A stretch of DNA of 48,895 nt, taken from the NCBI GenBank assembly GCA_018220985.1, contig JAAOXS010000007.1:1-48895 (forward strand), written 5' to 3'. Below, one piece after another: positions 1-48,895 of the stretch (the stretch's first letter is position 1; each line of letters begins with the position of its first letter). The notes beneath the pieces are model-generated. The model was not told the DNA's origin, did not search any database, and saw only the letters and a list, made by a program, of their open reading frames with translations. The stretch comes from Nanobdellota archaeon. Lineage in GTDB: Archaea; Nanobdellota; Nanobdellia; PEZQ01. The position numbers and the translations under genes were made by a program.

Positions 1-595
1 CTGCGGCTATGCACATTTGCTTGTACAATTGAGGGCTTTGCGCTAAGTAAGCTTTTTTTTCGAAATATTTGATTTCGTACAAGTCAGCGCCGCCTTCACT
101 TGCTGAACTAATCACGCAAGGTGGTTGGATTTCTATAAACTCTTTTTTGAAGAAGTGCTCTCTAAAAGAGTTTGATATCACATTTTGAATTTTGAACACT
201 GCCATGTTTTTTGGCATGCGTAAATCAAGGAAACGCCAGTTCAATCGTGAGCTTAAGTCGCTTTCAATTTTGCCGCTGATGTTTAGTGGGACTGGTTGAG
301 CTGATTTACTTATTATTTCTATTTTTGAAGGTATTATTTCTTTTCCGCCTGGCGCTATTTTATTATTTTTTAAAACTCCTTCAACAAGTAAAACGGATTC
401 TTTAGTTATTTCATCAACTTTGTTGAATAATTCTTCACTAATTTTTCCTTTAACAAGTGTGATTTGAATGTTTCCTGAAATGTCTCTAATTGATATGAAT
501 TTAATTTTACCTATTGAGCGAATATTTTCAGCCCAGCCTGCAATTCTAACTTTGCCTTTTTTGTTGATGGCATCAGCACAAAGCTCTGTTTTCAT
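1..595 (-). CDS. aspS: Aspartyl-tRNA synthetase (AspRS), N-terminal part, truncated by window edge
   Basis: Reverse complement from ATG at 595 reads MKTELCADAINKKGKVRIAGWAENIRSIGKIKFISIRD... (OB-fold anticodon domain) and ends ...ISSASEGGADLYEIKYFEKKAYLAQSPQLYKQMCIAA, a class II AspRS signature. Not in the ORF track because it runs off the edge. Confidence 0.93.
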   Translation of the reverse strand, partial: MKTELCADAINKKGKVRIAGWAENIRSIGKIKFISIRDISGNIQITLVKGKISEELFNKVDEITKESVLLVEGVLKNNKIAPGGKEIIPSKIEIISKSAQPVPLNISGKIESDLSSRLNWRFLDLRMPKNMAVFKIQNVISNSFREHFFKKEFIEIQPPCVISSASEGGADLYEIKYFEKKAYLAQSPQLYKQMCIAA

Positions 596-653
596 GAATA
601 TAATACTAAACGAAGCGGTTAATTAAAACTTTGCACACCAAAAATTTTAAATA

Positions 654-674
654 TGTTGGTGTTTTACACCAACA
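654..674. promoter_or_regulatory. Perfect inverted repeat TGTTGGTGT-TTT-ACACCAACA just downstream of a TATA-like element (ttttaaat, ~646-653)
   Basis: 9-bp arms with 3-nt spacer read directly from sequence; it lies between the TATA-like box and the probable leaderless ATG at 677. Confidence 0.7.
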
Positions 675-676
675 GT

Positions 677-929
677 ATGTTTGAGGAAAGTTTTGCTTTG
701 CTTGAAGCGTTTACGCCTAAAAGAATAGAGTTATTTAGGGAGATTCATATTTCTGAACCTTCATCTATTCGTGATTTGGCAGAGTTATTAGAACGTGATG
801 TTAAGAATGTTTGGAATGATTTACGTAAACTTTCTGAAATGGATTTAATCTGTTTTGAATGTGTTGGTAGAGTTAAGAAGCCAGTTATCAAAAAACAAAT
901 TATTATAACAACTGTTACGGTGAGAAGAA

Positions 930-937
<8 letters not shown>
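677..937 (+). CDS. Small winged-HTH transcriptional regulator (HVO_A0114/MarR-like); ORF track start 653, start more likely 677
   Basis: [33 protein letters not shown] is a typical wHTH. The 653 start overlaps the inverted repeat; ATG 677 is about 25 nt from the TATA box. Confidence 0.75.
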
Positions 938-3227
<2,290 letters not shown>

Positions 3228-3270
3228 GGGGATAATTTTATCTTATCTTCTTGTTTTATTTTTTTTGGGA

Positions 3271-3969
3271 ATGGATAAGATTTACTCTTTAATAATGGAT
3301 GATAAGCTTACTTGGGAGCATATGATAATTGATGTTGTTCGCGAGGAAGGTATTAATCCTTGGAATATTAATGTTTCAAAACTCACTTCAGGTTACATTT
3401 CTCGCATTAGGGAAATGAAGAATTTGAATTTTCGTTTTTCGGGTAAGGTGTTATTAATAGCGTCTATTCTTTTACGTCTTAAGAGTAGCGAGTTCGTTTT
3501 TGTTGAAGATAAAGAGGAAGAAATTATTGAGAGAACTGCTTTATTAGACGGGGTTGAAATTGATTACAGCGAGCTTGACATTAATGTTCCTTTACCTAAA
3601 ACTCGTAAAGTTACTTTGCAGGAGTTAATGTCTGCTTTGGACGCTGCTTTAGTTGTTAAGGACCGTAAGGAGCATAGACGTCAAAAATTGAAAGAGCTTA
3701 AGAAGAGAGAGGAGTTTAAATTAAAATTTAAGGATATTAATATTGGTGATAAAATTTCTTCTCTTTTTTTAAAGATTAAACAGTCTCTTTCCCAGTTAAA
3801 AATTAAGAAGATTCTTTTTTCAAAACTTATTCCTTCAAAATCTCGTGAGGATATTGTTTGGACTTTTCTTCCTTTACTTCATTTAAGTAATAAGAGTAAG
3901 GTTTCTTTAACTCAGGAAGAAGTTTTTGGGGATATAAGTGTTGAACTTTTGGAGGGTGATTTGAATTGA
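3271..3969 (+). CDS. scpA: Segregation and condensation protein A (kleisin); ORF track start 3220
   Basis: DKLTWEHMIIDVVREEGINPWNINVSKLTSGYISRI, ScpA N-terminal signature; followed directly by scpB. Confidence 0.9.
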   Translation: MDKIYSLIMDDKLTWEHMIIDVVREEGINPWNINVSKLTSGYISRIREMKNLNFRFSGKVLLIASILLRLKSSEFVFVEDKEEEIIERTALLDGVEIDYSELDINVPLPKTRKVTLQELMSALDAALVVKDRKEHRRQKLKELKKREEFKLKFKDINIGDKISSLFLKIKQSLSQLKIKKILFSKLIPSKSREDIVWTFLPLLHLSNKSKVSLTQEEVFGDISVELLEGDLN

Positions 3970-4466
3970 ATGGTGTTTCATCTAAGAAATTAAAGTTTTT
4001 GGAAGCTTTACTATTCGCAAGTGAGGGTGTTGTTTCAAGACAGCGGTTGCAGAGGGCTTTTAGTTTTAATGAGCGGCAGCTTGACATTCTTGTTGATGAG
4101 TTAAAAAAGTATTTTGAGGAGAAAGATTCAGCTCTTAAAATTAGGAGAACTGGTACGCATGTTTCGTTAAGCGTGAAAGATGAGTATATTAGTTTTATTA
4201 AAAATTTTATTGAGGCTGAATTTTCAAGTCCTGTGTTAAAAACTTTGGCTATGATTGCGTATAAGAGTCCTGTTAAGCAGTCAACAATAATTCAGGCAAG
4301 AGGTAATAAGAGTTATTCGCACATAACTGAGCTTTTAGAAAATAAACTTGTTGAAACAGAGCAGTTTGGGAATACTAAGATGATTCGTTTAACTCCAAAA
4401 TTTTTTAAGTATTTTAACATTTTAAAACGTGATTTTGAAAGCAAGTTTAAAGAAGAGAAAAATTAA
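3966..4466 (+). CDS. scpB: Segregation and condensation protein B
   Basis: KFLEALLFASEGVVSRQRLQ...LKTLAMIAYKSPVKQSTIIQARGNKSYSHITELLENKLVE, ScpB winged-helix pattern; 4-nt overlap with scpA. Confidence 0.92.
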   Translation: MNGVSSKKLKFLEALLFASEGVVSRQRLQRAFSFNERQLDILVDELKKYFEEKDSALKIRRTGTHVSLSVKDEYISFIKNFIEAEFSSPVLKTLAMIAYKSPVKQSTIIQARGNKSYSHITELLENKLVETEQFGNTKMIRLTPKFFKYFNILKRDFESKFKEEKN

Positions 4467-4494
4467 TTAATAAAACAATGTTTTCTATTCTATT

Positions 4495-4785
4495 ATGATT
4501 CAAACAAAAGTTATTAGTGAGATGTGGAATGTCCAAGTATACACTGATTCAGGTGATTATTTCGGGCAAATTGATGACGCAATTCTTGAAAAGAATAAGG
4601 TTACGGGTTGGAAAATAATTGCAACAGAGCAAAGCCCTATTTTCAAAGTTCTTAGGGGTGCGAGAGGAGTTATAGTTCCACATCAGCAGGTTAGGGCAGT
4701 TGGTAATATAATGATAATTTCAAGTGCTGTTATTCCAAGTGTTGGAGAGAGAACAGCTATTGAAATGGAAAGAGTTGAAGAATAA
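4495..4785 (+). CDS. PRC-barrel domain protein
   Basis: MIQTKVISEMWNVQVYTDSGDYFGQIDDAILE...GVIVPHQQVRAVGNIMIIS, single PRC-barrel. Confidence 0.85.
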   Translation: MIQTKVISEMWNVQVYTDSGDYFGQIDDAILEKNKVTGWKIIATEQSPIFKVLRGARGVIVPHQQVRAVGNIMIISSAVIPSVGERTAIEMERVEE

Positions 4786-4817
4786 ACTTTTATTTAACTA
4801 CTGACCATGCTAGTTTT

Positions 4818-5990
4818 ATGAATTATAAAACGAATGCTATTTTGTTAGTTATAATTGATGCTTTAATTTTAGCTAATTTTGCGGCTTCAACTCTTATAGT
4901 GTTTCTTAAAGATAATGGTATTAGTATTTCTCAAATACTTCTTCTTCAAGGTATTGGTTCAATTATAATAATTTTACTTGAAATACCTACGGGGATTTTC
5001 GCTGACGTTTATGGTAGGAAATCGTCAATAATTTTCGGTTCTTTAATGTACATTTTTGCAGGTGTTTTAATGATTTTCGCATCGTCGTTTGTTAGTTTTT
5101 TTTTAGCGCTTTCAGTTAGCGCTTTCGCAATTGTTTTTTTTAGTGGTGCTCTTACTGCTATAATTTATGATTCGTTAAATCAGGCGGGTGTGAAGAATCT
5201 TCCAAAGTTTTTTTCGTACGCGAACATTTTTAAAGCAGTTGCTTTAGGTGTTGCAACAATTCTTGGAGGAATTATAGCACAATTTAGTTATAGGTATAAT
5301 TTTGTTATAATGGTGTTTTTAGGGTTTGTAGCTTTATTCATTTCATTTATTATTAAGGAACCTGCTTACAAGCAGAAAAAAACAACTATTATAAAGGAAA
5401 GTCATAATTTGAGAAAAACAATAAAATATGTTCTGAATCGTGATCCTTTGTTACTTATCATGGGTATGACTGCTGTTCTTGGAAATTTGATGATTATAAT
5501 TCTTGTTTACATGCAGCCTTTGATGAGGGATGTTGGTTTTGGTATTGCACAGTTCGGTTTTATTTTCGCAATTTTAGCAATCTTCCAAGCGTTGGGTGGT
5601 AGAGTTGGGTGTTCTTTGGAAAAAAGGTTTAAAGCTAAAAATTTTGCTTTCATAGTGATTTATGGAATAGCTTTTTCTTATGCTATTCTTGCAATTTCTT
5701 TCACGCCTTTGCTTTTCTTATTATCTTCTATAATTCTAGCTTTTTTTGCTGGCATGTTTGTTCCAGTTTGGTTGGTTTATCAGAACAAGTTTATTCCATC
5801 TCAAAAACGGGCTACCATAAATTCTCTCGGCTCACTTATTAATAGTGGTGTTTTCATTTTTTTCGCGCCAATTTTTGGTTTATTCACGGAAGTTGTGTCA
5901 ATGCGTTTCTCAATTCTTTTAGCAAGTATTTTTTCGCTATTGGTAGTTCCAATTCTTGCGCGTAAAATTAGTAATAAACTTTCTTCCTAA
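4818..5990 (+). CDS. Major facilitator superfamily transporter
   Basis: About 12 hydrophobic segments; ETGIFADVYGRKSSIIFGS-like MFS loop (EIPTGIFADVYGRKSS). Confidence 0.88.
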   Translation: MNYKTNAILLVIIDALILANFAASTLIVFLKDNGISISQILLLQGIGSIIIILLEIPTGIFADVYGRKSSIIFGSLMYIFAGVLMIFASSFVSFFLALSVSAFAIVFFSGALTAIIYDSLNQAGVKNLPKFFSYANIFKAVALGVATILGGIIAQFSYRYNFVIMVFLGFVALFISFIIKEPAYKQKKTTIIKESHNLRKTIKYVLNRDPLLLIMGMTAVLGNLMIIILVYMQPLMRDVGFGIAQFGFIFAILAIFQALGGRVGCSLEKRFKAKNFAFIVIYGIAFSYAILAISFTPLLFLLSSIILAFFAGMFVPVWLVYQNKFIPSQKRATINSLGSLINSGVFIFFAPIFGLFTEVVSMRFSILLASIFSLLVVPILARKISNKLSS

Positions 5991-6026
5991 AACTATTTTA
6001 ACCCTTAACCCTTTTACATTTAAATA

Positions 6027-7904
6027 ATGCCTAAAAAGTCTTTTAAAACAACTGAAGAAATTATTGTTAACAAGAACTTGATAAACCAAGTTATTGGTCA
6101 GGAAGAGGCTGTTGAAATAATTAAGAAAGCAGCTAAGCAAAGGCGTAATATTTTATTAATTGGCAAGCCAGGTACTGGTAAATCAATGCTTGGTCAAGCT
6201 CTTGCACAGTCAATTCCTAAAGAATCTTTAGTTGACACGCTTAGCGTGCATAATCCTCGTGATGAGGATAAGCCTTTAATTAAAACAGTTCCAGCAGGTC
6301 AAGGTAATAAAATTCGTTCAAGGGATAAGATAAAAGAATTAGCTGGTGGTGGTGATAAGACTTTTCTTTTTTTCATAGGCTTTATTGTTTTAATTAACCT
6401 TGTCAGTTTAGCTTTTGATTTTTTGAGTAGTAATGAGGCTGATGTTCTTGTTGCTGCGAATAGGATTACGGGCACTCTTGTTACTTTAGCAATGTTAATA
6501 ATGTTTGTAGTTTACATTGTTTCTTATAATTTGAAAAAGCAGCGGGTTAAAGTTTTAGCACCGAAAGTGATTGTTGATAATTCTGATAAGAAACACGCTC
6601 CTTTCATTGATGCTACTAGTAGTCATGAAGGTGCGTTACTGGGAGATGTTAAACACGACCCTTTTCAAAGTGGTGGTTTAGGAACTCCCGCTCACGAGTT
6701 GGTTGTTTCAGGTGCTATTCATAAAGCTCACAAAGGTGTTTTATTTGTTGATGAAGTTGCAACTCTCAAGCCCGCTATGCAGATTGATTTGCTTACTTCT
6801 ATGCAGGAGAAGAAAATGGCAATAACTGGTCGTAGTGAACGTTCTTCTGGTGCAATGGTTCAGACGGAACCTGTGCCAAGTGATTTCTTGCTTGTTGCAG
6901 CGGGTAATATTGAAACAATTCGTAAGATGAATCCTGCTTTACGTTCAAGAATTAGAGGTTACGGTTATGAGATTTACATGAATGATAAAATCTCTGACAC
7001 GTCCGAAAATCGTTTTGAAATTGCTTTATTCGTTGCTCAGGAAGTTTTTAAGGATAAGAAAATTCCTCATTTCACTAAACCTGCTGTTGATGAAATAATA
7101 CGTGAAGCAAAACTTAGGGCGGGTAGAAAGGGTTTTTTAACTCTTAAACTTCGTGATTTAGGTGGTTTGGTTAGGGTTGCTGGCGATATCGCTAATGAGC
7201 AGAATCATAAATTCGTTAAGCGTGAGGATGTTCTTAACGCGAAGCATTATGCAAGAACTCTTGAACAGCAAATAACTTCGCGAATTACTGATGATAAAAA
7301 AGAGTATCAAATCATTCTTAATAAAGGTGAGGCTATTGGAAAAGTTAATGGTTTAGCTGTTATGGGTGGTGAGGATAGTCATTCTGGTATTGTCTTACCT
7401 ATTGAAGCAGTGTTCGCACCTGCACTTTCCAAGGGTGAAACTAAAATAATCGCTACAGGTAAGCTTGGTAAAATTGCGAAAGAAGCTGTTAAGAATGTCA
7501 GTGCAATTATCAAGAATTATTCTTCTAAGAATTTGGAAAATTATGATATTCACATCCAGTTTTTGCAAACTTATGAGGGTGTGGAAGGTGACAGCGCTTC
7601 TATCACTATTGCAACTGCTTTGATTAGTGCTTTGGAGAAAGTGCCTGTTAAGCAGGATGTTGCAATGACTGGCAGTTTATCAATTTCAGGTGACGTGCTA
7701 CCTGTTGGAGGCATTAATAGTAAGATTGAAGCAGCTGTTGATGCTGGTTATAAAACAGTTTTAATTCCTAAAATCAATTTGAAAGATGTTGTTTTAGATG
7801 GCAAGCTTCTTAAAAAAATTAAGATTATTCCAGTTAAGCGAATTGAAGAGGTTGTTGAAAACGCACTTGTTGATGGTAAGCGTATTGCAAAAAAAATGAA
7901 ATGA
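6027..7904 (+). CDS. lonB: Archaeal membrane-anchored Lon protease (LonB)
   Basis: Walker A GKPGTGKS, two transmembrane segments inserted in the AAA domain, Lon protease domain with Ser in [18 protein letters not shown] and Lys in [16 protein letters not shown]. Confidence 0.96.
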
Positions 7905-9256
7905 ACATACCTGTTTTAGCTGATAATTTTGATTATTGGGATTTAAGAGTTCTTAAAAATAAGGTTGAAATAGTGAGTGTTGATGATGAAACAGTGAACG
8001 CGCTTAATGTTAGTGATGCGTTTTCAGTTGGTTTAAGAGTTGTTAAAAATGGTTCGTGGGCTTTTGTTTCTTCTAACAAGCTTGATTTGAATAATTTGTT
8101 CAAGCAAGCTTTGAAGATTTCAAAAATTAAAGGTGTTAAAATTGGTTCGCTTCCAAAAATTTTTGATAGCGCGAAATTTAAATCAAGTTTTAAGATAAAT
8201 CCTTTTAATGAGAGTATTGAAAAAAAGATTAGTATTCTTAAAGAGTTGAATTCTGAAATAAAAAATTATTCGAAAGAGATTAGCACTGCTCAAACATACA
8301 TTGCTTATAACAAAAATGATTTAGAAATTGTTAATAGTTCAGGCGCTCAAATTAATGGCGAATCATTGTTTACGCGTTATTTTACTAAAGGAATAGCTGT
8401 TAAGAATGGTTGTTTACAGCAAGCTTTTGAAAGGAATTACGTGACTGGTGGTTTAGAAGTGTTGTACGATGAAGATTTATTAAAGCTCGCTTCAAAAGTG
8501 GGTGAGAGAGTTATAAGATTATTGCATGCTAAACACGCTCCGCCAAAAAGGTTGCCTGTGGTTTGTGATGCGAACATGACTGGTCTTTTCTTTCATGAAG
8601 CTGTTGGTCATGCTTGTGAGGCTGATGAGGTTTTAATGAATGCTTCAGTTCTTAAAGGTAAAGTAGGTGAAAAAGTTGCTTCTGATTTAATCACGTTTTC
8701 GGATTATTCAGGTCCTAAGAATTCTTTCGGAAGAGTTGTTTTTGATGATGAGGGTGTGAAGAAGAAAGAGGCTGTTTTAATTGATAAGGGTGTTTTAAAA
8801 GGTTATTTGCATTCGTTGCACACTGCTTCGATTATGAATGTTGAGCCGACGGGTAATGGTCGTGCAATGTCTGCTTCGAACTTTCCAATTCCTAGAATGA
8901 CAACGCTGAAAGTTAAGAGTGGTAGTTTTAATGAAAGTGAGTTGTTTAGTGGTGTTAAGCGTGGTGTTCTTGTTAAAGGATTTAAGGGCGGTGAGGTTAA
9001 CCCTACTGAAGGTAAGTTTATTTTCGCAGCTTCAGAGGCGTTCATGATTGAGAATGGTGAAATAACAACTCCTTTGCGTGATGTTACTATTTCTGGTAAT
9101 ATTGAAAAAACAATGCACTGTATTAGTGGTGTTTCAAAAAAGGTAGAATTAACTGATGGTGGTGTTTGCGGTAAAGCAGGTCAGCACGTTCCAGTTAGTG
9201 AAGTTATGCCTTGGACAAGAATTGATGAGGTGTTGGTTGGTGGAAGAGATTCTTAG
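7901..9256 (+). CDS. tldD: TldD family metalloprotease
   Basis: [11 protein letters not shown] (HExxxH), [17 protein letters not shown]; paired with a TldE homolog. Confidence 0.95.
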
Positions 9257-10529
9257 AAAAGTGGTTAATCAATCAAAGAACGTTTTCGTAGAAGCAGAAA
9301 TATCATGCTCTTCAGGTGAGGCTCTTGTTTTTGAGAAAAAAAAATTGTTATACCCTCAAATTTTTGATGGTGATTCCCTTACTGTTAGAGTTACTTTTCC
9401 AGATGGGCGTGCGGGTGTAAGTTCAACATCTCACATTAATCATGCTATTAATTGTTTAAATGAAGCGAAAAAATTTGCTAAAGTGTCTGTTCCAGACAAA
9501 CAATTTCAATGCTTGCCTATAATAAAGAAGTCAAATAAACTTGTTAAATTATTTGATAATAATGTAAAAGATTACACTGCTGAAGATTTGTGGAATGATG
9601 CTAATGCAATGATTTCTTTCAGTGAAGAAAAAGGTGTTAATGTTCAAATGTTAAGTTCTTCAAAAAGCGTTGGTAAAACTTTTTTCATGAATTCTGAAGG
9701 TTGCGCGTTTAATGAGGAGATTCACATTGTTTCTGGTGGGATTAGCGTTGTTAAAAATAAGTTTTCAGGTGATGAGGCTCAAGTTTTTACGAGAAAGCCT
9801 GATTTCTTGAGCATTGCTGAAAATGCGGTTAGTAATTGTTTATCCAGTCAGAATCCTGTTAAAATTAAAAGCGGTTCGACTCCTATGATTTTGTGTTATG
9901 ATGCTTTTAATTCCCTTTCAGAGAGTGTTTTGTTTAACGCTGTTAATGGTTATTCTGTTTTCAAGAAAAAATCTTTTCTCGCAGGTAAATTAGGCGAACA
10001 CGTTTTTAGTGATAAATTAACAATAATTGATAATCCTGTTTTGGATTATGGTTTAGGTTCAAGAATTTACGATTCTGAAGGCGCATTGTCAGTTAAGAAA
10101 ACGTTGATTTCTAAAGGTGTTGTAACTGATTTTCTTCAGGATAATTATACGAATTTGGTTAGGGGTGAAGGAACTAATGGGAATTGCAGTTCAATTAATT
10201 CAAGACCAAGTATTTCACCTTCAAATCTTGTTGTGAAAAAGGGTTCAATTAGTTATGAGGACATGTTAAGTCAGGCGGAAGGCGCTTTGCTTGTTAAAGA
10301 GATTGGTGGCGCGCACATGATTAATGCTATTTCAGGAGATTTTAGTAATGAGGCTACAAAAGCGTTTATCGTAAAAAATGGTGATTTAGTTCCTGTTAAG
10401 AATGTTATGATTGCAGGTAATTTTTTTGAATTATTAAATGATTTAGAATTGGTTGGTAATGATTATAAGCAAAAAAGTGCGATAATGGCTCCAACTCTTT
10501 TATTTTCTAAGGTTCAGGCTGTAGCTTAG
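9240..10529 (+). CDS. tldE: TldE/PmbA family protein (GTG start at 9240 or TTG at 9237; ORF track start 9156)
   Basis: [53 protein letters not shown] are TldE-like and lack HExxxH. Confidence 0.88.
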
Positions 10530-10543
10530 AAAAAGGTTTAAAT

Positions 10544-11128
10544 TTGAATAACAATTATTTTTTTGTTATGGAACCAATAACGGTTTTAATAATTGGAGTA
10601 GTTGTTTTTTTCGCATTAGTTGGGTTTGTTATTTGGGCTTACAATTCTTTTGTCGTTTTGGATAATAGGATTAAGAATTCTTTAGGGCAAATTAATGTGC
10701 AATTAAAAAGAAGAATTGATTTGATACCAAATCTTGTTGAAACAGTTAAGGGTTATGCTAAGCATGAAAAGTCTGTTTTTGAGAATGTTACAAAAGCTCG
10801 TACGAGTATGATTAGTTCGGATGGTGTTGCTGGAAAAATGAAAGCGAATAATGCTTTAACCGGCGCGCTTAAAACTCTTTTCGCAGTTGCTGAGAATTAC
10901 CCTAAACTTCAAGCGAATGAGAATTTTGTGAATTTGCAAAATGAATTATCTGAAACAGAGGATAAAATAGCGTACGCAAGACAGTTTTATAATGATACTG
11001 TTTTATCGTACAATAATAAAGTGCAAATGTTTCCAACAAACGTTTTTGCAAGATTATTCGGTTTCAGAGCAAAGGATTCTTTTACCATTAATGCAGAGGA
11101 AGCGAAAAAACCTGAAGTCCATTTTTAG
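10544..11128 (+). CDS. LemA family protein
   Basis: N-terminal [71 protein letters not shown]. Confidence 0.96.
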
Positions 11129-11145
11129 AATAAAAAAATGATAAG

Positions 11146-12891
11146 ATGAAACGTTTAGGATTATTTTTTTTTGTTTTTTTTGTTTTTTTTAGTTCGGCTT
11201 TTTCAAAAAATTATGAGATTACAAATGTTAATGTTGATTTATTAATTGAAGAAAATGGTTTGGTACGCGTTTACGAGCAGTTAACTTATTCTTTTGAAGG
11301 TTGTTATTCAGAAATGTATAGGTATATTCCTCTTTATCAGAGTGAATCAATTGTTTTTTTTGATAAAGCATCACAATCAGAGTCCGTGTTAAGAACTGGT
11401 TATGATAGTAATAACGTTTTTCAGGCGAGAGTTATTTTTTCAGAACCTTTATGTGATAGGGAGGAAATTGTTACTTATAATTATTCTTTATCTAATGTTG
11501 TTAGAAAGTATGATGACGCTTCTGAAATAAATTTTCGGTTTTGGGGTGATGGTTGGAAAAGTGTTAATTCTCTTACTGCTCGCATAACTTTTCCTGAAAA
11601 TAAGATTCCAGAAAATTTTTGGTTGAAACCGTTTTACGGTGTTAGTTTTTCAATTGTTGATTTTAAAAATTCTAAAGTAATAACTTTAAGAAATATTCCT
11701 GAAAACCAGTGGTTGGAATTCAGAGCTTTATTTCCTATTTATGAGGGAGAATATTATTTGGCGCGTGAAGGTGAAATAGTTGATTTAACAATTTCTGAAA
11801 TGAGTAATCAACAAAACTTGAATTTACTTTTTTTTCTGATTTCAAAAATGTATTTCATTTTTTTGATTATTCCAATTTTTATAGCAATTCTTGTTTACTT
11901 CAAATACGGTGTGGAGCCTAAAGTTAGTTATTTTAAAACGTACGAGAACGAGCCTCCTACAAAGGATTCTCCTGCAATTGTTAATGCACTTATGAAAATG
12001 GGCCATGGTGGTGTTCCAAATGAGAATGGTTTTATTGCAACAATATTTGACCTTATTAGAAAGGGTTATGCTAAAATTAATACTATCAAACGTGTTGAAA
12101 AAAAGTTTTTAGGCTCAACAGTTAAAGAGGATTTCGTTTTCTATTTTAAAAATTCGAAACAAAAATTGTCTTCACAGGAGAAAAAAATTTTGGAATATTT
12201 GAAATCATTAAGCACTAATAATAAACTTGCTTGGAGTGTTTTTTTAAACCACGTGAAATCATCAAGCGGTGCTTTGGAGTTAAGCAAAATTTTTGAGGTT
12301 TGGAAATCTCGTGTGATGACTGAAGCAAGTGTTGATGATTATTACGTAAAAAAGGGTAATATTATTTTATTTGTTGCAATGATTGTTTGCGCACTTGTTT
12401 CAGCTGGCGTATTCTTATTTTTTGAGAAATCAGTTTATTCTTATCCTGCTATTAATGTTTCACCTTTATTTTTTTTAGTGGTGGGTATTTGCGGTTTTCT
12501 TCTTTTATTGAATTTAAGCATTGGTCCCGTAATTTTTGGTAAGCGTACTAAGAAAGGAACTTTGTTTTACAAGCAATGGTCTGCTTTCAAAAAATTTATA
12601 GGTGATTATAGTATGATTAAAAAATATCCTCCTGAATCAATTAAATTATGGGATTATTATTTGGTTTACGCTATTGCTTTAGGTGAGGCTAAAACTGTTT
12701 TGAAAGCTATGAAGTTAATGAATATTAGAACAGATTTTGACCCTATTGTTGCACATCCTTCGTTTTATTTCGCATTTCATTTAGCTTGGGCTTCTGGAAT
12801 GCGCAGTTCTTCAAGTAGTGGTTTTAGTGGTGGTTTTGGTGGCGGAGGTTTTGGTGGTGGAAGTGGTGGTGGCGGTGGCGGTGCTCGTTAA
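11146..12891 (+). CDS. DUF2207 domain membrane protein with Gly-rich C-terminus
   Basis: Signal peptide, YEITNVNVDLLIEENGLVRVYEQLTYSFEG, TMs, terminal GGFGGGGFGGGSGGGGGGAR. Confidence 0.88.
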   Translation: MKRLGLFFFVFFVFFSSAFSKNYEITNVNVDLLIEENGLVRVYEQLTYSFEGCYSEMYRYIPLYQSESIVFFDKASQSESVLRTGYDSNNVFQARVIFSEPLCDREEIVTYNYSLSNVVRKYDDASEINFRFWGDGWKSVNSLTARITFPENKIPENFWLKPFYGVSFSIVDFKNSKVITLRNIPENQWLEFRALFPIYEGEYYLAREGEIVDLTISEMSNQQNLNLLFFLISKMYFIFLIIPIFIAILVYFKYGVEPKVSYFKTYENEPPTKDSPAIVNALMKMGHGGVPNENGFIATIFDLIRKGYAKINTIKRVEKKFLGSTVKEDFVFYFKNSKQKLSSQEKKILEYLKSLSTNNKLAWSVFLNHVKSSSGALELSKIFEVWKSRVMTEASVDDYYVKKGNIILFVAMIVCALVSAGVFLFFEKSVYSYPAINVSPLFFLVVGICGFLLLLNLSIGPVIFGKRTKKGTLFYKQWSAFKKFIGDYSMIKKYPPESIKLWDYYLVYAIALGEAKTVLKAMKLMNIRTDFDPIVAHPSFYFAFHLAWASGMRSSSSSGFSGGFGGGGFGGGSGGGGGGAR

Positions 12892-12960
12892 ATTTGGTTT
12901 ATAATCATTCTTGAATTACAATAACATTTATTACTCGTTTTTTTTTGGTAATAATTTGTT

Positions 12961-14298
12961 TTGAAAAAAGTTGTGATTGTTGGGGCAGGTCCTGCAGGGT
13001 TATTTGCTGCTTACGAATTAAGTAAGCATGACGATTTGAAAGTTTTCGTAATTGATAAGGGTAAAAGCGTTCTTTCAAGAAAGCGTTCTGATGTCATGTG
13101 TGGTGTTGGCGGAGCTGGATTGTTTAGTGATGGAAAACTAAATTTCACTCCGTCGCTTTCTTTAGCAACGCTTTACGATTTTTTAAGTCATGAGCAAGTT
13201 GATGAATTATTAGTTAATGTTGAAAAAATTTTTTTAAAAATGGGAATGAATAATGATGTTTACCCTAAAGATAATAATAAAGTTGATTTGCTGAAAAAGA
13301 AGTGTAATGAACATGGTGTGGAGTTAAAAGTTAAAAAAATCAGGCATATTGGTAGTGATATTTTACCAAGGTTAATAAGCGATTTTGAAAAAAAACTTGT
13401 TGGTAATGGTGTTAATTTTTTGCTTGAAGAAAGTGTTGAAGAAGTTCTTGTTAAAAATAAAAAAGTATTAGGTGTTAGAACTGATAAGAGAGTTATTGAT
13501 GCTGATTTCGTTATTGTTTGCGCTGGAAGGTTCGGTTTCAATTTTTTCAGCAAGCTTATTAAAAATTTTGGTTTAGATAAGTCTTATCAACCTATTTGGG
13601 TGGGTGTTAGAGTTGAGTTTCCTTCAAGTATTCTTAAGTCAGTGAGTGACATTTTATGGGAGCCTTTTTTTTATGTTACAACTTCCAAAACTGATGACGT
13701 GGTTAGAACCTATTGCACTTGTCCGTATGGTTATGTTTCTATTGAGGATTACGAAAATTTTGTTTGCGTTAATGGTCATAGCACGAGCGATGTGCCTAGT
13801 GAGAATTCCAATTTTGCTTTAGTTTACAAAGTGGCTTTAACAGAGCCTGTTGAGAACACGATTAGTTATGGTAAAAGTATTGCTATGCTGACAACCAATA
13901 TTGGTGGTGGTAAACCTATTATTCAGAGATTGGGTGATTTAAGAAAGGGTAGGCGTAGTACGTGGAGTAGGATTAGTAAGAGTTATGTTATTCCAACTTT
14001 GAGGCAGGTTACGCCTGGTGATATTTCTATGGCTCTTCCTTCCCGTGCTGTGAGTAATTTGTTAGAGGCGCTTGATAAGTTGGATAAGGTTATTCCTGGT
14101 GTGGCAAGTGATTCAACCTTGTTATACGCTCCGGAGGTTAAGCTCACAAGTGCGAAAATTAAGACTGATAAATTTCTTGAAACAAGTGTTGGTTGTTTGT
14201 TCGTTGCAGGTGATGGCGCTGGTGTTAGCGGTAATATTGTAGGTGCTGCTTGCACGGGTATTATTGCAGCTCGCGGAATAGTGAATAAAAACCTTTAA
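12961..14298 (+). CDS. FAD-dependent oxidoreductase (TTG start)
   Basis: VVIVGAGPAGLFAAYELSKHDDLKVFVIDKG dinucleotide-binding motif; C-terminal GCLFVAGDGAGVSGNIVGAACTGIIAARGI. Confidence 0.9.
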   Translation: MKKVVIVGAGPAGLFAAYELSKHDDLKVFVIDKGKSVLSRKRSDVMCGVGGAGLFSDGKLNFTPSLSLATLYDFLSHEQVDELLVNVEKIFLKMGMNNDVYPKDNNKVDLLKKKCNEHGVELKVKKIRHIGSDILPRLISDFEKKLVGNGVNFLLEESVEEVLVKNKKVLGVRTDKRVIDADFVIVCAGRFGFNFFSKLIKNFGLDKSYQPIWVGVRVEFPSSILKSVSDILWEPFFYVTTSKTDDVVRTYCTCPYGYVSIEDYENFVCVNGHSTSDVPSENSNFALVYKVALTEPVENTISYGKSIAMLTTNIGGGKPIIQRLGDLRKGRRSTWSRISKSYVIPTLRQVTPGDISMALPSRAVSNLLEALDKLDKVIPGVASDSTLLYAPEVKLTSAKIKTDKFLETSVGCLFVAGDGAGVSGNIVGAACTGIIAARGIVNKNL

Positions 14299-14325
14299 AA
14301 ACCAATTTCTCATCTTTTTAGTTAC

Positions 14326-14400
14326 AGCGGGGTAGAGCAGCCTGGAGTGCTCGTCGGGCTCATAACCCGAAGGTCGGAAGTTCAAATCTTTCCCCCGCTA
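14326..14400 (+). tRNA. Initiator tRNA-Met (CAT)
   Basis: Acceptor AGCGGGG/CCCCGCT with A discriminator, anticodon arm TCGGG-CTCATAA-CCCGA (three consecutive G-C pairs and A1-U72, initiator hallmarks). Confidence 0.95.
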
Positions 14401-14465
14401 TTAGAGCTCATGTCTATCATAAACATCTTTAAATCAACGTTTGAAAATATTAAAGATTATTTAAT

Positions 14466-14996
14466 TTACATAGCATCATCAAATTCTTCTGGAAATACTA
14501 ATGTTCCTTCAATGTTTTTTAGAGAATTTTTTTCAAGTTTTAAAATCATGAATGCATTAGGATTATCAATCTTGTTTTCGTATTTTTTAGGCATTTTAAC
14601 TTTATAATTTGTAGCACGTTTAAAGCCGAATTTAGGGTAATATTTGGGATGTCCAATTACTACTATTGATTTGAAACCGTGTTTTATTGCTTTTTCAATT
14701 CCTTCTTTCACTAATGATTTTCCCACTCCTTGCTTTTGGTATTCTGGAAGTACAGCAATGGGTCCAAGAGAAAGTGTTTTAATTCTTGAACTATTTGTTT
14801 CTATGAAAATTGGAAAGAGTAGTAAGTGTCCGACTATTTTATTTTTTTTTATTGCGACAAGTGATAGTTCTGATTTATATTCCCTTCTTTTTCTTAATTC
14901 GTTTATTAGAATTCCTTCTTCCTTTCTTTCAAAAGCTTTGTTATTAACTTGTGTTATTGTTTCATAATCTTCTTTTTTTTCAGTTCGAGTTTTCAT
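14466..14996 (-). CDS. GNAT family N-acetyltransferase
   Basis: SLGPIAVLPEYQKQGVGKSLVKEGIEKA acetyl-CoA binding motif; VVIGHPKYYPKFGFKRA. Confidence 0.92.
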   Translation of the reverse strand: MKTRTEKKEDYETITQVNNKAFERKEEGILINELRKRREYKSELSLVAIKKNKIVGHLLLFPIFIETNSSRIKTLSLGPIAVLPEYQKQGVGKSLVKEGIEKAIKHGFKSIVVIGHPKYYPKFGFKRATNYKVKMPKKYENKIDNPNAFMILKLEKNSLKNIEGTLVFPEEFDDAM

Positions 14997-15000
14997 AGAA

Positions 15001-15813
15001 TTATAATTTTACTTTTACAAATTTTAAATTTTCTCCTAATTCTTTATTCAAGAATTCTTTAGCTTTTTTAGATAAGTTGCCGTCACTAATGTATATTAGC
15101 GGCATTTTTTTGTTTCTGAATTCAAACCATGCCATTCCCAAGTCTTTTTCGCTGATAGTTTTTTTCTTCAACGCTTTAACAAAATATTTTTGCGGCATTA
15201 AATCACTTTGAACTTCTACAACAAAATTAGCTTCCCTACCTGAACGAATCACGTTTTTCTCAAGTATTCTGATTTTCTTATTTATGAAAAAATCTTTTAC
15301 GCGTGATGTGAAATCATCATCTGCTTTATCAAGTTTAACAGGTTTAATCGTGAGCGTTTTCTGTTCTTTTACGGGTTCAATTATTGTTTGGCGTATAATT
15401 TGAGGCGTGTTTACGATTTGGTTTTGGTGATTGAAATATTTTAAGAAATATTCGTTTTTTTCTTCAACGCGTTCTACAAAATCTTTCAAATCTTTTGCGA
15501 AGAAGCGTTCTGCAGGGGTTAACTCGTTTTCTTTAATAATTCCTACTTGTTTTATTTTTTCAAGTAATTGTTTTTCCCTATCATTCAGTTTTGGGTAAAC
15601 TCGTTCTCTAACAATGTTTTCTTGCCCGTTCACGTAGTAAAGTGATGAGTTGCCAATTTTTCTACTGCTTGTTTTAACTAATCTTTGTGATTGTAATCCC
15701 GCAAGTATTGCTGATGCGAAAAGAACGTTTTCGTTTGTTGCTTTACTTACTTCAACTGGAAGGCTGGGCCCGTTCTTTTTTACGTATTCTAGTATTATTA
15801 AATTCCTGTCCAT
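15001..15813 (-). CDS. Conserved protein: N-terminal winged helix plus C-terminal domain possibly of restriction-endonuclease-like fold
   Basis: LIILEYVKKNGPSLPVEVSKATNENVLFASAILAGLQSQRLV looks wHTH; C-term NFVVEVQ...KYFVKALKKK...MPLIYISDGNLSKKAKEFLNKEL is reminiscent of Mrr-like folds (weak). Confidence 0.6.
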   Translation of the reverse strand: MDRNLIILEYVKKNGPSLPVEVSKATNENVLFASAILAGLQSQRLVKTSSRKIGNSSLYYVNGQENIVRERVYPKLNDREKQLLEKIKQVGIIKENELTPAERFFAKDLKDFVERVEEKNEYFLKYFNHQNQIVNTPQIIRQTIIEPVKEQKTLTIKPVKLDKADDDFTSRVKDFFINKKIRILEKNVIRSGREANFVVEVQSDLMPQKYFVKALKKKTISEKDLGMAWFEFRNKKMPLIYISDGNLSKKAKEFLNKELGENLKFVKVKL

Positions 15814-15854
15814 TAAATAAGATTTAATAAGTCATGCTTTTTCTTGTTTTCTAT

Positions 15855-16382
15855 ATGAGAAAACCAACATTAAAGCAAGCAAGACAATTAGTGAAACTTG
15901 CAAGAGCAGTTATTGAAAATGGTGTTTTGGTTGAAACAAGTTTTAAGGAGGATGCTGGTGTTTTCGTAACTCTTGAAAAAAAGGGTGAATTGCGTGGTTG
16001 TGTTGGCATTATTCAGTCTAGTAATGTTAATGATTTAATTATTCGTACAGCACGCAGTGCTGCTTTTGAAGATTCTCGTTTTCCGCCTGTTCAAGAAACT
16101 GAATTTGGTGAAATAATTGTTGAAATTTCTTTATTATCCAAACCTGTTAAGTGCGATTTAAGCATTATTAATTGCGGTGATGGTGTTATTTTAAAACAGG
16201 GGTTGAATCATGCTTTATTCTTGCCTCAAGTTTGGAAGCAATTACCTGATAAGAATGATTTTTTAAATCAGCTCGCGCTCAAAGCTGGTTTAACAAGTTA
16301 TGAGCATGCTGTTTTTGAAAAGTTTTCAGTAATTTCTTTCAAAGAGGAGAAACCTTATGGCGATGTTTTTTTTGAGAGTTAA
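15855..16382 (+). CDS. amrA: AMMECR1 domain protein (AmmeMemoRadiSam system protein A); ORF track start 15834
   Basis: GVFVTLEKKGELRGCVGIIQ...RTARSAAFEDSRFPPV...EISLLSKP, AMMECR1 signature. Confidence 0.93.
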   Translation: MRKPTLKQARQLVKLARAVIENGVLVETSFKEDAGVFVTLEKKGELRGCVGIIQSSNVNDLIIRTARSAAFEDSRFPPVQETEFGEIIVEISLLSKPVKCDLSIINCGDGVILKQGLNHALFLPQVWKQLPDKNDFLNQLALKAGLTSYEHAVFEKFSVISFKEEKPYGDVFFES

Positions 16383-16965
16383 GCCAATAACTCCATAATA
16401 ATAATATGATTATTATTAATCCTTCTCTCCATAGAAATGTGTGAACAAAATTGAAAACATTGTCGCCGAACAATATTCCTAAAAGTATTGTTGTATACAA
16501 ACGCAAGTAGTTTATTATTATCATTACTGGTAAGAATTTTATGATTGCTTTAACTTTTTTTGAAAACTTAATTTTTGGAACTGAAAACGTTAATGCAAAT
16601 AATGCGAGTATTGAACGATAACCTGTGCAAGCACGTCCTATACCAACTTGTTTTTCAAGTCCTTCAATTTCGAGTACGGGCATTTTCAAGCCATTATTTT
16701 CGTAACCAATTGTTTCATTCACGTTAATGCCTTGAATTATTAGTGTTGTGCTTACACTTGTTGAGAACAATTTTTCAAACCAGAATAGTGAGAAATTTGA
16801 TTCCATTATTAAATAAAGCGGTGTTGCTAACAAGATTAGTGTTGTGAGAAATATTATGGCGTTCCATTTTTTAACGTACTTTTTTTGAATAGTATTCCTG
16901 TAATTCTCGTATGACTTTTTTGTGTTTTCTAAGTTTTTCAAAATTCGTGTCATCGATTTTGTCAT
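16339..16965 (-). CDS. Archaeosortase/exosortase family protein
   Basis: Multi-TM; ACTGYRSILALFAL (catalytic Cys), NYLRLYTTILLG (Arg), FNFVHTFLW (His): the exosortase-type Cys/Arg/His pattern. Confidence 0.82.
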   Translation of the reverse strand: MTKSMTRILKNLENTKKSYENYRNTIQKKYVKKWNAIIFLTTLILLATPLYLIMESNFSLFWFEKLFSTSVSTTLIIQGINVNETIGYENNGLKMPVLEIEGLEKQVGIGRACTGYRSILALFALTFSVPKIKFSKKVKAIIKFLPVMIIINYLRLYTTILLGILFGDNVFNFVHTFLWREGLIIIILLLWSYWLNSQKKHRHKVSPL

Positions 16966-17041
16966 TGTCTATTATAGTGTTTATGCGTTCTTCAAGTTTT
17001 TCCAAGTTTTTTCTTAGTTTTACAAGTTGTTCTTTTCCCAT
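16871..17041 (-). CDS. Small charged coiled-coil-like ORF (56 aa), below ORF track cut-off
   Basis: ATG at 17041: MGKEQLVKLRKNLEKLEERINTIIDNDKIDDTNFEKLRKHKKVIRELQEYYSKKVR*; overlaps the archaeosortase 5' end out of frame. Confidence 0.45.
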   Translation of the reverse strand: MGKEQLVKLRKNLEKLEERINTIIDNDKIDDTNFEKLRKHKKVIRELQEYYSKKVR

Positions 17042-17043
17042 TT

Positions 17044-17691
17044 TTATTCGTATTTTTTGTTTATTATATTTTGGAAGCGTTCGCTCATGATTTTTCCAAC
17101 GCCTTCAACATTTATCAATTCTTCTGGGCTGGAGTTAATAATTTTCTTAACTGTTTTGAAGTGGTTAAGCAAGTTTTGCGCTGTTTTCCTTCCAACATGG
17201 GGTAGTGATGTTATTATGAATTCCATTAGTTCTTTGTCAGTTAATGGTTTTCTTTCACCTCTTAAGCTTACAAGTTGTTTTTGTTTTCTTTCTCTTTTTA
17301 GTATTGTTTCAAACATGCTGGCTGTGTCGTGATGGTTTTTCGTGAAGATTATTGGTATTTTCATGTCAAGGGTTATGCTTAGCATAGCACCTCTTATTGC
17401 GTTAGGGTGAATGTTTCTAACTGCGTAAATGTTTTCACTTCCTTCAATTATTATGAATGGTTTTTCATAATTTTGCAGTAAGTTATGGGCTTGTTTGAAA
17501 AGCCTGTTGTCAAGTATGCTGTTCACAAAGTCGTTGACGCTTTTTCGCTCACAGCAAATCTTGTCTGTTAGTATGTAATCACCTACTTCTAATTGTTCAG
17601 GTATTATTCTGAAATCTTTTTCGAATAAGGTTTTTACCACTCCGCTTTTCAATTCACGGTTATCAACTATGATTTGGAATTGCTCTTCCAT
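17044..17691 (-). CDS. ERCC4-domain nuclease with HhH (XPF/Hef nuclease half)
   Basis: VDNRELKSGVVKTLFE...LEVGDYILTDKICCERKSVNDFVNSILDNRLFKQ (ERKxxxD nuclease motif), tandem HhH SLPHVGRKTAQNLLNHF, NVEGVGKIMSERF. Confidence 0.95.
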   Translation of the reverse strand: MEEQFQIIVDNRELKSGVVKTLFEKDFRIIPEQLEVGDYILTDKICCERKSVNDFVNSILDNRLFKQAHNLLQNYEKPFIIIEGSENIYAVRNIHPNAIRGAMLSITLDMKIPIIFTKNHHDTASMFETILKRERKQKQLVSLRGERKPLTDKELMEFIITSLPHVGRKTAQNLLNHFKTVKKIINSSPEELINVEGVGKIMSERFQNIINKKYE

Positions 17692-17757
17692 GTTTATTAA
17701 AAATAATGTATGTTATCATAATTGAAGTTTATGCTTTTTTTTCAGAATTCGTTTTTT

Positions 17758-18555
17758 CTAGTTTGTTATTTTTGCAAGAACTTTTCGAATTATGTTTTTC
17801 TTCCCGTAATATTTCTCTTCCGTGATTTTTTCAAGTATTTTTTCGTAATCCTCACTTGCTTTAGAGTACGGGAATGAATGTATTATTGGAACTCTTTTCT
17901 TTATGCTTTCAATTATTTTTTCATCAGCTCTTACAACGCCAAGTATTGGTATTCCCAAATTTTTGCTAATATCATTTAATAAGTCTATATTATCAGGATT
18001 AGTTTTCGTAAGTATTAGTCCTAACAATTTTTTCTTTTTCTTTTTACAGTACTCAATTGTTCTTTTAGCTTCAAGTAATGCGGGCCATTCACTGTTTGAT
18101 ACTACAATTATTTCATTACTCGCGTCTATACCTGAACCGCTTTCATCACCTAGTGTTGGTGCGCAATCGAGTAATATGTAATCAACATGTTCTTTTAATT
18201 CGTTAACAATTTTTTTAACGCCTTTAGGGTCAACGTCTATGCTTGAAATATTGGTTGTTGCAGGTATGAATCTTGCACCGCTAGGGTGAGAGTACATTGC
18301 TTGCGATACGTGAGCTTTTCCTTTTAGGACATCATTTAAGCTTATGTTGTAAGAGTATTTTCCTAAATGAACGCTTAATCCTGCTGAAGTGGTGTTGGCA
18401 TCTATCATTATAACATCTTCATGATAGTTGTATGCTAATCCTGTTCCAAGGTTGGTGGTCGTAGTTGTTTTTCCCACTCCTCCTTTTCCGCTTACTATTC
18501 CAATAATTCTTGCGCCAAAAGTGTTTGTTGAAACATTAATCATAAATTTTTTCAC
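17758..18555 (-). CDS. MinD/ParA-like P-loop ATPase
   Basis: RIIGIVSGKGGVGKTTTTTNLGTGLA deviant Walker A; VDYILLDCAPTLGDE. Confidence 0.93.
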   Translation of the reverse strand: MKKFMINVSTNTFGARIIGIVSGKGGVGKTTTTTNLGTGLAYNYHEDVIMIDANTTSAGLSVHLGKYSYNISLNDVLKGKAHVSQAMYSHPSGARFIPATTNISSIDVDPKGVKKIVNELKEHVDYILLDCAPTLGDESGSGIDASNEIIVVSNSEWPALLEAKRTIEYCKKKKKKLLGLILTKTNPDNIDLLNDISKNLGIPILGVVRADEKIIESIKKRVPIIHSFPYSKASEDYEKILEKITEEKYYGKKNIIRKVLAKITN

Positions 18556-18793
18556 CTTCTGCCCATTTGATTAGTTTTGCTTTATCAAATGATTCTTCAA
18601 TGTCAGATTTCTTTTTTGTTATTCTAACTGTTTTTTTCGTTATTGTTTTCATCTCATTCCATGGTAGTTTTTCAGTTGTTTCTCGTGTTTCTTCACTTTC
18701 TTCTTCGGTTGTTTTAATAAGTTTGTATAAAACAAATAATGCAACTAACACGATTATTCCATATCCAACTTTTATCCATACGGGGTCTAACAT
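18536..18793 (-). CDS. Small single-TM protein with charged cytoplasmic tail
   Basis: N-terminal TM VGYGIIVLVALFVLYKLI then acidic/basic tail; overlaps the MinD-like gene start by 20 nt. Confidence 0.7.
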   Translation of the reverse strand: MLDPVWIKVGYGIIVLVALFVLYKLIKTTEEESEETRETTEKLPWNEMKTITKKTVRITKKKSDIEESFDKAKLIKWAEGEKIYD

Positions 18794-18829
18794 TTACTTT
18801 TAATCAAATAACTTTCCTCTTTTAAATTT

Positions 18830-20332
18830 TTATTGCTTGGCAGGATATAGTATTCTGGTTAGGCTTGTTTGTTTTTCAGTTTCTGACATTTCACTTAGTG
18901 TTTTTTTCATTTTTTTTTCATTTTGTTTTCCAGCCCAGTAATATTTTTCGTCCAAACATCCTTTTGTTATTAGAACGTATATTTTTCCAATTCGTGTTCT
19001 TCCAATTCGTCCTTTTCTTTGTATTGTTTGAATTGCTGAAGGTGATGGTTCAAAAAATATTCCTACATCAGCGTCGCTTACGTGTAGTCCTTCATTTATG
19101 ACTTGTGTTGCTACGAGAACATTTATTTTCCCGTCTTTAAATTTTTGCAGTGTTTCAAGTTGTTTTTTTTGTGTTATTCCATCTTTCTGCCCTAAAAATT
19201 CTTCTGATTTAACATTTTTTATTTTGTTTAGTTTTTTTGAAATATTTTTTGAATTATCTCTTAGTTTTGTGAAAATGATTATTTTATTTTTTTTCAAAAC
19301 TTGTTTTTTTACGAGGTTGGTTAAAACATTGATTTTAGGGTGTTCTTCACTTGTTTCAAGTGCTTTTCTGTACGCGTCGTAGAAGTTTGGATTATTGAAT
19401 AATAAAGCGCTGGATTTAGTTTTGTTTTTTTCTTTTTCAATTTTTTTCATGTAATTAACTAGTGGTTGAACTCCTTTTGTTTCAATTAGTTCAAGTGCGT
19501 GAAGTGTTTTGAACGCGGCGCTAACTTCTTTTATACTTGAATAAGTGGTGTAGTCAGCGTTACCTGTTGAGGATATGTTTCTTAATTCTTTTTGCAGGTC
19601 AAGTAATTTTTTTTTGCTGACGTAACTTTTGTTCGTGATTAATCCTTTATTTTTTAGTGTGTTAAGTGTTAGCGTTTTGACTTGTTCAAGGTCGTGTTTG
19701 ATTTTTTTCATTTCAGTTGGCAGTTCAACAAATAATGGTATAACTTTTTTTTCTTTTACGTAGGGTTTGACAGTTAAGCTGTCAACACTTTTAACATGAA
19801 TTTTTTTCAAGTTTAAGTTTTCACAAACAATTTTTACACGTTCTTTATCTTTTCCTGGTGATGCTGTCATTGCAAGAATATGTCCTTCAGGGTTTAATCG
19901 TGAGTATTGTTTTGCAAGAAAAACATAAGCGTAATCCCCTATTGCTCTGTGCGCTTCATCGAAAATCATTAGTGCAACGTTTTTCAAATTAATTCTTCCA
20001 CTTATAACATCGTTTTCAATGGTTTGAGGTGTGCAAAAAATTGTGTTAGCGTTTTCGTAAACTTTTTTTCTTTCTTTTGGGGGTATTAATCCTGTTACTA
20101 TAACGCTTTTGAAATTTGCGTATTCATCAAATAATTTTTTATGCTGTTCAACAAGAGGTCTTGTCGGTGCCATGAAAACGATTTTTCCAATTTCGCGTTT
20201 TATAATGCTTAATCCAAGTGCAATGAATGTTTTTCCAAGCCCTGTTGGCACAACTATTAGTGAATTATTTTTTAAGGCTTTGTCAAGAAGTTCTTCTTGG
20301 TATAGTCTAAGTTCAAGTTTTTTTTTAAGCAT
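18830..20332 (-). CDS. Hef-type SF2 helicase (helicase half only)
   Basis: SLIVVPTGLGKTFIALGL, FMAPTRPLVEQHKKLF, MIFDEAHRAIGDYAYVFLAKQY, VLVATQVINEGLHV, QTIQRKGRIGRTRIGK, as in Hef/FANCM/Mph1 helicases. Confidence 0.93.
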   Translation of the reverse strand: MLKKKLELRLYQEELLDKALKNNSLIVVPTGLGKTFIALGLSIIKREIGKIVFMAPTRPLVEQHKKLFDEYANFKSVIVTGLIPPKERKKVYENANTIFCTPQTIENDVISGRINLKNVALMIFDEAHRAIGDYAYVFLAKQYSRLNPEGHILAMTASPGKDKERVKIVCENLNLKKIHVKSVDSLTVKPYVKEKKVIPLFVELPTEMKKIKHDLEQVKTLTLNTLKNKGLITNKSYVSKKKLLDLQKELRNISSTGNADYTTYSSIKEVSAAFKTLHALELIETKGVQPLVNYMKKIEKEKNKTKSSALLFNNPNFYDAYRKALETSEEHPKINVLTNLVKKQVLKKNKIIIFTKLRDNSKNISKKLNKIKNVKSEEFLGQKDGITQKKQLETLQKFKDGKINVLVATQVINEGLHVSDADVGIFFEPSPSAIQTIQRKGRIGRTRIGKIYVLITKGCLDEKYYWAGKQNEKKMKKTLSEMSETEKQTSLTRILYPAKQ

Positions 20333-20359
20333 TATATTATAAGAATTCGCGTTTTTTAT

Positions 20360-21127
20360 TTATTTTTTCCGGTTTATGAATTCTACTAATCTGTTTGCGC
20401 CTTCAAGTTCGGGCATCACAATGTAGTCTGCTCCTGCTTGTTTCATTTTTTTCATAGTTGTCACACTGCTCGCGCGAGTTCCGATTAACGTTTTTTCGTT
20501 TAATTGTTTGATTGAAAGAATTATGAATAATGCATCTCCACTATCGCTTAAAGATATTATTGCGCCTTTGGCTTTTGTGACTCCTGCTTTTTTTAGTATT
20601 TCATCACTTAAGCAGTCACCTTCTATTACGAAAAACCCTTTTCTCCTTAATAATCTGGTTGTTGTAGGGTCATTTTCTATTATTACAAATTTTTTTCCTT
20701 CTTCATGAAGTTCTTGAGCTGCGTGCGCGCCTACTGAACCGCCGCCACAAATTATTACGTGTTTTCGCATATTGGAGATTTTTATCATTCCTAACACTTC
20801 TTTGAAATTAGATCTTAATAATAAGTTGATTATGTTTTCACTAATATAATATATTATTCCAATGCTTAAAAATGCGATTATTAAGTAGAATATTCCTAAA
20901 AATAAATTACCTTCTTCCGCATGAGCTGTTTTAGGGTAAAAAACTTTTATAGCTGCTTCTTGCAGTGCTTCGCTAAAACTCACGCCTTGCCATATGCTTA
21001 GGATTGTTCCGCCAATCACCACTAGTATGATAAGTGCTACAAAACCTATTAGTATGTGTCTTATATCTTCAACAAATTTTTTAATACCTTTTAATTCTCC
21101 AATGAATTTGTCAACTTTTTTTTTCAT
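20360..21127 (-). CDS. TrkA-N (RCK) domain protein with two-TM channel-like N-terminus
   Basis: RKHVIICGGGSVGAHAAQELHEEGKKFVIIENDPTTTRLLRRKGFFVIEGDC Rossmann RCK; preceded by two TM segments. Confidence 0.88.
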   Translation of the reverse strand: MKKKVDKFIGELKGIKKFVEDIRHILIGFVALIILVVIGGTILSIWQGVSFSEALQEAAIKVFYPKTAHAEEGNLFLGIFYLIIAFLSIGIIYYISENIINLLLRSNFKEVLGMIKISNMRKHVIICGGGSVGAHAAQELHEEGKKFVIIENDPTTTRLLRRKGFFVIEGDCLSDEILKKAGVTKAKGAIISLSDSGDALFIILSIKQLNEKTLIGTRASSVTTMKKMKQAGADYIVMPELEGANRLVEFINRKK

Positions 21128-21186
21128 TTACTAATTATATACTGCAATCCTAATTATTAAAAACTTATATTACTGAATAAGCTTTA

Positions 21187-21230
21187 AATATTATCATTTT
21201 TTATTAAACTAGTAGGGGTGTGATAATATT
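21187..21230. promoter_or_regulatory. Inverted repeat AATATTATCA...TGATAATATT flanking promoter/SD region of the gene at 21231
   Basis: 10-bp perfect arms at 21187-21196 and 21221-21230, the right arm abutting the ATG; SD-like GGGGTG in the spacer. Confidence 0.5.
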
Positions 21231-21719
21231 ATGGGTTTAATGGGTTTGTTTGTAAAAAAGAAAAAAGAAGCGCCTAAGCCATTTAATCTTCCTAAACTAT
21301 CGGGAAGTGAGAGTTTTGGTTTGAAACCATTGCAGGGTTCTAAACAATTCATGAGTGAGGCTCCTAAAAAAGAGCTTTCCTCAATTAAGGAAATGGCTTT
21401 TCCTAAACTACCTGAACCACGTGCTTTTGGAAAATCTATTCCTGCACCTAAACCGTTGGAGCTTCCAAGTGTTAGTGTGGAAAAAATGCCTGAACCTCAT
21501 TTGTTTGTTAAAGTTGATAAATATAGGCAAGTGCGGGAGAGTAGTAAAAAGCTTGCTGAGAAGCTTAAGGATTTAACAGGGACTCTTGAAAAGTTGGAAG
21601 ATTTGAAAAAGGAAGAGGAACAAAAATTAGGTGATCTTAGGGGAACTTTGAAAAACATGAGTGATGCCGCGTCCGAACTTGATAAGACTTTCAGGTCTGC
21701 GCGAGAAGAATATGAATAA
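21231..21719 (+). CDS. Hypothetical protein: Pro-rich N-terminus and coiled-coil C-terminus
   Basis: ORF with SD; composition APKPFNLPKLSGSESFGLKP... then LFVKVDKYRQVRESSKKLAEKLKDLTGTLEKLEDLKKEEEQKL. Confidence 0.75.
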   Translation: MGLMGLFVKKKKEAPKPFNLPKLSGSESFGLKPLQGSKQFMSEAPKKELSSIKEMAFPKLPEPRAFGKSIPAPKPLELPSVSVEKMPEPHLFVKVDKYRQVRESSKKLAEKLKDLTGTLEKLEDLKKEEEQKLGDLRGTLKNMSDAASELDKTFRSAREEYE

Positions 21720-22146
21720 TGATGTTTACATTGGCATAAAAAACCAGTCAGTAATCACTAGTGTTATTGCTCATTATTATGATAGTGTTCAAGAGTTTGA
21801 GGAAAGATTGGATGGTTTGATGAAGTTACGTCATGAATTTAGCATTACCAAAGTTGGTTTTTTGGATGATTTGATGGATTTTGTTCAAGAGTACGCTAAT
21901 CTTAAACAGCAAATTCCAATTGTTAAATTTAAGGCTTTGAATTATAAGAAGATTAAGAAGAAATTGAAGAAGAAAGTTAAAGCGAAAAAGGTTGAGATTG
22001 AATTTAAAAAAGCGAAGAAAGTTGCTGAAGTTTTGAAGAAGGAAAGCCAACCAAAGCCTGTTAGGGAATCTAATGATTTGATAAGGATTAAGAATTTCAG
22101 AAAAGAGTTGGAAAGTCTTAACAAGCAAATTTCAAATTTAACCTAA
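21712..22146 (+). CDS. Hypothetical Lys-rich coiled-coil protein (start 21712; ORF track 21661)
   Basis: MNNDVYIGIKNQSVITSVIAHYYDSVQEFEERLDGLMKLRHEF...; 8-nt overlap with the upstream gene suggests translational coupling. Confidence 0.7.
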   Translation: MNNDVYIGIKNQSVITSVIAHYYDSVQEFEERLDGLMKLRHEFSITKVGFLDDLMDFVQEYANLKQQIPIVKFKALNYKKIKKKLKKKVKAKKVEIEFKKAKKVAEVLKKESQPKPVRESNDLIRIKNFRKELESLNKQISNLT

Positions 22147-22205
22147 TTTTTTTTGTTAGGGATAGGTTTAAAAATTGTTTTTTTCTTATTATTTTTTGTT
22201 TTATT

Positions 22206-22384
22206 GCGGGGATAGCCAAGCGGTCAAAGGCGTTAGGCTCAAGAACAACTCTTTCTTTTTAAAAAGAAAGAATTGGGAGAAGAAAAATTCCATTAATAAT
22301 CTTGAGCGCTGAAACTTTCGGGTTGATGACTTTGAGAAACCTAATCTCTCAGTGAGTTCGCAGGTTCGAATCCTGCTCCCCGCA
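22206..22384 (+). tRNA. tRNA-Leu(CAA) with ~95-nt intron (about 22244-22338) at position 37/38
   Basis: Acceptor GCGGGGA/TCCCCGC+A, D arm GCCAAGCGGTCAAAGGC, anticodon stem TTAGG/CCTAA with loop CTCAAG|A, variable arm TCTCTCAGTGAG, T arm GCAGGTTCGAATCCTGC. Confidence 0.9.
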
Positions 22385-22445
22385 CTATTTTTTTTCTCTC
22401 CCCACAAAAGAAATTAATAAATTCACGAGATTGTTATGATTACGT

Positions 22446-23432
22446 GTGAAAGAAGCATTATTTTATTCTAAAGAATTGGATTATTTGAAGTGCGAGTTAT
22501 GCGCGCATAATTGTATTATAAAAGAAGGCAAGACTGGTTTGTGCGGTGTTAGGAAGAATGTTGATGGAAAACTGTTTAGCATTTCATATGGTAGGATTAT
22601 TTCTCCGCAAATGGATGCTATTGAAAAAAAGCCTTTATACCATTTTTTTCCAGGGTCAAAAACTTTTTCATTTGGCACTTATGGGTGTAATTTTAAATGC
22701 GTTTTCTGTCAGAATCATCATTTAAGTTATAATGTTCCTGAAAATTATGAGAATTATGATTACACTACTGCTCAGGAGGTTGTTAGTTTAGCTAAAAAAT
22801 TTGGCGCTCACAGTATTGCTTACACGTATAATGAGCCAACTGTTTTCGCAGAATTCATTTTAGAAACTGCACGATTAGCGAAAAATTCTGGTTTAAAAAA
22901 TGTGATGGTAACAAATGGTTACACTAATCCCGCGCCAATTAAGGAATTGTGCCTGGTGATTGACGCTGTTAATATTGATTTAAAATCTTTTTCAAACACG
23001 TTTTATTCTAAGAACTGCAGTGCAAAATTAAGTCCCGTGAAGCAAGCAATTGAACAATATCATAAAAATGGTGTTTGGGTTGAAATAACTAATCTTGTTA
23101 TTCCAGGAGAGAATGATTTGAAAAAAGATTTTGAACACGTTGCGCGCTGGATTGCGAGTGTTAATAATTCAATTCCTTTACATCTAACAAGGTTTTATCC
23201 TTTTCATAAAATGGTTGATAAACTTCCAACGCCGATTAAGACTTTGGAGTATGCTAAAGAAATATGCAGTGAATTTTTAGATTATGTTTATGTTGGGAAT
23301 GTTAGCGGAGAACATAATACTTTTTGCAGTAATTGTGGTAAAAATCTTATTAAACGTTCTGATTTTTCTGTTAAAACTTTTATGAGAAGAGGTGAGTGCA
23401 GTTGCGGGGCAAAATTGCAGGGTTGTTTTTAG
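22446..23432 (+). CDS. amrS: AmmeMemoRadiSam system radical SAM enzyme (GTG start)
   Basis: FGTYGCNFKCVFCQNHHLS (CxxxCxxC), LKCELCAHNCIIKEGKTGLCGVRKN, YNEPTVFAEFILETARLAKNSGLKNVMVTNGY. Confidence 0.95.
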   Translation: MKEALFYSKELDYLKCELCAHNCIIKEGKTGLCGVRKNVDGKLFSISYGRIISPQMDAIEKKPLYHFFPGSKTFSFGTYGCNFKCVFCQNHHLSYNVPENYENYDYTTAQEVVSLAKKFGAHSIAYTYNEPTVFAEFILETARLAKNSGLKNVMVTNGYTNPAPIKELCLVIDAVNIDLKSFSNTFYSKNCSAKLSPVKQAIEQYHKNGVWVEITNLVIPGENDLKKDFEHVARWIASVNNSIPLHLTRFYPFHKMVDKLPTPIKTLEYAKEICSEFLDYVYVGNVSGEHNTFCSNCGKNLIKRSDFSVKTFMRRGECSCGAKLQGCF

Positions 23433-23902
23433 TATTTTTAATAACTTCTGTTTTTGGCATTACTAAAACGTACAATGAATTATTAGTGATAACCGAATTC
23501 CCTGAAATAGTGGTTGATAATGAGTTTTCTTTCCCTGTTAACATAACTAATTTAATTAATAAAACGCGTTTTCTTGAAGTTTATTCTTATGTTTATGAAG
23601 GGAGTAATTGTGTTTCAGGTTCTTGGACAAGTAATTTGCAAATACTTGAATTCGCCCCTTACGAGTTAAAAGAGTTAAATTTAACAAACTTTCTTGAACC
23701 AGTTAATGGTTTGTACGCTGTAAAACTTAGGATAAGAGAAAACACTAAGGATTTGGATTTGAAATCGTATTTAACTATTAACCAAACCCTTAAAAAACCA
23801 AACAGCATTACTGGTTATTCAATGATTGCGAAAACAGTTGCTTACGCAGGATTATCATTGGCGGGTTTAGTTGCTCTTTATGTGGTGATGAAAAAATTAT
23901 GA
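23396..23902 (+). CDS. Secreted/cell-surface protein, signal peptide and C-terminal TM
   Basis: N-terminal KIAGLFLVFLITSVFG; C-terminal NSITGYSMIAKTVAYAGLSLAGLVALYVVMKKL; N-glycosylation sequons NIT, NLT, NQT. Confidence 0.75.
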   Translation: MQLRGKIAGLFLVFLITSVFGITKTYNELLVITEFPEIVVDNEFSFPVNITNLINKTRFLEVYSYVYEGSNCVSGSWTSNLQILEFAPYELKELNLTNFLEPVNGLYAVKLRIRENTKDLDLKSYLTINQTLKKPNSITGYSMIAKTVAYAGLSLAGLVALYVVMKKL

Positions 23903-24321
23903 CTTTTAAAATTCGTGCAATGCTTGAAGGCGCTGCAAAACACAGTGACCCTGAAAAAGCTAAAGAGGCTTTATCTAATTACTTGAAAGAACTTGTTAAT
24001 GTAATGAATCAACGAGAAAGCATAACCGTTCTCGCGGATAAATTAGAAAAACCTAAACTTACTGGTGATAACATTTTCACAAATTTTGTTGAAGTGACTG
24101 TTGAAATCAAAAATTTTTCAGGTATGTTAGGTTTCATAATTGATTTCGGACCAATTAACATTGAAATTTTGGAACCTGAAGGTGTTGTAAAAATAGATTC
24201 AGGTGAGCTTGAAGGAGTGACTAATGATTTTATAGCAAAAATTCACGAGTATGACAAACGGCTTAAAGCAATTACAGCTGCCTTCTTGAAACTTCAGAAA
24301 ACCACGCAGAACAAGAAATAA
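23899..24321 (+). CDS. Conserved hypothetical protein
   Basis: Intact 140-aa ORF with 4-nt ATGA overlap with the upstream gene; no motif recognised. Confidence 0.65.
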   Translation: MTFKIRAMLEGAAKHSDPEKAKEALSNYLKELVNVMNQRESITVLADKLEKPKLTGDNIFTNFVEVTVEIKNFSGMLGFIIDFGPINIEILEPEGVVKIDSGELEGVTNDFIAKIHEYDKRLKAITAAFLKLQKTTQNKK

Positions 24322-24350
24322 AAACGTTCAAGCCTTCAAATCATATTTAC

Positions 24351-24370
24351 GTTTCGAAACATATATAAAT
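24351..24370 (+). promoter_or_regulatory. BRE/TATA promoter of the S-layer gene (palindrome GTTTCGAAAC followed by ATATATAAAT)
   Basis: Purine-rich BRE-like cgaaac directly followed by a strong TATA box; implies a ~120-nt leader before ATG 24518. Confidence 0.75.
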
Positions 24371-24409
24371 TTGCTGATAGTGATTATTAAATAGAAGTAT
24401 TCCACGAAA

Positions 24410-24510
24410 GAGGGGTTCAGGTGCGTTATTTAAGACACTTGAAACGAAATAGGATGCTTTCACATTCATAGTCAATTTTTTAACTCAAACCCCTCCGGAG
24501 AGGTAGGTGA
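24410..24510 (+). promoter_or_regulatory. Structured 5' leader of the S-layer gene with competing pairings and a strong SD (AGGTGA, 24505-24510)
   Basis: GAGGGGTT (24410-24417) complements AACCCCTC (24488-24495); CCTC (24492-24495) also pairs with GAGG (24500-24503) over a CGGA loop beside the SD. Confidence 0.55.
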
Positions 24511-24517
24511 ATAAAAA

Positions 24518-26986
24518 ATGCAAGAAGAATTTAAATTAAAAATAAAAAGAACGGCTAAAAAGTTAGCAGCAGTTGGTACAGGCGCCCTCGTGGCGGGTAT
24601 GACACTAACTGGAGCTGCTTTCGCAGCGGACTTAAGTGGCCTACCAGCACCAATTGTGTCAAGCGGAGCGTTTGATGCATATGTGGTGGTCGGAACAAAC
24701 GCAGCAACAATTGATGTTGCTGGAGCAATTGAATTATCAACTGCTTTCGGGCAGTTGGCAACAACTACAACAGGAGCAGAAGGTCAAGCAACATTGGAAG
24801 TTGAAGTTTTCACAGGTGAGACTTTAGCAGCAATGAACGTGGATAACACTGTTGCTGAACCTTTGTATCACAGTGACGCAAATTGGGAAGGAACAACGTA
24901 CACAGCAGCAAATTCTAATTTGAATATTTTGAATGACGTGGTTTTTTCAGGAACAGATAATGAAGCATACAATGCAACAATTTCGTTAAAAGTAGATGAT
25001 GACTTTGTTGAGATTACAAAAGAGAATTTAGCATTAAGAATTAATGCATCAACAGATAGTGATAATGTTATTGAAATTACATTAACCACTAATAGAACAA
25101 CAACTGCTAAATTCTTGGAAGGAGATAGTATTAATTGGTTTGGAACACTATTTGAAATAGTTGACCTTACTACTGATGGAAACGTTACATTAGGTAATAC
25201 TGAAACAGTAACTGCGTATAAGGATGAGTCTTTCACAATTGGAGGACAAACATTTACATTGAAACAAGTTGCAGATGCAACAGTTGTTATTCTTGATGCG
25301 AATAGTGACATTCAATACATTAACTCAACTTACTCAACAATTGGTACAATACAACTAAAAACTACAGGTATTCAGAATGTTCCAGGTTATGAAAAAGTAA
25401 CTTTTGAAACAATTGAGAGCAGTTTCACTTTTGCTGTAGGAGATGTTTTTCCAGTAAATAGTGGTGCTGACGGATTCATTGTTGATTCAATGACTGTTAA
25501 CATAACAGATCCTAACATTGATTCAGCAATTGTTTTAAGAAACAATGAATCATATACATTAACTAGCAAAACTGATAAAGCAAGTATTATTGCAGGATTA
25601 GAGTTTTCTTACACTGATAACACTGGAAACGCGAACACTCTTAAAACAACCCTTGCAGATGGTGGTACGGGTCAAATTAACATATCAGAAACAAATGGGG
25701 TTACAATAACTTTTGACCCTATTGATGATCCAATCAACACAGAATTGGATATTGTTGGTGATATAGCCTCATTACCAGGAGCTTTGTTTAAAACATATAA
25801 TGCAGGAACTGAGCAATTAACAACAGTAACTGATTTGACAAATACAATGTCAGTCAATATAACAAGTTCAAGTGATGCACTATATATTGTGGATGGGGGA
25901 ACAAGCTATTTTGAAATGAAAATGCTTGGTGTCGGTAACGAGTCAATAACCTGGTATTATCCAGATGTTAATACTAGTATAAGTAGACCAACATCTTGGG
26001 TTCAGTTAGGATATAACATTAACTGGACAACACCTTCAGGTGTCGTTGTAGATACAGCTTTAAACACAACAAGAGTTGCAGCAGTGAGAATTGATATAGA
26101 CGCTAGTACATATTATGGAAGAAATGATGTATCATGGGCAGCAGCTAAGTTCTCTGATTACGGAGCAAAAATTAGTTGGAGTGGTAGTTCAGTTACGGTT
26201 ACAGAACCAAATGGAAACAGTTTAACAGCATTAATTGGTTTTAAAACTAATGATGACGCATATTTCAATGAGAAAGCTTCTCTTAAATATAACAGTGTAA
26301 CACTAACTGCAACAGGAAATACGACTAGTGGAACTTACAAATACCAAACAACGGATTATGATTCATTGATTGGTTTTTGGAGTAATCTAGGAAGTGTAGC
26401 GGGACGATATACAATTAACGGAACTTTCATTGACCAAACAATTGCAATGGTGATTTCACAGAAGGAGTTATCAGTAGGTATTGGTGCAGTAGCTCCTCAA
26501 ACAAAAACATTAGACACGGACGAAACAACTAGCACATATGCAAACAGTCATGTATTTGGTAATACAACAGTTACACTTGTTAGTGGTGCTGGTTCATCAG
26601 TTACTGTTAATAAAGTAACACCAGGATTCGCTAAATTGGACGCTGACATAACTACAACTACATTAGCTAAACCAGTTGTTCTAGTTGGAGGTTCATCAGT
26701 TAACACATTAGTCAAGAACTTAATTGACAATGGTTTGATGAGCTTTACAGACTTGATTGCTCAAGGTGAAGGACACGCGCAAATCGACTTAGTTGAAAAC
26801 GCGTTCAACAGCCAAACCGCACTTGTCATCGCTGGTTACACTGGAACAGATACATTAATGGCTGCAAGAGCAGTTACAGGCGCAATGCTAAATGGACAAC
26901 CATTTGGATTCACAACACACAACGTAACATCTTTGTTATTAAACACTGGAGTTACAGCAGTTAATGACGTAGCAGTAGTTAGTTAA
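24518..26986 (+). CDS. S-layer protein
   Basis: KKLAAVGTGALVAGMTLTGAAFAADLSGLPAPIVSSGAFDAYVVVGTNAATIDVAGAIELSTAF (archaeal S-layer N-domain); C-terminal VENAFNSQTALVIAGYTGTDTLMAARAV; Thr-rich, many NxT/S sequons. Confidence 0.93.
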   Translation: MQEEFKLKIKRTAKKLAAVGTGALVAGMTLTGAAFAADLSGLPAPIVSSGAFDAYVVVGTNAATIDVAGAIELSTAFGQLATTTTGAEGQATLEVEVFTGETLAAMNVDNTVAEPLYHSDANWEGTTYTAANSNLNILNDVVFSGTDNEAYNATISLKVDDDFVEITKENLALRINASTDSDNVIEITLTTNRTTTAKFLEGDSINWFGTLFEIVDLTTDGNVTLGNTETVTAYKDESFTIGGQTFTLKQVADATVVILDANSDIQYINSTYSTIGTIQLKTTGIQNVPGYEKVTFETIESSFTFAVGDVFPVNSGADGFIVDSMTVNITDPNIDSAIVLRNNESYTLTSKTDKASIIAGLEFSYTDNTGNANTLKTTLADGGTGQINISETNGVTITFDPIDDPINTELDIVGDIASLPGALFKTYNAGTEQLTTVTDLTNTMSVNITSSSDALYIVDGGTSYFEMKMLGVGNESITWYYPDVNTSISRPTSWVQLGYNINWTTPSGVVVDTALNTTRVAAVRIDIDASTYYGRNDVSWAAAKFSDYGAKISWSGSSVTVTEPNGNSLTALIGFKTNDDAYFNEKASLKYNSVTLTATGNTTSGTYKYQTTDYDSLIGFWSNLGSVAGRYTINGTFIDQTIAMVISQKELSVGIGAVAPQTKTLDTDETTSTYANSHVFGNTTVTLVSGAGSSVTVNKVTPGFAKLDADITTTTLAKPVVLVGGSSVNTLVKNLIDNGLMSFTDLIAQGEGHAQIDLVENAFNSQTALVIAGYTGTDTLMAARAVTGAMLNGQPFGFTTHNVTSLLLNTGVTAVNDVAVVS

Positions 26987-27021
26987 AGACGAAAAAACAA
27001 TAGCCGTAAAAAAAATATAAT

Positions 27022-27069
27022 GGAAAGGTTTGATACCTTTTCCCTTTTTTCTTTTTTTTTTCTTTTTTT
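27022..27069 (+). terminator. Hairpin plus T-rich tract downstream of the S-layer gene
   Basis: GGAAAGGT-TTGAT-ACCTTTTCC (one bulge) followed by CCTTTTTTCTTTTTTTTTTC... Confidence 0.7.
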
Positions 27070-27147
27070 CTTTGGTACAGCTTTCTTTTGAAGAAAGGTG
27101 TGTAGCGATACGTATAAAAAACAAGGATTTCTCAACTTAAAATAATA

Positions 27148-27468
27148 ATGATTAAAAACTTTTTTAATTCAGTTGAATTCAAAGCAGTTATTACTCTTGG
27201 AGTGTTAATAATTTTTTTAGGCGTTTTGTTTATTGATTTTAATATGGGGCGGAAGGAACAATTATTAGAAGAGTACAATAATTCTTGTATAGAATTATCT
27301 GCTGATATGGATCAGTATTTTAATGAAAGCGTTGATTTATCATGTTCTTGCTATTATGAATCTGTTAACACTGGTATTGGAGAGCTTGACGCGAGCACGG
27401 TTCCAATGTGTTCTTGTGATTGTTTGCGTAATGGTGTTTTATTTAAAGTTGCAATAAGATCTGTATGA
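27148..27468 (+). CDS. Small single-TM, Cys-rich extracellular protein
   Basis: N-terminal TM VITLGVLIIFLGVLFIDF then CIEL...SCSCYYES...PMCSCDCL. Confidence 0.65.
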   Translation: MIKNFFNSVEFKAVITLGVLIIFLGVLFIDFNMGRKEQLLEEYNNSCIELSADMDQYFNESVDLSCSCYYESVNTGIGELDASTVPMCSCDCLRNGVLFKVAIRSV

Positions 27469-28487
27469 TAATTAACGATTTGGGAATTCTTGAGTATTAT
27501 ACTAAATCTAAAGGTATTAGTGGCGAAATCAAATCTTTTCCTAAGGATTTTGTTGTTGAGGAAATAACTCCTCAAGGCTTGGTGTGCAGTGTGAATTATT
27601 CTTTAAAACAACGGTTTAATGATTTTTTTTTCAAGTTTAGAACTAGAAAAAAGTTTGTTCGCGCTACTCTTGTTAAAAAAGATTTAACAACTTTGAAGTG
27701 TGTTAGACTTTTAGAAAAACGTTTTGGAAGAGTGGGTTATGCAGGTATTAAGGATAGGAAAGCTGTTACCTCGCAGAGAGTTAGTTTTTTTTCAAAAAAT
27801 TTTGAGTCTTTTAATGGTAGTGATTTTTGCTTAAAAAATTTTGAGTATAATCATAATAGGATAGCTCCTGGAAATTTGAGGGGTAATGTTTTTTCGTTAA
27901 GAGTTCGTAATAATTTAAATGGCGTGCAAAGTTTTGTTGATGAATTAATTGGTAATAACATGTTTTTACCTAATTTTTTTGGAGTGCAAAGGTTTGGAAT
28001 TGAGAAAAATACTCATAAAATAGGTTTGTTATTAGTTAAGAGAGAGTTTGAGAAAGCAGGTGAAGTGCTTGTTCGTTCTAATGGTTTTTTTGAAAAAAAA
28101 TTCAAAGAGAATTCAAGTGATTCTGTTAAAGCATTCCGTTTGTTAGGTAATCGAATTTTAACTTTTTACGTTCACGCTTTACAGTCATACATTTTTAATA
28201 ATGCTTTATCTAAAATGATTATTTCAGGTGATCAAAAAAAACATCTTTCACTTCCCGGTTTGCATTCTAAACCTTGCAAATTTGTTAAACAACAATTAAA
28301 TATTTTGAAAATTTCAACTCGTGATTTTAACATTCCGGAATTACGTGTTAAAGTTGCTGGTTTTGAAAGAAAGTCTTTTATGAGAGTTCATGATTTAAGA
28401 GTAAGTGAGAAAGAGGACTTGGCATTGAATTTTCGTTTGGATAAGGGGTGTTATGCATCAATAATTTTAAATGAGTTATGCAAATAA
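27465..28487 (+). CDS. truD: tRNA pseudouridine(13) synthase TruD
   Basis: FPKDFVVEEITPQG, FGRVGYAGIKDRKAVTSQRVSFF (catalytic Asp region), NFFGVQRFG. Confidence 0.96.
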   Translation: MIINDLGILEYYTKSKGISGEIKSFPKDFVVEEITPQGLVCSVNYSLKQRFNDFFFKFRTRKKFVRATLVKKDLTTLKCVRLLEKRFGRVGYAGIKDRKAVTSQRVSFFSKNFESFNGSDFCLKNFEYNHNRIAPGNLRGNVFSLRVRNNLNGVQSFVDELIGNNMFLPNFFGVQRFGIEKNTHKIGLLLVKREFEKAGEVLVRSNGFFEKKFKENSSDSVKAFRLLGNRILTFYVHALQSYIFNNALSKMIISGDQKKHLSLPGLHSKPCKFVKQQLNILKISTRDFNIPELRVKVAGFERKSFMRVHDLRVSEKEDLALNFRLDKGCYASIILNELCK

Positions 28488-28498
28488 TTTATTGAATA

Positions 28499-29782
28499 AT
28501 GCTTAAAGAATTATTAATATTGGTTGGAGTTGTTTCTTTATTTGTTAATCTTTATTGGTTAATGTTGTATTTTACTTTTAAAAATCATCTTAAAAAAGAT
28601 AAGCGTTGTAAGGGGGATAAGTTGGTTTCCATTCTTGTTCCAGCATTTAATGAAGAGAAATCCATTAAAAAATGTTTGACAAGTCTTGTTTCATTGGATT
28701 ATTCTAAGAAATTGCTTGAAATAATTGTTATTGATGATGCGAGTACTGATAATACTTTTAGTATTGCTTCAGCGTTTGTAAAAAAGTATTCTTTTGTTAA
28801 ATTGATTAGAAGTAAGAAGAACACTGGGAAAAAAGGAGGTGCTTTAAATCTTGGTTTGAAAAAAATTAAGGATGAATCAAGGATTATTGTAGTGCTTGAC
28901 GCGGACTCTTTTATTCATAAGAACACTTTAAAAAAAATGCTTCACTTTTTTGATGAAGGTTATGATGCTGTTTCAATGCGTTATATGCCTTGGAATAGGA
29001 AGTCAATTCTTGCTAAAATGCAAGTTTTTGAGTACATGTATTCAATTCTTTGGAGAAAACTATTATCAGTTATGGATTCCATGTACGTTACTCCTGGCGT
29101 TTTTTCAGCTTATTCTTTTAAAGCTTTGAAAGATGTTGGTTTTTTCAGTGAGGATTGTTTTACTGAGGATATGGAGTTAGCACTTAAATTGCAGAAAAAA
29201 AAGTATAGGATTGCTTATTCTTTTTCAACAACTGCTTACACTACTGTTCCAGTAAAATTACGACCTTATGTTAAGCAGAGAGAGCGCTGGTATCGTGGTT
29301 ATATTGATTCTTTAAGAAGGCATAAGGATATTTTTTTTAACAGGGGTTTAGGTTCTTTTGGTAATGTTTTAATGCCTCTTAACTTGTTTTCCACTGTTCT
29401 TGTAATTTTTATTTCTTCTTTGTTTTTCATAACTTTTTTGAATACTGTTTTTAATTTTTTGAATTGGGCGTACAAATTTTATTTGATTAATTTTGATTTA
29501 CAAACTTATTTTGTAGGAGTATTTGACACTTCATTAAGCGTGATTTTTCAAGATTTTGTTAAAAACTTTTTTTTGAATTTGGATTTATTGAGTTTTATAA
29601 CTGTTTTCTCAATTTTTTTTGCAGGTGTGATGTTGTTTATAGTTAAAAGAACAACTAAAGAAGCTCAAGGTAAGGATTTATTGCTTTTCCCAATATTTCT
29701 TGTTTTTTACTTACCTTTAAATAGTGTTTTATGGTTGTATTCTTTAACACTTGAGTGTTTGGGTATTAGAAGAAAATGGTGA
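28499..29782 (+). CDS. Processive membrane glycosyltransferase family 2
   Basis: VSILVPAFNEEKSIKKCLTSL, VLDADSFI, FTEDMELALKLQ, KQRERWYRG (QxxRW) and TM segments at both ends. Confidence 0.93.
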   Translation: MLKELLILVGVVSLFVNLYWLMLYFTFKNHLKKDKRCKGDKLVSILVPAFNEEKSIKKCLTSLVSLDYSKKLLEIIVIDDASTDNTFSIASAFVKKYSFVKLIRSKKNTGKKGGALNLGLKKIKDESRIIVVLDADSFIHKNTLKKMLHFFDEGYDAVSMRYMPWNRKSILAKMQVFEYMYSILWRKLLSVMDSMYVTPGVFSAYSFKALKDVGFFSEDCFTEDMELALKLQKKKYRIAYSFSTTAYTTVPVKLRPYVKQRERWYRGYIDSLRRHKDIFFNRGLGSFGNVLMPLNLFSTVLVIFISSLFFITFLNTVFNFLNWAYKFYLINFDLQTYFVGVFDTSLSVIFQDFVKNFFLNLDLLSFITVFSIFFAGVMLFIVKRTTKEAQGKDLLLFPIFLVFYLPLNSVLWLYSLTLECLGIRRKW

Positions 29783-30414
29783 GTGCTACGCAGAATAATC
29801 TTGTAAAATTATTATTCTTGAATTGTATAATTGTTTCATTTATTTTTGTAACTGCAAGTGCTTTATCAGGTTATACAATGAATGTTAGGGAGCAATCCCT
29901 TCTTTCAAGATTAACGGTTTTGGAAGAGGATATTTACGAATTTGAAACAATTGATTTAGAATCCGAAAATGTTACTTTTGAAGTGTATTCAATTATTCCT
30001 TTGATAAGCGGGGTTAATCATGATTTGAAAAATTATGCGCGTCAGAACATGATTAGACAAAGTTTTTATGAGAAACAAGATGAAAAATTAGTAAGTTTAT
30101 CTGTTCTTTACATGAAAACTATTAAGCAAGTTTTGAAGGATAGGCTATTAATACAACTTTTTTGCACTTATGATAGTGCTTCTTGTGATTATGAGAATTT
30201 TGTGTTGTCATATTTGATGAAAAAGTATTCTGATAAATTAATAGTTTTATATTTTGATGGTGATTCAACGCATCCTCTTATTAGAATGATAAAAGATAAG
30301 TACGTTGTTGAAAATTTTCCTTTTATGATTATAGATGACGAATTAGTTTATGGTTTTCTAAATGCTCAAGAATTGGAAAAGGTAATATTACAATATGTTA
30401 GTGAAAGTGCTTAG
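29776..30414 (+). CDS. Membrane-anchored protein with possible thioredoxin-like C-terminal domain
   Basis: N-terminal TM; LIQLFCTYDSASCDYENFVLSYLMKKYSDKLIVLYFDGDSTHPLIRMIKDKYVVENFPFMIIDDELVYGF resembles a thioredoxin fold, with CTYDSASC rather than CxxC. Confidence 0.5.
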   Translation: MVSATQNNLVKLLFLNCIIVSFIFVTASALSGYTMNVREQSLLSRLTVLEEDIYEFETIDLESENVTFEVYSIIPLISGVNHDLKNYARQNMIRQSFYEKQDEKLVSLSVLYMKTIKQVLKDRLLIQLFCTYDSASCDYENFVLSYLMKKYSDKLIVLYFDGDSTHPLIRMIKDKYVVENFPFMIIDDELVYGFLNAQELEKVILQYVSESA

Positions 30415-30919
30415 GTTAGGTCATAGGGTTGGACGCGACAAAAGGGCAACAACACATTTGTTCTTAGCTGCGCGCGCTTTCGGAGCTGTTGAAGGATTTC
30501 TTAGTGGCGAAACTGATTCAAACCTGACTAACAGTGTTAATTCTTTATCAAATTCTTGGGGTGGTGATTTTAAAGTTTCATATGTTAAGAATTGGCGGAA
30601 ATTAGTAAGAGAATTTAATGGAAAAATTGTTCACCTAACAATGTATGGAATTCCTGTTCAGAATTGCGTGAAAAAAATTGGTGCAGGTTCGGATTTATTA
30701 GTTATTGTTGGCGGCGCAAAAGTTCCAAGCGATGTTTACGAATTAGCTGATTATAATGTTTCAATAACCACACAACCACATAGTGAGATAGCCGCGCTTA
30801 GCGTTTTTTTGGATAAATTGTTTGATGGTAAAGAATTATTGTTAAAATTCCCTAATGCTCAGAAAAAAATTGTTCCAAAAAAGAATGGAAAAAAAGTATT
30901 GAAGTATTCTGAGAAATAA
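30395..30919 (+). CDS. tRNA (cytidine(56)-2'-O)-methyltransferase (aTrm56, SPOUT)
   Basis: VLRLGHRVGRDKRATTHLFLAARAFGA, HLTMYGIPV, LLVIVGGAKVPSDVYELADYNVSITTQPHSEIAALSVFLD. Confidence 0.94.
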   Translation: MLVKVLRLGHRVGRDKRATTHLFLAARAFGAVEGFLSGETDSNLTNSVNSLSNSWGGDFKVSYVKNWRKLVREFNGKIVHLTMYGIPVQNCVKKIGAGSDLLVIVGGAKVPSDVYELADYNVSITTQPHSEIAALSVFLDKLFDGKELLLKFPNAQKKIVPKKNGKKVLKYSEK

Positions 30920-30954
30920 AACTATTTAATAGCCACTTTCTTTTTGTTTGGTTA

Positions 30955-31959
30955 ATGAGTAAGAGATTGGTTTACATTGACTGGATTCGTGCAGTTGCTA
31001 TTGTTTTAATGGTGTTCTGGCAGGTTTTCGATTTTTTCTCAGAGTATAATGTTTATTCAGATTCGCCTTTTTTTTTTAGTTCAATTAATGCGCCAATTCA
31101 TTTGTTTGTGTTAGTTCTTTTTTCTGGGATGGCAGGTGCGGGTTTGTATTTGTATTTGAGTAAGGTTAAGAAAAAGCAAGGTTTCAAAAAAACTTTTTTT
31201 AGAGTTTTAAAAAAGTATTCTTGGCTTATTGTAATAAGTTTTTTCTTCACTTTTTTGGTGTGGGATTTCTGCACGTTTTACACGTGGAGTGAAGCAATTC
31301 AAGGAGTTGGTTTAGTTGGTATTTTTGCTTTTATAATTCTGTATTTGGAATTTCCCACGATTTTTGTCGTTTCTTTATCTTTAGCAGTTGGAATTTTTCA
31401 GCAATTAATAAAACCATTACTGATGAGTGCTGTTTCAACTCTGCCATTTTGCGTGACGAATCTGTCTTTTGAAATGTTTTTTTCGCTTCCAGTGAATTTT
31501 TTGTTCAGAGGCTTTTTTTCAGTTATTAATTTACTGCCTTTAATGTTGTGGGGTGCGAGTATGGTTAAGTATTTGAATGAAAAAAGTTGGCGTACAATAT
31601 TTTTTCTTGGATGTGCTTTAATCTTTTTCGGAGTTATTTTGCATAATGTTATCCCAATTAATTTTTATGAACGTTCTCCAACTTCTTTTCTTGTTGAAAT
31701 TGGTTTTCTAACAGTTCTAATGGCATTGGGTAGTTTTCTTTCAAAAACGCGTGCAAGTTCAAAAATTTCTTTGATATTATTGCCTTTTGGCATGGATGCT
31801 TTAATTGTTTACTTAGCTCATTTCTTGCTTGTTTACAAACCTTTATCCATGCTTGGTTTGGAGAACACTTTTGGAATTCCAATTTCATTAATTGGATCTT
31901 TCACTTTTCTTTTAATTTCTAATGTGGTGATTAATTTATGGAGAAAACAATACTCTTAA
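30955..31959 (+). CDS. Multi-TM acyltransferase-like protein (DUF1624/HGSNAT-like)
   Basis: RLVYIDWIRAVAIVLMVFWQVFDFF start and about 10 TM segments. Confidence 0.75.
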   Translation: MSKRLVYIDWIRAVAIVLMVFWQVFDFFSEYNVYSDSPFFFSSINAPIHLFVLVLFSGMAGAGLYLYLSKVKKKQGFKKTFFRVLKKYSWLIVISFFFTFLVWDFCTFYTWSEAIQGVGLVGIFAFIILYLEFPTIFVVSLSLAVGIFQQLIKPLLMSAVSTLPFCVTNLSFEMFFSLPVNFLFRGFFSVINLLPLMLWGASMVKYLNEKSWRTIFFLGCALIFFGVILHNVIPINFYERSPTSFLVEIGFLTVLMALGSFLSKTRASSKISLILLPFGMDALIVYLAHFLLVYKPLSMLGLENTFGIPISLIGSFTFLLISNVVINLWRKQYS

Positions 31960-32726
31960 CAATTATTGTAACAACACTTTTCTTTTTGCCTTTTCCAAGT
32001 AATACTTTTTTATTATTAACTTTTGACACAGAACTTGATTTACCGCCAATCCTAAATTCTTCCTTGGGCGTAAGTGAATTGAATGTTTTGCTTGATTTTT
32101 TGGAAGAGGAAAATGTGAAGGCAACGTTTTTCACGACTTCGCAGGTTAGTGAGTTGTTTCCTGAAATTGTTTCAAGAATTGTTAGTGATGGTCATGAGCT
32201 TGCAGCTCATTCTGTTAATCATTCTAATGTTTCAGCAAGGAATTATAGTGACTTGTTAAGCGAGTTGTCAAGTAATATTCTTACCCTTTCAAGTTTTAAT
32301 ACGAGTGTAACTTCTTTCAGACCGCCTTATAATCAAGGTAATCCTGAGTTATCACTTGTTTTTGAAAAGTTAGGTTTAACTGTTGATGGTTCTCATAAGG
32401 GAGATTTTCCTTTTTTTGAGGGTGATGTTTTATTCTTAACTTCTTCACCTTTGTTTTACCCGTCAAGTGTTTACCCTGTGAGTTGGGTTAGTGTTTTCAG
32501 AGAGTCTCTTAAAATTCAAAAAAGTAAGCGTGTTAAAGTTGTTGTTGTGGGTTTACATCCTTGGGAATTGGTGGATTTGCCTGTTGTTAAAGGTTTTGAG
32601 GAATATACTATTCCTGCGGGTAATTATTCTTGGAGTAATTTAAGAGATTTAGTGAGTTATGCTAAGAGTCTTGGCGTGAATTTTGTTACTGCCAGCGAGT
32701 TTTACAAATTATTTATTAATTCTTAA
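31938..32726 (+). CDS. Polysaccharide deacetylase (NodB/CE4 family), secreted or anchored
   Basis: LLTFDTELDLPP, VKATFFTTSQVSELFPEIVSRIVSDGHELAAHSVNHSN, FRPPYNQGNPE; signal-peptide-like N-terminus. Confidence 0.88.
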   Translation: MEKTILLTIIVTTLFFLPFPSNTFLLLTFDTELDLPPILNSSLGVSELNVLLDFLEEENVKATFFTTSQVSELFPEIVSRIVSDGHELAAHSVNHSNVSARNYSDLLSELSSNILTLSSFNTSVTSFRPPYNQGNPELSLVFEKLGLTVDGSHKGDFPFFEGDVLFLTSSPLFYPSSVYPVSWVSVFRESLKIQKSKRVKVVVVGLHPWELVDLPVVKGFEEYTIPAGNYSWSNLRDLVSYAKSLGVNFVTASEFYKLFINS

Positions 32727-32735
32727 TTTTAGTTT

Positions 32736-33470
32736 ATGCTTATGCAAGAGTTGAGCATTATGAAAGAATTAGGAGTTTCCCCTTTAGATATTGTTAATTA
32801 TGTTTTATTGTTGAACCGGAAAAGAAAAACAACATTTATTTCTATATTAAAAAACGAGAAAAACGAATTAAACCTTGAAAAACTTTTTAAAAAAGAAGGA
32901 TTAGTTTTTTCTAAAAAATATAATAAACGTGGTACTATTCTTGCTGATTATGATGTATGTTATAATAAGAAGTTCTTAAAAATTAAGAATGATAATGATT
33001 GTGGAAAAATGTATGGTTATCCTGATTGTTGTGTTGAAGATTATGTTAAAAGCCATCCAGGAGAGTTGAATTTTGTTTATAACACGGGTTTATTCGTTCT
33101 TAAAAAAAATGGAAAGAGTATTGATGATTTCGCTTTTTCTTCTCACATTCCTTGTTGTAGAGATAAACTTCCAAAAATGTGTAATAGAACTGTTAAACTA
33201 GTTAAAGAATATAAAAATATTATTGAAAAAGAATGTCGTTGGGTAATTAATGATGTTATAAAACAGTTTTTGTCACTTGCACCATCAAATTTAGAACTTA
33301 GAAAAAAAAGAAATGATATTCTAGCAGATTTTGAAGTTATATATGAAAAACGCAAAATAACAATGTGTTTATCCATTCATAAATCTAGTAAACATATTGA
33401 GCGCGTTAAAAATTATTTAGCTTATTTGAATGATGATATTTTGAAAGAAAAGTTATTAAAATTATTTTAA
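32736..33470 (+). CDS. DUF483-like protein
   Basis: MYGYPDCCVEDYVKSHPGE...HIPCCRDKLPKMC. Confidence 0.7.
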   Translation: MLMQELSIMKELGVSPLDIVNYVLLLNRKRKTTFISILKNEKNELNLEKLFKKEGLVFSKKYNKRGTILADYDVCYNKKFLKIKNDNDCGKMYGYPDCCVEDYVKSHPGELNFVYNTGLFVLKKNGKSIDDFAFSSHIPCCRDKLPKMCNRTVKLVKEYKNIIEKECRWVINDVIKQFLSLAPSNLELRKKRNDILADFEVIYEKRKITMCLSIHKSSKHIERVKNYLAYLNDDILKEKLLKLF

Positions 33471-35386
33471 TTAATTAGTGATTTCCCATTTTTTTTCTCA
33501 ACTTCGTAGTGCATATGCGCCGCGTTTCTTAATTCGTTTTCGTGTGTGACAATTATTATTTGTTTTATGCGTATTTTTTCAAGGGTTTCAGGTAGTATTT
33601 TTATGTCTTCACTGTCAAATCCTGTTGTTGGCTCGTCAAGAATTAATACTTCGCTTTGTGATATGTTTGCTATTTCAGCAGCGATGTTTGATAAAGCAAT
33701 ACGGTAAGCAAGAGCCACTCCTGTTTTTTCCCCCCCACTTAAAGAATTAATAAGAGTTTCATCACCGCTTATTGAGTAAGCTATTGGTTCATAATTGTTC
33801 AGCACGTCAACAGTGTATTCATCTTCAAACTTTCTGATTTCTTCAAACAGTTTTTGAAACTCTTCTCGGAATTGTTCTAAAAAATTATCTCGTACAACTT
33901 CACGTATGTTTCTAATATCTTCCCGTAAGCGAATTATTAAGCTTAATTGTTTTCGTGTTTTCAATAGTTTTTCCTCAAAAACTGTTATTATAAAAATTTT
34001 TTCTTGTTTTGTTTTAATTCTTCCAAATTCTTTTTCAATATTCTCTTCCAAATAATCTAATTCTATTTTTTTCGTTTCATAAATTGTTTTTATGTTTGCG
34101 TATTCTTCAAATATTTTTTCAAATTTCACCCTAACTGTTTTAAGTGATTCACTGTAATCTTGCACATTAATTTTTTGGACTTGAATTATTTCAGAACTTA
34201 CTCGTTCCTTTTCTTTTTCAAATAAACTGATTTGCTCTAAAATTCGTTTTTTAACATTTTCAATTCTTATATTACTAGTGAGTTCTTTTTCTATTGTTTC
34301 TAATTCAACTATTTCTTTTTCTTTTTTCTTTTTTTCTTTTTCCAATTCGTTTCCCCGTTTTATTAAGTGTTGCTTATCCACTTTTTGTTTGCAAGTTGGA
34401 CAAATTCCTTCATTCACGTCTAATAATTCTTTAGAATCATTTTTGTTTAATGTAAGTAATGTTTTTGCAGAGTATTTTTTTTCAAGAATTATTTGAATTT
34501 TTTTGTTTAAGTTTTCAAAATTTTCTTTACTTTCAGGTATTGTTTTTGTTAATTCACTTATTCTTTTAAGGAGTTTTACTAATTGATTTTCTAAGAGTTC
34601 TTTCCTTTTTTGGGTTGTAATGTTTTGAGTGAATAATTCTTCTATTCCTTTTTTTTCTTTTAATGTTTGCAAGTATTTTTTTTCACTTATTTGAAAAACG
34701 TTTTTTTCAAGTTCTATTTCTTTTTTTAAGAGTTTTATTTTCTGGTTTTTGAATTCATATTCTTTTTTTAATGCGAATAATTCTTTTTCAATTTCTTGTT
34801 TAAAACCAATTTTTGCTTCAAAATCTATTATCTTGTTATTAAACAGAATTATCACTTCTTTTAAATTATTCCAAACAATTTTGTATTTGGATAATTCGAG
34901 TATTTCATCAATGAATTCTTGCCTAGCTTCATTTTTTAGTTCAATTAATTTTCTTATTTCATCCTGCTGAGTGTATGATATTACGTTGAAAAGGTTTGAA
35001 TCATACCCTAATATTTGCCGTATTTTCTCATCGAAATCTTTCACTCTTGAAATTACTGGAATTATTTTATTATTAACGCTCAGTAGTAATTCATTTTTAT
35101 CAAAACTTATTCCTACTTTTTTTTTGATTATACCTCGAGTTATGTTATAGTCTTTGTTTTCATGTTCGAAAACTAATTTTATACTGCCTTTCTCACATCC
35201 TCTTCTAAGTAGTGATGCGTAATTCATTCCAGTTTCGTTTCCGAATAATGCATAACTAATTGCCATAAGTATTGTTGATTTTCCACTACCTGTTCGCCCA
35301 GTTATTACGGTTATACCTTGTTCGAACTCAATATTCGCTTTTTTGTATGAGCGAATGTTCTCTAAAACCAATTTTTTTATTATCAT
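33467..35386 (-). CDS. rad50: Rad50 SMC-like ATPase with zinc hook
   Basis: GRTGSGKSTILMAISYALFG, hook CPTCKQ, SLSGGEKTGVALAYRIAL, VLILDEPTTGFD. Confidence 0.97.
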   Translation of the reverse strand: MIIKKLVLENIRSYKKANIEFEQGITVITGRTGSGKSTILMAISYALFGNETGMNYASLLRRGCEKGSIKLVFEHENKDYNITRGIIKKKVGISFDKNELLLSVNNKIIPVISRVKDFDEKIRQILGYDSNLFNVISYTQQDEIRKLIELKNEARQEFIDEILELSKYKIVWNNLKEVIILFNNKIIDFEAKIGFKQEIEKELFALKKEYEFKNQKIKLLKKEIELEKNVFQISEKKYLQTLKEKKGIEELFTQNITTQKRKELLENQLVKLLKRISELTKTIPESKENFENLNKKIQIILEKKYSAKTLLTLNKNDSKELLDVNEGICPTCKQKVDKQHLIKRGNELEKEKKKKEKEIVELETIEKELTSNIRIENVKKRILEQISLFEKEKERVSSEIIQVQKINVQDYSESLKTVRVKFEKIFEEYANIKTIYETKKIELDYLEENIEKEFGRIKTKQEKIFIITVFEEKLLKTRKQLSLIIRLREDIRNIREVVRDNFLEQFREEFQKLFEEIRKFEDEYTVDVLNNYEPIAYSISGDETLINSLSGGEKTGVALAYRIALSNIAAEIANISQSEVLILDEPTTGFDSEDIKILPETLEKIRIKQIIIVTHENELRNAAHMHYEVEKKNGKSLIN

Positions 35387-36537
35387 TTTTCGAACTCTGC
35401 CATTATTTTTTGAGTTGCTTTTTCAAGACCGTCTTTTTTTAAGATTGTTCCAAGTGTTCCAATTATGATTTTTGCAAGTTCTATTTCTTTTTGAGAATAA
35501 CCTTTTGTTTTCAAATAATCTAATTCAATATTTTTAGAATGCCTTAATAATCTTAGTTTTTTTTCTTGGGGGTTTAATAAATCTGTTAAGTACACTTTAC
35601 AATGTAAATAATTGTTTTCTTTTGCTTTTTCTCGTATTAATTGTCTGTCAACCATGTTTTTACTGCCTTCTTTTAATCTTCCAAATGGTCTAAAAATGAT
35701 TAGTGCGTAAGGTTTGTTTTTTATGAGTGATAAGCATTTTTGAGTTACTTGTTTTGGAATCATGTTTTCACAATCAAATTTTTCAATTATTATTTCACGT
35801 GTTTTAATAAACATGGGCGTTATTGTTTTTGTCATTGTGTTAATGAGTAATGCTTGTTTTTTTTGAGGTATTTCCATATCTGTTATGTCAGTGTACTCTG
35901 TTGAACCTGAGTATTGTATTATTCCAGTGTCATATTTTGTTTTAAAATTTGTATGCCAGTGCCCTCCCGCGTAATAATCAAATCCTTTGGGTAATAGGTT
36001 TGTTGGAATGTCCATGAATTTAGTTGATATGTCTGAAATAGTATGGTGGAACATGAATATTTTATAATCCGCGTTCACGCTTTCAGGGTTGATTTCCACG
36101 TTTTCAAAAATTTCTTTAATATTTGCTTGTCTTCCAGCTATCCCGCATAAGAATACGTTTTTGTAAAATTTTCCTTTTAACAGTATTTTTTGATTTGTTT
36201 CATAATATTTTGGGTTGGATAAGTTAGTGACGAGTTCGATTTCTTCAAGTATGGATATTACTGTTTCATCAATGCTCATATCATGGCTTCCTGCAATAAT
36301 GAACAAGGGTATGTTAGCGTTTTTGAGTTTTGAAAGTTGGCGGATACAATTTATTATTGATTTATGAGTTGGGTTGCCCTGGTCGAACAAGTCGCCTGTG
36401 TGTATTACGAAGTCAACTTTTTTTTCAATAGCTATGTTAACGCATTGCTCAAAAGCGTTGTAATAATCTTCCTCACGTTCTTTTAGTTTATAATTTGTTT
36501 TTCCAAGGTGTGTGTCGCTGAAATGTAAAAATATCAT
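35383..36537 (-). CDS. mre11: Mre11 nuclease
   Basis: FLHFSDTHLGKTNYK, DFVIHTGDLFDQGNPTHKSI, FIIAGSHD, GFDYYAGGHWHTNFK phosphoesterase motifs. Confidence 0.97.
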   Translation of the reverse strand: MIFLHFSDTHLGKTNYKLKEREEDYYNAFEQCVNIAIEKKVDFVIHTGDLFDQGNPTHKSIINCIRQLSKLKNANIPLFIIAGSHDMSIDETVISILEEIELVTNLSNPKYYETNQKILLKGKFYKNVFLCGIAGRQANIKEIFENVEINPESVNADYKIFMFHHTISDISTKFMDIPTNLLPKGFDYYAGGHWHTNFKTKYDTGIIQYSGSTEYTDITDMEIPQKKQALLINTMTKTITPMFIKTREIIIEKFDCENMIPKQVTQKCLSLIKNKPYALIIFRPFGRLKEGSKNMVDRQLIREKAKENNYLHCKVYLTDLLNPQEKKLRLLRHSKNIELDYLKTKGYSQKEIELAKIIIGTLGTILKKDGLEKATQKIMAEFEK

Positions 36538-36558
36538 TCTTAATCTTTTAGATTAAGA
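36538..36558. promoter_or_regulatory. Perfect inverted repeat TCTTAATCT-TTT-AGATTAAGA abutting the mre11 start
   Basis: 9-bp arms with 3-nt spacer adjacent to ATG (minus strand, 36537). Confidence 0.6.
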
Positions 36559-36594
36559 TTAGCACTGCTTTTATTTATTTCTTCCACGCAGTGT

Positions 36595-36891
36595 TTAGTA
36601 ATTGTATTTATTAAACATGTCTTGTTCTCCTACAGCTCCGCTCCCTTTACGTGAGTATTTATATTTGTAAAAGACTATTCCTACAAAAGCAATTATCACC
36701 ATTATTGCTATGAATCCTCCTCCGAAGAATCCGAAGAAGATCATATCATTCGAGTTGTTTTCTTCATTAAGAAAACCGGCTTTAGCTCCGAAGAAGTCAA
36801 TTTCATTACTTATTTCTGTTAAGTTTATTTCAGCTGCTAATGCTGGTGCTATTGTAAGAAACACTGCAAGAACAAGTATTCCATTTTTCAT
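36595..36891 (-). CDS. Small secreted/membrane protein
   Basis: Signal peptide MKNGILVLAVFLTIAPALAAE and one TM FGGGFIAIMVIIAFVGIVFYKYKY. Confidence 0.7.
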   Translation of the reverse strand: MKNGILVLAVFLTIAPALAAEINLTEISNEIDFFGAKAGFLNEENNSNDMIFFGFFGGGFIAIMVIIAFVGIVFYKYKYSRKGSGAVGEQDMFNKYNY

Positions 36892-37006
36892 TGATAAGTA
36901 TAATATAGTTTCGTATTTTTAAATATTTCAATCAAATTTCTTTTAAAAAAAATTTGTTATATTAAATCATTGGTTTTAAATATTTTAATTCTCTTCTTAT
37001 TAGTCA

Positions 37007-37924
37007 ATGAATTTAACTAATAAAATCATTATTTTGAGTTTTTTCTTGTTTTTCTTGTTTAATGGTTTAACATTTTTGAATATTATTCCTGAAAAATTTG
37101 TGACTGATAACTTTTTTTACAGTCTTAGTAATGTTCTTGCAGGTAACGTTTACGTTATAATAACTGCTTTATTCATGCATGGTTCTTTCACGCATTTAAT
37201 TTCTAATGCTATGATGCTTTACATTGTTGGAAACGCTCTTGAAGAAATTGGAGGTTCTAAAAAATTTGCAATAGTGTTTTTCTGTGGTGGCGCAGCTTCT
37301 TTCATTCTTAGCAGCCCTTCTTACGCTGTTAATGATTTGTTAGTTGGCAATTCTGGCGCAATTTTTACTGTTATGGCTGTTGTAGCATTGGTTAATCCTT
37401 TAAGTTATAAGAAGAGTAGAGTTTACAAAATCGTTTTCGGTTCAGGTAGTGAAATTGTTTCACAAGTTTCTAAGGAAGTGTTTGATAAAAAGAATTTTTT
37501 GCTTAACGTTTTCATTTTTATTATGATACAGTTCACTGCCATAATGCTTTATACAACAATTGTTTCAGATGAAAGTGTAGGTCATTTAGGCCATTTTGTT
37601 GGTTTCCTTATTGGCGTAGTTTTTGGTATTGCGTGGAGTGAGAAGCTTCAGGGAATAGTTCGCGGAACTGGAAAAAATGTTTTAATAATGTTTTTTCTCG
37701 TTTTATTTTTGGCTTATGGAAGTTATATTTTATTTCACATTGTTAACCCCACATCTAATAATTTTATTGATGATTTTCTTTCAAGTTTTAACATTAACCT
37801 ATTTTCTTCTGAAACAGTTAAGTGTAATAATTATTGTTTAGATAACAATTATGATTATGGTGTTGTTGATGAGGGTATTTGTTCTTGCATGATTAATCAG
37901 TCTTTTGAAGAGAATTTAGGTTAA
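37007..37924 (+). CDS. Rhomboid family intramembrane serine protease with Cys-rich tail
   Basis: FMHGSFTHLISNAMMLYIVGNALE, VGNSGAIFTVMAVV (catalytic Ser), SVGHLGHFVGFLIGVVFG (His); tail CNNYCLDNNYDYGVVDEGICSCM. Confidence 0.93.
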   Translation: MNLTNKIIILSFFLFFLFNGLTFLNIIPEKFVTDNFFYSLSNVLAGNVYVIITALFMHGSFTHLISNAMMLYIVGNALEEIGGSKKFAIVFFCGGAASFILSSPSYAVNDLLVGNSGAIFTVMAVVALVNPLSYKKSRVYKIVFGSGSEIVSQVSKEVFDKKNFLLNVFIFIMIQFTAIMLYTTIVSDESVGHLGHFVGFLIGVVFGIAWSEKLQGIVRGTGKNVLIMFFLVLFLAYGSYILFHIVNPTSNNFIDDFLSSFNINLFSSETVKCNNYCLDNNYDYGVVDEGICSCMINQSFEENLG

Positions 37925-37967
37925 TTATTACAGTTATATTTTTTAATAAAGTAATCATTTCTTTGTT

Positions 37968-38924
37968 ATGTTTATGAAGACAGCTGATTTTGTAGAATTA
38001 AAAAAATCGCTTTTCAACCTTGAGGGTTTTAAGTCAAATTCTTATTTTATGGTGGAGGAAGAACGAATTGACGCTTATCCTTTTTCTCAGGGGAGTATTA
38101 AAGCAGAAGTTATTGAGGCACGCGGTAAGAATGTTTCAAACATTATTGCACCTAATTTTTCTAAAGTTTATTTTATTGACGGTGTTCAGCGAACAGTTTT
38201 ATTAGGTGAAGTTGATGGTTTCCCCATTTTTCTGCATTTTTCAGGAGCTGCGTTGATTGGTAGAAATGGTAAGTTATTATCCCCTTTTGGAGAGCCGCCA
38301 ACTAATATTTGTTTAATAACTCACCCCAGTGTTAAAATTAGTTCTAAAATTGGTGTTGAGTTTGTTGAGAAAGGTTTTGAGAACATGACTGATATGAGTC
38401 CTTTCACTCAACATTCATCATTATTGCGAAAGAGGTTGGAGCAGGATTTATTTAAGAAAGCTGTTAAATTCGTGGGCGATGGTGAAGTTCTGGTTTATGA
38501 CGGGCCTCTTTTTTACACTGGTGATTTGCAGAGTTTGAATGTTGTTGGCGTTATTAAGCGTCATTCCGTTTTGTATTTGCCTGCTATTAAAGCAGTTTTA
38601 TCTTTGGAAGTTGGTGATAGGAGTCCTGCTTTCGTGATTACTCGTGGTCAGGAGGGTGTGAGTATTAAAGTTGTATCTTTTTATTTACGTTTGTTTAAGA
38701 GGAAGAATCCTTATTATGGTGTTGTACGAGTTGAATTGCCCTTTTCTTTGGTGGATAAGATTGATGTGTTTGCGTCTTTCATTTTTTCAGAGCGTTTTCC
38801 TGTTAGTTTTAATGTTCACCAATCTGATAAGAAATTATACCCTATCGCTGTATGCGAGAAATACTTATCTTCTCGTATGCCTTCGATTGAGTTATTGTCA
38901 GCTTTTTTAAGTGATGTGATGTAA
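37968..38924 (+). CDS. nurA: NurA-like 5'-3' nuclease
   Basis: VYFIDGVQRTVLL, VLVYDGPLFYTGDL, VVGVIKRHSVLYL: NurA motifs; directly upstream of the HerA-like gene. Confidence 0.85.
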   Translation: MFMKTADFVELKKSLFNLEGFKSNSYFMVEEERIDAYPFSQGSIKAEVIEARGKNVSNIIAPNFSKVYFIDGVQRTVLLGEVDGFPIFLHFSGAALIGRNGKLLSPFGEPPTNICLITHPSVKISSKIGVEFVEKGFENMTDMSPFTQHSSLLRKRLEQDLFKKAVKFVGDGEVLVYDGPLFYTGDLQSLNVVGVIKRHSVLYLPAIKAVLSLEVGDRSPAFVITRGQEGVSIKVVSFYLRLFKRKNPYYGVVRVELPFSLVDKIDVFASFIFSERFPVSFNVHQSDKKLYPIAVCEKYLSSRMPSIELLSAFLSDVM

Positions 38925-38925
38925 C

Positions 38926-40560
38926 GTGTTAGATGAGAGTGTGGTTTTAGGCAGGTCTTTTTCAACAGCGCAAGCGCATTCCAGCACTGTTGATTCTTTT
39001 TCTTTTTGGGTTGATTCCAATACTGATTTTAAAATGCTTGAGCCTGGAACCGTTATAGCTGTTCAAGAGGAGGATGATGTTTGTTTTGCAAGCGTGTCAG
39101 AAGTTCGTGAAAACATGGATTATTCTTCTCCTTTGGAGGCTTTTGCTTCTCATAATTTTGGTGATGCTTGTTACGAATCTAAGACAAGTCGTTTTGTTTG
39201 CCAGGTTGTCGTTGCTAAAATTCTTAGGTGGAAGAGTGGTGCTGTTAAGCCTGTTTCAGGAGAGCGAGTTGTTCACCCTGCGGACGTGGATGGTGTTCGT
39301 TTTGCGTTTGGAATTGTTGATGGAGTGCCTGCTGGTTTTTCCACTACTCCTGCTGGTCGTATTAATAATCAATCTTGTTTAGTGCGTCTTCCTGACCAGT
39401 ACTTGTTTGGCATGGAGGCGCAGGGAATAAATATTGGAGGTCAGACGGGTTATGCTAAGACTAATCTTGCTCTTAATATTGCTTTATGCGCTTTGAAAGA
39501 GTTTGATGATTTATGCGTTGTCGGCGTGAACGTTAAGGGTGAGGATTTGTTATGGTTGGATACTTTGAATCCTGACCTTACAAGTGATGATTTGATTTTG
39601 TGGAAGGGTTTTGGTTTTACTGGTTTGGATTGGCTTAATTTTGTGCTGTTCGCTCCTGCTGGTATTTCTTTAAGGAAGGATGGTTTTGCCCGTGATTTTA
39701 AGATTTCTTGGAGTGATGTTAAGTATGATTTGAATCTTATCTTTTCCGAATCGCGTGATGATGAGAACGCGCGTAATCTTGTGTCGCATTTAAGTTCTAT
39801 TTCTTTTATCACTTCTTTTGAGGAGGCTGTTGTTAAATTGGAAGAGTGGGTTGTTCTTGCTGAGAATGGTGATAAAGTTCCGGGTAATCATCATTTGTCA
39901 ACTATTCAAAAAGTTTTGAGGCGGTTGGGTAGTTTGAGTAATAAGCGTTTTGTTAATCGTAATTTTCGTAAGAGTAGTTTTCCTGATTTGCTTTCTATTA
40001 TTAAGCCTAAAAGTTTTGTAGTGTTTGATTTGAATGATGCGTTGATGACGAGCACTGCTCAAAAAATTATTTTTCAAAAATTGTTACAGCAATTAAAGTG
40101 GGGTTTAGAGAGTAAGAATTTGCAGGAAAAAACGGGTGTTAAGCGGGTAGTTGTTTTCGTGGATGAGTTAAGCAAGTATGCTCATAGATCATTGGGTTCT
40201 GATTCTTTTCTTGCAGGTGTTAAGAGTGGTGTTAAGAATATTGCTGAGCGAGGTCGTTTTGCAGGGTTGTCACTTTTAGGAGTTGAGCAGTACCCTAGTC
40301 AAATTGATGATAGTATTTTGGAGAATATGAGCACTCGATTTTTTACAAGACTTAAGTCTAAAGAATTATCCAATGAGATTTACAAGTATTATGCTAAGGA
40401 TTTTTTGAAGTCAGTGCCTCGTTTGGATAAGGGTGTGGCATTATTGGACCATGATACCTTCCCTGAATCATTATTCATTAAGTTTCCAAGAACTTTGTGC
40501 GCTACGAGTAAGCCTGTTAAGAAGAAGGATGTTAAGAATTTAGTTATTGGCGTTGGTTAA
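38926..40560 (+). CDS. herA: HerA-like ATPase with non-canonical Walker A
   Basis: INIGGQTGYAKTNLAL (GxxGxAKT), Walker B VVVFVDELSKYA, N-terminal HAS-barrel-like region, adjacency to NurA. Confidence 0.82.
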   Translation: MLDESVVLGRSFSTAQAHSSTVDSFSFWVDSNTDFKMLEPGTVIAVQEEDDVCFASVSEVRENMDYSSPLEAFASHNFGDACYESKTSRFVCQVVVAKILRWKSGAVKPVSGERVVHPADVDGVRFAFGIVDGVPAGFSTTPAGRINNQSCLVRLPDQYLFGMEAQGINIGGQTGYAKTNLALNIALCALKEFDDLCVVGVNVKGEDLLWLDTLNPDLTSDDLILWKGFGFTGLDWLNFVLFAPAGISLRKDGFARDFKISWSDVKYDLNLIFSESRDDENARNLVSHLSSISFITSFEEAVVKLEEWVVLAENGDKVPGNHHLSTIQKVLRRLGSLSNKRFVNRNFRKSSFPDLLSIIKPKSFVVFDLNDALMTSTAQKIIFQKLLQQLKWGLESKNLQEKTGVKRVVVFVDELSKYAHRSLGSDSFLAGVKSGVKNIAERGRFAGLSLLGVEQYPSQIDDSILENMSTRFFTRLKSKELSNEIYKYYAKDFLKSVPRLDKGVALLDHDTFPESLFIKFPRTLCATSKPVKKKDVKNLVIGVG

Positions 40561-41384
40561 GTTTCAAAGCCTTTAGATTTTTCAACTAAATAATTATTTA
40601 TTTTCCTAGCGTAATGATTTATGTATCTCGTTTTTTTGGGATTTAGAACATCTCGTAAATTTAAATCTTTAAATTCTAATTCATCTAATTTTTTTCCATT
40701 AATTGACATTTTACTAACTTGCAAATTTTCAGTAAGATCATTTACTAAATCCGAATGCAATTCTTCAGGATGATACAATATTTTTTTTACGCCATTTATT
40801 CCTTGCGTATTGTGAATATTATTTACTAATTTAAGTCCTATTCTATACATATTTACTCCCATAATCATAACAACATATGGCATTGGTAACATTTCATTTT
40901 TTACTCTAACTGGCTTATCCATGTAGGGTTTTAATTTTAACATTTGAGGATATCTTTGTGTTGCAAACCATGTTGCCCAACCTTCGTTTATTACACCGTT
41001 TAAGAATTCGTTTAATATTGTGCCATTTGTTTGAATTTTTGAAGCGCCTTTTTGAAAGTGGATATCATGTGCTATTTCATGAATAGACGTGCTGCCAGAC
41101 ATTTTTTTATATTTTTTTATGTAACTAGAACTAATACTTATTTCTCTTTTTTTTCGATTATACCATCCTAATGCCATTAAATAACGTAATCCACTAATTG
41201 AATCTTCTTTTTTGCACTTTTTAATTGCATATCTAAACTGTTCTGCACGTGTAATGATTTTAAGTGTTGGAGGATTAAGTTCATTAATTGTATCTTCAAA
41301 ATTTTCTTTTATGAAATTAGCAGCCCACTTATTTTCATTACTATAAATAATGTCATATCTTTTTACTATTTTTTCCAAATTCAT
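40557..41384 (-). CDS. Putative zinc metalloprotease (HEIAH)
   Basis: GSTSIHEIAHDIHFQ (HExxH) and downstream INEGWATWFATQ as possible third ligand. Confidence 0.65.
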   Translation of the reverse strand: MNLEKIVKRYDIIYSNENKWAANFIKENFEDTINELNPPTLKIITRAEQFRYAIKKCKKEDSISGLRYLMALGWYNRKKREISISSSYIKKYKKMSGSTSIHEIAHDIHFQKGASKIQTNGTILNEFLNGVINEGWATWFATQRYPQMLKLKPYMDKPVRVKNEMLPMPYVVMIMGVNMYRIGLKLVNNIHNTQGINGVKKILYHPEELHSDLVNDLTENLQVSKMSINGKKLDELEFKDLNLRDVLNPKKTRYINHYARKINNYLVEKSKGFET

Positions 41385-41419
41385 TCAAAAACTGATTTAA
41401 ACTGGGTTTTTAAAGTTTA

Positions 41420-42088
41420 CTAGAAGAAGTCGTTAATGTTTTTCTGAGTTTTCTTTTCATACACATCACTTACTGTTGCCCATGTTTTTCTAACAAATGG
41501 TAGTTGTGATAGTTTGCTCCAATATTTTTCCAAAAATTTTTGTGTTTCAGGGTCTGAAGGGTAGCCTGAACCAATTTTCAAGTTTAGTTTACGTTCAAGT
41601 TCCATTATTTCAGCGTCACGCACGACTTTTGCAAGAATGCTTGCAGCACTAACTACGGGGTATTTTATGTCTGCTTTGTGCTCGCATACTAGTTCGCACT
41701 CGTGAGTTAAGTGTGTTTTCAAGAATTTTTCAAAACTTTTAATGTTCACGCTTGGAGTGTCAATAATTGCTTTATCAGGTTTTAATTCATTAATTATTTC
41801 AGCCATTTTAACAGCTTCTAATTCGTTCAAGTTTAATCCGTTACTTTCCCTACCATCAATTTCTTCCGGGCTTACGCTTATCACGCAATGTTTTTTTGCG
41901 AGTTTTTGTATTTGCGGGAACAGTTCTTTTCTTTTTTCAGGTGATAGCATTTTCGAGTCTTTAACACCTATTTCCATTAGTTTTTTGATTTTTTCATCTT
42001 CAATTAGGACGCCGCAAATAGTCATGGGTCCAATAACTGGTCCTCTGCCTGCTTCTTCAAGTCCGAGAACTAATCCTCCCATAATCAT
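41420..42088 (-). CDS. rnhB: Ribonuclease HII
   Basis: GLEEAGRGPVIGPMTICGV, KAIIDTPSVN, HKADIKYPVVSAASILAKVVRDAE. Confidence 0.95.
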   Translation of the reverse strand: MIMGGLVLGLEEAGRGPVIGPMTICGVLIEDEKIKKLMEIGVKDSKMLSPEKRKELFPQIQKLAKKHCVISVSPEEIDGRESNGLNLNELEAVKMAEIINELKPDKAIIDTPSVNIKSFEKFLKTHLTHECELVCEHKADIKYPVVSAASILAKVVRDAEIMELERKLNLKIGSGYPSDPETQKFLEKYWSKLSQLPFVRKTWATVSDVYEKKTQKNINDFF

Positions 42089-42121
42089 GTGTGAATTAAT
42101 TGTTTAGTTATAAGAATTACG

Positions 42122-42373
42122 TCACCACTTGAATGGGGTGTGCCCGAAATGTATCAGTAAGTCATAATCTTTACTTAAGAATAAGGGTATGTCGCACGCT
42201 CCGAAGTTTGTTCCTAAGTAAATGTGTGGCTGAACACTTGTTTTTTCTTTAATTTCATCAACTATTTTTTTTGCTTGGGGTTTTAATCCATCAGGCAGTT
42301 GTATAACTATTCTTTTGGCTTTCCTTTTTTTTATTTCTTCAACTGCTTTTTCAATTTCGAATTCGTAGTTCAT
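42122..42373 (-). CDS. Dph2-like N-terminal-domain-only protein (83 aa)
   Basis: KRIVIQLPDGLKPQAKKIVDEIKEK...IYLGTNFGACDIPLFLSKDYDLLIHFGHTPF matches the first domain of diphthamide synthase Dph2 (GACD Cys) and stops there. Confidence 0.72.
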   Translation of the reverse strand: MNYEFEIEKAVEEIKKRKAKRIVIQLPDGLKPQAKKIVDEIKEKTSVQPHIYLGTNFGACDIPLFLSKDYDLLIHFGHTPFKW

Positions 42374-43398
42374 TTTTTTAAAAACTCTTTTTTAAAAATT
42401 GGGAAATCTTCTTTTTTAAGTGTTAGCCCTGATGCTTTTTTATGCCCGCCGCCATCACATTCAATTTTTGTTTTTAATTCATCAATTATTTCAAGTAAGT
42501 TTTCTTTCTTTGCTCTGAGCGATATGTGAACGTAATCGCTTTTCCTGATTTCTGCAACGGCGAGTGTTTCAGAGTATTTTGTTGATAGTATTGTTACAAG
42601 AGTTGAACGAATGTTGTATTTTGGGTTTTTTAGAAGAAATAGTACTCTATTATCTTTTTTCGTGGATTTTTTTTCAAACCTTTCAAGTTCCAGTTCTAAA
42701 AACTCGTTTACTTTGTTGTATAGTCTGTGCAAATATTTTACGCGTGGTGTTTCACCTTTCAAGAATTCTTTTGGCCCTGAGCAAGTTATTAGTGCTTTTA
42801 CAGCTACGTTTAATTTATTGGTTTCACCTGCCATTCTTATGCCATTAATTATGTTAGCTATCCTGCCTATTTGCGAGTCAAAATAAGGTGTTTCACCTGT
42901 GAATAGGCCGTATTTTTTATGCGTTTCTTTTACGAGTTTTTCGTGTTGCGGTCCTCCATAGTCTGATATTATTCCTGTTGTTGCTATCCAATCATATTTT
43001 TCGAAATTTTCCAAAATTTTTTTTCCCAGTTCGTAAACGAGAAGTGCTGTTGGAGTGTACGGTTTGACTTTTTTTATTACGATAATGTTGCTAGTGTTTT
43101 TTTTAAGTCCTGTTTCATGGTGGTCTATGTTTAGCACGTTTTTGTTTTCAAGTGCTTTAACATTTTTTTCACTCATGCTTATGTCAAGAACAATGATGTT
43201 TTCATATTTTTGCACTAGTTCCATTGCCGGATTTTTTTCAAGTGAGGGTCTTGGTGACGCTACGGTTTTCACAACTTTTTTTCCCATTTCTTCAAGTAAA
43301 AGGACCATTAGTGCGCAGGAGCAAATTCCATCACCATCGCTATCGTATAGTATTGCGAATTCTTCTTTTTTGTTAAGCCAGTTAATTGCTTTTTTCAT
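42370..43398 (-). CDS. DHH family phosphoesterase (RecJ-like)
   Basis: FAILYDSDGDGICSCALMV, IIVLDISMS, VLNIDHHETG, C-terminal CDGGGHKKASGLTL (DHHA1). Confidence 0.92.
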   Translation of the reverse strand: MKKAINWLNKKEEFAILYDSDGDGICSCALMVLLLEEMGKKVVKTVASPRPSLEKNPAMELVQKYENIIVLDISMSEKNVKALENKNVLNIDHHETGLKKNTSNIIVIKKVKPYTPTALLVYELGKKILENFEKYDWIATTGIISDYGGPQHEKLVKETHKKYGLFTGETPYFDSQIGRIANIINGIRMAGETNKLNVAVKALITCSGPKEFLKGETPRVKYLHRLYNKVNEFLELELERFEKKSTKKDNRVLFLLKNPKYNIRSTLVTILSTKYSETLAVAEIRKSDYVHISLRAKKENLLEIIDELKTKIECDGGGHKKASGLTLKKEDFPIFKKEFLKK

Positions 43399-43442
43399 TT
43401 TATTAGTAATATTTATTATTCTGCTTGTTTTAATAAAAGTTT

Positions 43443-44360
43443 ATGGATTTAAATTCTATTCTTCCAGGAGTTCTTTCAGCTTTTGGTTTAGGCACGATTT
43501 TTTTTTGGATTGAGAAAATTTTTGCGCTAATCACTATTTGGTGGTTTGGAGGTAAGTTCTCAAGCAGGTTTGCGTCTAAATTGAATAAGTCCACCACTAT
43601 TGTGTTAAGAGTTATTATTGGTATTGCAATTTATTTTTTAGGAATAATTGTAGGAACTCGTTTTTTATCTTTTCTTCCAAATAGTATTTCTGACATCGCG
43701 GGGGCGGGTCTTGTTTTCACTGTTTTTTACATTACAATTTCAATGCTTACAAGGAGTGTTGATTTTAAAATTGTAATGCGAGAGGAGTTTCAAGAGCTTG
43801 TTAACAAAGTTGATAAGTTAGAATCTCTTCTTAATCGTGTTTTCGAAGCTTCAACTGATAAAAAAATTCTTTCTGAAAAATTAAAGCCTAAAGATGCGGA
43901 GAGCGCTCTTAAACGTGTTATGCTTGAATTTAAAAAGATTAAGGATTATGTTGTTTTAAATTCGAAAACTGAGAAGGATAATATTTTTTTCGATGTTAAA
44001 TGTAAATTAAGGTCTTTTCAAGTTGTTCTTGATGCTTACACGGGTAAGTTAGTTAAAATTTCTCATTTACGTGATACACCTAAAAATCTTGTTATTTCAG
44101 TAGGAAGTTATGTTTATGAAAATAAATCTGAAACTCTCGGCGCTTTTTTACTTATACTGTTTGTTAATTATGTTTTAGTGTTAAACACGCCTGCTGTTGA
44201 GCAGAGATTAATTAATCTTTTTTCGTTTTCACCTCCTGAAACTAATGATTCTTTTTCTTTTGAGGATTTAGCTGGAGAAATGGGTATGATACCTCAAGGT
44301 GTGAATATTAATCCTGATGATTTGCAGGATTTGTTATCTCAAATGCAGGTTGGACAATAA
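43443..44360 (+). CDS. Hypothetical membrane protein with cytosolic coiled region
   Basis: Three N-terminal hydrophobic helices, long soluble region, one later TM (LGAFLLILFVNYVLVL). Confidence 0.65.
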   Translation: MDLNSILPGVLSAFGLGTIFFWIEKIFALITIWWFGGKFSSRFASKLNKSTTIVLRVIIGIAIYFLGIIVGTRFLSFLPNSISDIAGAGLVFTVFYITISMLTRSVDFKIVMREEFQELVNKVDKLESLLNRVFEASTDKKILSEKLKPKDAESALKRVMLEFKKIKDYVVLNSKTEKDNIFFDVKCKLRSFQVVLDAYTGKLVKISHLRDTPKNLVISVGSYVYENKSETLGAFLLILFVNYVLVLNTPAVEQRLINLFSFSPPETNDSFSFEDLAGEMGMIPQGVNINPDDLQDLLSQMQVGQ

Positions 44361-44887
44361 TGAAGTGTGAAACGTGTAAGCGGGATGGTGAAGTTTTTGT
44401 TGAGTATACTCAAATTAGTTTTTGCAAGACGTGTTATGAACTTTTTTTGTTTAAGCGTTTGAAGAAATGGTTTAGGTCAAATAAAGTTATTGACAAAAGC
44501 AAAATTCATGTTTTATTGGATGATGATAGTGTGGGTTTTCTATTTTTGAAAAAGTTTTTTGAAAAATTCTTTTCTTACCCTGGATTGAAATGGGTTGTTA
44601 GAAAACGTATTACTTCAAGGATGAAAAATAAAGTAGTTATTATTCCAACAAGTTTAACTCAAGAAACTGATGCTTTTATTTATGCAGTATTTAATGATTT
44701 AAATTACGTTTTTGGAAAAAACGTTTTTATGCCTTTAACTTGTTTTCTCGAAACTGATTTATCAAAGTGGAAGCGTAAAAAAAGAACTAATCCAGTGTTT
44801 GAGGATGTTCATTTTTTTGTTGAAGAAATTGTTAAGAGAAGACCGATGGCGCGATTTTCAATACTTAAGCATTTACAAAAGTTTTAA
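44360..44887 (+). CDS. TtuA/Ncs6-like PP-loop protein with zinc-binding N-terminus but degenerate P-loop
   Basis: MKCETCKRDGEVFVEYTQISFCKTCYELFLFKRLKKWF resembles the TtuA Zn motif; the SGGKDS position reads VLLDDDSVGFLFL. Confidence 0.55.
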   Translation: MKCETCKRDGEVFVEYTQISFCKTCYELFLFKRLKKWFRSNKVIDKSKIHVLLDDDSVGFLFLKKFFEKFFSYPGLKWVVRKRITSRMKNKVVIIPTSLTQETDAFIYAVFNDLNYVFGKNVFMPLTCFLETDLSKWKRKKRTNPVFEDVHFFVEEIVKRRPMARFSILKHLQKF

Positions 44888-45217
44888 GTGAGAAACAAAC
44901 GAGTCAATAATTTCTTTTTTATCAGGTCCTATTCCTACTGCTGTGCACTCGCCTGGAGTGAGTTGAGTGAGTCCAGCGTCTTTTACGAGTGAGGTGTTTG
45001 TTTTTTTCTTAGCGAGTTCAAAGAGTTCTACTAATTCTTTTTTAGAGTTCACTTTAAGAACTATTTTTTTTTGACCTTCCACTTTCCATTTTTCCAGTTT
45101 CTTCACGTCCTTTTTTTGAGTTTTTAGTACTGCAATAACTGATGCGTGGCATGCTTGCGCTGCGATTTTTCCTTTACCCATTCCTAAATCATTTCGAAGA
45201 ATTATTGCTTGTTTCAT
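44873..45217 (-). CDS. pth2: Peptidyl-tRNA hydrolase, Pth2 family
   Basis: QAIILRNDLGMGKGKIAAQACHASV...LVKDAGLTQLTPGECTAVGIGP. Confidence 0.97.
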   Translation of the reverse strand: MKQAIILRNDLGMGKGKIAAQACHASVIAVLKTQKKDVKKLEKWKVEGQKKIVLKVNSKKELVELFELAKKKTNTSLVKDAGLTQLTPGECTAVGIGPDKKEIIDSFVSHLKLL

Positions 45218-45272
45218 TTTAAATTATTAATATAGGTAACCTTTTTAAAGGATTGTTATCTTTTTTGAGCTT

Positions 45273-45443
45273 ATGTCAGATAAGGTTCTGTGCGATTCAT
45301 GTGATACTGATGTTTCAGTTGTTGATAATAATGTTATTTTTAAATGCCCTGGTTGTAACAAAGTAAATATTGTTCGTTGCGGTAATTGCCGTCAAAAAGC
45401 TGTTAAATATGTTTGTCCTAAGTGCTGTTTTGAGGGTCCTTAA
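45273..45443 (+). CDS. Small zinc-ribbon protein (56 aa; absent from ORF track)
   Basis: MSDKVLCDSCDTDVSVVDNNVIFKCPGCNKVNIVRCGNCRQKAVKYVCPKCCFEGP*: four CxxC pairs; stop abuts the next ATG. Confidence 0.9.
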   Translation: MSDKVLCDSCDTDVSVVDNNVIFKCPGCNKVNIVRCGNCRQKAVKYVCPKCCFEGP

Positions 45444-45725
45444 ATGGCTGAAATAATTGTTACTTTTAAAGTAATGCCTGAGGGTGTTGATGTTGATTAT
45501 GATTTTGTTAAAAAAGAGAGTGATAAAATCATTTCTTTAAAAGGTCGTTTGGAAAAGGAAGAAATTAAGCCAATCGCGTTTGGTTTGAAATCTCTTGTTT
45601 TGTATGCTGTTTTCCCTGAAGTAATTGGTTCAGGTGTTGATGATTTGGCTGATAAGATAGGAATGCTTTCTGGTGTTGATAATTGTGAAGTTGTTGATGT
45701 TAGAAGAGCAATAGAACTTGATTAA
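45444..45725 (+). CDS. Elongation factor 1-beta (aEF-1B)
   Basis: VTFKVMPEGVDVDYD...IKPIAFGLKSLVLYAVFPE...GSGVDDLADKIGMLSGVDNCEVVDVRR. Confidence 0.95.
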   Translation: MAEIIVTFKVMPEGVDVDYDFVKKESDKIISLKGRLEKEEIKPIAFGLKSLVLYAVFPEVIGSGVDDLADKIGMLSGVDNCEVVDVRRAIELD

Positions 45726-45760
45726 CATTTAAATTGTTCTAATTCCCTGTTTATTATTGA

Positions 45761-46612
45761 ATGAGTTTTAGGGTTGGAGTGGATAAAATTCGTAGCGTTA
45801 AAGTTCAAGGCGCTACTAACGTGGCAATTTTTGGTTTAAAATTGTTTGTAAGCGAGGCTGAAAAACTTAAAACAAATAATGCTAATATTTTTTTGAATAA
45901 GTTAAGTAAAGTTAAAACAGTTCTTATTAATGCACGTGCCAATGAGCCTATGTTAAGAAATGTTTTGGAATTATTTTACAAATCAATTTATGATAAAGCA
46001 CGTGTTAAAGATTTAAAACAAAGGTTGGTTTCAAGTCAGAAAACTTTTTTAGAGCAGTTAAAAAACGATTTTGAAAAAATCGCTTTTAACGGTGCTGATT
46101 TAATAAAGAATGGTGATGTTGTTTTCACACATTGTCATTCTTCATCTGTTATGCGCGTTTTCAAACAAGCAAGTAAGAAGACTGATTTTAGCGTTGTTTG
46201 CACTGAAACTCGCCCATTGTTTCAAGGTAGGAAAACTGCGAAGGAACTTGTTAGTATGGGTATTGAAACTAAAATGGTTGTGGATTCTCACGCGTTCAGT
46301 GAAATAAAGGATTGTAACAAAATTTTTTTAGGTGCTGATGTTTTAAGCGGTGAAGGTTTTGTTAATAAAGTCGGTTCTTATAATGTTGCTTACGCTGCTA
46401 AAGTTTTCAAAAAAATTTTGTACGTTTGTTCGCATACTTTGAAGTACTCTCCAAAAATTGCGAGTATTGAACAGCGTTCGCCAAGTGAAGTGTGGAAAAA
46501 TCCTCCGAAGAGTTTGATTATTGAAAATCCTTCTTTTGAGATAATTCCATGGAAATTTGTTAAACGAGTTGTAAGTGAGAGGAGCGTTAAAAAGTATGGA
46601 GGATTATTATGA
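45761..46612 (+). CDS. Ribose-1,5-bisphosphate isomerase (e2b2 type)
   Basis: SVKVQGATNVAIFGL, VVFTHCHSSSVMRVFKQA, CTETRPLFQGRKTAKEL, FLGADVLSGEGFVNKVGSYNVAYAAK; adjacent to RuBisCO. Confidence 0.93.
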   Translation: MSFRVGVDKIRSVKVQGATNVAIFGLKLFVSEAEKLKTNNANIFLNKLSKVKTVLINARANEPMLRNVLELFYKSIYDKARVKDLKQRLVSSQKTFLEQLKNDFEKIAFNGADLIKNGDVVFTHCHSSSVMRVFKQASKKTDFSVVCTETRPLFQGRKTAKELVSMGIETKMVVDSHAFSEIKDCNKIFLGADVLSGEGFVNKVGSYNVAYAAKVFKKILYVCSHTLKYSPKIASIEQRSPSEVWKNPPKSLIIENPSFEIIPWKFVKRVVSERSVKKYGGLL

Positions 46613-47799
46613 CTTATTTTGATTTAAAGCACGTTCCAAAAAATGAGGTTGTAGCAACTTTCGAATTAACTCCTTGCAATAAGGGTGTTGCATCTAAAGT
46701 TGCTCTTGAATCAAGTGTTGGAACTTGGACTGGTGTGAAAGGAACTGTTGAAAAATTAAAAGCTAAAGTTTTTTACATGAAGAAAGGTTTTATAAAAATT
46801 GGTTATCCTGTTGAATTATTTGAGAAGGGTAATTTACCTCAATTGTTAAGTTCTGTTGCTGGCAACATTTTTGGCATGAAAGTTTTAAATTCTTTAAAAC
46901 TTGTTAATTTAGATTTTCCTAAAGGATATGTTCAATTTTTTAAAGGCCCTGCTTTCGGGTTGCAAGGTGTTCTCGAGTATTATGGTATAAGTGAAAGGCC
47001 TGTTCTTGGTACGATTGTTAAACCAAAAATTGGTTTAAATGAGAGGAATCATGCTAAGCGCGCTTACGAGTCTTGGATTGGTGGAATGGATTTTGTTAAG
47101 GATGATGAGAATCTTACTTCTATGCGTTTTAACAATTTTGAGAAAAGGGTTGTAGAAGTTTTAAAGATTCAAAAAAAAGCTGAGAGAGAGACGGGTAGTA
47201 AAAAGTTGTACGCGTTTAATGTGACCGCATCTGTTAGTGAAATGATTGAACGTGCAAAATTTGTTAAGAAAAATGGTGGGCGTTGTGTTATGATTGATGT
47301 TTTGACTGCAGGGATTGGTGCTGTGCAAGAGTTAAGAAATGCTAATCTTGGTTTAATCATTCACGCGCATAGGGCTATGCACGCCGCAATTGGTAGGGGG
47401 AGTTTCGGAATCGATTTTTTGGTTTGGTGTAAGTTATTACGTCTTGCTGGTGTTGACCAGTTGCACGCGGGTACTGTTGTTGGAAAAATGAAGGGTGATA
47501 GGCAGGACGTGTTTGGTTGTTATAATTTTTTGAGAAAAAAGTGGTTAAGCATTAAACCTGTGATGCCGGTGGCTTCTGGTGGTTTGCATCCTGGTCACGT
47601 TCCTTTTCTTGTTGAAAATTTCGGGATTGAAGTTGTTTTCCAGTTCGGTGGTGGTGTTCACGGTCATCCTTTTGGAACGGTTAGTGGTTCGCGCGCAGTT
47701 GTTCAAGCTGTTCAAGCAAGTATTAATCGTGTTCGTTTGAAGAATTACGCTGAAAAGCATGAGGAGTTAAAACAAGCTTTGAAGAAATGGTCACGTTAA
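46609..47799 (+). CDS. rbcL: Form III-type ribulose-1,5-bisphosphate carboxylase large subunit
   Basis: ESSVGTWTGV, GTIVKPKIGL, GGMDFVKDDE (carbamylated Lys, Asp, Glu), IHAHRAMHAA, HAGTVVGKMKGD (loop 6), ASGGLHPG, FGGGVHGHP. Confidence 0.96.
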   Translation: MTYFDLKHVPKNEVVATFELTPCNKGVASKVALESSVGTWTGVKGTVEKLKAKVFYMKKGFIKIGYPVELFEKGNLPQLLSSVAGNIFGMKVLNSLKLVNLDFPKGYVQFFKGPAFGLQGVLEYYGISERPVLGTIVKPKIGLNERNHAKRAYESWIGGMDFVKDDENLTSMRFNNFEKRVVEVLKIQKKAERETGSKKLYAFNVTASVSEMIERAKFVKKNGGRCVMIDVLTAGIGAVQELRNANLGLIIHAHRAMHAAIGRGSFGIDFLVWCKLLRLAGVDQLHAGTVVGKMKGDRQDVFGCYNFLRKKWLSIKPVMPVASGGLHPGHVPFLVENFGIEVVFQFGGGVHGHPFGTVSGSRAVVQAVQASINRVRLKNYAEKHEELKQALKKWSR

Positions 47800-48060
47800 A
47801 AATGTTAAAATTGCTTTTTGCATAAGGAATATTGCTGCAAAAACGCTTATTGCAATGTTGTACGCGCCTAACGCGAGTGCGAACATGTAAAACGAGCATA
47901 ATATGTCAAAGTAACTGGCAATATCTCCTCCTATTGCAAATAGTCCACCTTTGCTTAATAGCATTATTCCTAGCCAACTCATTACGTTTGCGGGGATGGA
48001 GTCATTAAATATTATTGAAATCCCGCATAAAAAATCTAAGGCGCCGAGTATTTTTAACAT
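47791..48060 (-). CDS. Small multi-TM membrane protein
   Basis: 89 aa, mostly hydrophobic, convergent 9-nt overlap with rbcL. Confidence 0.7.
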   Translation of the reverse strand: MLKILGALDFLCGISIIFNDSIPANVMSWLGIMLLSKGGLFAIGGDIASYFDILCSFYMFALALGAYNIAISVFAAIFLMQKAILTFLT

Positions 48061-48110
48061 AGCATTTTCAATAGTTATTTAATTAATAACTGTTTTTAAT
48101 ATTTCGTATC

Positions 48111-48895
48111 ATGTTTCCTCAACTAGTGGTTAAAAATCTTGATTTGGAAGCTGGCGGTGCTAAAATCGCTATTCTTAACAAGGGTTTTGCTGAAGACTTT
48201 GACATTCATACTGGTGATCGTGTTGAATTAATTAATGGTAAAAAACGCGTTATTGTTATGATTAACATAACTGAGTTCACAATTAATCATGGGGAAATAG
48301 GTTTGTTCAGGGAAGTTTGGGAGAGTGAGGGAATAACTTCTGGTGTTAAAATATTTTTTAAACCAATACCAAAACCTGATTCTTTGAATTACATTAAGAA
48401 AAAATTGGATGGTGATGAATTGTCCAAAAAAGAGATTTATAGCATTATTCATGATGCTGTTAATAATACGCTCTCCAGTGTTGAACTTGCAACTTTTATC
48501 AGCGCGGTTTACATTAATGGCATGACTATTAAGGAGACTGCACAATTAACAAAGGCCATGGCTGATTTTGGTGAAAAATTAACTTTTAAAGGTATTGTTG
48601 TTGATAAGCACTGTATTGGTGGAGTTCCTAATAATCGTACTACAATGGTTGTTGTTCCAATACTGGCCGCTGCGGGTTTGAAAATTCCCAAGCTTTCGTC
48701 AAGGGCTATTTCTTCAGCTGCAGGTACTGCTGATACGATGGAAGTTCTTTGTAATATTTCTATTAGTTCTAAGGAGTTGAAAAAAATTGTGAATAAGATT
48801 GGAGCATGCATTGCTTGGGGTGGTGCTATGAAAATAGCTTACGCTGATGATGAGCTTATTAGGATTAGGCATCCTATGAGTTTGGATCCGACACC
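48111..48895 (+). CDS. deoA: AMP phosphorylase (thymidine phosphorylase family), truncated by window end
   Basis: ATG at 48111: MFPQLVVKNLDLEAGGAKIAILNKGFAEDFDIHTGDRVELING...DKHCIGGVPNNRTTMVVVPILAAAGLKIPKLSSRAISSAAGTADTMEVL. Not in ORF track (no stop in window). Confidence 0.95.
   Translation, partial: MFPQLVVKNLDLEAGGAKIAILNKGFAEDFDIHTGDRVELINGKKRVIVMINITEFTINHGEIGLFREVWESEGITSGVKIFFKPIPKPDSLNYIKKKLDGDELSKKEIYSIIHDAVNNTLSSVELATFISAVYINGMTIKETAQLTKAMADFGEKLTFKGIVVDKHCIGGVPNNRTTMVVVPILAAAGLKIPKLSSRAISSAAGTADTMEVLCNISISSKELKKIVNKIGACIAWGGAMKIAYADDELIRIRHPMSLDPT

Follow-up and report, generated by a model that had tools for sequence, protein, structure and literature searches.

Mutually exclusive helices at the ribosome-binding site of an S-layer gene in a Nanobdellota archaeon: a candidate translational switch

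The S-layer gene and its promoter

The window, which is the whole stretch of DNA analysed here, covers 48,895 nucleotides of a Nanobdellota archaeon (contig JAAOXS010000007.1 of GenBank assembly GCA_018220985.1, genome G000). It encodes an S-layer protein of 822 amino acids that matches Pfam PF05124 (S_layer_C) with an E value of 2.8e-19, and the gene is single copy in this genome. The comparison set contains one other genome of the same family and order, G001, whose S-layer protein is 41% identical to that of the window. The gene and the elements upstream of it are as follows.

24351-24369 (+): BRE/TATA element GTTTCGAAACATATATAAA, with the TATA box at 24361-24369; identical in G001
24388-24395 (+): predicted transcription start region, placed ~25 nt past the TATA box; also the beginning of the conserved block TAGAAGTATT
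24394-24402 (+): 5' strand of helix P0, GAAGUAUUC; 9 bp (three of them G-U) with 24452-24460
24410-24417 (+): 5' strand of helix P1, GAGGGGUU (DNA GAGGGGTT), the putative anti-sequestor; 8 bp with 24488-24495; conserved in G001
24416-24443 (+): hairpin P2, UUCAGGUG...CACUUGAA; a different hairpin occupies the same place in G001
24452-24460 (+): 3' strand of P0, GGAUGCUUU; three positions differ from G001, each keeping a standard pair
24468-24478 (+): conserved block AUAGUCAAUUU, presumably unpaired; 11 nt identical in G001
24488-24495 (+): 3' strand of P1, AACCCCUC (DNA AACCCCTC); overlaps the 5' arm of P3
24489-24508 (+): P3, a hairpin that closes the Shine-Dalgarno (SD) sequence; CCUC 24492-24495 with GAGG 24500-24503, loop CGGA, plus a lower stem
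24505-24510 (+): SD sequence AGGUGA (DNA AGGTGA), complementary to the 16S 3' end GGATCACCTCC
24518-26986 (+): S-layer protein gene, ATG at 24518

The BRE/TATA element, a strong one, predicts a start near 24390 and a leader of 125-130 nt, close to the ~120 nt given in a preliminary description of this locus, whose positions for both P1 strands, the GAGG arm, the SD sequence and the start codon are exact. That description held that a start downstream of 24417 would speak against its proposal; the promoter lies upstream of this position. The promoter block is identical in G001, whereas the DNA upstream of it and flanking it has diverged. The sequence TTTCGAAA recurs at three other sites in the window, none of which adjoins a comparable TATA box. 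Positions 24351-24360 form a perfect palindrome, GTTTCGAAAC, that is fused to the TATA box, is identical in G001 and may be more than a BRE, for example a transcription-factor site. The 16S 3' end that matches the SD sequence was located in the same genome as the S-layer gene, and the 16S G+C content is ~53% in both G000 and G001. Since 16S G+C correlates with growth temperature, this value suggests mesophily. Elsewhere in the window, 22206-22384 (+) gives an Rfam tRNA match (179 nt, 45.7 bits) that was missed by ARAGORN, and is probably a tRNA gene with a ~100-nt intron.

Competing helices in the leader

P1 and P3 share 24492-24495, so the two stems are mutually exclusive and cannot fully coexist, as the preliminary description had claimed. 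It overlooked helix P0 and the lower stem of P3, in which ACC (24489-24491) and GGU (24506-24508) pair around a UA bulge, so that part of the SD sequence is covered as well. P0 and P1 are interleaved, and are either alternatives or partners in a pseudoknot, between which nested folding is unable to decide. An 8-bp P1 arises in 27 of 2000 shuffles of the window leader (p ~0.014), and P0 in 51 of 5000 shuffles for the window and 60 of 5000 for G001 (p ~0.01 each). The folding energy of the whole leader is ordinary compared with shuffles (z 0.02 and z -0.66), and the window by itself is weak evidence for the long-range stem. Of 35 ribosome-binding regions in the window, that of the S-layer gene ranks in the top three for stability, a noisy comparison since the start codons are unreliable.

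The full leader was folded at 37 °C and 75 °C with a nested algorithm, whose energies ignore pseudoknots. At 37 °C the SD-closed fold of the window leader (P0, P2 and P3) has -24.4 kcal/mol versus -23.6 kcal/mol for the fold with P1, so the exclusive helices at the ribosome-binding site are nearly isoenergetic. The corresponding values for G001 are -26.0 and -22.0 kcal/mol. The P1 duplex alone contributes -12.9 kcal/mol and P3 -5.4 kcal/mol at 37 °C. At 75 °C P1 is dominant and the SD sequence open in both the window and G001 (P 0.93 and 0.88), but the 16S composition makes the 37 °C picture the more relevant one. With the usual pseudoknot penalty added, a pseudoknot of P0 and P1 could compete with the closed state, according to a rough estimate made outside the folding calculation. 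The calculated balance of closed and open forms suits a switch without proving one.

Conservation of the long-range stem

The G001 leader retains the promoter block GTTTCGAAACATATATAAATTTGC, the block TAGAAGTATT...CGAA.GAGGGGTT, the block ATAGTCAATTT and a 25-nt identical block, AACCCCTCCGGAGAGGTAGGTGAAT, while the centre of the leader has diverged. The arms of P1 are identical to those of the window, and the stem arises in 12 of 2000 shuffles (p ~0.006). P2 is built from unrelated sequences, UUCAGGUG/CACUUGAA in the window versus ACAUCUC-ACUU-GAGGUGU in G001. P0 is formed by GAAGUAUU and AAUACUUC in G001, and the strongest helices of the G001 leader, P1, P2 and P0, coincide with those of the window leader.

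The third genome with this stem is Candidatus Jingweiarchaeum tengchongense (Nanobdellota; G005), the only member of its family compared. Its counterpart of P1, AGGGGCUAAUA with UAUUAGCCCCU, has 11 bp and was reached in 0 of 2000 shuffles, and the 3' strand is directly followed by CCUC-CUAG-GAGG and then the SD sequence. Relative to the window, P1 shows one two-sided compensatory change (U-A to C-G) and four extra pairs, where the two leaders are equated by position and the compensatory evidence comes from one lineage comparison. The preliminary description had proposed covariation of both stems as a check; the long-range stem does show this compensatory change, and P3 is invariant. Folding favours P1 in G005 with a probability of 0.97. 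The SD sequence of this leader can also pair with an upstream CGCCAAUU, so P1 alone, or the opening of P3, may not free it there. A clear long-range stem is present in three genomes only, from two families.

The leaders of G008 (L226) and of a Parvarchaeota contig (L173) contain AAAACCUCG, which can pair with CGAGGUUUU (or CGGGGUUUU), a strand that can alternatively pair with the AACCUC arm of their SD hairpin. It is possible that these leaders are a three-strand version of the same competition.

The SD hairpin in other families

The arrangement CCUC-N4-GAGG before GGTGA is found at the S-layer start in genomes of families f1, f3, f5, f8, f12 and f14, and G008 and L173 carry the form ACCUC-AAAG-GAGGU. 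When the pattern was scanned over nine genomes, it was present at the S-layer start in eight (G000, G001, G005, G003, G016, G012, G022 and G014), with a single additional match among them, in G022, that is due to chance. The ninth, G024, has a degenerate hairpin, and its single match to the pattern is unrelated. Eight other matches in the class were inspected; most fall within coding sequence or rRNA, an S-layer gene follows none of them, and they look like chance. In the seven leaders measured the hairpin starts 26-28 nt before the start codon while its distance to the TATA box varies widely, which argues for a role in RNA and translation rather than as a DNA operator. Across the compared genomes the stems of P3 are invariant and the loops variable, and no covariation was found. 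Families f3, f12 and f14 have ~35-nt leaders with P3 and without a P1 arm. That P3 does not always need an anti-sequestor is what speaks most strongly against a simple switch.

S-layer leaders across the class

The leaders of about 145 S-layer genes were collected across the class. Compared with the DNA immediately before them, they are more strongly folded (mean z -1.77 vs -0.28, Wilcoxon p 3e-14). In most of them the SD hairpin is of another kind, AACAC-GGAG-GUGUU, whose loop holds the SD core. At least four Watson-Crick pairs are formed in 85% of 88 distinct GGAGGUG leaders versus 29% after shuffling of the 5' arm, and exchange of 5' arms between leaders reached the observed pairing in 0 of 1000 trials. 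The hairpin covaries, in a test uncorrected for sequence kinship. Structure at the ribosome-binding site of the S-layer gene is thus a general theme of the class. In leaders such as L060, L105, L089 and L208 the hairpin, AACAC-GGAG-GUGUU or ACACA-UGGAGG-UGUGU, lies within the last ~20 nt, 2-8 nt before the start codon.

Twelve genomes carry a further RNA motif upstream, of the form P1-[GCUUAAAUU]-P2-[AGCGCAAA]-P1', at these loci.

L154-L165 (G310, G278, G020, G354, G267, G289, G345, G149, G232, G208, G283 and G328): 50-110 nt before the S-layer starts

The motif covaries strongly; its own P1 is 96% paired, and 6-7 of the 8 pairs show changes on both sides. A covariance model of the motif gives 12 matches with E < 1e-3 in 378 genomes, all just upstream of S-layer genes, and the motif has no match in Rfam 15. 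It is a candidate riboswitch-like element. The window leader stands outside this motif, with no model match in G000 and none in L033, and belongs to the same theme. Weaker variants of the motif occur at L198, L221, L065, L181 and L185.

Two other families have leader elements of their own. Members of family f36 (L068, L179, L203, L205, L206, L217 and L219) share, ahead of the S-layer gene, an element that reads roughly CGAAAAG...CUUUUCGGAAUUUUUAUG. Family f13 (L100, L101, L110, L111, L178, L190, L191, L195 and L209) has short leaders with an AGGC...GCCU-type hairpin with varying arms near the predicted 5' end, and a GAGUCCGAGUA-like block between this hairpin and the SD sequence.

Comparison with known systems

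In archaea the L7Ae mRNA has a leader hairpin that bears the SD sequence and is a k-turn; the L7Ae protein binds to this hairpin, through which its own synthesis is controlled (Daume et al. 2017; Huang, Ashraf and Lilley 2019, PMC6298567). This system shares with the window leader an archaeal 5' leader, a short hairpin with the SD sequence, a closed state that hides the SD and translational control, which for the window leader is proposed. Unlike the L7Ae leader, the window leader has no recognised k-turn, and a long-range strand competes for the hairpin. The k-turn consensus has a 3-nt bulge followed by tandem G-A pairs (PMC6298567), while P3 has the 2-nt UA bulge between Watson-Crick pairs.

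Translational riboswitch platforms resemble the window leader in their exclusive SD-closing and SD-freeing helices, an upstream domain, a possible pseudoknot and conserved, presumably unpaired blocks. Both these blocks and the possible P0/P1 pseudoknot are present in two genomes, those of the window and G001. Unlike known riboswitches, the window leader matches no Rfam family and has only two or three sequences of its type. Searches of the window and 20 related loci with Rfam at gathering and permissive thresholds gave only tRNAs and no meaningful sub-threshold match; a microRNA match in the permissive search is on the minus strand and due to chance. The T. kodakarensis fluoride riboswitch is the only natural archaeal riboswitch shown experimentally as of PMC8241225.

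A leader-peptide attenuator was also considered and rejected for lack of conservation: the sole plausible short ORF in the window leader, 16 codons from a GTG, is matched in neither G001 nor G005. Among bacterial S-layer genes, Thermus thermophilus slpA reportedly has a structured untranslated leader on a very abundant mRNA. Another structured leader of such an mRNA is that of Lactobacillus acidophilus slpA, which is discussed in PMC6482533. These leaders differ from that of the window in being bacterial and unrelated in sequence.

The class-wide SD hairpin also invites comparison with the bacterial regulator CsrA. Hairpins bound by CsrA/RsmA at SD sequences have the consensus ACANGGANGU, with GGA in the loop. 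The hairpin ACAC-GGAG-GUGU formally fits this consensus, a resemblance that arises because the SD sequence sits in the hairpin loop. CsrA as the reader of these GGA loops was rejected, as PF02599 was found in 1 of 112 class genomes and is absent from G000, G001 and G005, while the positive controls (E. coli, B. subtilis and T. maritima) were found by the same search. The only CsrA-domain ORFs in the 112 genomes are two adjacent ones in G093 contig 50 (L228 and L229), which were either acquired horizontally or lie on a contaminating contig from a bacterium.

Alternative explanations

The preliminary description offered stabilisation of the mRNA as an alternative to a translational switch. P3, and P1 where present, could be constitutive, shielding a long-lived mRNA at its 5' region or keeping the SD sequence free of other pairings, with the ribosome opening the hairpin and no switching. 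S-layer mRNA is normally abundant, P3 is weak, and the ~35-nt leaders that have P3 without P1 fit a static element well. In bacteria, a stem-loop in the L. acidophilus slpA leader has been proposed to protect the mRNA (discussed in PMC6482533). However, the long-range stem of families f1 and f5 is placed exactly where it destroys P3, P3 covers the SD sequence, which a pure stabiliser has no need to do, and the pairing of P2 and P0 survives sequence turnover. A static leader is doubtful, though it deserves to be taken seriously. It is unlikely that the hairpin is instead gated by a protein that stabilises it and represses translation, possibly the S-layer protein itself in a feedback loop or a general RNA-binding protein. 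The L7Ae leader shows by analogy that a weak SD-containing hairpin can be stabilised by a protein in archaea (PMC6298567), SD hairpins recur at this gene across the class, including short leaders with the hairpin alone, and feedback is plausibly needed for the output of a surface protein. Against this, inspection by eye revealed no k-turn, either in P3 or in other leaders at their internal loop; CsrA is missing from 111 of the 112 genomes, and the hairpin sequences differ widely among families.

An RNA thermometer, in which P3 melts on warming and translation rises, would agree with the calculated closure at 37 °C and opening at 75 °C, but nearly any short hairpin calculates in this way, the 16S composition suggests a mesophile and a thermometer has no need of a long-range strand; this reading is very improbable. 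Still harder to accept is that the complementarity is a chance effect, or a palindrome acting in DNA as an operator. The GC-rich arms pair easily, the fold of the window is unexceptional and CCTCCGGAGG is a perfect DNA palindrome, yet the hairpin is kept at one gene in genomes of six families at a fixed distance from the start codon and a variable one from the TATA box, and the long-range stem has its compensatory change. The fixed distance to the ATG and loops such as AAAG, which break the palindrome, also disfavour a DNA operator.

Proposed mechanism

The explanation we consider best, with a probability of about 0.45, is that P3 acts as an SD sequestor that is opposed by P1 as an anti-sequestor and gated by P0 and P2. 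The leader (24390-24517) would act in cis, as an RNA, to set how strongly the S-layer gene is translated. With the leader closed, P3 would pair ACC with GGU and CCUC with GAGG and hide the SD sequence; with it open, GAGGGGUU would capture AACCCCUC to form P1, dissolve P3 and free AGGUGA. The fold of P0 and P2 may decide if GAGGGGUU is free to pair, as a competitor of P1 or as its partner in a pseudoknot, and a shift in the balance could come from the growth state of the cell or the temperature, or from a metabolite or an RNA-binding protein.

The complementarities, their overlap, their conservation in two or three lineages, their position upstream of the S-layer start and the near-equal calculated energies are observed, and from these we infer that both states form in the cell and alter translation. 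The switch is favoured because three genomes from two families have P1, with the compensatory change in G005, because P2 keeps its pairing despite unrelated sequences and the P0 differences all preserve pairs, and because the 25-nt block AACCCCTCCGGAGAGGTAGGTGAAT is identical at 41% protein identity. The near confinement of the hairpin motif to the S-layer start in the scanned genomes and the covarying SD hairpins before S-layer genes across the class point the same way. The case is weakened in that P1 occurs in three genomes with identical arms in two, P3 lacks covariation and the folding energy is ordinary. The translational switch of the preliminary description thus keeps its SD-open and SD-closed architecture, which is under selection, while the few genomes with a clear P1 and the short-leader relatives that keep P3 without it count against the full proposal.

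Implications for S-layer control in Nanobdellota

In archaea, few natural translational switches that act in cis have been described. A literature text search found no switch for S-layer genes and no paper on DPANN S-layer leaders, most subscription journals being outside its reach, and the words mRNA, leader, UTR and promoter are all absent from an archaeal S-layer review. S-layer genes are probably among the most expressed in these cells, and synthesis of the coat protein is probably tuned at the RNA level. A tentative but possible extension is that the S-layer genes of this Nanobdellota class are under an undescribed RNA-based translational control, in which lineage-specific leaders (the pseudoknot-like bistable type of the window and the riboswitch-like motif of the twelve genomes) feed SD hairpins and match coat synthesis to some signal in the cell. 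Concrete RNAs for probing are the bistable leader of the window, the class's covarying SD hairpin and the uncatalogued structured motif. DPANN genomes are small, and control of the coat protein through its leader would need few dedicated genes.
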